Source: Phallus indusiatus
Lineage: Eukaryota; Basidiomycota; Agaricomycetes; Phallales; Phallaceae
DNA: 64,000 nt
Reading direction: 5' to 3'
Assembly (NCBI GenBank): GCA_027605045.1
Contig: JAQFWX010000006.1
Location: forward strand, 806,001 to 870,000
The notes under the pieces were generated by a model, which saw only the letters and a program-made list of their open reading frames with translations, did no database searches and had not been told where the DNA came from. Of this stretch, positions 1 to 64,000 are shown one piece after another. The translations under genes were made by a program, and so were the position numbers. The number at the start of each line of letters is the position of its first letter. Position 1 is the first letter of the stretch.

Positions 1-1877
1 TGTTGAAGGTACACTTTCCATCGCTCCTCAGGAGGAGTGGAATGCGGTACATTGGGCACATAAAGTCCAGGAGGTAAACCGGCATGATGCCCAGATAACA
101 GAGAAGTGGTGGCAGGCTCAAGAGGTGCTAACTGTGCAGCCTCCAGAAGACCTGGATTGTGCTCACCTTGTCGGGTTGTGGGTTGAAGGGAACCATTCGC
201 CACAAGCTGTGTCGGCATAACATTCAGAATACCTGAAACGCGGCCGTCGCTGTGGAAGATATTTGATATAGCCGAAACGACCCTATTCGTGATGACATCC
301 TCGATTGATGTACATATAGACTTCATATCCGCTAACGTAACTGGCTGAATCTCGCGATGTTCACCCATAAAAGATAAATGAGCATCTGTCGGAATAGGTC
401 TTAGTGCATTTCCATGACCTTCTTCATAATAGTGGAGCTCATCCAGTAAATACCGGATGAGTGTGTCGCGCTTTTTGATAGATAATTATATAGTAAAAAA
501 TAAAAATAAAAAATTTACTCACATGTTCTCCTTCAGCCCATCCGCCCCACCAGCGGATGGTTGCTAGTGTCCAACGCTTGCCAATGGGTGCGTACATGAA
601 CTGATGTTGAGCACCTCCACGCCGGAAGCAGTGAGTCGTCAGCCGGACTTCCGAAGAACCAATGCCGGCACCGTCAACAAACTCATCGATCCATTTCTGA
701 ATAGTATCGTGTGACATTGGTGTATGCTGCTGGATGATTCCATTGCTGCCGATAGATGGAAATATCCAATCATTTGGCTCTAGCGGCCTTCCATAGACAT
801 GTTGCAGGTAGGAAATCCAGTTGCGCATATGAAAATCCAGATCAGCAGCAGGAAGTTCAGGTCTGGGATAGATTTCATACAGATGCCCACGAAGTTCCTG
901 CTCTTTACCTAATTTATTCTGCCAATTCTTGCGTTGCTCAAGCGACACTTTCCAATGAGGGAGTTTGAATGTGTCATCAGTTACGCAGCCGAAAATAAGG
1001 TGCTGACGTTGTATTTTCAAAGTTTCGAAATTTCTGGAAAAAAAAAGATGAATAACAATCCAAAAAAATAAAATAAAATAATTCTCACCTTGTCCATAGA
1101 GTCCAACTGAAGGAAGAGAATGCACGCCACCCAAGCTGCTTATGAAGCAGCAACCGGCCCTCACTAGTCAAAGAAAGTATGTCGGGTAGAATGAGTTTTG
1201 AAGGAATAAATAAAAGCGACCAGTTGTAAATGCGTTGAAGCATACTGAGAGACATTGCGGTTGAATGCGACCGTTGGTTTTCTGCGCCATGTTTCTTCTT
1301 GACAGCATGTACAGTGTCCATCACATCAACTGAGCATGCCGGGTTGCCAAAACCTCTTCCCTTTTCCTCATCCCATTTCCATACACCTCGATGAACTCCT
1401 TCTGTGTCTCTAGGAAAGTGTCAGAAGTAAGTAGAATACCAAATAAATAAATAAATAAATACGCATTATCCCAATATTTTTTAAAAGCAGCCTGGATGCC
1501 ATCAGCAGTAGACGCTCCAAGATCTTCATTGAAACACTTGAAGGAGATTAGACTTGCTAGTGCCCAAGGTGAGGCTCGAGTAGGTGTTTGATCAAATGCG
1601 TGAATTAAATCAGCGCGAGTCCATTTCCATGAAGTCTGAGGGCCACTTTCAAGACTGCCGCGAGGACATTCGAAGGTGTTGCTGTCCCCGGTACCTGCAA
1701 TGAGGTCGGTCAACCACTGCTTCCCACGTTGAACGTATCCATTATAGCGGGCAGTGGTATTAGCAGCAGTGCCATGTTTTTTCTTGGATGCCTGTTTCAC
1801 AAGCTCGAGTTCACTGAGAGTCAGGGAAGCTGTTACTGATGGTTTGGAAGCTCTCTTTTTCTAGAAGTGGGAGGCAT
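1..1877 (-). pseudogene. Crypton-type tyrosine recombinase, copy 1 (partial, frameshifted)
   Basis: This is the same gene as the intact copy at 3935-6161. The part in the window runs from the ATG at 1877 through exons 1-3 into exon 4, which leaves the window at position 1. The A-run just after the start (near 1857) has one base fewer than in copy 2, so the frame is lost about six codons in. Downstream coding exons, including the HxxR and WWGGW motifs, are unchanged. A protein could only be made from a later in-frame start, none of which is convincing. I infer it is inactive or N-terminally altered. Confidence 0.75.
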
Positions 1878-3172
1878 GAAACTGAGACAACAACGAAAAG
1901 ATTCTGCTCGCCGATTGAAATTTGCACCCGGTGGTTGCATCACACATTCTGAAGACGCTTCGGGGCCTTGAGGTTATCAACCACACCGTGCACATCTTGC
2001 AGAACATCTTGTATTGTTAAAAAAATGTAGTTACACATAGTTTATGTTGCCGACCGCGTCAACCGCGTAAAATTTTTCTATACTTCAAGAATGTTAGTCA
2101 TAGTATTTTTTGATCAATAGTGAAACATACCTAGCTGACATTGATGAAAGAAACACAATTCCTGTTGAAAAAGTTATAGAAAGCTGGATCCAGGAGACAA
2201 AGAAAATCACCCACATTAGTTGATGTGAGCACAGAATGAAAAGCACGCTGCTGGTTGTGTGAGCTTGGGAGAAATTTCTAGAGGAAAGGAAGATTTGAGA
2301 TCTCATAGTTAAAACACGAAACAAAACTTACGCTTTTTTTAATACAATAGCCGACCCAAGAATATGGGTAGCTGTTGTCCAGTCACCCGGCAACAGTAAT
2401 GTCTCCAAAGTTTGCCTGAAAAGATATAAGCTGATAAATTGATAAGTGAATTAAGACGAGAAAAAACTTACAATATAAGGAAAAGAGGAAGAAAATAAGA
2501 TCTAGTATATGGTGACAGATATGAAAAATAAGCCTGCAACAAGTCGTCTTAGCCGATGATAACTCAAATGTCCAAGCAGGTAACATACCAATACAGCGCT
2601 TGTAATATACAGTGATCTTTTTAAAAATAATATAATCCTAGAGTAAAGAACATGATTAATGATCAGTAAAGTAAAATAATCAAATTTGAGCATGAAAATT
2701 TGATCAAGCTCATGAAAGAGAAACATAAAGCACACCGGCGCGACCCAAATTGCCATTCACCGCTAATGACGCTCCTGTCCGGTTGAAATTAATTGGGCAT
2801 AATTCTCAGTTTTTGATTGGATACGAACAGGAATGTGAAATTGACTGAATACAATGCGACACTGTTGACAATGATGGCCGCTGGTGGCAATGGCAATGAT
2901 GGAGCATGTGCACCATGGACTGCAAAATTTTCAGACTACCAAAGAATATTTCATTCATCTTACCTACCGATATGCTGAGCTTCCCTGACACTAAACATTG
3001 CAGAAAGTTCAAATCTACTTGCACGAATGCCGCTTTGACGGTGGAGGAGGACTTAGGAGGTACATGTACACGGCGCTTACATAAGGTATCAGATTATCCT
3101 CTAGGTATCTCGCTAACAAGCGTGACACGGTAATAACGCTTAATTGTTTATATTTTCGTGTTCATAGGGACT
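1..3172 (-). mobile_element. Crypton-like unit 1 (partial, left part outside window)
   Basis: This partial unit carries the 5' part of the recombinase gene (1-1877) and the full non-coding segment to its right. It matches unit 2 apart from small homopolymer differences. It ends at the joint where the sequence of the next unit begins, with no spacer. Confidence 0.85.
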
Positions 3173-3934
3173 TATGTCGCCAAATATAAGAGTCTGGTCC
3201 CGGATAGTCCGGCTCGCCCCGGATACATCCCTTCGCGCACGCTCATTGGCCCGTCTCCTCCCAGCTTTCCCGCGCGCGAGGGCTACCGGCGCTTGCTTGG
3301 GTAATCGCGCCGTCACCTTGCTTTCTCTCTCTCTCTCTATCCTCCACTATCTTTTCCGCTATCTATCCATCCATCCATTCAATTTGAAAGGTGAGATAAG
3401 ATTATTTTTTCTTCTTGTTTTCTTGTTTTCTTTATTTATCAAACAAACTAATAACTTTTGAACCCAACCCAGGACCGGGGAGTGGCTAACCCCTCTCTCA
3501 TCATCACCATCGCCATCATCATTCATCCATCCCCCACTCCTTCGCCCCAAGGGAACGGCCATCTCTCTCATCATCACCATCGCCATAATCTGTCCCGCTC
3601 CTTTCCTTTCTCTTTTTTCTTTGCTCAGCCCGGTTTACTGGTAGGATTTGGAGCACAGTCCCGGTCGCCATTTTATTGGCTGTGGTTTTAGAGGATATCC
3701 CGGTCAGTTTCTTATAATTCTTGAATGTACAGCGCCTTCCGCCAACAACCACAGTAATTAAATTTGTTTAGCAACCCTCAGCCCCAAAACAGACACATGT
3801 TCATCTCCTGTCGTTTAGCAACCCTCAGCCCCCAAAACAGACACATGTTCATCTCCCGTCCCCATGCACACAATTCTCGCGTTCACCATTTATTCCCCGT
3901 CAATCACTGTCTATATCCATGTATGTAGGGTAAA
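3173..3934. other. Left non-coding segment of Crypton unit
   Basis: This segment is downstream of the recombinase gene. It has a GC-rich stretch near the joint (3190-3310), a (CT)n run near 3321-3338, TCCA tetranucleotide repeats near 3365, and a TCATCATCACCATCGCCAT motif that occurs twice. Short open frames here are low-complexity and are not called as genes. The same layout recurs at 7460-8187. Confidence 0.7.
3766..3860. repeat. Duplicated 47-bp motif inside Crypton unit
   Basis: Two adjacent near-identical copies (3766-3812 and 3813-3860) begin with GTTTAGCAACCCTCAGCCCC and differ by one inserted C and one T/C change. The pair is preserved in unit 3 at about 8050-8144. It sits downstream of the recombinase gene towards the unit joint and could be a recombinase-binding or structural site; that role is inference. 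Confidence 0.8.
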
Positions 3935-6161
3935 TTAGTAAAAGAATATACATATTTTTTTTACCAAACTATGGGTGTATCTTTGAGTTTTTTCCTGCCG
4001 CGGCTTAGATTCGCCTCGAGCAATTCGAGCAGCGCGAATTTTCTGCAGAAGAGGTGTGGTTCCGTTTGTGGCTTCAGGATAATGTTGGACAAAAAGCTGT
4101 TCATTTTTCCCATAACTAAGATAAGGAGTTAACGGGACTCAGAAAAGAAAAAATCATGACTCACCGCTCAAATTCCAGTGCAATGAGTTTGCGCTGGAAA
4201 TATTTGTTGGCAAAGGCTGGGTGTTTCACCCAGCTAGACTCCCAATCCTTCAGTGCTGGACAACGGCCGTCACCAAATTCCCACTGTTGAAGGTACACTT
4301 TCCATCGCTCCTCAGGAGGAGTGGAATGCGGTACATTGGGCACATAAAGTCCAGGAGGTAAACCGGCATGATGCCCAGATAACAGAGAAGTGGTGGCAGG
4401 CTCAAGAGGTGCTAACTGTGCAGCCTCCAGAAGACCTGGATTGTGCTCACCTTGTCGGGTTGTGGGTTGAAGGGAACCATTCGCCACAAGCTGTGTCGGC
4501 ATAACATTCAGAATACCTGAAACGCGGCCGTCGCTGTGGAAGATATTTGATATAGCCGAAACGACCCTATTCGTGATGACATCCTCGATTGATGTACATA
4601 TAGACTTCATATCCGCTAACGTAACTGGCTGAATCTCGCGATGTTCACCCATAAAAGATAAATGAGCATCTGTCGGAATAGGTCTTAGTGCATTTCCATG
4701 ACCTTCTTCATAATAGTGGAGCTCATCCAGTAAATACCGGATGAGTGTGTCGCGCTTTTTGATAGATAATTATATAGTAAAAAATAAAAATAAAAAATTT
4801 ACTCACATGTTCTCCTTCAGCCCATCCGCCCCACCAGCGGATGGTTGCTAGTGTCCAACGCTTGCCAATGGGTGCGTACATGAACTGATGTTGAGCACCT
4901 CCACGCCGGAAGCAGTGAGTCGTCAGCCGGACTTCCGAAGAACCAATGCCGGCACCGTCAACAAACTCATCGATCCATTTCTGAATAGTATCGTGTGACA
5001 TTGGTGTATGCTGCTGGATGATTCCATTGCTGCCGATAGATGGAAATATCCAATCATTTGGCTCTAGCGGCCTTCCATAGACATGTTGCAGGTAGGAAAT
5101 CCAGTTGCGCATATGAAAATCCAGATCAGCAGCAGGAAGTTCAGGTCTGGGATAGATTTCATACAGATGCCCACGAAGTTCCTGCTCTTTACCTAATTTA
5201 TTCTGCCAATTCTTGCGTTGCTCAAGCGACACTTTCCAATGAGGGAGTTTGAATGTGTCATCAGTTACGCAGCCGAAAATAAGGTGCTGACGTTGTATTT
5301 TCAAAGTTTCGAAATTTCTGGAAAAAAAAAGATGAATAACAATCCAAAAAATAAAATAAAATAATTCTCACCTTGTCCATAGAGTCCAACTGAAGGAAGA
5401 GAATGCACGCCACCCAAGCTGCTTATGAAGCAGCAACCGGCCCTCACTAGTCAAAGAAAGTATGTCGGGTAGAATGAGTTTTGAAGGAATAAATAAAAGC
5501 GACCAGTTGTAAATGCGTTGAAGCATACTGAGAGACATTGCGGTTGAATGCGACCGTTGGTTTTCTGCGCCATGTTTCTTCTTGACAGCATGTACAGTGT
5601 CCATCACATCAACTGAGCATGCCGGGTTGCCAAAACCTCTTCCCTTTTCCTCATCCCATTTCCATACACCTCGATGAACTCCTTCTGTGTCTCTAGGAAA
5701 GTGTCAGAAGTAAGTAGAATACCAAATAAATAAATAAATAAATACGCATTATCCCAATATTTTTTAAAAGCAGCCTGGATGCCATCAGCAGTAGACGCTC
5801 CAAGATCTTCATTGAAACACTTGAAGGAGATTAGACTTGCTAGTGCCCAAGGTGAGGCTCGAGTAGGTGTTTGATCAAATGCGTGAATTAAATCAGCGCG
5901 AGTCCATTTCCATGAAGTCTGAGGGCCACTTTCAAGACTGCCGCGAGGACATTCGAAGGTGTTGCTGTCCCCGGTACCTGCAATGAGGTCGGTCAACCAC
6001 TGCTTCCCACGTTGAACGTATCCATTATAGCGGGCAGTGGTATTAGCAGCAGTGCCATGTTTTTTCTTGGATGCCTGTTTCACAAGCTCGAGTTCACTGA
6101 GAGTCAGGGAAGCTGTTACTGATGGTTTGGAAGCTCTCTTTTTTCTAGAAGTGGGAGGCAT
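3935..6161 (-). CDS. Crypton-type tyrosine recombinase, intact copy 2
   Basis: This gene encodes a tyrosine recombinase expected to cut and rejoin DNA through a covalent phosphotyrosine. Five exons are supported: 6161-5746, 5692-5372, 5317-4807, 4754-4165 and 4115-3935. They total 2019 nt, or 672 aa, and all introns are GT-AG, 49-54 nt. The start is the ATG after a good 3' splice site (tctcag), so a 5'UTR intron is likely; an in-frame upstream ATG at 6227 is the alternative. An N-terminal SAM-like segment (ARYNGYVQRGKQWL) comes first. The likely first catalytic Arg is in LWTRNFE, HxxR is in THCFRRGG, WWGGW follows, and the Tyr is in DTLIRYLLDEL, which appears only after splicing. The C-terminus (about residues 430-610) resembles the GCR1_C DNA-binding domain, with W..W..G and W-x2-WV spacing and a KYFQRKLIALEFER end. 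Family membership is inferred from these motifs. Confidence 0.85.
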
Positions 6162-7459
6162 GAAACTGAGACAACAACGAAAAGATTCTGCTCGCCGATT
6201 GAAATTTGCACCCGGTGGTTGCATCACACATTCTGAAGACGCTTCGGGGCCTTGAGGTTATCAACCACACCGTGCACATCTTGCAGAACATCTTGTATTG
6301 TTAAAAAAAATGTAGTTACACATAGTTTATGTTGCCGACCGCGTCAACCGCGTAAAATTTTTCTATACTTCAAGAATGTTAGTCATAGTATTTTTTGATC
6401 AATAGTGAAACATACCTAGCTGACATTGATGAAAGAAACACAATTCCTGTTGAAAAAGTTATAGAAAGCTGGATCCAGGAGACAAAGAAAATCACCCACA
6501 TTAGTTGATGTGAGCACAGAATGAAAAGCACGCTGCTGGTTGTGTGAGCTTGGGAGAAATTTCTAGAGGAAAGGAAGATTTGAGATCTCATAGTTAAAAC
6601 ACGAAACAAAACTTACGCTTTTTTTAATACAATAGCCGACCCAAGAATATGGGTAGCTGTTGTCCAGTCACCCGGCAACAGTAATGTCTCCAAAGTTTGC
6701 CTGAAAAGATATAAGCTGATAAATTGATAAGTGAATTAAGACGAGAAAAAACTTACAATATAAGGAAAAGAGGAAGAAAATAAGATCTAGTATATGGTGA
6801 CAGATATGAAAAATAAGCCTGCAACAAGTCGTCTTAGCCGATGATAACTCAAATGTCCAAGCAGGTAACATACCAATACAGCGCTTGTAATATACAGTGA
6901 TCTTTTTAAAAAAATAATATAATCCTAGAGTAAAGAACATGATTAATGATCAGTAAAGTAAAATAATCAAATTTGAGCATGAAAATTTGATCAAGCTCAT
7001 GAAAGAGAAACATAAAGCACACCGGCGCGACCCAAATTGCCATTCACCGCTAATGACGCTCCTGTCCGGTTGAAATTAATTGGGCATAATTCTCAGTTTT
7101 TGATTGGATACGAACAGGAATGTGAAATTGACTGAATACAATGCGACACTGTTGACAATGATGGCCGCTGGTGGCAATGGCAATGATGGAGCATGTGCAC
7201 CATGGACTGCAAAATTTTCAGACTACCAAAGAATATTTCATTCATCTTACCTACCGATATGCTGAGCTTCCCTGACACTAAACATTGCAGAAAGTTCAAA
7301 TCTACTTGCACGAATGCCGCTTTGACGGTGGAGGAGGACTTAGGAGGTACATGTACACGGCGCTTACATAAGGTATCAGATTATCCTCTAGGTATCTCGC
7401 TAACAAGCGTGACACGGTAATAACGCTTAATTGTTTATATTTTCGTGTTCATAGGGACT
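6162..7459. other. Right non-coding segment of Crypton unit (upstream of recombinase)
   Basis: These 1.3 kb lie upstream of the recombinase ATG. On the minus strand there are several good splice-like sites (for example tctcag just before the ATG), so part may be a spliced 5' leader. Minus-strand open frames are short, hydrophobic and interrupted differently between units by A/T-run length changes. I do not call a gene. Units 1 and 3 carry the same segment at about 1878-3172 and 10445-11741. Confidence 0.6.
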
Positions 7460-10400
7460 TATGTCGCCAAATATAAGAGTCTGGTCCCGGATAGTCCGGC
7501 TCGCCCCGGATACATCCCTTCGCGCACGCTCATTGGCCCGTCTCCTCCCAGCTTTCCCGCGCGCGAGGGCTACCGGCGCTTGCTTGGGTAATCGCGCCGT
7601 CACCTTGCTTTCTCTCTCTCTCTATCCTCCACTATCTTTTCCGCTATCTATCCATCCATCCATTCAATTTGAAAGGTGAGATAAGATTATTTTTCTTCTT
7701 GTTTTCTTGTTTTCTTTATTTATCAAACAAACTAATAACTTTTGAACCCAACCCAGGACCGGGGAGTGGCTAACCCCTCTCTCATCATCACCATCGCCAT
7801 CATCATTCATCCATCCCCCACTCCTTCGCCCCAAGGGAACGGCCATCTCTCTCATCATCACCATCGCCATAATCTGTCCCGCTCCTTTCCTTTCTCTTTT
7901 TTCTTTGCTCAGCCCGGTTTACTGGTAGGATTTGGAGCACAGTCCCGGTCGCCATTTTATTGGCTGTGGTTTTAGAGGATATCCCGGTCAGTTTCTTATA
8001 ATTCTTGAATGTACAGCGCCTTCCGCCAACAACCACAGTAATTAAATTTGTTTAGCAACCCTCAGCCCCAAAACAGACACATGTTCATCTCCTGTCGTTT
8101 AGCAACCCTCAGCCCCCAAAACAGACACATGTTCATCTCCCGTCCCCATGCACACAATTCTCGCGTTCACCATTTATTCCCCGTCAATCACTGTCTATAT
8201 CCATGTATGTAGGGTAAATTAGTAAAAGAATATACATATTTTTTTACCAAACTATGGGTGTATCTTTGAGTTTTTCCCTGCCGCGGCTTAGATTCGCCTC
8301 GAGCAATTCGAGCAGCGCGAATTTTCTGCAGAAGAGGTGTGGTTCCGTTTGTGGCTTCAGGATAATGTTGGACAAAAAGCTGTTCATTTTTCCCATAACT
8401 AAGATAAGGAGTTAACGGGACTCAGAAAAGAAAAAAAATCATGACTCACCGCTCAAATTCCAGTGCAATGAGTTTGCGCTGGAAATATTTGTTGGCAAAG
8501 GCTGGGTGTTTCACCCAGCTAGACTCCCAATCCTTCAGTGCTGGACAACGGCCGTCACCAAATTCCCACTGTTGAAGGTACACTTTCCATCGCTCCTCAG
8601 GAGGAGTGGAATGCGGTACATTGGGCACATAAAGTCCAGGAGGTAAACCGGCATGATGCCCAGATAACAGAGAAGTGGTGGCAGGCTCAAGAGGTGCTAA
8701 CTGTGCAGCCTCCAGAAGACCTGGATTGTGCTCACCTTGTCGGGTTGTGGGTTGAAGGGAACCATTCGCCACAAGCTGTGTCGGCATAACATTCAGAATA
8801 CCTGAAACGCGGCCGTCGCTGTGGAAGATATTTGATATAGCCGAAACGACCCTATTCGTGATGACATCCTCGATTGATGTACATATAGACTTCATATCCG
8901 CTAACGTAACTGGCTGAATCTCGCGATGTTCACCCATAAAAGATAAATGAGCATCTGTCGGAATAGGTCTTAGTGCATTTCCATGACCTTCTTCATAATA
9001 GTGGAGCTCATCCAGTAAATACCGGATGAGTGTGTCGCGCTTTTTGATAGATAATTATATAGTAAAAAATAAAAATAAAAAATTTACTCACATGTTCTCC
9101 TTCAGCCCATCCGCCCCACCAGCGGATGGTTGCTAGTGTCCAACGCTTGCCAATGGGTGCGTACATGAACTGATGTTGAGCACCTCCACGCCGGAAGCAG
9201 TGAGTCGTCAGCCGGACTTCCGAAGAACCAATGCCGGCACCGTCAACAAACTCATCGATCCATTTCTGAATAGTATCGTGTGACATTGGTGTATGCTGCT
9301 GGATGATTCCATTGCTGCCGATAGATGGAAATATCCAATCATTTGGCTCTAGCGGCCTTCCATAGACATGTTGCAGGTAGGAAATCCAGTTGCGCATATG
9401 AAAATCCAGATCAGCAGCAGGAAGTTCAGGTCTGGGATAGATTTCATACAGATGCCCACGAAGTTCCTGCTCTTTACCTAATTTATTCTGCCAATTCTTG
9501 CGTTGCTCAAGCGACACTTTCCAATGAGGGAGTTTGAATGTGTCATCAGTTACGCAGCCGAAAATAAGGTGCTGACGTTGTATTTTCAAAGTTTCGAAAT
9601 TTCTGGAAAAAAAAAGATGAATAACAATCCAAAAAATAAAATAAAATAATTCTCACCTTGTCCATAGAGTCCAACTGAAGGAAGAGAATGCACGCCACCC
9701 AAGCTGCTTATGAAGCAGCAACCGGCCCTCACTAGTCAAAGAAAGTATGTCGGGTAGAATGAGTTTTGAAGGAATAAATAAAAGCGACCAGTTGTAAATG
9801 CGTTGAAGCATACTGAGAGACATTGCGGTTGAATGCGACCGTTGGTTTTCTGCGCCATGTTTCTTCTTGACAGCATGTACAGTGTCCATCACATCAACTG
9901 AGCATGCCGGGTTGCCAAAACCTCTTCCCTTTTCCTCATCCCATTTCCATACACCTCGATGAACTCCTTCTGTGTCTCTAGGAAAGTGTCAGAAGTAAGT
10001 AGAATACCAAATAAATAAATAAATAAATACGCATTATCCCAATATTTTTAAAAGCAGCCTGGATGCCATCAGCAGTAGACGCTCCAAGATCTTCATTGAA
10101 ACACTTGAAGGAGATTAGACTTGCTAGTGCCCAAGGTGAGGCTCGAGTAGGTGTTTGATCAAATGCGTGAATTAAATCAGCGCGAGTCCATTTCCATGAA
10201 GTCTGAGGGCCACTTTCAAGACTGCCGCGAGGACATTCGAAGGTGTTGCTGTCCCCGGTACCTGCAATGAGGTCGGTCAACCACTGCTTCCCACGTTGAA
10301 CGTATCCATTATAGCGGGCAGTGGTATTAGCAGCAGTGCCATGTTTTTTCTTGGATGCCTGTTTCACAAGCTCGAGTTCACTGAGAGTCAGGGAAGCTGT

Positions 10401-11741
10401 TACTGATGGTTTGGAAGCTCTCTTTTTCTAGAAGTGGGAGGCATGAAACTGAGACAACAACGAAAAGATTCTGCTCGCCGATTGAAATTTGCACCCGGTG
10501 GTTGCATCACACATTCTGAAGACGCTTCGGGGCCTTGAGGTTATCAACCACACCGTGCACATCTTGCAGAACATCTTGTATTGTTAAAAAAAATGTAGTT
10601 ACACATAGTTTATGTTGCCGACCGCGTCAACCGCGTAAAATTTTTCTATACTTCAAGAATGTTAGTCATAGTATTTTTTGATCAATAGTGAAACATACCT
10701 AGCTGACATTGATGAAAGAAACACAATTCCTGTTGAAAAAGTTATAGAAAGCTGGATCCAGGAGACAAAGAAAATCACCCACATTAGTTGATGTGAGCAC
10801 AGAATGAAAAGCACGCTGCTGGTTGTGTGAGCTTGGGAGAAATTTCTAGAGGAAAGGAAGATTTGAGATCTCATAGTTAAAACACGAAACAAAACTTACG
10901 CTTTTTTTAATACAATAGCCGACCCAAGAATATGGGTAGCTGTTGTCCAGTCACCCGGCAACAGTAATGTCTCCAAAGTTTGCCTGAAAAGATATAAGCT
11001 GATAAATTGATAAGTGAATTAAGACGAGAAAAAACTTACAATATAAGGAAAAGAGGAAGAAAATAAGATCTAGTATATGGTGACAGATATGAAAAATAAG
11101 CCTGCAACAAGTCGTCTTAGCCGATGATAACTCAAATGTCCAAGCAGGTAACATACCAATACAGCGCTTGTAATATACAGTGATCTTTTTAAAAAATAAT
11201 ATAATCCTAGAGTAAAGAACATGATTAATGATCAGTAAAGTAAAATAATCAAATTTGAGCATGAAAATTTGATCAAGCTCATGAAAGAGAAACATAAAGC
11301 ACACCGGCGCGACCCAAATTGCCATTCACCGCTAATGACGCTCCTGTCCGGTTGAAATTAATTGGGCATAATTCTCAGTTTTTGATTGGATACGAACAGG
11401 AATGTGAAATTGACTGAATACAATGCGACACTGTTGACAATGATGGCCGCTGGTGGCAATGGCAATGATGGAGCATGTGCACCATGGACTGCAAAATTTT
11501 CAGACTACCAAAGAATATTTCATTCATCTTACCTACCGATATGCTGAGCTTCCCTGACACTAAACATTGCAGAAAGTTCAAATCTACTTGCACGAATGCC
11601 GCTTTGACGGTGGAGGAGGACTTAGGAGGTACATGTACACGGCGCTTACATAAGGTATCAGATTATCCTCTAGGTATCTCGCTAACAAGCGTGACACGGT
11701 AATAACGCTTAATTGTTTATATTTTCGTGTTCATAGGGACT
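7460..11741 (-). mobile_element. Crypton-like unit 3 (complete, array end)
   Basis: This is a 4282-bp unit, the last of the array. Its right end stops at 11741 after TTCATAGGGACT, where unit 2 would continue into the next unit with TATGTCGCC. This defines one true element end. Chromosomal DNA begins at 11742. Confidence 0.8.
8188..10444 (-). pseudogene. Crypton-type tyrosine recombinase, copy 3 (two frameshifts)
   Basis: This copy has the same exon plan as the gene at 3935-6161 but at least two one-base losses in A-runs. One follows the ATG, as in copy 1. The other is near 10048, in exon 1, and turns the residues after AAFK out of frame. Exons 2-5 including HCFRRGG, WWGGW and the GCR1_C-like end remain intact. 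A shorter T-run at the 3' end also moves the stop codon, giving a different C-terminal tail. It is probably unable to make full-length recombinase. Confidence 0.8.
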
Positions 11742-12768
11742 GAATAATGAATAAATTATATCCGGGGCGCCCATAACAAAACTCGCACGGCCAGCCATGT
11801 TTACCGACCTCGGATATCCACAACAGCGAAAGCGGACAATTTTGTTCAATCCTGCGATTCATTTCAATAACAATAGTGTATTGCATTGCATCAGCTTGAC
11901 CCTGTGTGTGCAGGAACAAGACTTTTGATCATCTCAAAGAAAAAACTCGAATGGCACATGCCCCAATCGCTGTCTCTCGCCTGTCAAAACGAGCATTGGC
12001 GTGATAGTGACACACGGATTCGAATTCGACTTCAATAGGCACAAGTCCGGCCTTCCAACGTCAGCGATATCAATACGATTTATTCAAAAACTGCCGTTTA
12101 TTCTGTCACCCATCAAATGGCCCCGAAGTCGTCATCGATGGGGTCTTTTCAGTGATAGGCATTTCCGATTGGCCCACGGAAAGAGACATACCAACTCACC
12201 AGAGGCATATATATAGGTATGATATATAGGTCGGTCGCCCTCCGGACTCCGACAAAAAAACTTCGTATTTGAAAAATGAAACCAGGTTTTCTCATACGAC
12301 GAACTAAATTAATGGGGCCTTAAGCTTGCACGCAGAAGGTTCCTAATTCCCCATCCGTTGATCGCGCAGACTGCTATTCATATTGATTTTTCAGGAATGT
12401 CCCGCGTCATTAACTGCAACGCGTATATCGAATCAAGATCATGATAATGGGCGACGAATTTACGCCTACGCCACGCTTTAGTTCGTATCCTCGCTCAATC
12501 CGTCAAACTATCAATTTCGCTACTCACAAAATTAGTACTGAATGCGTAGTAACGAATATACCTCAGAACTGTCCCATCGCATTTTATAAACAGATGTCAG
12601 TGTTCAAATCTGATGAAATTCAGCAACGATGAAAGAGAATTTCGGTCTCATATGTTGTCCTAATTTTACCTAAAACACAAGTAATAATACTACAAGGGGT
12701 ATCACAGCTATATAACAAAGGGTATTGATACACACTAATTGTCCGATGTCTCCGTGAAATAACAGCCA
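11742..12768. other. Intergenic spacer between Crypton array and POL2
   Basis: About 1 kb of unique sequence. Only short open frames without recognisable motifs are present, and an AT-rich TATATATAGG stretch lies near 12211. I see no gene. Confidence 0.6.
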
Positions 12769-12844
12769 TTACCAGTTTTCTAACATAACCTGAGCACATT
12801 CCTAATGGCCAAATGTTTTTAAGCGCGTATACACCACCAGCGAA

Positions 12845-15800
12845 TTAACGATCACTAACCTTGAGTTTGTAAAGATTGTGGACTGTAGCAATATTTACCA
12901 GAGTGCGTAGCTTTCGACGAGATTCAGCAGCGTTGAGAGTAAACTGATAGCTTGCGGAACATTTACAACGCTTCGAAAGGTTATCAGACCGAAGTTGCTT
13001 GCACTTGCTACACTTCAAATCTTGGGGAACGAACATCGCCTCTAGTCGAAGGGCCATGCTAATCAAAGCAAATTCGATAGAAGCCCGGTCGTATTCGCAA
13101 CCGCACTCCAAACAGCACCACTTCTTAGCGACTCTGGTGTTCGACGGGAAAAGAGTCAAGTCCCGACAAAAATCGAAGTCACGAATAGAACTGCAATGTT
13201 GACAAATAACCATGGGTAGTTTCAGTGGCTCACATGGATTTTTGAATATCGCCTCTTCAGCAAACTCGCGCACGCCAATAAGATCCAGTAGATTTCGTTT
13301 GAGGATCCCAATTTCGGTACTGAAATCCTTCGCGAGAGCAAAAACTGCGCAAACGGATTTGATAAATTCAAGCGGTGGATTTGACATAGAAAGATGTGAA
13401 CCCGGTAAAATCGGAAAGGCGAAGTCTAATTCGGGTTCTGCATCATCATCGTCCACTGTCGTCATGAAAGAACGTTTGTAATCATCCACGATTTGCCCAA
13501 CCATGCGTAACGTCTTCCTCGTCAACCGTTGACTGATGAATGTACGACAGCTTTCCATTTCTTTTTGTTTCGCTTCGTCCACCTGCGTAGCGTAGTCTTG
13601 AGACAAATTTTCCAAAACTCTCATGGGCGTACGCGCGTTGTCAGAAGTCTTCCGTTTAATTCTTGACATCTCCAGGATAAAATATTTCACGGCTTCCAAA
13701 AAGTGGGGTTGAATCGCCGGAGGTAAGAAGCGAGTCGTGCTCCAACTCATCTTCAAAACCGTCTTCCCAGTCACGGCCGTCTGAGCTTTCCCAGGGTATT
13801 CCTGACAAAGCGCTCCGCAATTAAAGTTATCCATGTAGAGCAAGAAATCATAGTAGTCTTCCATCTCGAAGAAGATATGCTTGAACAATTCATGAGAATT
13901 GACCGCTGAAGTGAGATAGGTGGCGTAAGCGTAAGCGGTTCCCGGGGGCTTCGACGTGACAAGCAGGATTCTATTGAAGTCTGCGTAGACTACGCTCGAT
14001 CCAAGTCGTTTAAACTCGGCACGAAGCTGAATAAAAGTCTTGTGCATCAAGCCATTAATGAACTTCTGAAGATTTGGATCAAACATATGAGCGGCATTCG
14101 CACAAACCCATCGCCAGAAATGTTCAACTGCGACATCGGGTGGGGATGGACTTTCGGTAGCGCGCGCCTTATCCAAAAGCCAGGTCTTAACCATTGATTT
14201 GACAATACTGAAAATCTGTGGCGAAATGACAGCATCGCCCAGTGTCAATGTTGTCTGCGGAATACCCTGAGAATAGTCGTTTAGTGTGTGACTCGTAGAG
14301 TCAAAAGCGGTTGTTCCTCCGCTACCTTCCAGCTCGTTGACAACCGATGACTGAAGCACAGCGTCGATGGCAAGGTTTTTCATTTTCATCGACAAGCATA
14401 CATTGGAATAGCAGCCAGGAGCATGATACTCTGGACTTTGAAGCTCTTCCACTGGCTGGAAGTCATCCTCCATACCACCCCAATCAGGCCGTTCGTTCGG
14501 AGACCACCAAAGCAAGATGTCCTGTTTCTGGAGCAGCCGGGAAAACACAATGTCCGCCATGAAAAGGGGATAATCGCCTTTGATATGACCGATGGGGACA
14601 TCAAAATAAACGGCTTGTTCCAGAGTCAGCTTTAGCCACTGTCCAACGCAAAGATAACGGATAAGCATCTTCTTTCCAGCGTCCACCTGCCAAGGCAAAG
14701 TATCGAGAACATGGGCAGATCGATTATGAGGCATGGTGAAAACAGGAAACTTGGACAGTTTGGGAACATTATTTTCGAAGTATTCGAGATTTTTACACGA
14801 CGAGATGATCAAAGTGATCGAACGGTTTTCCAACATAGACAATTCTCGCGAGATCACTTTCAACGCCGTGCCGTCGTTGCTGTGGTATGTAGTTGAGAAG
14901 TCCAAATGGTCAGGGTATTCTATCAGAGATCGGTCGCCCTCCACTCGCTTCAGAAACTCCAGGTATACTTCTTGCAACTTGACCAGTGGCTGTCGTTGTC
15001 TCGCGGGATCGACGATGTGCAGATTGACATTTCCCGTCGGATGGAAAATAGCAAAGATGTGAACAGACCCATTTGAAGAGATAGCGTGATACAGGAATAG
15101 ATATTTGAACCCTTCGCCATTGTTAAGATACTTCGTTTTTCCACGCGTACTGATACCGGAACGTTCAAGTTGCTGAAGATCAAAACCAATATCACGGGCC
15201 CGATTTAACGTCATTTCACCTTGGTTGGCCAGTGTACAAGAAGCTCCAAGCTTCAGCAAGGCACGAACAGAAAGTGGTACCTGTACTCAAGTTGATAAAT
15301 AACGAATGACATATTCAACGGTAAATGTACCTTTAACTCGTAAACGCCGTCTACGTTCGGATTATTTATGAGATTGATGAAATGTACTTCTTCTTGGATA
15401 TATAAATCTTCCGCAGTTGTGATTTTGTACAAATTGAGACAAGGTCTGTTCCGGGGTAACGTACGGACCAAATTCTCGCAAGTGTAATGATCATCGAAGG
15501 TACCGTCTTTCGCAGGCTGTTTGAGATTCAGATAGAACTCCCTGGGCACTCGCAAGGTCACCGGGACAAGCTCAGCGTCAACCCAGAGCCAAAGGGTAAA
15601 CCGACCCGGACCACGACCTGGACGGATTTGTACTACGTCCCATGTTTTCGATACTCGGGCTTTCACTCCACGGAACATGGCGGGAACAGCTTGACCAAAA
15701 GAACCTTCCAAAGTGGCCGCTCGTTTTTCTTTCCAGCGCACTCGCATAGCTTTCAACCACGCCGAATAGTCAACAGATGGATTCGGAAGCGGCGCCTTCG

Positions 15801-18800
15801 CTGGCCCAGGTTTCTTTTCATCCGGTTTTTTCGACTTTTGTGCTACTATATTTAGCTCTGCTTGGGTTCCGAAATCTTCCATATCTCCTGGAATAGGCTT
15901 CGCGACTGGATCGGCTTTCTTAAAAAAGTCGGTGACTTTATGCTGCTGAAACTTGTCCTCTAAGGCAGCAACACGTTTATGAAGCCAGTCAGGATGCCGA
16001 ATCCTCGGAACAGGGTTTGATACTTTCTGCATGGCCGCAGGAATGGTAATAAGCTTTTGAATGACGGAACCCATTCTTTCAATATAATAATCCCAGTCGA
16101 GAATTGAGCGCAAATCGAAATTGGCCAGGCTGCTGTCCTTGAGCCATTTCCGAAGATACGTCCGCTTAATACCTTCTTCTGCTGAAAAGATGGCTACAGG
16201 GACAGCACGATCCGTAACAGGAGAACCAATGGGTTTTGCCGATATAATAAATTTGCATGCTAGACCCTTGTCTTTGACCATTTGATCACCCAGAAACTCC
16301 GCTAGCCTACGAGCCGTACTTATTGACGTTGATTTCTGGCCACCGTATTCAGCTAACGTTTTCGACATGCTCCGATTCTCGGCAATAAGCTCGACCAGTT
16401 CGTCATCTCCCAGGGTTTCTCCCTTTGTGAAAAGAATGTCCAACCATCTATCAGCAACTTCAGCAACTGCTTTATAACACTCTTCGGTGGTCGTCCCCAG
16501 CAGAAATTTCTCGAAGATTTGCGACTGGAAGATCTTGATAAGCTGTAACTCCCCTCTCCGTTTAACTTCAAATCCTTTCAGCTCCGCCAGAGATCCATCG
16601 TGGTTAAATACGGCATATCGTTTCTTTAATAATTTATCCTCCTCTTTTGACGATGGCAATATCATGGCTCTGTAAGGTCCATCGAGTTCGAAGAAGATGG
16701 AGTTCTCGTTGTGGACAACGTAACGGCCGGTTTTCTTATCGTAATCGTGATACTGGTGGTTGGTAAATTTTGCGTGGACAAGGTGATTTAACATTGTACA
16801 AGGGTAAGAGAAAGCCACCGGCTTGCCCTTTTTAACCTTGAACGTAAAGTTCTCCGGAAAGATACCAGGAAGCATGCACCAAATACCATCCGTGTCCAGC
16901 TCGAGAGGTCGTCCAATCTGTTCCACCAACTGACGAGCCATTTGAATGATCGTTGCACCGGTTAAGCAAGTAATTCCTGCCATCTCCATGGAATGCCAAC
17001 GCGCTCCCTTTCGCATTACATATCCATAGAACGAGTTGAGAATACATTTGTGCGCCAATTGCAATGAGTCATATACAACAATCAGCTTCTTGGCTTCGTC
17101 AATTTGACCCATCGAAGCACCCTCAGACAGCAGCGTATCGAGGTTCTTCTTCCATGTCTTGTGTAGACCTTTGTACTCGTATCGTCGATCACGGAATCGG
17201 CGCACCGTATCAACGTAAAATGGGTTTTCTCGCTGACATATGATCGACTCTCGATAGACTACTTTCGTATCCTTAGTCTTTTTGTAAACTTTACGAGAAT
17301 AGTCTCCCAATCGCTTATGTAGCAAAGCAGTTTGCTCGGCTTCCGTCAGATCCATATAACGCCGTGGAGGTTCGTGAGCACGCTTGGGCGGAAAAGTTTC
17401 CTGATTCAAGGCGTGCTTGACCATATTGTATTCATCCCTGTGCGCTGGGAAAAACTCGCCACGCCAAGCCCAAGTCATTCGACGATCGCAAGTTTTATCT
17501 GGAGTGTTGTAGTCGCAGACCGCACAGACAGATTCCTCCACGACAGAATCGGGCTGAAGACGATTCGACAACATGATATTGGGATACATAGCAGCGACGT
17601 CCAAATGATATATCAAAGGCTTGTCGAACCGCATAGGATGGTCGCGCATTTCTTCTAATGCTTGTTGGATTTGGCCTTTGATCTCGTCATAATTCGTGAC
17701 GTTATCCAGGCTCATCTTCGACTCTTCTACGATGCAAAACTTGAGCGCGGCGTCCAATTCATCAATAAGCTAAATCAATATGCTGTTAATATATGTAGTT
17801 TTTGTAGACAAGTATCGTATCGCACCTGTTGAACCGCTTTAGGAACAATCTTGAAATTCGTGGGTATATCACTCCGAAAAACACCTGCTTCAAGAGCTTC
17901 AACATGTCCGCCAACATACGTCTCCGACGCTAATAGATGGCCTTCAAACATATTTCCAAGCGGATCTTCGTGACGATTTGGCATTATGATTTCACCACGA
18001 TACGCCTCGACCTGAAAAATCTCTGTGAATAAACGAGAACACTGTTTGATCCATTATTGTGTCTTACCATAAGCAAGGTTTCACAAAGCGTACCACTCCC
18101 TTTTCGTAACACTTCGTCGGGGTTTAAGGGAATAATATTGCAGAGTGAGAATATAAACGGATGGACATATTTCATGTATAAGTAGTACGTTGCAACCGCG
18201 TCGGAAACGGAGTACTGTGCAAGCACCTGCGGCTGTTCCAAGGCATAGCTATTAACTGGTCAGCAAGGCAGTCGCACAACCAACAAAAAGGAAGCGCACG
18301 GAGTCATCAATTCTGGATCAAGTTCTATAGGATTATATCCCAACTTTGCAGTAGTGACAGCCTTTAAACCTTGACTGCCTTGAGGGAGGTACGAGTCTCG
18401 TTTGACCCAACGGAAACAATCCAAGTGGGCGCACGAACGACTCTTGTATTCCTCATCGGAGTCCTTCGCAAACCCAGTTTCGAGGAACATGTCTATTCCA
18501 TGGACTTCCGCCCGAGCGCGTAGAAAAGGAAAATCGAAGAAGTCTCCGTTGAACGTAGCCACTACGGTAGGTTTCACTTGTCTGATATGCTCAAAGAAGC
18601 GTTTGATTGTCGATTCCTGCAAAGGACAATAAACTTAGCAAGAATACATTAAGGTATACAAAAAAAAATTACCTCATTGGGTTCGTTGAATATAGTAAAG
18701 GGCCCTTCATATCCTTCTTTAGGTGTATACTCAAAATCATCTATATCTTCACTGACGATCTCCCGGTTAGTTATTAGATAACCTTGACCATCCACCATGT

Positions 18801-20007
18801 ACGAAATCATCATGACCTGGTCGATGGCTTGATCAGGAAACTTGAGAGGTGCTTTGGTAGTTTCGATATCGAAAGCCATTACTACAGGGTCCGCACGCTT
18901 AACTCGTTCAGGTATCGGTGTAAAGATGGGTTGTCCAGCAACGAAAGTCACCGCATACCAAAGTCCCACACGGATATCTGATTTGAACAATAATCGTGAA
19001 CCTCGGAAGATGGTTCATATAAAATGACTTACCATTGTCAATAGCCACCCGAAGATAATACGGGACGTCATATTCTCGGATATCAATAATGCTTTCACGG
19101 GGGTCCTTGTCTTTGTAGGCTTTCGGACCAGTAGCGTTCTCTTCAGCGCCCCAAGCCGTAGCTTCATCGTCTTCTGCCTGAACTCGTAAAGCTGCTTCAG
19201 CATTAACCACCTCCGCATAAGCATCGACGGCATCCATCTTCTTTCCATTCGCCAGGGCAAGAGGCATAAGGTCCCTGCGGACCGTTAAAAGATCTGAAAT
19301 ATTTCTGAAGTTGAGTTGAAGATATATCCTGCGATGTCCTAGGAGATGATTGGGCTGTAGAAGGAGAAGAGCTGAGTATAATGAAACAGAGAGGTTATAC
19401 AATCATCCCGAACCATTTTGAGGTCTTCCTTCTTTTGGCGAACTATCCGGCATATCATTCCTTCATATTTCTTCATGAGAAATTCTTCTACTCCCGTCTC
19501 TGTTCCGCTCTGAGGAAGAAAGGTTGGAAGGCGTCAAGGTTCAAAACGTGTTCACGAACTTTACAACCAATTACGAAATATGGATCGTATTGCAGCGTGC
19601 ATTTAAACATCCCACCATCGTCTTTGATAAAGTAGTAGTCTACCGCAGATCGGCCGCCGGGCCAGTCTGGGTCTTTAATTAGACTCTGAAAGGTCGATTA
19701 ACTCTTGAGCACAGCGAATAAAAAAGACGCGTACGGGGTGCATATTGACAAGCCAGCCTTCCTGCTTAGGACCTTCGCTGAGTCGAGCAAAGCCTAATTT
19801 CTCGTCCACTTCATCATTAATTCTAGCATTCTCAAACCGCTCCTGCGTTTGGGTACCGTCATCCCCTCTCACAACCTGCGGAGCGTTTTCAGATGAATTG
19901 TTTCCAGATCGACCTCCTCCTCGAGTGTTTCTACGCCAGTTTCCTCTGAAACCTCCTCCACGACCCCGCCTTGACGATGTTAGACCAAAAACCGCGCCTT
20001 TGGCCAT
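12845..20007 (-). CDS. POL2: DNA polymerase epsilon catalytic subunit
   Basis: This is the leading-strand replicative DNA polymerase (family B) with 3'-5' proofreading exonuclease, acting in the nucleus at the fork. Ten exons: 20007-19735, 19685-19560, 19509-19414, 19354-19033, 18977-18673, 18616-18300, 18248-18068, 18011-17826, 17769-15331 and 15280-12845. The sum is 6681 nt, or 2226 aa, close to the usual fungal length. Visible motifs are exonuclease [15 protein letters not shown] and [12 protein letters not shown]. Polymerase motif A is [11 protein letters not shown] is [11 protein letters not shown], and C is ELDTDGIWC. An inactive second polymerase half follows. Two C-terminal Cys clusters (CQHC...CCLEC and CSKC...CKC) provide the zinc/Fe-S module that binds the Dpb2 subunit. 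The start follows an Arg/Gly-rich leader, ATG at 20007. The extreme C-terminus is uncertain: a 70-nt intron 12859-12790 could replace the last residues and end at 12769. Confidence 0.97.
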
Positions 20008-20311
20008 AAGAACACGGTACAAGAAAGTGACGGCACGTATTACGTAACAAGTCACACTAACCTAAGACACACCAGTGAGGAGGTTGAGCTGCTTATTTCT
20101 TTCAATCAGAACCAGTTACTCTCTCGAGTATCATCTCAACTCATTACAATTTCATGAGAAATAAACGAAAATCATGGACGGGAGAAGAAAACAGACTATG
20201 ATAAATAAATAGGGAAGAAATGACATTCCATGACTAAGAAGACGTACAGATTAAAGCGAGAAACAAAAGAATAAAGGAGTCGACAAAATCCAGTCCATGC
20301 TACAGATAAGC

Positions 20312-20956
20312 TTATTTATGTACAGACTTGACAATGGGGACAATAATAATGATCAATAATATGACAACACCAACAGCAATGATGATGCGCATCTGCAAAA
20401 GAAACCTTCATTTAGAAAGGCACAACGACAGAGGAGTGTGGATTTTCTTACTTTCATGTCTTTCCACCTGGAGAGTGAAGTGAAGTGAATCCTTAGTGTG
20501 TTTGCCAGGTATTCATACAGATCAAACTTACCACATATTCTAAACAAACAGACGATTATCAGACAATTGAAACCTAGTGACAATGAATCGGATGCTAACC
20601 TTTCTGACTTTGTTTGCTCCTCTTCGGAAACCCTGAGCAGAGATTGCCAAATTGTCTGACAAAACCGAGTTATTTAGACGAAGACGTTCACAGATAAGAG
20701 ACCCGAAGACTTGCCAGTTTTATCTTGAAGAACGTCTAGTCGTTCGCCTCGCTCGGCTACTTTTGTAATGTTATCTCGCATGATACCAACAGTACTATCA
20801 ATTTGAGCTTGGATGGCCGCAGTTTTAGCATTTCCAGCTGGTCGAGACGGATCTCCAGACGAAGGACCACCTCGTGGAACATATGGGTCGTAAGGCTCTG
20901 ACCTGTAATACTTTTCAAAGTCAGTTCGTTGAAAAAACGAATGTATCACCGTACAT
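20312..20956 (-). CDS. Synaptobrevin/VAMP v-SNARE (Snc-like)
   Basis: This is a tail-anchored R-SNARE of secretory vesicles that pairs with plasma-membrane Q-SNAREs in exocytosis. Exons: 20956-20955 (only A and T of the start codon), 20902-20715, 20655-20600, 20539-20532 (8 nt), 20467-20452 (16 nt) and 20392-20312. The total is 351 nt, or 116 aa. Order of parts: a [12 protein letters not shown] leader, the SNARE coiled coil from [12 protein letters not shown] to RRGANKVRK with the central Arg in ERGERLDVL, a WWKDMK membrane-proximal segment, then a C-terminal hydrophobic anchor ([13 protein letters not shown]). An in-frame TAA lies four codons before the split ATG, which supports this start. 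The second coding intron begins with GC (GCAAGT), a GC-AG intron. The tiny exons are needed to recover the conserved NMWWKDMK stretch. Confidence 0.9.
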
Positions 20957-21763
20957 GACTTGGTCTGATTAAGACAATTAGGGATGGATTGAATACGTTG
21001 GTGGATGGAGCGAAAAGGTTGAGAGAACGTCACCCCGTTGCCGCCGGCTGTGATTGCGTGACTGTCACAACAAACCCGTCACCGCAGCTCAGCGTACCCA
21101 AGCATTGGTATCCGTAAAGCTGTTCTTAGGGTGATATCATTAACAGGCTAGTACGATTTTTCTGGCTCACAAATCAAACAAAATACATTCAAAAATAGAC
21201 ATCGAACGGTTTTGGGATGTAAGATAGCAACACTCAAGTTCTAACACAGCTTTACTGGCAATGTTAACCGTTGGGTGAAGAATCAGAAATGGGTCTTGAC
21301 TCTTGAGCCGGTTGCACCCCAGCACCTATCATATTGACGCGCCGTTGAATCAAGGCACGGTCTTCGTCAAGTCTTCATCTCCTGTACATAATGTGTACTG
21401 GCATGTTTTGCATGAGAAACCAAGTTCAATAACCGCATGCAGTACACGTTGTGAACACGTCGATTTCAAATTCCGAAGCTTCTGAGCATTTGAAACAAAC
21501 CTTAAGTTTTCAGCGTTTCGGCTAAAGTCAACAAAGTGGATTCTGTCCAAAAATATCACTATAAATCTCTTTTGATCAAAATTCTAAAGGTTCCATGGAT
21601 GGTCACATGGCATGGCAGCACGCACTTGGCCATGGAAATGATTGAACCTTGCACCAGCTTGCACCGTGACTGTGACAGAAGGGTCGTTTCTTGGCAATTC
21701 AGTCTCACCGCCTCGCCATATCTCTCACCTGGGAAGGCTGAAGCTGACATCTCATAGCCCTCT
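20957..21763. other. Intergenic region between SNARE gene and DUF6535-like gene
   Basis: About 800 bp with presumed promoter and 5'UTR of the SNARE gene at its left and of the rightward gene at its right. No coding region or RNA gene was recognised. Confidence 0.5.
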
Positions 21764-22673
21764 TTGAGAGATTCCTACCGACATCACTGCATCATGCAGA
21801 GTAAGGCCACCATAAACGATGCGAAACAATCAAATCCGAATCGGCCGCATTTGTATGACGACGTACCTGTCCGAAATAGTCTAGTCAAGAGAGGCCGAAG
21901 ACTCACCTTGAACAAACCAACATCGCCAGAACGAGCTAACTCCTATGCCTGTACGTCAATAGATGTACATGCTCTACCACATACCACTCAATACATTGCA
22001 GCCTCTTACCAACGTGAATATGAACTATTATATCCGGAAACGATATCGAGACGGGCGGTCGTAGATAACCCCAATGACCCAACGGTTCACATTCATAAAG
22101 CGAGACGATACGTCTTAGCCAATGTAAAAGGTTGGAGAGACTCCACGGACTTTATTTTCCTAATTGTAGGCTTTCAAACACTTGCAGAGACGAACGGATC
22201 TCACTGCGTCATTTCAGGCGGCTCTCTTCTCAGTCGTACTCGCAATGTTCTCCGCTTATACATATCAAAGATCACGCTCAAACTACAACAGAATGTCCAA
22301 AGCACTCCTCTCGAAAATAATTCAGAAACATCAAGAGGAGTTCTCATACTTACCTCCGATAGATGAGTCGTTACTGGAGAAATCTATGGTTTGGAAGAAT
22401 TTCAGGTCATCTACCCAACCGCCTATGAATCCTTGGCTTGCTGCCGTGTGGTTTATCAGTATCTCACTGATTCTTTCTGTCGCTTTATCCACTGTTTTGA
22501 CGAAATACAACCGTACATTCAAGCCCTCGGGACACATTCACCACCAAACGTACAGGAGACTTAACCTTGTTGAATACGAAGAGTACATAAAGAGGAGGGT
22601 CGACTCGGAGCCCAGAGACCATATCAATCGTATCTCGAGAGAGAGGAGGCTCGTACATCATGCACCAGGCTAA
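21764..22673 (+). CDS. DUF6535-like two-pass membrane protein
   Basis: The model has two exons, 21764-22165 and 22218-22673, joined across a 52-nt GT-AG intron, giving 285 aa. An alternative start is the ATG at 21794. Splicing brings together GWRDSTDFIFLI and AALFSVVLAMFSAYTYQ, which form a first membrane segment. A second segment follows about 70 residues later (NPWLAAVWFISISLILSVALS). This arrangement resembles the Agaricomycete DUF6535 family, whose function is unknown. The protein is shorter than many family members and ends with a basic tail. Assignment is by pattern and is not certain. Confidence 0.6.
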
Positions 22674-22855
22674 TTAATTATGCCTGAGGCGTGCTGCCAG
22701 GAGCAACGGTCACTGATTGATAACTTATATATACATGATCCACACTTTCACTATACGTGCCGCTCAATATCTTATATATGATCACAAGAATCGTGTGAAC
22801 GCTTTCTCTATGGAATTTCTAAACTGATACAGAATACCGGTACCCGCTCACTGTT

Positions 22856-25196
22856 TTATGTCGAGGACAACGGTTGACCAGACATAATCTGAGAAAATAT
22901 TTGTAACGCGGCCTGTCCACGAGACAATGTGCCATATTGATAGGCTGGAACTTGGTGTCCCGCTCCAAATACACGAACCTATCAATATTGTTGAACATGA
23001 CTTAGATGATGACTCAGAGAAGCAAGAAAATTGACTCACATAGGAAAATTCTCCAGCGTTTTTATATAAACCTGCCGGCTGTCCCGCGACCGTGAAATTT
23101 GTGAAATTCTGAGCGTGATATTCAGCGGTGTACTTCGTTTGCAGAGCGTTCACCTAAAATCTTCCATTAATTATTTATGACTTCTGTATAGCGTTGGAGA
23201 TTTACCATTGCCTCTACGCCTTGGTAATTAAGAATGTAATCGGCATCGCCATCATATATCACAGTCTTGACCTACAAAAATCCATTAACCCCTGGTGGTG
23301 TGAAGCAATTGTTTCTGTGAGTTTACATACTCCTGCATTGATCACATTTTGTAGTTCAATTCTTGAGTTTGACATCCAATCGCCAGTGGCGGCAAAATTG
23401 TCATAAACTTCATCACTTGTCTCTTGCCAAGTAGCCTCAGCTCCAATCCTAGACGTTACGTTCTTTGATGTTAGATATGGTGTCAAATCAGGAGGATACC
23501 TAGGACGATGACGTCATTAAATATGGATCTTTATGAATAATTGATCTCGACTTACGGGTCAGGATTTGGAGTAAGGACGTAATACACATCCCAGTTTCCA
23601 GCAAGAGGACCCAGAATTCTAAAAAAAATCGCCGTGAGGTTTCTCATATGGGTATTTATAAAATTGACGAACTCATCATTACAAAATGACTGGGCATCTG
23701 AACAAACCGACATATCGCCACCATCATAACAACTTGTAATCTATGCAACAAAGACTAGTATAAGATATGTGCAATCCAATTATAGCAATCTTACCTGGTC
23801 CTTGCACCCTCCAGGCATAGTCCAACTATCATTCGCATCCGCAATTGTACTCTGAGGCACCAGAGGATGATACGGATTGGTGGATGCATATGTTAAATAT
23901 CCTAGTTTCCCACGTCAAAAGAGTGCATATATCTCAAGAACATTGGTTATACCAGGGTATTGGTTGAGAGGATCAGTCAAACCATTTCCAACACCTAAGA
24001 CCTGAAGATTAAGCGGTATCCCAGAAATACTTCCCTCTGCAATAGCCGCATTCTGCTGCAAAAAATAACTAGGAAAAGAAATAAGATGAGTTTGCGTATG
24101 GTTTCATGACATCATTATTCACTTTGCAAATACTGGACCGTAATGCCCTTCGAAAACCAAATAAACTAATGTGGTCAAATATAATTAAATATAAATCTTA
24201 CCACCATATGATTCGGTCCAAATCGCAAACTTGTTTTCGGCAAGATAAGAGAACTGGGAGTCAGACAGAAAAATTTGCAAAAACTGTCGTACAAGGTTGA
24301 TGATAAATGGTTATGGTAAGAAACGGGGAGAGAAACGAATACCTTCCAAACATCCTGAGCTGCTTCGAGAGCCGTACCGACAGTGGTCGTCCCATGAGAA
24401 AATCCAACCCCAACTGCGAATGTTGTCAGGTCCATCTGAAAATCGATATATCAAATTTACTGACTTGGTTGATCGATATAAAGCATATTTGAAACTTCGT
24501 TCCAAGAATTGGGATTAAGTGTTACACCGCTACTGTCGTTCGTAATTCTACATGGACCATTTTCTTGGAAAAGTCCAAGCATACTTGAGCTACCGGGCTG
24601 GTAACAATTTTATTGGATCATGAAAAAGCAGACAACTAATAAGAAGACAAATACTGACACCACCGTTCAACCAAATAGTTAATGGATCTAAAAATTAAAG
24701 TATGAAAATTTTAATTCGAAGACAAGAGAGATTTACTTCACCTGAGGTTGGATATGCTGTACGAGAAGCAAAGAACCAGAACCTATTTCACTTGAAGCGT
24801 GAAGGTTGACCCCACAATCGAGACGAAAACTTGCATACCACATGCTTTGATTGGATCTTAAGTCACCATATCTTCGGAAAGTGAATTAATAAAAGGGTCT
24901 TTGAATTAAATGATAAATTACCCGGAAGCTTGAAAAACGCCTGGAGTTGTCTCTGATGACGAATGAGACCACAAGATCATGATGTACTTTAAAAACACCT
25001 CACCACAAACTCCAGAATTTGTTACATGACGAAGTTTTCCAGGTGTCGTTTCAACGGACTGGACATTTAACTTGAGCTGTGATGTTGTGCACGGGGAACG
25101 GACGCCTCCTATAACTCCATCAACGACAGGAATTTGATGGGAATATACACAGCGAAGGAAGTTGAACAACAACAGTCCCAAAGTAAGGAGAGACAT
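22856..25196 (-). CDS. Secreted serine carboxypeptidase (peptidase family S10)
   Basis: This predicted secreted exopeptidase removes C-terminal residues from peptides. The ATG at 25196 opens a signal peptide ([19 protein letters not shown]). About 17 exons joined by short introns can be followed to the stop at 22856. Spliced order: [20 protein letters not shown], then an MWFWFFASR segment, the oxyanion-hole region WLNGGPGSSSM, IDQPIGVGFSHG, and the nucleophile Ser in TESYGGHYGP. Next come Cys-rich surroundings ([15 protein letters not shown]), Asp in [10 protein letters not shown] and His in [10 protein letters not shown]. All three triad residues are present and no lesion was found. Potential N-glycosylation sites (NVT, NFT) fit secretion. 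It is not obviously linked in function to its neighbours. Confidence 0.9.
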
Positions 25197-27955
25197 GGTG
25201 AGATAACAGTTGCGTTTATACCGAATATAAGTATACGCAAAGGGCAGGTTTATATTGTGCGCCGGTTCCAATCCTAAATAAGCCAACGCCGCACTATGAA
25301 AGTCCCGAGTAATAGAGAGCACCCGCTTGCAGATCCTGAAATTTTTCCGCACGGAACTTCTGCCAATACATTGCCTTATACTTTTACCTGGCACAATTGT
25401 CCTCGAGAAGAACGGAAGTCAATATCCCAAAAGAAGTTTTATGACCACGTGTAACTGAGGTCCAATGTTGTACTTTTTCGCATTTCCAAGGACAATGGAT
25501 CAAAATCAGGCTAATTTCTGAAGAAGGCTCCCCAGCAATTGTTGATGGCGAAAGCCGATTGAATGTGTACTGAGTTGAGATTCATCAACTACGCTGAGAC
25601 GCTGAGACGACATTCAAGGAAGCTACGTGAAAGAATAAAGTACTGATGCAACGCTATGACTCATTGCCTTCACTAATTCTCGAACTTAAGTATAGAGGTA
25701 AGGCATGTGCATGGCCGTTTAACCGGTGTCTCATGATCTCCGTTCTTCAGTTGAGGTAATACTCGGTGATGTGCTGTGATGTGCCATTGTAACGTTGGCA
25801 CGTTTGCCTTGATTCGAGTTCGCTTCGATTCTCACCCGGACCAAGGTCTTTATTTGGAAAAGGCATATGTTGTCAATGGGATGTGTTAGCCGTAACCACT
25901 TGAGACCAAGATTGCGACAAGCTCTTGTTGCCATTCACTACTATCTCCAGCTTCTCCACTTTCAAAGTTGACAGTTTGCGCGAGCGTATGGGACTTGCAC
26001 GAGTTTACAAAGCATGATGGTGATCTTGTCAGTTGTCATAAACGTCCGCTGTTCGATGGATCGGTACACCTTCTATAGATGTTCATGCTTTTCTATTGAT
26101 ATGTTCTTTCTATGTTCACATTATAGAGACAAAACAGGAAGAAAAAGCCCTGTGCCACGTATTCCTGAGAATCTGGAGTAATCATTGCCATACAGTTGAC
26201 GACCTGGGTACGACGTTCTCCTAAAACGTGTTTGGGGGGTGAAATTTTTGACCCTCGTTGCAACGTTAGTAGAACGGATGGTAGAGCCAAACATTCTTTT
26301 CGGTTAGTTATTGAAACCCGTTTGCGACCCGCCCAAAATAGTGCCGAGACTGCGTAGAACGAAAGAGAAGAAGGCCGTGTCCTCCATCGGAAGACATTCA
26401 TCCGAAAGGGTCGAGGGTTGTTCCAGATACAGTTCACAGACGTGCTCGTCTCCGACCATCTCCATAATCACGAAAGTTCCGAGGTGACCTGTATATTCAC
26501 TTCGCTTAAGGTCAATGTTCGGGTAGTTCAATAATGTGAGCTTGGGCTTCTTCATAAGTCGATCTCAGATGAATAGGCTTGCGGAACACGTGTCTAGGAT
26601 ATCAAGAAGATATAGCGTGATGTTAATTTTATTACGAAGAGACAAACCAGAACCGTTTCTTGAACGCCGCCCATGGCAAAAGCGAGAGTACATAACCTTG
26701 GCCGAGGATACAGGCCATCACCACTGAGCATTCTAAAGCCCACGAAAGCCGCTGCCGGTAATTTCGACCAAACAGACGTTCTGTAGATAGAGAACAAGCG
26801 ATACTATGCATTGACAGCTCGAGGTGATACCTGCAACTAGGGAGGGATTGGCTTCAGGAAAAAAGACCAGTCACAGCGGATGGTAAACTTACAAATTACC
26901 AGCCCAATGTTTCTACCAATTTCGTTGAAATAGTGAGACAGTATACCCTCGCTAAGTGTCGTGAAACAATTTCCGACTGAGGGCGGGATTCGGATCGCGC
27001 CAGGTGGTTCAGACGGATCGTCTTTGAGTAACTGCTACCATCCATAAACAGGACACCAACAGGACAGTGCCAGGTGACAGCACGCACACCGCAAATTTGG
27101 GAAAATGCACTTGAGAGTACTATGTATTCCTGTCATTGATTGTCCATTCGAATGGTGGCTTCTGAGACGGTTTGCGCATACGTACGTTTTGTTGTACATA
27201 CACCCACAAAAGAACGTCTTTGGCAAATTAATTATATTTAGAACGAAAAAGGAAAATAAGCACAAACCTGTGATAATACCGCGGTATTTGCTGAATACGT
27301 TATGACCTCAAAAACTAGGAGGTACACGAATCAGCAAAGTTGAAGAGTATGAGACACTCTCTCCTAACACGTTAGGCAACGGAATCTTGATGTTTGTTTA
27401 AGCCAAATTATGAATGGGATATTTTCTTTAATGAAAAATGCAAAAAAAGGTGATAGTTGTAAGTTGAAATAAAGGGTAGTTCAGAAAAGGGTTCATTGTG
27501 ACGAAGCCACAAGGGTTCGGTTCCGGTTCTTGAAGATGAATAATGATAATTGCCTTTTGAACGTGATTTGGAACAACACTTACTGCCCATGACTGTTAGA
27601 TACCTAACACATGATGTCCCCGAGCTAGTCTAAGAGGTTTCATTATCGCGAGTAAATCGCGAGTTGTTCTTGTTTCCGTGACGTGACTGTAGTGACTTGC
27701 TTGCCGAATTATTAGATTTAGGTTCAACAGCCGCCACCAGTGACCAGTACCATTCATCATGATGATAGAAGAAGCCGCGTCAAATCATGGATTGGATAGT
27801 ACAAGTTAAAAAAAGAGAAATGTCACGAAAAACGAGACAACAAGCATGACTAAAAATATAAGGTTCCCACCCTCGAGTTGTTCTGGAACGACTATTTCAC
27901 CTCCCCACACCATTGCAGTGTTTCCTTACTACATTTATTCAACGGTCTTTTGGTT
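25197..27955. other. 2.8-kb region without a recognised gene
   Basis: Only short open frames are present. One at 26304-26555 (minus) looks somewhat protein-like and is listed separately. No transposon ends, RNA genes or long repeats were noticed. The right end contains the presumed promoter of the STAND gene. Confidence 0.5.
26304..26555 (-). CDS. Hypothetical protein fragment, unknown
   Basis: An 83-codon open frame starts with ATG and has a balanced, acidic composition (for example VIMEMVGDEHVCELYLEQ). It ends in TGFNN. I do not recognise the family. It may be one exon of a small gene or a remnant; an overlapping frame at 26093-26437 is less protein-like. There is no regulatory or splice evidence that settles the limits. 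Confidence 0.25.
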   Translation of the reverse strand: MKKPKLTLLNYPNIDLKRSEYTGHLGTFVIMEMVGDEHVCELYLEQPSTLSDECLPMEDTAFFSFVLRSLGTILGGSQTGFNN

Positions 27956-30900
27956 ATGGCCGCCTCGACGGAAGGTATAAAAATATCTGGTAATTTTGGA
28001 GTCTCTCGTCCAAGGTTCTGGTCTATCTCATCCTAGAATGTGACAGATATTCGCTTGATCAATGCCCTATCCTTATCGAAATACAGTCCCATTGGTCCCA
28101 AGTTCCAAATAGTGATCAAATGCGGTAACGAAGAGAGAACAAGTACCAAGAGTGCAATTAGCAAACGCGATCTCTGCGTGATCTGGAACGGCGAGGCTTT
28201 TGCGTTGTATGTCAAATGCTACAATCTGTTTCGATGTACACCTTAACATCACAATGTAGTGCTGATGGACTTACCGACAACAACATTATGCTAACTTTTA
28301 CAATCTTCCGGGTCCATCAATTTACTGGGAACATCGTAATTGGCTCGTGTGAACACCGGGCCATAGACCTACTCAGGATGCAAAACAGCTCCGCTAATTG
28401 TTAGTTCAATGATCGAGAACGTTGCCGTTAGTTTAGTATTAACATGATTGCAGGCTTATGTGAATCAGACATCGCTGAAAACTGTAAACTGACATTCAAG
28501 ATTGAGAAATCACCGGACGTGATCTCAGGAGTAGTACAACAAACATGGGCAGCTGCGTCACTGAGAGACCGACCGAATCTGGAAATCTCAGTTGAGTTTG
28601 CCAACTTTATCACCTCCACGGCGCAGCTATACAATAATAATAAGGATACTTGGTCATCGTTTCTAGAAAAATTTCAGGTTTTTGTAGAGATAGTAGATGG
28701 AATTTCCGAGGTAAATTTCGTTAGCACGCATATCTTTATCCTCAAAATGTTTCTTTAGATAAGCCCCTATGCGAAAGTAGCATGGGGTATTCTGTCTGTC
28801 ATTCCGAAGGTGAAAAACTCATTCTTTTAGTCTTTAACATGCTGAACTATATATATGTTTAGACGATTATCGCAAAAAAAAACCGTGATGACAAAATCGA
28901 GCAGCTAGGTGGAAAATTGAAGAACGTTTACGACTACATCATGGATACGGGCCGACTACCTGAGCTAACGAAGACCCAGTCTAAAACACTTTCTGCGGTG
29001 GTTCGCCAAACGATTGAATGCGCGTATTTTATACAAGCGTACAGCACCGAAGGCACAGGTTGTGTATCATCTCCTAATGCCATGTGATTGTGCAAGCGAT
29101 TCTAATCCGAGAATCATAGTCAAAAACGTGATGAAAGGAATCATCGGGAGCGCGGATGACAAGATTCAAGAATTCAACGACAAATTCGACAGTCTCATGC
29201 AAGCTATGAGAGACTCAGTTAATCTTGAAACAAGCATTGTGACACTTCGTGTGCATGAGGACGTCGGTGAACTCAGTATGTCGATACAGTCATATACTTA
29301 TAATCAATCAAACCTAATAATTCTATTTTCACAAGCTGGTTTGACCCTACTCAATGATATGCGCTATGGCGGCACTCCCCCGATACCTAAAAAACAATGT
29401 CTACCTGGAACGCGCCAAACACTTATTGGTGATATATTGAAGTGTATCTACGACGATCAGTCGCCACAGATTCTCGTCGTGAGCGGACAAGCGGGAATAG
29501 GGAAATCAACGATAGCACATACCATCGCCGAAATATTCAAGAAACAAAATCGACTCGGATCTATGTTCTGTTTCGACAAGGGTTCCATAGACAGGCGCAG
29601 TTGTCTTTTCAGCACCATATCGCATGACTTGGCAGATAGCGATGCCTCGTGGCGAAGAGAATTAGTCGAGATTATCCGCTTAAACACTGCGATTCGGGAG
29701 ACTGAGGATCCCGAAACACAGTTTAACGAATTGATCATCAAGCCTTCGAAAAATGTGACTACTATTGGACCCGTAGTTATCGTCGTTGATGCATTAGACG
29801 AAAGTGGAAATCGTAACGAACGCAAAGGAATCATGAACATCCTCCTTAGTAGATGGACTGAGCTTCCAAAGAATTATCATTTAATCGTCACTACTCGCCC
29901 TGAACAAGACATTGAATCTCAATGTCGAAAATCTAACATCCCTTGTAAACGGATGGGTGATGTTGACGCAGAGGAAACACGTCGCGATATTCGAGCCTTT
30001 GTGTCCAATCGTCTGGATTCACTATCGTCAATTCTCGACAGCATAGACGGAAATTGGCGCGATGTACTAACGAAGCATGCTGAAGGTCTTTTCCAATGGG
30101 CGCATACAGCTTGCGAGTTCATCAATCCCACCATCGAACGTTCACAATTCATAAAGAAGAGATGGAATGCATGTGTCTCAAACTCGTCTTCATCGTTATA
30201 TGGACTATACTGTCAAGTCATATCAAGCCAGTCGGAAGCCGAAGACGAGGATTTTATCGAAGATTTCAAGATAGTCGTAGGCGCGATTATGACTGCAAGG
30301 GAACCCCTGTCCATAGATGCACTACAAAATATATTCAACGATATTGAAGATATCAGGTCACTACTCACTCCGTTCGGTTCTTTCTTTGTTGGCGTTCATG
30401 ATTTGTCTACTCCAGTGCGACCTGTTCACACCTCCTTGTTCGATTTTTTCGTTTCCAAAGAGAATGGCGAAAAATTTAACGAGTACTATATCGACACGTC
30501 AAATCAAAGCCGAATGACCCTTGGTTGTCTTAAATTGATGAATCAATTGCTCTGCTTCAATATTTGTCAGCTCGAGACATCACACCGGGGCAACTACCAA
30601 GTGCCCGATTTGGATTCGCGTGTCGAGAAAGCTATTCCGTCGCATCTGTCGTATTCATGTCGGTTCTGGATCTTTCATCTCCAATTCTCTTCTGTCAGCG
30701 GGGAACTCATTCATGAGGTCCGGAGATTGATGGACGATTATCTGTTATATTATTTCGAGGTGCTCAGTTTGTTAGATGAGGTTCCGCAAGGTTGCATAGC
30801 AATGAGGGAATTAGCGAATTGGTGTAAAGTGGGTGACTCTTTGCCTATCGCATATGCATAAATGACTGAATCAGGTGTAAGGATGCGGATGGTAATCTAG

Positions 30901-32405
30901 CTGAGGATGCAATGGATGCGCAGGTGTTTGGAATTGATTTTCAAGAAGTAATGACATTAAGCACGCCGCACCTCTATCTCTCCGCACTTCCATTTACCCC
31001 TCGTGATTCATTTGTATCCCGAAAGTATCTTGAGAGATATCCTGGGCTGATCTCGCTCGATGCAGGTCAACCCGTCGGCTCTTCGCGCAAAATTGTACTC
31101 ACGCAAGAATTTGCGAAACAGATTGCCTTTTCCCCGAAAGGCAGATATATGGCGACCAGCACGGAAGACACAATTGATGTATGGAACTACGTAACAGGGG
31201 AGAGGATGTTCTGGTTCAACGACTGGCGGAGAGTTTACGACATCGTATTTTCCCCCGATGGTGAATTGGTTTACTGTTGTTGTGGGAACGGTGATATCCT
31301 GATATGGAATATGGAGACAAGGGAAATGGTGGTAGAGGAATTCAAGGAGGTGGCGGATATTAGTATCAGGTCTTTTGATTGCGCCATCTCTTCGAACGGG
31401 TGCTTGGCGGCCTGGCTTATGAAAAAGGAAGCACTCCTATTTAATCGAAAAAGTCGTCGGGTCGTCAAACGCTTCGATGAGAAGTACCGTTTCTCCATGT
31501 TTTCTCCCAGCGGAGAATGGATTGCCCTCTATGGTCGTGAGGTGCACTTATGGAATACTAGAAATCAAACGCAACACTGTGTCATGCCCAGCTATTCTTG
31601 GGAAAAACCGGCACTCACTGACAGCTACATTGCCTTTCAAAAAAAGAGCGACTACACAATAGAGATCAGGGATGTACGGACAAACACCAAAATCATCGAA
31701 ATTCAGCACCGAAAGTACATCACGGGCTTCTGCCTTTCCCCTGATGATCAATATCTTCTTGTTACCTCCCGCGACCCCGGCATGTACTCGATTTGGAGTG
31801 TATCTACGGGAGAATTGATCAGTCAATCCTATGAAGACGAATACGTTGAGTGTTTGAGGTTCTCATTTGACTCCAAACTAATTGCGTTGCGCTGTGGGAT
31901 GATACTTCACGTTCGACAATGGGAGAGATTTATAGAAAAGGATCACCCGTACAGCAATGACCTTGCGGGAGCGCACACAGCTTGGCTGCGGGGTTCGTAT
32001 CTCATTCTTTCCATTTCCAATGAGGCTCGAAAGCACCTCCAAATTTCGGATGTTACGACAACGAATACGATTATCTTTCAAATTGAATTTGGAGACCGCG
32101 ATGTGGCTGTCTATGTCTCACCCGATGAAGAAAACGTGCGGGTGGCATACTTCATCAGTCGCGGACTCTGTCTCTGGAGCGACAAAGAAGGCGAGATCGT
32201 CATAGATGGATCGATCCGTATAGTCACCGCACTTGCGTGGTTGGATAACTATCTTATTTTTGGAGATGACGAAAGCATCAAGATATGGGATCTTTGTACC
32301 CGCAAACTGAGTCGTGGTCCAATAGATTTACCGTACGAACTAAAATCCCTTCTCCCCGTGCGAGGTACATCAGTGATCTGGTCTAGGCTCTGGAGAAGGA
32401 TGTGA
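27956..32405 (+). CDS. NACHT-WD repeat STAND (NLR-like) protein with C2-like N-terminus
   Basis: This is a predicted signal-transducing STAND ATPase of the fungal NLR type, a class implicated in non-self recognition and programmed cell death. Exons: 27956-27974, 28047-28206, 28260-28399, 28454-28710, 28759-28809, 28863-29058, 29120-30828 and 30882-32405. They total 4056 nt, or 1351 aa. The N-terminal 130 residues resemble a C2-like fold (RLINALSL, CVIWNGEAF, GNIVIGSCEH). A helical linker with SPYAKVAWGILSVIPK follows. NACHT: Walker A VSGQAGIGKSTIA, Walker B VVIVVDALDES, sensor-like VTTRPEQD. After STPHLYLSALPF come WD-type repeats (AFSPKGRYMATSTEDTIDVW, VFSPDGELVY), degenerate in the later blades. 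The seventh intron can be placed in two ways (30822-30874 or 30829-30881) that give the same protein. No lesion was found. Confidence 0.88.
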
Positions 32406-32560
32406 TATCTGGGAGGGTCCGCGCAGTTCAGTCTTCTCCGGCTTTCTGGTTTCGGCTCTGGAGAAAGGGCTGATCTCCGGGACGGTTCACATAGTTCAGC
32501 TCTCTCCAGTTAGGCTGATCTTTACATAGGACGCTCCACACAGTTCAGCTCTCCAGCTTC
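32386..32560 (+). repeat. Imperfect tandem repeats overlapping the STAND stop codon
   Basis: Two imperfect copies of a roughly 60-80-bp segment begin with GGCTCTGGAGAA and reach GTTCAGTCTTCTCC or GTTCAGCTCTCTCC. A third, shorter relative ends in CACAGTTCAGCTCTCC. The first copy contains the last codons and the TGA of the STAND gene. Confidence 0.6.
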
Positions 32561-32675
32561 GCGTAATCACTCGTGTAAATTCAGTAGTCAAAACAGAATA
32601 GCATAATTTCGCATAGGATTTGACAGGCAGGTACAATTATGTATGGAAAAAACGATGGAATTGTGTACAGAAACA

Positions 32676-34239
32676 TCAAAACTCAGTTTGCTCTCTCTGA
32701 GAGTACACATCTTCGAACCCAGCCGTATCCATTATCGTATCATCATCTGACGAATCACCTGACGGCTCGCTCCCAGTCGACATAAAGCGTCTCCAGCCAT
32801 CAGGTATATGGTCGATGTTTGTCGGCAAAAAATCTTTCATGTTCTCCAGAATCTTCATGATGATAGGTTGGTTGCGAAGACGCCAGAGACCGTAGCCTCT
32901 CCAGCGTTTCTCAATGGGGGGACGGAGCTCAGCTATATGAGTCTCATGGGCCGGGCGACTGTCAGGGTACGCTACCGCCGTCTCTCATTTTCCTATTTAT
33001 TATCATCGGCATCATTTCGTTTCTATTTTATTTATTATTTCCGTATTTTACTTTCACTCTCCGTTTCCTTATTCTGTCTCTATTTCACTTTCTCTACTCG
33101 CGCGCGTCGCGCGCTCGTACCCGGCGTGATGCCCGTGACATCACGTCGCTTAGGTTCGGCTTGGGCGCCTGGCACTTAGCTGTGTCAGGGCCGCACGCCG
33201 CGTCGTCGTTTTATGTATATAGTAGCAGTACCTAGAGTGAGGGTCCCTAAGCTTGTTCTCTTAGGATCCCCTCCCTCTAGGTGAGTAGTTAGTTTCCCTT
33301 CCAATATATTGTCTTAGGATCCCCTCCCTCTAGCCTGAGCTGAGTAGCCCTAACAGCGACGTCCGAATTTGACGGCATCTGCAAGTTCTTGTGTGATTTT
33401 GATACGGTAAAAAGAGGGCACGCTGCCGAGCCAGATAATTCCGGGAAATATCTACAGATATGATACATAATGAACTTATTTGAGAAAAAAAAAAAGCTCA
33501 CCATGCTTTCAAGAATTGGTTTATCCAGTTGGGCACGAATCTTGTTGTTGAATTGAAATGCGGCAATTGCGCCCGCCATTAGCTGGGCGAAGGGAGTGCT
33601 GTTGACGTCCCAAACCTTGTGTTCGGTCAGTAGAAGTAGATAGAGAGTGTGGCATTCGTCCACAACAGCAGTGTCGATGGTGACTGCTGATATGTTACCA
33701 TGTTGCTGCAATTTGATGCGATTTTGATTTCGAACGAACGTTTGTCCTTGACATTCCATGCCTAGCATCTGCAGCATGATCTTGACGGCTTGGTCGGTCC
33801 AGGCTTCCTGCCCACTATAGTCGTCCTTATTGCCGGGTATGGGGATGCTCGAATCGCGCATCTGTATGCTCTTCAGGAGCAGAAGAAGCTCGCGCACTTT
33901 ATCTTGACCTGCATTGGCCGATACCAGATCTTCGGGGGTTTGATAATGTAGAATATCTTCATATTCCGGGTGGTACCATTGAGTTTGACGGAATTTTTCT
34001 CCAGGTATACCAAAGAAAGCTGTTGCTTCTGTCGGAACGTGATATATCTTGTAGCGTCGGATTTCGTTTTTGCCCCATTTACAAGCAGGTAGGCCCGACA
34101 TGCAAAATCATTCGCCGTGATCAGGGGGGAACTCGTCAACAGGTGAGGATCCCTTAGTAGAATTTCGCACGCTGGGGTCATTTACCATTATGCGATCTTC
34201 CTCGGTCTCCACGGAGGGGTCGTTGTTTGGATCGATCAT
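32676..34239 (-). pseudogene. PD-(D/E)XK nuclease-like protein gene, split by a solo LTR
   Basis: The coding frame runs leftward from the ATG at 34101 (MSGLPACKWG) or, through an in-frame TGA, from 34239. One intron (about 33442-33501) joins ILESM to IFPGIIWLGSVPSFYRIKI. The frame continues to 33361, is interrupted by a 396-bp LTR plus a 5-bp duplication, and resumes at 32959, ending at 32676 with an acidic Ser/Asp-rich tail. DECHTLYLLLLTEHKVWD followed by a FPGI..G..P.FY block resembles the PD-(D/E)XK domain seen in many basidiomycete proteins of unknown role, with E-x-K in TEHK. Removing the LTR and one duplication restores the frame exactly. The TGA between 34239 and 34101 may be a second lesion or mean that translation starts at 34101. 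Family assignment is inference. Confidence 0.65.
32960..33355 (+). mobile_element. Solo LTR of the Gypsy-B family (396 bp)
   Basis: It begins TGTCAGGGTACGC and ends GTAGCCCTAACA, and is flanked by the 5-bp duplication GCGAC (32955-32959 and 33356-33360). It matches the two LTRs at 48217-48612 and 58912-59307 in length and most bases. No internal retrotransposon sequence is adjacent, so it is a solo LTR left by LTR-LTR recombination. Confidence 0.93.
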
Positions 34240-34461
34240 GGGTGTGTGAGTGATTGTGGTGTTGAATTCAGGCGGAGCTGGAATTTAACACTTGTGACAA
34301 TCAAGTGTCCTTCAACGTTGCGCTGCGGGAGCCTGAGCTCCTTCAGCGCAATTGAGAGTTGCTTGGAATGACTCTGTGCAATGCGCCAATGTGTCGTCGC
34401 GTATTTCTGCACGAAAAAGCACTTCAAAACCATTTGGCAGCAAGTTCGACCTGTCTGACCT

Positions 34462-35115
34462 TGTTATGTAACCACTTCATCTCCCTCACCAAAAACATCA
34501 AGACATAAGGCTACGGCAACAAAACTCCATAAAAAAAAACAAAACCAAATAATCCAAGGACTTCTACATTTCTCGTCTTCCACTTCTATTTTCTTTTCCA
34601 ATCCTTTTGCCACTTTGATCATACATGACATCATCTGGCAAAACACTTCAGCCAAGGGTAATTAGTAGGAAAAAGGTTACGTTTATTTATCCTTATCTAT
34701 TTTTCCATCTCAAATATTGTGTCATCTCTTGTGTCATTTACTATGTAATTATTAGGTAGCGAGTAGAATAGTTTAGCCCTAAATGTGTATAAATAGGGCT
34801 CAGAAAATCATGTATCTACATCTTTTTGTTGTACCACACATCCAGTGTTAGCTAATAAAGCTTAGTAACAACAAAAGGGTCACTTTGACAAAGCGCGCTT
34901 ATCAAACCTCTTATCTAACTCTATCTGAGACTTGTGCCACAAGTCTCCTCTTAACCTTTATTGTTCAACTAACATTTCTATAGATCGGGAAACTTTCACA
35001 TAAGTACAGTTATTCCTGGCCTTACCTTTTAGTTGGATACGAATCTAGACGAAACGCTTAACAAGTAATTGTGTGTAACTCTATTTGATTGGCACATCAA
35101 AGGAGTTCCATAACA
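34462..35115 (+). repeat. 5' LTR of Gypsy-A
   Basis: A 654-bp TGTTATG...CATAACA repeat. It contains a TATAAATA box at 34788-34795 about 330 bp from its 3' end, a plausible transcription start region. The internal domain begins with AAACTGGTGG, where a primer-binding site would lie; the tRNA was not identified. Confidence 0.93.
34788..34795 (+). promoter_or_regulatory. TATA box in Gypsy-A LTR
   Basis: TATAAATA within the LTR, repeated at the equivalent place in the 3' LTR (about 45280). It probably directs genomic RNA synthesis. Confidence 0.6.
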
Positions 35116-35306
35116 AAACTGGTGGACGTTCTGGGAAAGGAATTTCCTTGTTACTTGGAAAGACCTTTCCTGGCACTATACGGATCTATCAAACTCTAAG
35201 CAATCAACCAAAATCATTCTATTACTTCCTATCAACCTCTCATACACTACTGGTTATCTTGTCAACAAGTCAAGATTTTTGAACTAGGTCCTGTCCTGGT
35301 TATTAC

Positions 35307-38300
35307 ATGGACCCTCCACCTAGTTCACCACCTGGGGCTCCTGCACCTGGTTCTTCTGAACCGAATCCTTTTATTCAGGTTCGATCAAAGAAGAAAAAGA
35401 GGTCTCGATCTCCCAAGACTCCTGAAGGCACCGGAACTTCTGGAATTGATGTCACCTTACCACTCTCACCTTCTGAGATTGTTGACATCAATGATTACAA
35501 TTGCCAACCTCTTGTTACTATCAATCCTAAGGAAACTATGCCTATGTTGAACAGGACTCCTTTTGTACCTGGAACTTCAAAGCGTAGAAGTACTTATGAC
35601 ACCAACAAAGAGCTTGAGATGAGGAAAAATGCAATTCTCCAAATTGCTCAAACTCTTGTTGTCAATCCTGACAGAATTCCTTCAGTCCCTCTGCCCAAGG
35701 AAGCTGAAGAAATGTCTGAAGAAATCCTTACCAAATTGGACAAACTTTTGGTTGGAGTCCCTTATCATGATAATTCCATGGAAGAAATCGGATATCATCT
35801 CGATCCAATCAAATTAGATAATTTCAAATTGATGTTATCCAATCTGGCCAAAAGAGCACAAGCCAAGCTTCAAGGACCATTGTCCATCCCTATCTGGGGA
35901 ATTGACAGCTATTCCTTGGACATCTGGTCTGCAACTGACTTTGAATTGCTTTGTGTTCTATTTCGAGATGACGTAGAAACCTTCCTGGCTTATCTTTACC
36001 ATAATGGTGTTCTCTTTCCTCCTCCAAACAAAGGAAAGAAAGTCAAGATTGAACCAGGATCAGTCCAGTCTGGGGGAATTACTCCTAAAATTAGACAAGT
36101 TAAAGAAGAGGACATTCCCTTCCTTTCTAGTCTCTCCCAGTCACCCAAGACTTATTCTCATGTTACAAAGGGATTTGAGGACATGAAGAAAGTCCAGGTT
36201 CAAAGACAATTTGAACCTAGATTGGCAGAAAAATCCTATACTGCCAAACCTACTCAAATCTCTGGCTCTAGAAGAATCTCAGAATTATTCCAGGAACCTT
36301 CCTTCCCTGCTCAAAGTACTCCTCCCAGAGGACAGTCTGCTGGAGCACCAGGAGGAGGTGATTCTGAACCATCTTCAGAAGATGATCAAACACCTCCAAG
36401 ACCACCACAAAGGCCTTCTGATCCCCCTTCTAATCCTTTTAGAAGAAATGGAGGAGATGGCAATGATGGAGGAGATGGAGACTCAGAACCTTCTGAACCT
36501 TCTGGAGGTGGTGGTGGTGGAAGAGAACCATCTAGAAGAAGAAGAAGTCTTGGATCTTATTTCAGGAGAACTACAAAACCTCCTGAGAAGGAGACTCACT
36601 TTGACAACAAGTTAAAACCTGATGTTATTCCTAAATGGGATGGAGACCCAGACACTATTGCCAGATGGATTAATAAGGTCAACAATCTTTCAGAAAGAAG
36701 TACCAAGATTTATGAACAACTCGGTACTGTCGTTCCTACAAGATTGGAAAAAGAAGCAGATGCTTGGTTCTGGTCTTTGCCATTGGAACATAGAAGAGAA
36801 ATCACTCAGAATTGGGGAACTCTGAGAACTGCTATTGGATCTTATTACATGAACAGAGCATGGCTGGACAAACAGAAGAGCAGAGCAAACAAAGCTCATT
36901 ACAGAGAGCCTGGTCATTCTACTGAAACTCCCACCACCTATTTCATTAGAAAGACAGACCTCATAAACTTGGTCTACAGCTACTCTGACTCTGAAATTAT
37001 GATGGAAGTAATGGAAGGAGCACCACGCTTCTGGGCAACTATTTTGGATCCACACCGATGCAAAGATCTTGTGGAATTCTCTGCTGCTATCAAGTATCAT
37101 GAAGATGCTCTTCAATCTCATTCTGGGATTCCAGATTCTTCCCTTGAAAAAAGACTTAGGAATTTGGAAATTAGCCTCAAAAATTCCAAACCTCAGTTTG
37201 CTAAATTTGCTCCAAGGTTCAAGGCAAGAACCAATCTCATTGGTCAAACACCTCTTCTTGGAAAACCTCCTTTTCCCAAGGATGATTCTACTGTTTCCAA
37301 GGGAACCTCTCCTGAAAAGAAAGGAGCAAGACCTTGTAGGCATTGCGGAAGTTCTAAACACTGGGACAATGAGTGCAAATATGCCAAGAGAGGAGCAAAG
37401 AAGGTTAGAGCTAACTTTGCTAATCCTGAACCGGAATATCTGGAAGCTATGGAAGAATATGAAGATGCTTATCTCAATGCAACTTCAGATGAAGGAGAGC
37501 CTCCTGATCTTGAAGTTGTCTCTGAAGATGACAAGGCTGATGAAAATTCTAACCCTACCAATCAGGATTTTCATGAAGCCCTTCAGGTGCAAGTTGTCTC
37601 TGAGTCACAGTCAAGCCCACAAGCTGAGACTATGAGGACACAATCTTCTCTGGAGGGATCTCCATCCTCGGGCAAGAAGAAAGATGATGAAATCCCTAGA
37701 AAGAAGAGAAGATTGCTCAATGGGATTTTCAAAGTGTCAAACTTCATGGGAAATGTATGCAAGTCTGTTGCGCAAGATATTTTATCTCTGCCAAAAATGA
37801 TGGCAAGACCTCCTGGATGTTCCTTTTTAGGAGCTCAAGCTACTGCAACAGAAGGCTGGATTGGAAGTTATGGATATAATAAATCAAGAATTGTGATTGA
37901 CTCGGGAGCAGACATCACTCTCATATCCCATGCCTTCCTTTCCAAAATGAAGGATCCTCCTAGGATTAAGGTTGGACAAAAAATCAACCTCATTCAAGTC
38001 ACAGGATCTTCCTCAATCTCAGGATTTATCACTCTTCCCATTTACTTTGACACTGACAGCGGTCCTATTGAAATAGTTGTGGAAGCATATGTTGTTAAAG
38101 GAATGACTACACCTTTCATCCTTGGAAATGACTTTGCGGATCAATACGCTATTTCTATCCTTAGAGATGACGATGGAGCAAGATTGCACTTTGGAAATTC
38201 TGGACGAACTATTAAGGTTCAAAACTCTTTAGGATCAAGCTTCACAGAAGGACTTGGAAAAGTTTTCACTATTTCCAGCAAAAGAAGGATCAAAAACCAG

Positions 38301-38312
38301 TTTTCTCCCTAA
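35307..38312 (+). CDS. Gypsy-A Gag-protease polyprotein
   Basis: The ATG at 35307 opens a 1001-aa frame. The N-terminus is proline-rich with a basic RSKKKKRSRS cluster. Gly/Pro/Ser-rich disordered sequence spans about residues 330-420. The capsid-like core (about 430-620) includes PKWDGDPDTIARW and LEKEADAWFWSL. A CCHC zinc knuckle CRHCGSSKHWDNEC lies near residue 675. An acidic linker precedes the aspartic protease, with IVIDSGADITLIS near residue 860. Retrovirus-like Gag packages RNA and the protease cleaves the polyprotein. The frame ends just before RT, so RT expression needs a -1 shift or is already broken. Confidence 0.88.
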   Translation: MDPPPSSPPGAPAPGSSEPNPFIQVRSKKKKRSRSPKTPEGTGTSGIDVTLPLSPSEIVDINDYNCQPLVTINPKETMPMLNRTPFVPGTSKRRSTYDTNKELEMRKNAILQIAQTLVVNPDRIPSVPLPKEAEEMSEEILTKLDKLLVGVPYHDNSMEEIGYHLDPIKLDNFKLMLSNLAKRAQAKLQGPLSIPIWGIDSYSLDIWSATDFELLCVLFRDDVETFLAYLYHNGVLFPPPNKGKKVKIEPGSVQSGGITPKIRQVKEEDIPFLSSLSQSPKTYSHVTKGFEDMKKVQVQRQFEPRLAEKSYTAKPTQISGSRRISELFQEPSFPAQSTPPRGQSAGAPGGGDSEPSSEDDQTPPRPPQRPSDPPSNPFRRNGGDGNDGGDGDSEPSEPSGGGGGGREPSRRRRSLGSYFRRTTKPPEKETHFDNKLKPDVIPKWDGDPDTIARWINKVNNLSERSTKIYEQLGTVVPTRLEKEADAWFWSLPLEHRREITQNWGTLRTAIGSYYMNRAWLDKQKSRANKAHYREPGHSTETPTTYFIRKTDLINLVYSYSDSEIMMEVMEGAPRFWATILDPHRCKDLVEFSAAIKYHEDALQSHSGIPDSSLEKRLRNLEISLKNSKPQFAKFAPRFKARTNLIGQTPLLGKPPFPKDDSTVSKGTSPEKKGARPCRHCGSSKHWDNECKYAKRGAKKVRANFANPEPEYLEAMEEYEDAYLNATSDEGEPPDLEVVSEDDKADENSNPTNQDFHEALQVQVVSESQSSPQAETMRTQSSLEGSPSSGKKKDDEIPRKKRRLLNGIFKVSNFMGNVCKSVAQDILSLPKMMARPPGCSFLGAQATATEGWIGSYGYNKSRIVIDSGADITLISHAFLSKMKDPPRIKVGQKINLIQVTGSSSISGFITLPIYFDTDSGPIEIVVEAYVVKGMTTPFILGNDFADQYAISILRDDDGARLHFGNSGRTIKVQNSLGSSFTEGLGKVFTISSKRRIKNQFSP

Positions 38313-38314
38313 AG

Positions 38315-41300
38315 AAAAATGATACTTCAGTACGAGCTGGAACGTCCATAATAATCCCTCCACAAACTGGTGTTTCAGTCCCTGTCAGATTGAACTTTCC
38401 AAAGGACTGTGACTATGCATATGTGGAGAAGATTTTTATTTCAAACAGAGGAGAAGAAGATTTTTATGCGGCACCAGATTCAATTTTGCCTAAAGAAAAT
38501 CCTCAACTCCATGTCTCAAACTTTTCCTCATTCCCTGTGCACATCCATGAAGGACAAGTGCTTGGATACAGTCATAATCCAAATACTTGGTTAGAAAACA
38601 CCGAATTCCTTTCTGAAGAAAAATATAGGAAGCTTGCAGCTCATGCAATTATGGTGAAAAGCTTGGTTGGATCCTTATCATCTAAAACTTCCTGTCCTCC
38701 TTCAGTTGGACAAGAAGAAGCTCTTGGTGGTCCAAAATTAGCAGAAGTTCCTCCTGAAGAAGTCTCTTCTTCTCAACTTCTAGAGGAAGTCGATATTTCC
38801 AAAGGACTATCTCCCAAACAGGCAGAAGATCTCAAAAAGGTCTTGTTAGCTAACAAGGATGCCTTTGGCTTAGATGGAAGACTTGGACATCATCCTGCGC
38901 AAGTGGAAATTCCCCTGCGAGAAGGAACTAAAGAAATTTCAGTTCCACCCTTCTTTGCGTCTCCAAAGTCATGAACTGTAATTGATGAACAAATGGACAA
39001 GTGGCTCAAGTTGGAAGTCATTGAACCATCCAAAAGCCCTTGGGGAGCCCCTGCGTTCATAGTTTACAAACAGGAAAAACCACGAATGGTTATTGACTAT
39101 CGGAAATTAAACGAGAAGGTTATTCCAGATGAATTTCCTCTTCCAAGACAAGAAGACATTCTAAAATCCCTAACTGGATCACAATGGCTCTCTACACTGG
39201 ATGCTCTTGCAGGATTCACACAGTTAGAGATTGTTGAAAAAGATAGGAAGAAAACAGCTTTCAGGACCCATCGTGGGTTATTCCAATTCATTAGAATGCC
39301 TTTTGGATACAGGAATGGTCCTGCGGTGTTCCAAAGGGTTATGCAAAATGTCCTGGCACCTTATCTTTGGATTTTCACTCTTGTCTATATAGATGATATA
39401 ATCATCTACTCGAAGACCTTTGAAGATCACCTGCTGCACATTGACTCAGTTCTAAAAGCTATCACTAACGCTAAAATTACACTTTCACCAGCAAAATGTC
39501 ATTTTGGATATCAATCTCTTAAACTTCTTGGTCAAAAGATTTCAAGACTCGGACTCTCCACCTATAAAGAAAAGGTTGATGCTATCCTTCAACTTTCGGA
39601 ACCCAAAAATGTTCATGAGCTTCAAACATTTCTGGGAATGATGGTTTATTTTGCCGCATATATTCCTTATTATGCGTGGATTGTAAATCCATTATTTTCC
39701 TTGCTCAAGAAAAAGACAACTTGGGTCTGGGAAGAACCACAACAACAAGCATTTGAACTAGCCAAGAAAGCTCTTACAAGTGCTCCAGTCAGAGCTTATC
39801 CTATTCCAGGATTAGGGTACAGATTGTACACTGACGCTTGTGATATTGGAGTTGCGGCTATTCTCCAACAAGTCCAACCGATCAAAATCAAAGATTTAAC
39901 TGGAACTAAAATTTATAAGAAGCTAGAAATGGCTCATAGGAAGGGGGAATCCATTCCTAACTTGGTTGTTGCGGTCTCAAAAGATGAAGTCTTACCACAG
40001 AACGGAACTTGGGCCGAAAACTTTGAAAACACCACCGTCTATGTTGAAAGAGTTATTGCATATTGGTCCAGAACTCTGAAATCTGCTGAGAGAAATTATT
40101 CTCCCACAGAACGGGAAGCTTTGGCTCTAAAAGATGGTCTCATCAAGTTCCAACCTTACATTGAAGGAGAAAGCATCTATGCAATCACCGACCATGCTGC
40201 ATTGACTTGGACAAAAACCTACCAGAACATTAATCGAAGACTACTCACTTGGGGAACAATTTTTGCGGCCTATCCCGAATTAAAAATTGTTCACAGAGCA
40301 GGACGAGTCCACTCTAATGTTGATCCAATCTCAAGACTCAGAAGAAGAATTCCTGACGAAATGGGACCTATTGCGGATGGATTAGACTCACTTAAATTGT
40401 CAACAGCTGATGAAGATCCCTTGTCAAATTTCTTCGAAGAATTAGGACCAGAATTCGAGTCTAAAGTTCTTCAAGTTTCCACGAGTGCACTTTCTGCGGA
40501 AATTGAAAAAGAAACAGACTTTCAAGAATTTTCAATTCCATTGGAAAACCCTTACATGGGATTCTTCACAATCCCTTACACTACTGCTCACGGATACTCC
40601 ATTCTGATTGCGGCAGACAAGGAAGAAATCAAAAGGTTTCTTCAAGGGTACAAACAAGACAATTATTTTCGAAGAATTAAAGAAGGACTTAAAACCGAAG
40701 AAGATTGGGAAAAACCCTCTTATCCTCAATATTATATGACAGATGAAGACCTTTTAATTTTCGAAGATGAGACAGGTCGAACTCGACTTTGTGTTCCAAA
40801 GAAATTACAGCTCGAAATCATCAAAACGGCCCATGATGAGTTAGGTGAAGGCGCACATGAAGGCTACCACCGAACCTACAACAGGATTGCATCCAATTTT
40901 TATTGGCCAAGAATGTCCCGCGATATTCTAAAATATGTCCGAACCTGCGACATATGCCAAAAAATTAAATCTCGAAAACATCTTCCAGTAGGACTTCTCC
41001 AACCTATCCCAATTCCAGGAAGACCTTTTGAAGTCATTACCATGGACTTTATCATGGAACTTCCAAAAAGCGGAGACTACGATGCTATCTTGGTTGTGGT
41101 CGACAAACTCACAAAATTTGCAATAGTCATGCCATGCACTTCTGACATCAATGAAGAAGAAACCGCAAATCTTGTTTTTCATTATGTGTTCAGGACTTAT
41201 GGCTTACCGAGACAAATCATTACCGACCGAGACTCACGATGGACGGGTCGATTTTGGGAAAGTCTTTGCAAACAAATGGGAATTAAAAGAGGTCTTACGA

Positions 41301-44001
41301 CTGCGTATCACCCCAGAGTGATGGTCAAAGCGAAGTTCTTAATCAAGCACTTGAAGTTTGTTTACGAGCTTATGTCGGACCGGAACGAAATGATTGGAAT
41401 AAATTGTTGGATGGATTTATGCTATCTTACAACACATCTAAACATTCTGCTACGGGATATACGCCATCATTTCTTCTTTTCGGATTCGAACCGCTCTCCC
41501 AATTGAAAATGTTTGCACCAACGCAAAACGAAGTTACACGTGCAATGGAGCAAGCAACTGCAGACAGAAGAGCTCAAATTGTCGAAAAAGAAATTGCAAA
41601 GAAGAAAAGCCTGAAGTCCTACCTCAAAAGAAAACGAGCCGAAATAGGTGAAGGAACAAGTTCTGGAGATGACGTTCAAAAGAAGAAATTAAAAACCGAA
41701 AACCCACTCACCGGTGAACAAGACATCCTGATGACGGAAGCTCTAGAAGAGTCAACAGACTCTGAACTAGATCGAGAATATATTAAAAGTCTCAAAGGGA
41801 AAATACGCGAGAAAAACATACCGCGAAAGGTCAAAATCCTAATGGTAGAAGCCAAACCCTTCTGCGTGCAAGAAATAACCAAGGAAACTACAAACAAAAA
41901 TCAAGCGCAGAATGTGGCAATAAATCAAGTAACCAAACGGAAGAATATACGTACCAAAAACGCGTCAAAACATGTGCCTTACACTACGCGTCGTCCCGGT
42001 GTTCGCTACACTGGAGATGGGGACGAAGATCGTCGCCCAGAGCTCCAGGAAGGGGTGCGGAACTCGACAACGGCTGTTCAGACAGTCAGTATAGACCCTA
42101 AAGAAGAGATCCCGAACGCAAACTTACCGGAAATCTTCCCGTGGGACCTAGAATGGACGAACGCGTCCTCTTACTATAAGGGATGGGGAGGAGGCACAAC
42201 CGCGTTTCCAGAAGCACGGAAAAACGAGCGGGTAACTATAAAAAGAGATGACGTTAGGTTTAAAAATGAAACGGAGAATATTCTCCAACTTACCCGACCA
42301 AATTTCAACGTTCCGGAAGCTCTACAAGCTAGCGCGACTCCCCTGGACCAGGAGGAGAACATGGTGGCGGCGGAAACGTCTATTCCCGAAGAAAAAACAG
42401 AGTTGGGAACTGTTTTTATGAACGGAATTAGTCCTCAAGACGACGATAAAATGAAGAACAAACTCACCTGGTATCAAACCAACGCTCCAGAGCTGGTATC
42501 GCGCGACGCGACTGGTATAGGGAGTGGCACGGGTTATAGGGCCGCGAACCAAGAAAACGCGACGTTTTCTGTAGGAAAATGGGCGCGGAAAATCGTTCGG
42601 AAAACTGGAGACGATTCAGAAGAGAGTAGGGAAGAAAAAAGAACAACCGACGTACCTTTAGCCAGCCCAGAAAGCCCAAAACTACGCGCAACGCGTACAG
42701 AGACGCGTAAGGACAGTGTTATAGCCGTAGAAAACGAAAGCGGGACGCGACAGCACTTGCTGATGGCTGGAAAAGCACCAGATAATAAGGACGGTCGTTT
42801 TAAGACCAAAAACTCACCGTTTGAACGAAAATTGGACCAGGAAAAGCGCGACATTGTTCCGGATGGGATCCAAAACCATGGTGAAAAAGAAAAAGCCGAC
42901 GGTGGCCCAAAAACAAACAAAAAAACGTGTCTTGCGCCTGAAAAACAATTAGAAGACATTCAAAGCCAACGTCAAGCGGAAAACTCACCAAAAGAACTTG
43001 GAAAACACGAAAAAATAGGTCGCATCGTCCGAAAAGAAAGAGGCGACGCCACCCAAGGTCATTGGCGCCCGACGAGTGAGCCAATGAAAATAGAGAAACC
43101 TGAAGAACTGAAGATGAAAATTGAAAAATTACCCAAAGAAGAACTCACTAGAATGGTTGACGCTGCGAAAACCTTAACGAGGATGAAGAACGAGGAAGAA
43201 ATACATGTCGCTAAATGTCACACAACGCGTGTTGAAACATTTAGCGGGAAAAATAAAGGAAAGCAGAAGGAAATTGTCAGTCAAGAAATTGACCAAACAA
43301 AGGAGGATGAAAAAATAAATTTAGAAGAAAATGACTTAAAAGGATGGAGTAAATTGGCAGATGAACAAGTCGAAAGATTTGCGGCAAGCAGAGCTCGAGC
43401 GCGAGACGCGCTAATTCTCGGACAAGTGTTTCAACAAAAATATTACAACAAGAAGCACGGAGCTTTTGAATTTAACGTTGGGGATAAGGTCTTAATAAAT
43501 CAACAAACGACTAAACTATTGGAAAACGTCAAAGGCAAAGGAGAAAAATTATTAATTCGATATGACGGACCGTTCGAAATTACCGAGAAGATAAGCAAGG
43601 TCGCCTACCGACTCAGAATGCCGGCCTCGTATGGGATGCACCCGGTATTGAATATAACGCACTTGGAGCCTTATTATGAGTCTCCAGAAGAGTTTGGAGA
43701 AAGACCCAACAAGAAATTGACTCGAAAGGATTTCGAAGAGTTACCGGAATTCGAAGTCGAAAGGATACTGGATGAGAAGTTCGCGCGACTCAGAAATAAC
43801 AAACGACAAAAATTATTTCTGACCCGATTTATTGGATATGGACCAGAATATGACGAATGGCTCACTAAAAATCAACTCAAAAATGCCCCAGAAATTTTGA
43901 GAGTGTGGGAAAAAGAGAGGAAAAACCTGAAGAGCCGAGTATATGCTTATAACTCGAACCTCCCGGAAGCAGATGAAGCTTCGCCCCCTTTCACCTCTTA
44001 A
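38315..44001 (+). pseudogene. Gypsy-A Pol (RT-RNaseH-integrase-chromodomain), with stop and frameshift
   Basis: The frame from about 38315 runs to an in-frame TGA at 38972-38974 (after FFASPKS). It continues in the same frame through RT (WLSTLDALAGFTQLEI, VYIDDIIIYS), RNaseH (RLYTDACDIGVAAIL), the integrase HHCC zinc-binding region and DFIMELP...DAILVVVDKLTK. Near 41313 one C is missing in TAYHP, moving the rest into the frame read from 41404. That frame gives LLDGFMLSYNTSKHSATGY and FGFEP, followed by about 600 residues of Lys/Glu-rich sequence without recognisable domain. Then come the GPY/F-type module (FNVGDKVLI, YDGPFEI) and a chromo-like end (FEVERILD, FIGYGPEYDEW). The TGA and the deletion each prevent full-length Pol. 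Confidence 0.85.
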
Positions 44002-44016
44002 ACACCAACCACAACC

Positions 44017-44856
44017 ATGTCGTCTCTTCCTGGCTATAACATCTACTTTTCTCCAGTCGCTCTCGCTGAAGATCCAACGCAAATCGTTCTAACCCTTCCA
44101 AATCTCAAAGACAAGACCATTCCTGACAACTTTGTGCAACTCTCGGGCATAACTCCTGGCTATGTCGCCCAACCTTGTATCATCATCAAACCCAAGACTC
44201 AACCAAGTCATATAGTGAATATTGTCACTAATAATCAGCCGTTTCACTACACGCTTACGCCTCCAAATTTTGTTCCCAATTTCAATGAAACTCCTTCCAC
44301 TTCTCAAGAGGCTTCCAACCCTTCCCCTATGGAGACAGACAGTCCTGCCGGATCTCTTTTCTCTGGACCTAGTCCTCCTGCTTCCATGGAACCTTCTAAT
44401 TCTTCTTCTAATGCAGTAACTGCTTCTTCTGTTCCAACCACGTCTCACACTCCTGAGGAAATATCTGTCCCCAGAGAACCTTCTGTTCCAGTCGAACCCT
44501 CTCCTGTCTATCAACCAACCTCTCCTATCTATAGTCCTATTCCTAGTCATTCTCCAACTCCAATTCCTACTGCGCAAGCTTCTATAACTCAAATAGAAGA
44601 TATCACAGACGAAGAGGAGAAAAGATTGCTAAAAGTTCAGACTCTAAGAGCTTGGGGTCAGTACAAGGATATACTCAGGAACCATTTGGACAAAAACCCC
44701 ACTCCCTTTCTAGCTGGGTTTATTAGGGAAGAATTTTCGGGATGGTATGAAGAGATTGTGTCAAGTCTCAACCACCAGGAACTTCACTTGTTCCAAGATG
44801 GACTCTATATGCCGGAAACTATCAAGGAGTACATGAGGCTTTACTTGGATCTCTGA
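44017..44856 (+). CDS. Extra 3' open reading frame of Gypsy-A, unknown function
   Basis: This 279-aa frame starts 15 bp after the Pol stop and lies before the polypurine tract, the position used by env in other elements. It starts MSSLPGYNIYFSP. The N-terminal 90 residues look ordered (ITPGYVAQPCIIIKPKTQ), the middle is Ser/Pro/Thr-rich, and the C-terminal 85 residues are charged and helical (LLKVQTLRAWGQYKDILRNH). No signal peptide or membrane segment is evident, so it is not an obvious envelope protein. I do not recognise the family. The frame is intact although Pol is broken. Confidence 0.7.
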   Translation: MSSLPGYNIYFSPVALAEDPTQIVLTLPNLKDKTIPDNFVQLSGITPGYVAQPCIIIKPKTQPSHIVNIVTNNQPFHYTLTPPNFVPNFNETPSTSQEASNPSPMETDSPAGSLFSGPSPPASMEPSNSSSNAVTASSVPTTSHTPEEISVPREPSVPVEPSPVYQPTSPIYSPIPSHSPTPIPTAQASITQIEDITDEEEKRLLKVQTLRAWGQYKDILRNHLDKNPTPFLAGFIREEFSGWYEEIVSSLNHQELHLFQDGLYMPETIKEYMRLYLDL

Positions 44857-44933
44857 ATCATTTTTCATTCTCTCATTTCTCAACTGTCTTTTCACTTTCC
44901 ATCTCGACGTCTCAACTTCTCTTTCAAAAGGAT

Positions 44934-44952
44934 TAGAAAAGAGGGGGAATTC
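44934..44952 (+). other. Polypurine tract of Gypsy-A
   Basis: The purine run AGAAAAGAGGGGGAA lies directly before the 3' LTR start at 44953, the expected primer site for plus-strand synthesis. Confidence 0.8.
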
Positions 44953-45607
44953 TGTTATGTAACCACTTCATCTCCCTCACCAAAAACATCAAGACATAAG
45001 GCTACGGCAACAAAACTCCATAAAAAAAAAACAAAACCAAATAATCCAAGGACTTCTACATTTCTCGTCTTCCACTTCTATTTTCTTTTCCAATCCTTTT
45101 GCCACTTTGATCATACATGACATCATCTGGCAAAACACTTCAGCCAAGGGTAATTAGTAGGAAAAAGGTTACGTTTATTTATCCTTATCTATTTTTCCAT
45201 CTCAAATATTGTGTCATCTCTTGTGTCATTTACTATGTAATTATTAGGTAGCGAGTAGAATAGTTTAGCCCTAAATGTGTATAAATAGGGCTCAGAAAAT
45301 CATGTATCTACATCTTTTTGTTGTACCACACATCCAGTGTTAGCTAATAAAGCTTAGTAACAACAAAAGGGTCACTTTGACAAAGCGCGCTTATCAAACC
45401 TCTTATCTAACTCTATCTGAGACTTGTGCCACAAGTCTCCTCTTAACCTTTATTGTTCAACTAACATTTCTATAGATCGGGAAACTTTCACATAAGTACA
45501 GTTATTCCTGGCCTTACCTTTTAGTTGGATACGAATCTAGACGAAACGCTTAACAAGTAATTGTGTGTAACTCTATTTGATTGGCACATCAAAGGAGTTC
45601 CATAACA
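44953..45607 (+). repeat. 3' LTR of Gypsy-A
   Basis: A 655-bp repeat matching 34462-35115, with one extra A in an A-run. It is followed by the target duplication GACCT. Confidence 0.95.
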
Positions 45608-46777
45608 GACCTGGATACTTGCTCATGGTGGCGGAACAATCTTACAGCTCGACCCAAATCCTGCCGATCAGTCTCTCAGTGACGAGTACGAAGAGTATAA
45701 CTTACAGATGGACATTGACGAAGCCGACCCTCCCTCTCCCATCCCTCCTACATCATCTCTACACACACCTTCGCCACCTACACCATCGCCACCGCCATAC
45801 TCGCCACCGCCACCCACTGACGGCACAATCCCACCCCACATTCCATCTTCCTCTACCAAACGCTATTTTACCTGGCCATACCCGAACGCAGCTCGTACTT
45901 TTTCCAATGGTGTTACACCCTACCTCCAAGCTATGGCGAACGAAATCGATCCTGAGAACATCACGTATCCCTTTGCTGGCATCGAGGAGTGGAGTTTAGC
46001 TTACTGGTTGGGCCGTTCGGGTTTGGCACAAACCCAAATAGATGCGTTTTTGCGACTAGACTGGGTGAGTAACGGACTTGCGGTAGTCAGATCTCAGACT
46101 CACATTTGTCATTGTCAGGTCTCGAAGCACAACAAGTTTGCACCTTCGTTTAACTCGGCCAAAGATTTATTGAATCGTATTGAGTCACTACCAGGAGGAC
46201 CACGCTGGAAATTTCGATGGGTCACCCTTCCTGAAGCCCCTAAAGACCCTCAGCTTCTTCTTTACCGCGATCCAGTGGAATGCTTGGAATGGCTAGAGGC
46301 CAATCCGGAGTTCACTGGCGAGAAGGACTATGTGCCATATTTCGAATATCTTGACGAGGAACGGACGGAACGCTGCTATAACGAACTCGCTTCTGCCGAC
46401 GCATGGCATGAAATCCAAGCTGAATTCCCAGACGACGTCACAATCCTACCTTACATATTAGCGTCCGACAGCACCCATCTCACAAATTACTCAGGCGACA
46501 AAAAAATCAAGCCGTTACTCATTGCCAATGGCCATGTTCGCACTCACGTTCGTACTGCTCCTAGCAGACGAGCCTTCATGTGCACCGCCCTTCTTCCTGA
46601 AGCAAAATTTGTACACCTCGACATCAAATCCAGTGGTGAATACCAGCGGTTACCGGGGTATCTGCGCAGCCGGCTATTTCACAAATGTCTCAAGATCACG
46701 CTCGCATCCCTCAAACTCTACTCACATATACCTAAACAAATGGTCGATAGCGAAGGTTACATACGCAAGGAGATTAA

Positions 46778-46921
46778 GGCTGTCCACGGGTATTGAAAAC
46801 AGGTACCTGCGCGAGCATTTAGCCAATCAGAACACAGGATTTTGCCCTTGACCCTTAAATCCTGCATTCTGATTGGCTAAACACTCGCGCAGGTACCTGT
46901 TTGCAATACCCGTGGACAGCC
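46778..46921. mobile_element. 144-bp foldback MITE with TTAA target duplication
   Basis: The two halves are near-perfect inverted repeats of about 62 bp, starting GGCTGTCCACGGGTATTG, around a short spacer. TTAA occurs at both borders (46774-46777 and 46922-46925). TTAA duplication with terminal inverted repeats is the signature of piggyBac-type elements, so this may be a non-autonomous relative. It lies inside the Plavaka coding region. Confidence 0.85.
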
Positions 46922-48216
46922 TTAAAGGAGATACTTCGTCTGGTTATCTTCGCTTGCGATCTACCTGAGCAGGGCCTAATTGCCTGCTTGACTACCAACC
47001 AATGCGTTCCCTGCGAATCAGGCAAGGCTGATCTCGGTGCCGCGCATGCGTGCATCCCACGCACAGGTGCCTCAATCCTTGCGCGTCTTCGATCAATACG
47101 GGCGTCATTGCCAGTTACGCCCTCAATGACAGCAAAGGAAGTGACGTGGATGTTTGCAGAGGCCTGTCGGAAGGTGGGATTGAATGGTGTTGAGTCGCCA
47201 TTTTGGGAAGATATGGCCGGGTTGGATATTTGCAAGGTCATTGGGCCTGACGTCCTGCACGGGCTCCATAAGGCGTTCAAGGACCATCATGCTACCTGGT
47301 TGGTGAACCTCATTGGAAAGAGCGACATGGATAGCATCTTCATGCAACAGCCAAAGCAGATTGGCTTCCGCCATTTCAGTGTCGGCCTTTCGCGGCTTTC
47401 TCAATTTACCGGGCGAGAACACAGGGATATGCAGCGCTATATCCTTGCTGCTGTAGCCGACCACCACAATTTACCCAGGGACACAATCAAAGCCACTCGG
47501 GCTGAACTAGATTTTATTTACATGGCTCAATATATCTCCCATACTGACCGCACCCTACAACAGTTGGAAGAGTACAACAAAGATTTTCATCGATACAAAG
47601 ATATTTTCATTCGCACCAATGCACGTCGCGGGAAGAGCGGGACCATCCATCACTTCAACATTCCCAAACTTCATACTCGACATCACTATGTTGAATTCAT
47701 CCGTCGTGTCGGTTCCACCGCCAATTTCTCTACTGAAACCCCTGAACGATATCATCAAGACGTTGCAAAGCTTCCATATTCATTGGTCAGCGCACATGGA
47801 TATGAGGAGCAAATGGCCCGTTACCTAGATCGTCAAGATAAGCTACTCTTCTATAACCGGTACCTATTGTGGCGCTTTCAGCGCAAGATAACAACACACA
47901 CCCTTAATCCAGAGGACGAACATGAAGAGACGGTTGGAGATATATCCCGGAACCTGCACGATGAAGTGGAGATTTCAGACATCGTTTACGAGCCGATCCT
48001 CTCAACCAAGGCTCACATTTCCAAGCAAAACATCGCTACCGCCTTAGAATTGTTTTCTATCACTCCGGCTGCGTTCGGCGAGGCTGTCAAGAGGTATGAA
48101 GCTTGGCGCGAATGTGCCGCACATGGACGCAGAAGGTATTGGACCTACGTGGTCAATGATATCCCAGCGGCATATGACAGCATTGACATTTGGACTCTCT
48201 TCCGCATTCAACTTCC

Positions 48217-48612
48217 TGTCAGGGTACGCTATCGCGCACCCTCATTTTTCCTCATTATTATCATCGGTATATATCTATTCCTATCTTATTTATATTTCCC
48301 GTGCGTTATTTCTACCTTCCGTTTATTCTCTCCGTCCATATTTCACTTTCTCTACTCGCGCGCGTTGCGCGCTCCTGCCCGGCGTGATGCCCGTGACATC
48401 ACGCCGCTTAGGCTCGGCTTGGGCGCCTGGCACTTAGCTGTGTCAGGGCCGCACGCCGCGTCGTCATTTTATGTATATAGTAGCTGTACCTAGAGTGAGG
48501 GTCCCTAAGCTTGTTCTCTTAGGATCCCCTCCCTCTAGGTGAGTAGTATAGTTATCTTCCAATATATTACTTAGGATCCCCTCCCTCTAGCCTGAGCTGA
48601 GTAGCCCTAACA
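48217..48612 (+). repeat. 5' LTR of Gypsy-B
   Basis: A 396-bp TGTCAGGG...CCTAACA repeat with an internal duplication of the motif CTTAGGATCCCCTCCCTCTAG. It starts inside the Plavaka coding region. Confidence 0.93.
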
Positions 48613-49709
48613 GTAGAACAAGCTTCTACTCACAGACTGGCCGTTTTTATCGACACTCGCTATCGAAAAATCACGCTCGACACCGACTATCGCAGTGTCG
48701 TATTTTTCCTTCGAGTCCTGTCTATAACCGACCCCTCTGCTCCATCTTAAAAACCCCATTTTCCTTCCTCTCTCTCATGGACTCTTCTCCTCCACCCTCT
48801 GCACCCCCACTCGTCACCCTCAACGATGTGGCGACTATTATTATGCAGCAATTCGTGGAAATGGATGCCCGCATGGCAAGACAGGAATCCCAGGCCTCAC
48901 AGATGATTGAGGTGCTGCAGAGCATCCGAGACGCGGCTAGAGCTGCTCCAACCCAAAACCCCCCTGTGGGCGACGCGTCCTCGTCTGGACAACCACCGGC
49001 TCTGGAGCATCAAGCCAGTTCGCGTTCTTCCCGAAATACCCGACCTGCTGTACCTCCTTCGTTCGACGGAGATCGCTCCAAGGGTCGCGCCTTCTGGAAC
49101 ACCGTCGAGTTCTACATGAGTATATGCAGTCGCGACTTCGAGACTGATGAACTCAAGATTGGCTGGGCAATGTCGTACATGAATGAAGGCCGTGCCCTTA
49201 CCTTCAGCGAATCCATGTTGAAAAGGTATCAAAGAGGAGAGAAGCCTTTCGCCGACTGGAATGCCTTTCGGGAAAGATTCAAAACTGATTTCTTTCCACA
49301 ATCCGAGCAAGAGGATGCCATCAACACCCTCTACTCCAACCGTTATGTCCAGGGCAATAGGACTGTGGAGGAATATGTAGACGCCTTCCGCATGCTCATT
49401 GAGCACGCTGGCTTTACGGAAGGGCTCGCCATTAACACGTACTTTCGTAATGGTCTAGACCCGGCAATTGCGTCTCTGGTAGCAACGATGAAGGACCGAC
49501 CCGCACTTCACGATTACGAGGGCTGGATCAGGCAAGCACGCATGTTTGATATGGACAGGCGTTCCAACGAGGCTTTCACCACTGCTCGCTGTCGCGCACC
49601 AAAATCTTCCTAATTGGGGAAGGTTCTTTTTTTGTTCAAAGCGGAGTTCTAATCATCCAGAAATCCCATATCGCCAACATCACAGCCTCAAAAAATTCAA
49701 AACAATAAA

Positions 49710-50366
49710 ATGACTACGTTTTCGTTCCATTACTCATCCTCAGTCTCTTTACCAATTCCAAATTCCTCCACCGAATCACCAATTCTTTCTGATAATGAAT
49801 CTATGTCTCCTTTTCGCTATTCGCCTTCCAGTCCCAGGACATACGATTTGGATCTTTTTACGACTTTGTATATCTATAGTTCCAAATATGCAAGCCTCGA
49901 CCTCGATCGGGACACGCACTTACCGAAGGAACCTTCACCTATCGTTATCCGTCAGTGCAGAAGTTCGGATCTGGTTCACCCCGGGATCATGTTTGGAGAG
50001 AAAGTTTATATCGAGGAGCAGTTAAACTGGTTTACAGTTGTTAACATATATTTGACACCAGAATCAGCAAAACGAGACTTGTATCGAATATGGTTAGCAA
50101 CTCAAGAAGGATTCAAGTTCACGTTTTTAGTACTGGACGTGCCAAGTCGATGGGTAATCATGAAGGGCATGAGTACACAAAAACTTAGCCCTTCCAGACC
50201 CACGAATCCTATCCCAGAAGACACCCCACCATCACGATTCTCCCCTTTATCATTCGACACTTCTCCAACGCAGTCCTCCCCTAACCTTCCCAGTCCCTCT
50301 TCTCCCACCAAACGATCCTTCCGAAAGATCCGACGAGCTTGTTCCAACATTTTTGGACGAACCTAG
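49710..50366 (+). CDS. Element X ORF a (copy A), unknown function
   Basis: A 218-aa frame 120 bp inside the element. A Ser/Pro-rich N-terminus is followed by a core (about residues 40-155) with CRSSDLVHPGIMFGEKVYIE, NWFTVVNIYLTPESA and FLVLDVPSRWV. The C-terminus is Ser/Pro-rich with a basic end (KRSFRKIRR). There is no signal peptide or transmembrane helix. The core is conserved in the diverged copy B. I do not recognise the family. Shared features with ORF b (a DAP/DVP motif near the core end, a Pro-rich tail) suggest the two are distant paralogues. A role in the element or in its host cannot be deduced. Confidence 0.65.
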   Translation: MTTFSFHYSSSVSLPIPNSSTESPILSDNESMSPFRYSPSSPRTYDLDLFTTLYIYSSKYASLDLDRDTHLPKEPSPIVIRQCRSSDLVHPGIMFGEKVYIEEQLNWFTVVNIYLTPESAKRDLYRIWLATQEGFKFTFLVLDVPSRWVIMKGMSTQKLSPSRPTNPIPEDTPPSRFSPLSFDTSPTQSSPNLPSPSSPTKRSFRKIRRACSNIFGRT

Positions 50367-50471
50367 AACAATAAAGATAGCGTACAAGGCAAAAACAATC
50401 AGATCCACTTATTTTTCTTCTCCTACTTTGAACAATTCTTTAGCGCTTCTCTCATCTTATCCCCTCCCACT

Positions 50472-51053
50472 ATGTCGAACAATAGCGAAACTTCCCAAAA
50501 TTCTGTCCCCTATTTACAACTCCCATTTTTCCCCTTTTCGTTCCGTTCTTCTCTCAGAACCGGCCCTAATCCCGACTTCCTTACCATAATCCGTGTCTAC
50601 AACACCTTCACCTCTGAAATCAATATCGACGCCAATACAGTACTCCCCGCTACACCTCCCCCATCTTTGGAAATAACCCTTCCTTACGATGATTTAGAAC
50701 TAGAATACCCGCGAGCACTAACTCTATACGAACGAACGGACATCAATGTCATGCACGAATCGTATGAGTTTGTCGGGTTCCTGAGAGCTCAAAGGGATGG
50801 AGTACTTATATGGAGATTAGTTTTCCGCAATTGGTTTTATGGATACGTACAGTTTCTATTTGTCGATGCCCCCCTATCCGTCATGCCACCTCCCCCAGAC
50901 TTTTCAGATGATCTTACTCGCCCTCCTCCCTCATATCAAGAAGTGGAAAATGATCTGTTCGAAGATCTGAGGCGACCATCGTTACCTACCCCTCACATCA
51001 TTCTTCCACTGCCACGAAGAAGCCGATCTCAGCAGCCAGAGCCAGATCAGTAA
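50472..51053 (+). CDS. Element X ORF b (copy A), unknown function
   Basis: A 193-aa frame 105 bp after ORF a. The N-terminal half has FLTIIRVYNTFTSEI, the middle LPYDDLELEYPRAL and INVMHESYEFVGFLRAQRDG. The core ends VLIWRLVF...FLFVDAPLSV and is followed by a Pro/acidic tail with PRRSRSQQPEPDQ. It is highly similar in copy C and recognisable in copy B. No known domain was recognised. Its position before the TATA box means it would lie in U3 if X is an LTR. Confidence 0.65.
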   Translation: MSNNSETSQNSVPYLQLPFFPFSFRSSLRTGPNPDFLTIIRVYNTFTSEINIDANTVLPATPPPSLEITLPYDDLELEYPRALTLYERTDINVMHESYEFVGFLRAQRDGVLIWRLVFRNWFYGYVQFLFVDAPLSVMPPPPDFSDDLTRPPPSYQEVENDLFEDLRRPSLPTPHIILPLPRRSRSQQPEPDQ

Positions 51054-51373
51054 GAAGAATGAGATGGTATGGTATGGTACAGGATAGAGGCAGCGCGGGA
51101 AGTGCCAGGTGTTGAGTCAGGCAAGGGCTGTGTCTCCAGCTGATTTTGTTTCTCCTATTTTGATCTCTTTTTGATTTCTTTTGTTCTTTTGTTTCGGTTT
51201 TCATCATTTTCTCCTATCAATGTATGCTGTTCCTTTTGTTGTAATTGTATCTCCCATCTTTCTCTCACGATTCCCCCTATCTGCCATATTTCTTTTGTTC
51301 TTTTGTTTCTTTTTGTTTGCTATCCCGGTGAACGATGAGTGATCGTCTCACAAATGCTATGTACTCTGAAAGG

Positions 51374-51381
51374 TATATATA
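51374..51381 (+). promoter_or_regulatory. TATA box of element X copy A
   Basis: TATATATA about 560 bp from the 3' end of the element, conserved in copy C near 61936. It is followed by CTCAAGTTCAG-like repeats. This is where an LTR U3/R boundary would be expected. Confidence 0.5.
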
Positions 51382-54300
51382 CTGCATGTAAATACTTGTA
51401 ACAGCAGCAATTCTACCGGACGAGTTGTCTCACAGTTTAAGTCTCAGTCAAGTTCAGTATAAGTCAAGTTCAGTTCAAGCCAAGTGTTTCGTCTCCAGTC
51501 TAATTCTACGCTCTTATCTGTATCTTTGGATTAACTCTGAGTGAGGTCTCGGAGTATAAACTAGCGATTTTATTTCAGTTTATCGCTTTCACTAACTCGC
51601 ACAGGAATTCAGTCATCATTGATTGCAGGTCCTCTCTTTAGTCGCATTTCAAGCTCTTTGCCGACTCTCTGTTCATTCCCTCACTTGCACATCTGCATAC
51701 GACATCTCTTAGTCGTTGTATTTGTTGTTTGTGTCTTGTCTGTGTTGGTTTCGTATCAGCGCATACATCTCCTCCTTCTCATCATCCACACACACCCACT
51801 TTCTCTTATTCACCGAAATCAGCACCAGGACCCGCTCCACGGTAGACTACCGACCTCATAAACAAATATCTTCGTAATTATTCCGATCACATATAGCCGG
51901 CATACACAAAGCTATATACATCGGATCGTTACATCGCCATCGACTCGTGGGCTCTGGAACGACTCAGGCAAATCCCGCGACTATCCCCATTAATCGACCC
52001 CGCCCCATCCCTTTCACGTCGTACCAGATTCCTCAGATCCAGAGGAGGCCCCCTGCCCCCTCCTACCAGGCTCCTGCCTACCCACCTCCCAGGCCTATAC
52101 CCCAGGTCATGCCCGCACCGCCACCTAGACCCACGGCTTCTGCTCCTGCACCCCAGGTTAGGCACGATCCGATGGACGTTGACGCTGCACGACGACGCGT
52201 AGGCCCAGAATCGACCAGGTGTCATCGTTGTGGAGCAGCAGGCCATTGGGCTCGCGAATGCCCTCGCGCATACGACATTCGGTATCTTCAGCCTGACGAA
52301 TTAGATGACAATATCGCACACCTGTTGGCCCAGAAAGACGCGTTAGAAGCCCAGGCACGTGGCGACTCTGCTCTGACCCAGGGTGAGACTGTAGCTGCAA
52401 CAGAGGTAGAGGATTTTCAAAACGGCGACGAGTGACAGATGCACCCTCGTTGCCGACATCTAATAGATTCGACATTTTGTACATAGATCGCGAACAAAAT
52501 GACATTCCTGATTCGAATCTAACTACCCCTGCTGCATCCCCTGATAAACCCAAAGAATCGCCTCCACCTGCTACACGCTCTGTTTCCATTCCATGTATGC
52601 TGTCGCCTTCTCAACGTCGCGCGTTGCCCAAGGAATACCGACTTGCAGCTACGGCTGGTACGCAGAAGTTGGAGATCCCAGTGGAACTGCAAAGTGTTGA
52701 CATTGGAGCCCTGCTGCACAGCAAGGCCATGCTGGACACTGGGGCCAGTGGTATGTTCCTCGATCGTGACTTTGTCGAGAAACATCGACTTCCCTCCGTA
52801 CGTCTTGCTAAACCAATTCCCGTGTTTAATGTCGACGGTACACCCAATCATGCTGGCTCTATCACCCACGTCGTCGACCTGGTCGTTCGCTTTCGGGATC
52901 ATTCTGAACGCACCCTGTTCGCCGTTACCTCCCTCAAGTATCCCGTGTTGTTTGGGCTGCCGTGGTTCAAGGCTCACAATCCCGTCATAGATTACACGAC
53001 TGGTCAAGTGGAATTCATGCGCTGCAGTCCTAGTTGTAGATCCTGCGCTCCACGCTGGCCAGCGGGTAAACTCTCTAAGCGCGCGTTCCAGCAGATCCGA
53101 CATGCACCTCTGCCTGAACTTGATGACACTGAGACCCACGATCCTGACATACCAGACCTGGTCGACGTCAAGTCCGAGATGGAAGAAGGTGATCGACTAT
53201 TCGCGATATCAATGTTGCCCGACGAGCCTGACGCATACCGCATATATGCCACCGAGACCATCTCCCAGCGACTGGCCCAGGCCCATGCCAACAACTCAGA
53301 TGTGCTGACCCCCAAAGGTTTTCGAGATATTGTCCCAGAGATGTTCCACGACTTTGCTGACATTTTTTCGAAGGAATCGTTTGACTCGTTGCCGCAGTCG
53401 AAGAAGTGGGATCACCCGATAGAGCTTGTGCCAGGTTCTGAGCCCAAGTCGTGCAAGATCTACCCGTTGTCGCCCAACGAACAGGCCGAGTTAGACGCGT
53501 TTCTAGAAGAAAACCTTGCGTCTGGACGAATCCGACCCTCCAAGTCGCCCATGGCGTCCCCAGTATTCTTCATTAAGAAGAAGGATGGCTCCCTTCGTCT
53601 CATCCAGGACTATCGGGCATTAAATGCTATGACGATTAAGAACCGTTACCCGCTGCCCCTGATCTCAGAACTCATCAACAAATTGCAAGGTGCCCGATAC
53701 TTTACCAAGCTGGACGTGCGTTGGGGTTACAACAACGTGCGGATAAAGGAAGGAGACGAGTGGAAGGCTGCTTTCCGCACCAATCGCGGCCTTTTCGAGC
53801 CTCTGGTAATGTTCTTTGGTCTCACAAATAGCCCTGCGACCTTCCAGACGATGATGAACGAGATCTTCGAAGACATGATCTCGGAAGGTGTCGTTGCCGT
53901 CTACATCGACGACATTCTCATCTACACTCGGGATCGGGAACAACATGACCAGGTAACACGACGCGTTCTCGAACGTCTCCGCGAGCACAAGCTGTATCTC
54001 AAGGCAGAGAAGTGTGAGTTCTGTCGGACTAAAATCGAGTACCTAGGTGTCGTCATTTCCGAGAACACCATGGAGATGGATCCCGCGAAAGTCTCGGGTG
54101 TCAGAGATTGGCCTGTCCCGAAGAACGTCACTGAGGTTCAGTCCTTCCTGGGCTTCGCCAACTTCTACCGTCGGTTTATCAAGGATTTCGCGCGTATCGC
54201 CAATCCCATGTTCGGGTTAACCAAAAAGGACACTCCCTTCGTCTGGTCCGACACTTGTCAGCATGCTTTCGATACTCTGAAGTCGTCGATTACCTCTGCC

Positions 54301-57300
54301 CCCATTCTTCTCATTCCCAACCCCGCTAATCCTTACCGGGTTGAAGCAGACAGCTCCGACTTTGCAACAGGCGCGATTCTCTCACAACTGTCGGACGAGG
54401 ACGGTAAATGGCACCCTGTTGCGTTTTTCTCGAAGGCCCTTAGCCCTGTTGAACGCAACTACGAGATTCACGACAAGGAGATGCTCGCTATCATACGATC
54501 TTTGGAGGAATGGCGACACTTTCTCGAAGGCGCATCTCACCCTATCGACATACGGACTGATCACAAGAATCTCGAGTATTTCATGTCCGCGCGTAACCTC
54601 AATCGTCGTCAAGCTAGATGGTCAGTATATCTCTCACGATTCGACTTCACCCTACAGCATATACCGGGTAAGTCGATGGGTAAACCTGATGGCCTATCCC
54701 GTCGCCCAGATCATGGCTCGGGAAAGGATGATAATCGTGGCATCACTCTAATCCGACCCGAAATGTTTGCAATCAATGCTCTGCAAACATTCCGTCTTAA
54801 AGGGGAGGAGGAAGACCTTCTACGCCAGATTCGCAAGGCCAATCGGGAAGGCAAGGTCGAAGATAGCGTTTCCAAAGCCGTTGCAACACTTCGTGCACTG
54901 GGTGGTCGTTCAGCTCACTCATCGGAATGGTTTGAAGACCAGGACCTCCTCTATTATCGTGGCAAGGTTTACGTGCCAAACGTCGACGAGTTGCGTCGGA
55001 AAATCCTTTCCAAGCACCACGACACCAAACTCGGTGGTCACCCGGGTCGTTTCAAGACTCTCGAGCTCGTTTCGCGCACCTTCTGGTGGCCAGGTGTCTC
55101 CAGGTATGTCCAACGCTATGTCGAGGCCTGCGACATGTGTCTACGTACGAAATCGTCTCGTCATGCTCCCTATGGCCTTCTCCGACCCACAGAAATGCCA
55201 AGTCGACCTTGGGAACACATATCGGTCGACTTCATCGTAGAGCTGCCAGATTCCAACGGTTTCGACGCAATCCTCTCTGTCGTCGACTCTCTCACCAAAC
55301 GGGTTCATTTTGTGCCGACATTTACGACACTTGACGCGACAGGCCTAGCCCGTCTGTACCTTCAGCATGTCTGGAAGCTCCATGGGCTCCCCATGAAGGT
55401 GATCTCTGACAGAGGCCCCCAGTTCGCGTCCCGCTTCACGCAGGAGCTTTCTAGGCTCCTTGGCATACGGCTTGCACCTTCCACGGCATATCATCCTCAA
55501 ACCGATGGTCAGACAGAGCGTGTCAACGCAGAAGTCAAACAGTACCTTCGACTTTTCACCTCTGAGCGACAGGACGACTGGGACCAGATACTGCCCTTGG
55601 CTGAGTTCGCATATAACAACCACGTACACTCAGCAACGCGCGCGACACCGTTCGAGCTCGACACTGGACGACATCCTCGTATGGGATTCGAACCGCTGGT
55701 TGCCGACTCGAAGATCGAATCTGTCAACGAGTTCAAGACGCGTATGGAGTCAACGATAGAAGAAGCCAAGGCCGCCATAGTCAAGTCGAAGGACGAGATG
55801 GCCAAGTACTACGATCGGAAACACATCCCGGCACCTGAATACAAGGTTGGCGACAAGGTATACCTCGATTCGAGCGACATTCGTACCACCAGGCCCTCCG
55901 CCAAGTTATCGCATCGGTACTTAGGGCCTTTTCCGATAGTCAGCAAGGTCGGGTCGCACGCATATAAGCTGCGTTTACCACTGTCGATGTCAAGGCTTCA
56001 TCCAGTATTCCATGTCGGGAAGTTGCGTCCAAAGGTTGAAGATACAATCCCGGGTCGTCGCGTCAAGGCTCCCCCACCTCCAGAGATCAGAGATGACGGT
56101 GAGCACTACGTCGTGGAACGGATCTTGGACAGTCGTGTATTCCGGAGACGACTCGAATATAAGGTGCGTTGGGAAGGCTATGGTCCCGAGCATGATCAAT
56201 GGGAACCCGAGTCGAATATTGCAGCCCCAGATCTCATTAGGCAATTCCACCGTGAGCACCCGAGTGCGCCGCACTCGATAAATGGTCTCCTTTTCCATCG
56301 TCGCCCTCGGTGTAACGATCCGATGAATATAGCTTTGTGTATGCCGGCTATATGTGATCGGAATAACTACTAGATATTTGATTATAGAGGTCGTTAGTCT
56401 ACCGTGGAGCGGGTCCTGGTGCTGATTTCGGGTAATGAGAGAACGGGTAGATGGGGAATGAGGATGTGGGGATGTATGCGCTGATATCGAAACCAACACA
56501 GACAAAACACCAACAACAACTGCAACGACTAGGAGAGATCGTATGCAAATGTGTAAGTGATATAATGAACAGGCGTCGGCAAAAGACTTGGGTTGCGACT
56601 TAGTATGGAGGATCTACAATCAAATGATGACAGTTATCCTTCTGCGAGTTAGTGAAGCGACAATAGAATTGAAATGAAAATCGCTAGTTTATACTCCGAG
56701 ACCTCACTCAGAGTTAATCCAAAGATAAAGATGTGAGCGTAGAATTAGACTAGAGACGAAACTTGACTTGAACTTGAACTGAGCTTGACTTAAACTGAAC
56801 TGGACTTAAACTGTGAGACAACCCGTATCGGTAGATTGCTGCTGTTACAAGTATTTACATGCAGTATTTATACCTTTCAAGAAACATAGCATTGGTAAGA
56901 CGATTATTCATCGTTCACCAAGATGACAAATAGAAAGAAACAAAAAGAACAAAAGGGAACAAAAGAAATATGGAATGGGGAGTGCGAGAGAGGAATGAGT
57001 AATACAATTACAACAAAAAGAGTGATATCACAAATCAATAGGAGAAATGATGAAACCCAAACAAAAGAACAAAAGAAAAACCAACAAAACCGGCCTAAGA
57101 CACAGCCTTTGTCAGAACTGGCACCCGACTCTTCCCGCGCTGCCTCTTTATCCTGAATCGCATCGTTACCATCCTAATCTTCTTACTGATCGGTCATCCA
57201 TCGATAGGATCGTCTTCGTCATGAATATGATACATTCATGAATCCTAAGGCTATGCTTAGTATCCTCGGATCGCGCACCAGATCAGCATGGAGCTCAGCA

Positions 57301-57357
57301 TAGGCCAAGGGGAGATCTTAGTTATATCGTATGGTGTTTTGATCGATAGATACTATT

Positions 57358-57798
57358 CTAATCTTCTTCGTTGACTAGGTCTTGGTATAATTTGCATAGG
57401 TCGCATGCGATTTCGATTAGTACGTAGTCGAGGGCATCGGGGGCAGGTTCTTCGGGTTCTTCATATTCTGGCAATGGAGTTGTAGGCTGGTGGGGAGGGG
57501 GTTCTACAAAAACATCCCAGGGAGCGTCTAGAAAGAGAACATAATTGTGGAATAAGGCAGGTCGATAGAAAATAAGACGCCAAATGAGAATCCCAGGGCG
57601 ATGTGATACGAGGGCCCTGATCAGAGTATACGATGCTTGCATAATCGGTATATGAACGTTTTCGTCTACTTTGACTTCATCGGGTAATTGTAGATCGTCG
57701 TAAAAATACCGAAACTCGAGTGCTGGATTAGCGTATCGTGGCCAGGGATTATCTTCTTCCACTTCTACTTCGCTCTCCAATTGATATTCGCGAACCAT
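57358..57798 (-). CDS. Element X ORF b (copy B, diverged)
   Basis: A 146-aa frame that aligns by eye to ORF b of copy A: FYDDLQLPDEV with PYDDLELEYPR, IMQASYTLIRAL with VMHESYEFVGFL, and GILIWRLIF...VLFLDAPWDV with GVLIWRLVF...FLFVDAPLSV. It ends in a Pro/Glu-rich tail. The N-terminal part before the conserved block is shorter than in copy A. Function unknown. Confidence 0.6.
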   Translation of the reverse strand: MVREYQLESEVEVEEDNPWPRYANPALEFRYFYDDLQLPDEVKVDENVHIPIMQASYTLIRALVSHRPGILIWRLIFYRPALFHNYVLFLDAPWDVFVEPPPHQPTTPLPEYEEPEEPAPDALDYVLIEIACDLCKLYQDLVNEED

Positions 57799-58112
57799 AG
57801 TCTGAAAGTTTTCATGTCTTCTATATGGAGGGGAGAATTAAAATTGGGATAAAAGGGAAATGGAATGATGGAAAGTGTGCGATAGCCAATAGGTTGGATG
57901 GACATAATGGTGAAAAAGACAAAAGTTGAAAAGAATTTAAGCTCCGAAACAAGAAGGATGTTTTTAGGTGAATGGATAGGTGCGAAACTTCTCTTGTAGT
58001 ATTCCTTTTATTCTCTATTGTTCTCCTGATTCTGATCGGGTTCGTTCCAGGAGGCCAGAACAGACTCGTCGAAGAGCGCGAAGGGTTTGTTGATATCGGG
58101 GAGGTCGTATGG

Positions 58113-58691
58113 TCATTTCGGAAGTAGTAGGAGATTGAGGAGGGAGGAATCATGAAAAGAAGGGTTTAGTGGTTCTTTAGGAATGGGATTGGGTGATCGA
58201 TAAAATCCTAGAGCAGGTTGGTGATTACATGCTGATAGGATCCATCGGCTGGGAACATCCAGGACCATTATCATGTAATCTAATCCGACTTGTGCTGTTA
58301 ACCAAACACGATATGAATCTTGTAGGGCTGATTCTGGAGTAGAATAAACATGAGTGACTGTGAACCATCTTAGTTCCTTCTCGATATAGACTTCTTTTCC
58401 GAAAACCAAGAAGGGGTGTACGATATCTGAACTTCTACACTTATCGATAGATCGAGGGACCTTGTGCGAATAAACTGGGAGTAAGGTCTTTGAGTCCATT
58501 TCGAGAATAGGAGTGGGCGAATAATATGTAAATAGAGTTGTCTCGATATCCAAATCATGAGTGCGAGGACTATCATGAGTATAACGAAAGACCGGGGGAA
58601 AAACATCTTCTTCTGGGGACGGTTCTCGGGAATTGGAAGAAGGGGAGGGGTGTTTGAAGGAAATGGAAGAAGAAAGTCGAAGATTGAACAT
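58113..58691 (-). CDS. Element X ORF a (copy B, diverged)
   Basis: The frame starts MFNLRLSSSISF, matching the start of ORF a in copy A; an upstream in-frame ATG exists at 58754. The core CRSSDIVHPFLVFGKEVYIE, RWFTVTHVYSTPESA and MVLDVPSRWIL is conserved against copy A while flanking Ser/Pro-rich parts differ strongly. The reading frame is open for about 192 codons. Function unknown. Confidence 0.62.
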   Translation of the reverse strand: MFNLRLSSSISFKHPSPSSNSREPSPEEDVFPPVFRYTHDSPRTHDLDIETTLFTYYSPTPILEMDSKTLLPVYSHKVPRSIDKCRSSDIVHPFLVFGKEVYIEKELRWFTVTHVYSTPESALQDSYRVWLTAQVGLDYMIMVLDVPSRWILSACNHQPALGFYRSPNPIPKEPLNPSFHDSSLLNLLLLPK

Positions 58692-58900
58692 TTTATTGTT
58701 TGTTGATTTTTGGGTGAACTGGGGTGTCAAACGAGCTGGAAGTGAGTTGTTCAAGAAGAGTAGATTTAGAAGTCCGCTTTAGGAAGAACCATCCCTATTA
58801 CCAAATTAAGGAAGATTTTGGTGCGCGACATCGGTTCGATTTCTCCAAGTTGCAAGCATCATTAGTCGAAGCTACAGGCGTCGGGACGCCGCCTCGTTGA

Positions 58901-58911
58901 AGGGGGGGTGG
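58901..58911 (+). other. Polypurine tract of Gypsy-B
   Basis: AGGGGGGGTGG lies directly between the Pol stop codon and the 3' LTR start at 58912. Confidence 0.75.
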
Positions 58912-59307
58912 TGTCAGGGTACGCTATCGCTCACCCTCATTTTTCCTCATTATTATCATCGGTATATATCTATTCCTATCTTATTTATATTTCCCGTGCG
59001 TTATTTCTACCTTCTGTTTATTCTCTCCGTCCATATTTCACTTTCTCTACTCGCGCGCGTTGCGCGCTCCTGCCCGGCGTGATGCCCGTGACATCACGCC
59101 GCTTAGGCTCGGCTTGGGCGCCTGGCACTTAGCTGTGTCAGGGCCGCACGCCGCGTCGTCGTTTTATGTATATAGTAGCTGTACCTAGAGTGAGGGTCCC
59201 TAAGCTTGTTCTCTTAGGATCCCCTCCCTCTAGGTGAGTAGTATAGTTATCTTCCAATATATTACTTAGGATCCCCTCCCTCTAGCCTGAGCTGAGTAGC
59301 CCTAACA
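58912..59307 (+). repeat. 3' LTR of Gypsy-B
   Basis: A 396-bp repeat matching 48217-48612 with about three substitutions. It is followed directly by the DUF6532 gene. Confidence 0.93.
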
Positions 59308-60268
59308 AAAAGACAAGCAACTACAGCAACTAAAGGTAAGAAATTGTATGATTATTCGTATTATGTAGTATCTCATATTTGCAGCGCACTGCCGAACAAC
59401 CTGAAGCGCAAGATGTTCTAGCCATCCACCAGGCCAAACGTAGTCGTACAAGCAGGAAGCTACCAACAGCTGAGGAGTTGAGGGCAAAAATTTCTGCGTA
59501 AGCTTGATCATGGCTAATTTTCACTTCTGATGTTTTTTTCTCAGTCAAACAGGAGGCGGATATGATTCTTCCTCCTCAAGTCAACCCACCACTTCACGTT
59601 CAACTACCCCCAGTATTCTGAGTACCCGAACTTCACGTTCATCTACCCCCAACATTATGAACACCCGAACCCGCATCCTCACCAACCACTTAACCATGAC
59701 CTCAGACTCAAGTCGGGAGGGATCTATGTCAGCCATTACCCGAAGCCGCCGAGCCCCTATTTCCATACCATCGATCTCTACCAGAACTGAAACCCTGCTG
59801 CCAATTCCTGGACTATCCCCTATCCCTCCCACCTTGGATCAGGATATCCCCACAGCCCCCCAAGCCCATCCGGGCCTTGTGATCATCGACAAACCCTGCG
59901 CATTATCGTCATATACTCCTGAATATCAGAAGATACTCACTCAAGCCAAGCATTATCTGCATCTTTTCCTCGTCACTGAGAATCCTTTTCCAACCGCCAT
60001 AATCAGCAACAAATTTGTGAATTCCGCGCTCCACTATGCCAACCTTGACTTTCCTGATATACAGGACGTTGAAATGACTATTTGGATCTCTCGGATTGTG
60101 AGTAACATACACATTGCAAGAAGATTCTAATAGATAATACAGATCCGCTGTCGCGCACCAAAATCTTCCTAATTGGGGAAGGTTCTTTTTTTTGTTCAAA
60201 GCGGAGTTCTAATCATCCAGAAATCCCCTATCGCCAACATCACAGCCTCAAAAATTCAAAACAATAAA

Positions 60269-60923
60269 ATGACTACGTTTTCGTTCCATTACTCATCCTC
60301 AGTCTCTTTACCAATTCCAAATTCCTCCACCGAATCACCAATTCTTTCTGATAATGAATCTATGTCTCCTTTTCGCTATTCGCCTTCCAGTCCCAGGACA
60401 TACGATTTGGATCTTTTACGACTTTGTATATCTATAGTTCCAAATATGCAAGCCTCGACCTCGATCGGGACACGCACTTACCGAAGGAACCTTCACCTAT
60501 CGTTATCCGTCAGTGCAGAAGTTCGGATCTGGTTCACCCGGGATCATGTTTGGAGAGAAAGTTTATATCGAGGAGCAATTAAACTGGTTTACAGTTGTTA
60601 ACATATATTTGACACCAGAATCAGCAAAACGAGACTTGTATCGAATATGGTTAGCAACTCAAGAAGGATTCAAGTTCACGTTTTTAGTACTGGACGTGCC
60701 AAGTCGATGGGTAATCATGAAGGGCATGAGTACACAAAAACTTAGCCCTTCCAGACCCACGAATCCTATCCCAGAAGACACCCCACCATCACGATTCTCC
60801 CCTTTATCATTCGACACTTCTCCAACGCAGTCCTCCCCTAACCTTCCCAGTTCCTCTTCTCCCACCAAACGATCCTTCCGAAAGATCCGACGAGCTTGTT
60901 CCAACATTTTTGGACGAACCTAG
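60269..60923 (+). pseudogene. Element X ORF a (copy C, frameshifted)
   Basis: Nearly identical to ORF a of copy A but with one T missing near 60415 and one C missing near 60538. The two losses do not compensate, so the frame is broken twice before the conserved core. Confidence 0.8.
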
Positions 60924-61028
60924 AACAATAAAGATAGCGTGCGAGGCAAAAACAATCAGATCCACTTATTTTTCTTCTCCTACTTTGAACAATTCTTTAG
61001 CGCTTCTCTCATCTTATCCCCTCCCACT

Positions 61029-61610
61029 ATGTCGAACAATAGCGAAACTTCCCAAAATTCTGTTCCCTATTTACAACTCCCATTTTTCCCTTTTTCGTTC
61101 CGTTCTTCCCTCAGAATCGGCCCTAATCCTGACTTCCTTACCATAATCCGTGTCTACAACACCTTCACCTCCGAAATCAATATCGACGCTAATACAGTAC
61201 TCCCCGCTACACCTCCCCCATCTTTGGAAATAACCCTTCCTTACGATGATTTAGAACTAGAATACCCGCGAGCACTAACTCTATACGAACGAACAGACAT
61301 CAATGTCATGCACGAATCGTATGAGCTTGTCGGGTTCCTGAGAGCTCAAAGGGATGGAGTACTTATATGGAGATTAGTTTTTCGCAATTGGTTTTATGGA
61401 TACGTACAGTTTCTATTTGTCGATGCCCCCCTATCCGTCATGCCACCTCCCCCAGACTTTTCAGACGATCTTACTCGCCCTCCTCCCTCATATCAAGAAG
61501 TGGAAAGCGATCTATTCGAAGATCTGAGGCGACCATCTCTACCTACCCCTCACATCATTCTTCCACTGCCACGAAGAAGCCGATCTCAGCAGCCAGAGCC
61601 AGATCAGTAA
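61029..61610 (+). CDS. Element X ORF b (copy C), intact
   Basis: A 193-aa frame of the same length as in copy A, with few replacements (for example ENDL to ESDL, EFVG to ELVG). It starts MSNNSETSQNS and ends SRSQQPEPDQ. Function unknown. It stayed open although ORF a of this copy did not. Confidence 0.65.
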   Translation: MSNNSETSQNSVPYLQLPFFPFSFRSSLRIGPNPDFLTIIRVYNTFTSEINIDANTVLPATPPPSLEITLPYDDLELEYPRALTLYERTDINVMHESYELVGFLRAQRDGVLIWRLVFRNWFYGYVQFLFVDAPLSVMPPPPDFSDDLTRPPPSYQEVESDLFEDLRRPSLPTPHIILPLPRRSRSQQPEPDQ

Positions 61611-63402
61611 GAAGAATGAGATGGTATAGGTATGGTACAGGATAGAGGCAGCGCGGGAAGTGCCAGGTGTTGAGTCAGGCTAGGGCTGTGTTTCCAGCCG
61701 GTTTTGTTTTTCCTATTTTGATCTCTTCTTTGTTTTTCTTTTGTTCTTTGTTTCGGTTTTCATCATTTTCTCCTATCAATGTATGTTGTTCTTTTTTGTT
61801 GTAATTGTATCTCCCATCTTTCTCTCGCGATTCCCCCTATCTGCCATATTTCTTTTGTTCTTTTGTTTCTTTTTTTGTTTGCTATCCCGGTGAACGATGA
61901 GTGATCGTCTCACTAATGCTATGTACTCTGAAAGGTATATATACTGCATGTAAATACTTGTAACAGCAGCAATTCTACCGGACGAGTTGTCTCACAGTTT
62001 AAGTCTCAGTCAAGTTCAAGTCAAGTTCAGCTCAAGTCAAGTTTCGCCTCTAGTCTATTTCTACGCTCATATCTATATCTTTGGATTAACTCTGAGTGAG
62101 GTCTCGGAGTATAAACTAGCGATTTTCATTTCAATTTTATTGTCGCTTCACTAACTCGCAGAAGGATAACTGTCATCATTGATTGTAGATCCTCCGTACT
62201 AAGTCGCAACTCAAGTCTTTTGCCGACGCTTGTTCATTATATCACTTGCACATTTGCATACGATCTCTCCTAGTCGTTGCAGTTGTTGTTGGTGTTTTGT
62301 CTGTGTTGGTTTCGATATCAGCGCATACATCCCTACATCCCCATTCCCCATCTACTCGTTCTCTCATTACCCGAAATCAGCACCAGGACCCGCTCCACGG
62401 TAGACTAACGACCTCTATAATCAAATATCTCGTAGTTATTCCGATCACTTATAGCCGGCATACACTAAGCTATATTCATCGGATCGTTACACCGCGCCCA
62501 TATCGCACGCACCCGCAATAAGTGGAAAAGCTTGGCGCAGGCTATTGTAAGTGGTCCTGCATATGATTTAGGCAATGACCCCGATGCTATCAAGGTGCGT
62601 GCTTCTTGGCTATTGGAGGACACGCGGTGGGTATATGGTAGCATCGAGGGTGGCGAAGAAGGAACGAGAGTAAGTTATTGCTGACCTGTCTTGATCAATA
62701 CTAACTCAGTTGGTAGGAACGGCGGCGACGGCCTTTCGGACATCCCACTATAGCCACCATCATTGTTGGGGCGGCTTATGAAGCCAAGGATGGTGTGGCA
62801 CGTTTGTGCCCGGACAAGCTCAATCCCATTCCACTTTGCATGATTGCATTTACCGCAGTAACGGTAAGGCTCAATCGATTTAATAAAATCTGCTAATTAT
62901 TCACTCCAGATCATGAATGCCCTCCACGAGTATGCACTGAATGACGGCCACAAAACTAGCGTCGACTTCGGGGCAACCAAATATGCAGAACACTATGCAA
63001 CTCTTTTGGATAATATCAAAGACGTCGCGAAACTGAAGCCTCAACAATGCCTTGAGCTTCGGCGAGAAATTCACGACCGAGGGGCGAACAAACTCGAGCG
63101 ACCATTCAGCAATTGTTTGCAGACTCAAAAATCCAAGTTCGTCATCGAAGACTCGGATGATGAAGATGGTGAGGCGCCGGATGGATTTGATAATGATGCC
63201 GGGTCTATAGGTATCAATGAGCGTTCTGAGGAACATTTGCCAGAGGAAGAGAGTGGAAGTGAACAGGAAGACATTAGCTTCCCAGATGATCAGGATGATG
63301 ACTTTGAAAGCCAGGATGAAGGAGGTCTAATCGGTGATAATATAGTTCAAATTTGATTGTATTGCTTGTATGTACTATGCAATGCAAAATAGCGTTGGAG
63401 CA

Positions 63403-63636
63403 ATGGCTCGTCCTAAACAAACAATTAATCCTGAACGAACGGGTAATTCTGAACCAGCAAATCCTCCTGAAGAAGCAAAGCATTTTGAACCAGTGAACCA
63501 TCTTGAACCAGCGAATCCTCCCGAATCAGCGAATCCTCCTGAATCAGCGAATCCTCCTGGAGCACTGATGACTTATATACATCCGCTACTCCGTGGAGCC
63601 CTGAGGAGTGCCAAGGACACGGCAAGATCGGGCTAG
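63403..63636 (+). CDS. Short Pro/Glu/Asn repeat protein frame, hypothetical
   Basis: ATG at 63403 opens a 77-codon frame with repeated six-residue units of the type EPANPP and ESANPP, encoded by an 18-bp tandem repeat at about 63507-63560. It lies 47 bp after the DUF6532 stop. It may be a remnant of another gene; no family was recognised. Confidence 0.25.
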   Translation: MARPKQTINPERTGNSEPANPPEEAKHFEPVNHLEPANPPESANPPESANPPGALMTYIHPLLRGALRSAKDTARSG

Positions 63637-63710
63637 GTGCTCCATGCCTCTCCCCAGGTCCAGACACTTCAGGAGGCGCTGGAGCACGCTTCCCAGATCA
63701 CTGATGTAGT

Positions 63711-64000
63711 ACTACCCGCTTTGCTGTCATTTATGGCGATAAGGCGGAATTTCGGGATTGCGAATCGGATGACGGAATAGGGGTAACATTTTTATTCCAC
63801 CCCTCCCATCCCTTTGATGCTGTTTCTGCCACCGAGAAACATCTGGTATGCACGTCAAAGAACGATGTCAATATATACGATCTAACAGGAGCAGGAGTGA
63901 GCCCGATATCGTTCTCGCGCGCCAGTGACACTGAATGGAGGGTATCCCTTAATGGGAAATATATGGTATGGATTGATACCGACAGAAACATACAAATCTT
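63711..64000 (+). other. Partial WD-repeat-like coding stretch running off the window
   Basis: An open frame from about 63711 continues past 64000. It reads FHPSHPFDAVSATEKHLV, NDVNIYDLTG and SLNGKYMVWIDTDRNIQIF, with spacing that resembles degenerate WD repeats of NACHT-WD proteins such as the one at 27956-32405. No start is visible, so it may be an internal exon or a fragment. Confidence 0.35.

Follow-up and report, generated by a model that had tools for sequence, protein, structure and literature searches.

Three insertions with shared ends

The window, i.e. the whole 64-kb stretch of DNA analyzed here, contains three insertions (X1, X2 and X3) that share the termini TGTCGCGCACC and GATCGTTACA, each found exactly three times in the window, while three occurrences arose in 0 of 100 shuffles (Table 1). 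An earlier note on this DNA had described three copies of 2.3-2.5 kb with common termini, two in plus and one in minus orientation, each within a different perfect 4-bp duplication, and all of these features are confirmed. It had also treated them as copies of one element X: their ends are indeed common, but they fall into two subfamilies, A (X1 and X3) and B (X2), and relatives of X2 share ~44% (ORF1) and ~35% (ORF2) protein identity with A. Two ORFs or their remnants are present in every copy, as had been noted, but both frames are whole in X1 only, and the ORF ends of X2 differ from those of its relatives. Finally, the TATA-like sequence attributed to each copy exists in X1, where it lies downstream of both ORFs and 560 bp before the end, and in X3, but no TATATA is present in the B-type X2.

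X1 matches the two LTRs of a full-length element at C111:1108-1119 kb with 95.7-95.9% identity, and X2 those of another at C123:214.7-226.1 kb with 99.7-99.8%. Each of the three copies is most likely a solo LTR, which LTR-LTR recombination would have left behind.

Table 1. Features of the three X copies in the window
Feature	Position	Strand	Basis or detail
X1, A-type LTR, likely solo	49590..51933	+	shared ends; 2344 bp
X1 target duplication TCGC	left 49586..49589, right 51934..51937	.	perfect 4 bp
X1 ORF1, 218 aa, whole	49710..50366	+	ORF list; dN/dS
X1 ORF2, 193 aa, whole, PPSY motif	50472..51053	+	ORF list; dN/dS; motif
X1 TATATA, predicted promoter (with U3 predicted upstream and R-U5 downstream)	51374..51379	+	motif; promoter role inferred
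X2, B-type LTR, likely solo	56311..58830	-	shared ends; 2520 bp
X2 target duplication TCGG	left 56307..56310, right 58831..58834	.	perfect 4 bp
X2 ORF1, 192 aa, shortened (relatives 225 aa)	58113..58691	-	comparison with relatives
X2 ORF2, 146 aa, incomplete (relatives 185 aa)	57358..57798	-	comparison with relatives
X3, A-type LTR, likely solo	60149..62491	+	shared ends; 2343 bp
X3 target duplication CCGC	left 60145..60148, right 62492..62495	.	perfect 4 bp
X3 ORF1, two overlapping pieces (60269-60601, 60546-60923)	60269..60923	+	comparison with relatives
X3 ORF2, 193 aa, whole	61029..61610	+	ORF comparison
X3 TATATA	61936..61941	+	motif

X as the LTR of a Ty3/gypsy-type retrotransposon

The earlier note had read X as the solo LTR of a retroelement with two proteins encoded in its U3, and had proposed a search for direct pairs of X flanking internal sequence that would include a primer-binding site (PBS) and a polypurine tract (PPT). 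Such pairs exist at five genomic loci, where they enclose ~6.4 kb coding for gag-pro and pol. The internal part measures 6,415 bp in each of three full-length elements that were fetched, and all three are flanked by 4-bp duplications. Mismatch-free LTR-PBS junctions number five, and each has a PPT-LTR partner of its own ~6.4 kb away (three of these five partners are exact, and two have one mismatch); since the PBS-junction pattern, allowing up to two mismatches, also gives four matches in the control, only exact matches paired with PPT-LTR junctions were counted. The PBS is an 18-nt match to the host tRNA-Asn(GTT) located 4 nt downstream of the 5' LTR end, and the PBSs of three elements correspond to two tRNA-Asn isodecoders. 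In the three fetched elements, the purine-rich tract AGGGTGGA (7/8 purines) adjoins the 3' LTR.

The Pfam domains of pol follow the order of Ty3 (reverse transcriptase, RVT_1 263-444; RNase H 508-637; integrase, rve 853-940), and the closest solved chain is that of Ty3. The Chromo domain typical of the integrase end in chromoviruses gave no Pfam match in the 1138 of 1168 aa of pol searched (E 0.01), and the two U3 ORFs that come after pol have no Pfam match, including to the env of errantiviruses. Another gypsy element in the window does have a Chromo match.

The direct pairs, PBS, purine-rich tract, gag-pro and pol thus support X as the LTR of a Ty3/gypsy-type retrotransposon, and the undescribed non-autonomous element that the note had offered as an alternative is not needed. 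A DNA transposon or a stand-alone element was rejected in view of the gag-pol between X pairs. One might still suppose that X is non-autonomous but an element in its own right (LARD-like, TRIM-like or a DNA transposon), borrowing the enzymes of a gag-pol element, the pairs being secondary. Copies without an internal part do dominate, with 88 exact X 5' ends in the genome (7 in the reversed control) against five full-length elements, and a perfect duplication surrounds 10 of the 12 solo-type copies for which both ends are visible (17 rows, hand-sorted). However, X flanks all five 99%-identical pol loci among the matches listed, and 5' and 3' LTRs differ by 0 substitutions in the three fetched elements, which makes this scenario very improbable.

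Two genes under purifying selection in the predicted U3

When X1 was shuffled with dinucleotides preserved (n=500), the longest ORF reached at least 218 aa in 2 of 500 sequences, and a second ORF of at least 193 aa appeared in 0 of 500. Among the 153 ORF1 matches listed, 47 are stop-free over at least 210 of 218 codons (hand count).

Between subtypes of one type, dN/dS is 0.15-0.25, with upper 95% limits of at most 0.38 where dS exceeds 0.3; these estimates are pairwise and not mutually independent. Specifically, ORF1 gives 0.25 (0.15-0.38) between A and A', while ORF2 gives 0.15-0.18 (limits 0.10-0.26) between A and A' and 0.16 (0.09-0.25) and 0.23 (0.13-0.34) within B. Two further comparisons, of two close B ORF1 copies (0.58, 0.12-2.22) and of two B ORF2 copies (0.61, 0.32-1.31), are uninformative, and dS between A and B is near saturation. 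Changes at codon positions 1, 2 and 3 (e.g. 26, 17, 57 and 27, 15, 63) display a third-position excess.

We searched 5.8 billion proteins with ORF1 and ORF2 and recovered three relatives in all, without name and in public contigs, at 67%, 49% and 59% identity. Neither ORF matched anything viral or from a transposon, and three ORF proteins searched against Pfam (E 1) hit 0 families; the comparison with protein databases that the earlier note had suggested thus yielded those three relatives only. The structure model of ORF2 is poor.

Could the ORFs have arisen by chance, or be remnants, within a long U3 that does not code, the LTR being under selection purely for its regulatory role? Coding LTRs are rare, many copies are disrupted (X2 and X3 among them), and shuffled X1 did yield two frames as long as ORF1. 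Nevertheless, the low dN/dS values, the third-position excess, the failure of any shuffle to yield both ORFs, and the relatives in public contigs leave this idea with hardly any credibility, and accidental ORFs were rejected on dN/dS and the X1 shuffles. Judged by their patterns of substitution, with dN/dS well below 1 between subtypes, ORF1 and ORF2 are real genes under purifying selection.

Alternatively, the element may have picked up both genes from the host, and it may be the host, not the element, that gains from their preservation by selection. The lack of viral or transposon matches and the large number of solo copies would fit. However, the genome matches listed (which are lower bounds) include no copy of ORF1 or ORF2 recognised as lying clearly apart from the repeat family, and recent elements with identical LTRs carry the same subtypes, so that we regard host capture as unlikely.

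We therefore favour, with high confidence, the interpretation of X as the LTR of a Ty3/gypsy-type retrotransposon whose U3 holds two protein genes under purifying selection, the products being likely accessory factors of the element. The U3 boundary is predicted from the TATA box. Since this box lies downstream of the ORFs in A-type copies, the RNA of the element would carry them at its 3' end alone, after pol. Their translation would rely on an mRNA that is spliced or has a start of its own, in the manner of mouse mammary tumour virus (MMTV). More speculatively, ORF2 may use its [P/L]PxY motif to recruit an Rsp5/NEDD4-type ubiquitin ligase with WW domains, and ORF1 may combine a folded core (residues 46-152) with a basic tail binding membrane or nucleic acid.

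Exchange of LTR cassettes between backbones

A B-type and an A-type element differ at 62 of 6415 internal positions but at 850 of 2284 LTR positions, i.e. 99% identity inside versus ~63% in aligned LTR columns. By comparison, two B-type elements differ at 91 of 6415 internal and 17 of 2522 LTR positions. Of 44 loci, 37 could be typed, and these show all four combinations of ORF1 and ORF2 subtypes (22, 8, 5 and 2 loci). Such strongly different LTRs on near-identical internal parts indicate that LTR cassettes move between backbones. Two different RNAs packaged in one particle would permit template switching, and LTR cassettes could be exchanged in this way.

It is tempting, though still tentative, to view the LTR as an exchangeable two-gene cassette: by template switching, a single gag-pol backbone would swap one pair of U3 accessory proteins for another, strongly diverged pair. 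U3 might then be a specificity module directed at rival copies or at restriction by the host. It would be a non-retroviral analogue of sag and nef, persisting also in the form of protein-coding solo LTRs.

Comparison with known systems

Pfam includes a Sag family, and a sequence relation of the X proteins to Sag received no Pfam match (three proteins, E 1). The ORF1 and ORF2 products are most likely accessory proteins, and their position is comparable to that of MMTV Sag. The sag gene of this betaretrovirus also lies in U3, upstream of the genomic promoter, according to the available text of PMC9412291; however, MMTV has one U3 gene with its own U3 promoter, and env elsewhere, whereas X is of Ty3 type with two U3 genes. 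Another comparable element is crapaud, an LTR retrotransposon of the fungus Podospora, in which, as in X, the internal regions are largely homologous while the U3 variants have diverged strongly, and for which template switching has been discussed; its LTRs are however 339-443 bp long, with a variable U3 half of <200 bp, and U3 genes are not described in the available portion of the source (PMC10787394).

Extra ORFs are known from other elements. Retrosat2 of rice resembles X in its very long LTRs and extra ORF of unassigned function, but this ORF0 lies upstream of the gag-pol ORF, outside the LTR (PMC3485330, available part). LTR retrotransposons of bdelloid rotifers likewise have captured or extra ORFs, but these code for env-like and GDSL-like enzymes and are not placed in LTRs in the available part of PMC5408684.

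Concerning target sites, a central CG is present at 41 of 43 sites, and X thus has a sequence-specific palindromic target like the Drosophila errantiviruses (gypsy, ZAM and Idefix groups), for which CGCG is one of three types; these carry env in their internal part, whereas X has no Pfam env match and has its extra genes in U3 (PMC5408687, available part). The CG-centred targets of X bear on the claim, in the same text, that only errantiviruses and elements derived from them integrate in a sequence-specific manner.

Within the genome, one member of a sister family (C140:403-410 kb) has a pol 45-52% identical to that of X (RT part 52%, integrase part 46%), but its LTRs are 270 bp long and lack ORF1 and ORF2. 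This family is a natural control for the X family.

LTRs are usually treated as regulatory DNA. Those of X would encode two conserved proteins, so that solo LTRs, the remnants that the element leaves most often, would also be gene copies. The X family may therefore offer a non-retroviral case for why accessory genes settle in U3, and for how U3 variants get shuffled onto one backbone.

X is a Ty3-type LTR holding two U3 genes

The earlier note described three copies of X with identical ends, two in + and one in - orientation and each within a different 4-bp duplication, and the window sequence bears this out. Each copy was also said to hold two ORFs or their remnants; both are whole in X1 (+) only. 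X1 and X3 form a single subfamily, A, and X2, which has the same ends and a very different U3 (the LTR part predicted upstream of TATATA), belongs to a second, B. The genome (67 Mb) contains 88 exact matches to the 11-base 5' end of X, 45 of them forward and 43 reverse, against 7 for the reversed control.

The proposal that X is an LTR called for direct pairs around an internal domain, and such pairs, with a primer-binding site (PBS), a polypurine tract (PPT), gag-pro and pol, were found in the genome. Some X copies follow one another in the same orientation at a spacing of about 8.7-8.9 kb, and three fetched LTR pairs delimit elements of 11,081, 11,462 and 11,463 bp, flanked by GCGC, GCGC and ACGC duplications and sharing an internal region length of 6,415 bp. 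This region holds a gag-pro frame of 960 aa and a pol frame of 1168 aa. Pfam returned nothing for gag-pro, where a CCHC knuckle and a DTGA protease motif were recognized by eye; pol carries RT, RNase H and integrase domains. Because direct pairs enclose these genes with PBS and PPT junctions, X is a Ty3-type LTR, and it holds two U3 genes; in A-type LTRs, TATATA lies downstream of both ORF1 and ORF2. The window copies are most likely solo LTRs, since each sits within its own 4-bp duplication.

The LTR-PBS junction, searched with up to two mismatches (4 matches of the reversed control within that limit), has five genome matches without mismatch, corresponding one to one with five PPT-LTR junctions (three exact, two with one mismatch; control 0), plus one on contig C8 with one mismatch and no PPT-LTR partner. 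X-family pol is present in at least five copies at 99-100% identity, three of them open across 1169 codons and two split (short piece 95%); as 41 of 572 candidates were scored, further copies may exist.

Coordinates of features (window positions, or positions in the fetched locus where one is named)
Feature	Position	Remark
X1	49590-51933	+, subfamily A
X2	56311-58830	-, subfamily B
X3	60149-62491	+, subfamily A
Example 4-bp X-family targets	49586-49589, 56307-56310, 60145-60148	
Different gypsy element	48777-56310	gag and chromodomain pol; X1 and X2 nested in it
Gene-like sequence split by X3	59657-60148 and 62496-63356	no Pfam match in two pieces tried
Isodecoder-specific PBS	L012 3708-3747, with counterparts in L009/L011 and L014	tRNA-Asn match
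Sister-family LTRs, 270 bp	L083 2420-2689 and L082 253-522	

Primer, target sites and age

Beginning 4 nt past the LTR end, the PBS matches 18 nt at the 3' end of tRNA-Asn(GTT), CCA included. In two fetched elements the site fits one isodecoder over 18 nt; that of the third element fits a different isodecoder, with one base changed, as rewriting of the site from the primer would predict.

X-family insertion has a strong preference for CG-centred targets. The fetched loci gave 44 distinct 5' flanks, of which one is an internal PPT; CG occupies the centre of the 4-bp target at 41 of the remaining 43, and at six control offsets it is found at 0-3 of 43 (CG frequency in the window, 4.6%). The two exceptions, ACAG and GTGC, are each one transition away from CG. 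Both ends were visible for 17 copies, and 10 of these have a perfect duplication. Of the remaining seven, five belong to full elements and so have an internal side, and the last two have differing flanks. Allowing up to three mismatches, the uninterrupted X1 site has 64 genome matches (best with one mismatch; control 0), and that of X3 has four, all exact (control 2). The X2 site alone has 118 (45 exact; control 0), so the gypsy element around it represents a large family.

Between 5' and 3' LTRs of the fetched elements there are 0 substitutions (2521, 2523 and 2330 sites). With the fungal rate of 1.05e-9 quoted in a passage of PMC5689174, our own arithmetic gives these three insertions an age of roughly 0.2 million years or less. 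Their LTR pairs show 13 gap columns in total; because every such difference is a change in C-run length, homopolymer errors in the assembly are suggested, and some broken ORF frames may not be real.

Exchange of LTRs between elements

Between the B-type elements JA and JB there are 91 differences over 6415 internal sites and 17 over 2522 LTR sites. Comparison of JB with the A-type element JC gives 62 differences over 6415 internal sites, whereas their LTRs differ at 850 of 2284 aligned sites, plus 291 gap columns. This conflict between internal and LTR histories indicates that LTRs have been exchanged between elements, likely through template switching, which the authors describing crapaud, a Podospora LTR retrotransposon, discuss in part of PMC10787394. 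Within A types, 37 of 44 loci could be typed, and all four combinations of ORF1 and ORF2 subtypes occur among them (22, 8, 5 and 2); the other seven were incomplete. The 44 include a few cases of both LTRs of the same element, and they are what was left of 60 loci (L017-L076) once 16 overlapping ones had been excluded.

The U3 genes and their origin

Pairwise Nei-Gojobori dN/dS for ORF1 is 0.25 (bootstrap range 0.15-0.38) between A and subtype A', 0.18-0.20 in closer A pairs (upper limits to 0.59), and 0.30 (0.16-0.48, from the 278 usable bootstraps among 300) and 0.42 (0.28-0.59) for A or A' against B. For ORF2 it is 0.15-0.18 (0.10-0.26) between A and A', 0.18 and 0.22 in closer A pairs (upper limits 0.29 and 0.47), 0.22 in one A-B pair, a second not being computable, and 0.06, 0.16 and 0.23 within B. 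Two pairs are uninformative, at 0.58 (0.12-2.22) and 0.61 (0.32-1.31). By hand count, at least 47 of at least 153 genome ORF1 matches are stop-free over at least 210 of 218 codons.

A core is common to five diverse ORF1 proteins, as is a basic stretch near the C terminus that contains a CS pair; the best structure model of ORF1, from an alignment of three sequences, is confident over residues 46-152 (block means 86-94), and two of the five models reached scores of just 31 and 27. Among 30 distinct ORF2 proteins of 180-200 aa, 29 carry a [P/L]PxY motif, of the kind that binds WW domains; the motif is present in 33 of the full set of 41 distinct ORF2 frames and in 6 of 49 distinct ORF1 frames. 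Public contigs hold relatives of ORF1 (P0001, 67%; P0003, 49%) and ORF2 (P0002, 59% over 69%). The X genes resemble MMTV sag in their U3 position, as described in a portion of PMC9412291, but no sequence relation to it was found.

Among the candidates scored, the closest pol outside the X family lies at three loci (52% identity in the RT part, 45-46% in the integrase part). One was fetched, on contig C140, and its two LTRs are 100% identical; a GCAC duplication around it was seen by eye. Its LTR contains no ORF of 70 aa, and neither ORF1 nor ORF2 has a match downstream. A coding U3 could have been lost in this sister family; more probable, since the C140 element has short LTRs without ORF1 or ORF2, is a gain of the long coding U3 within the X lineage.
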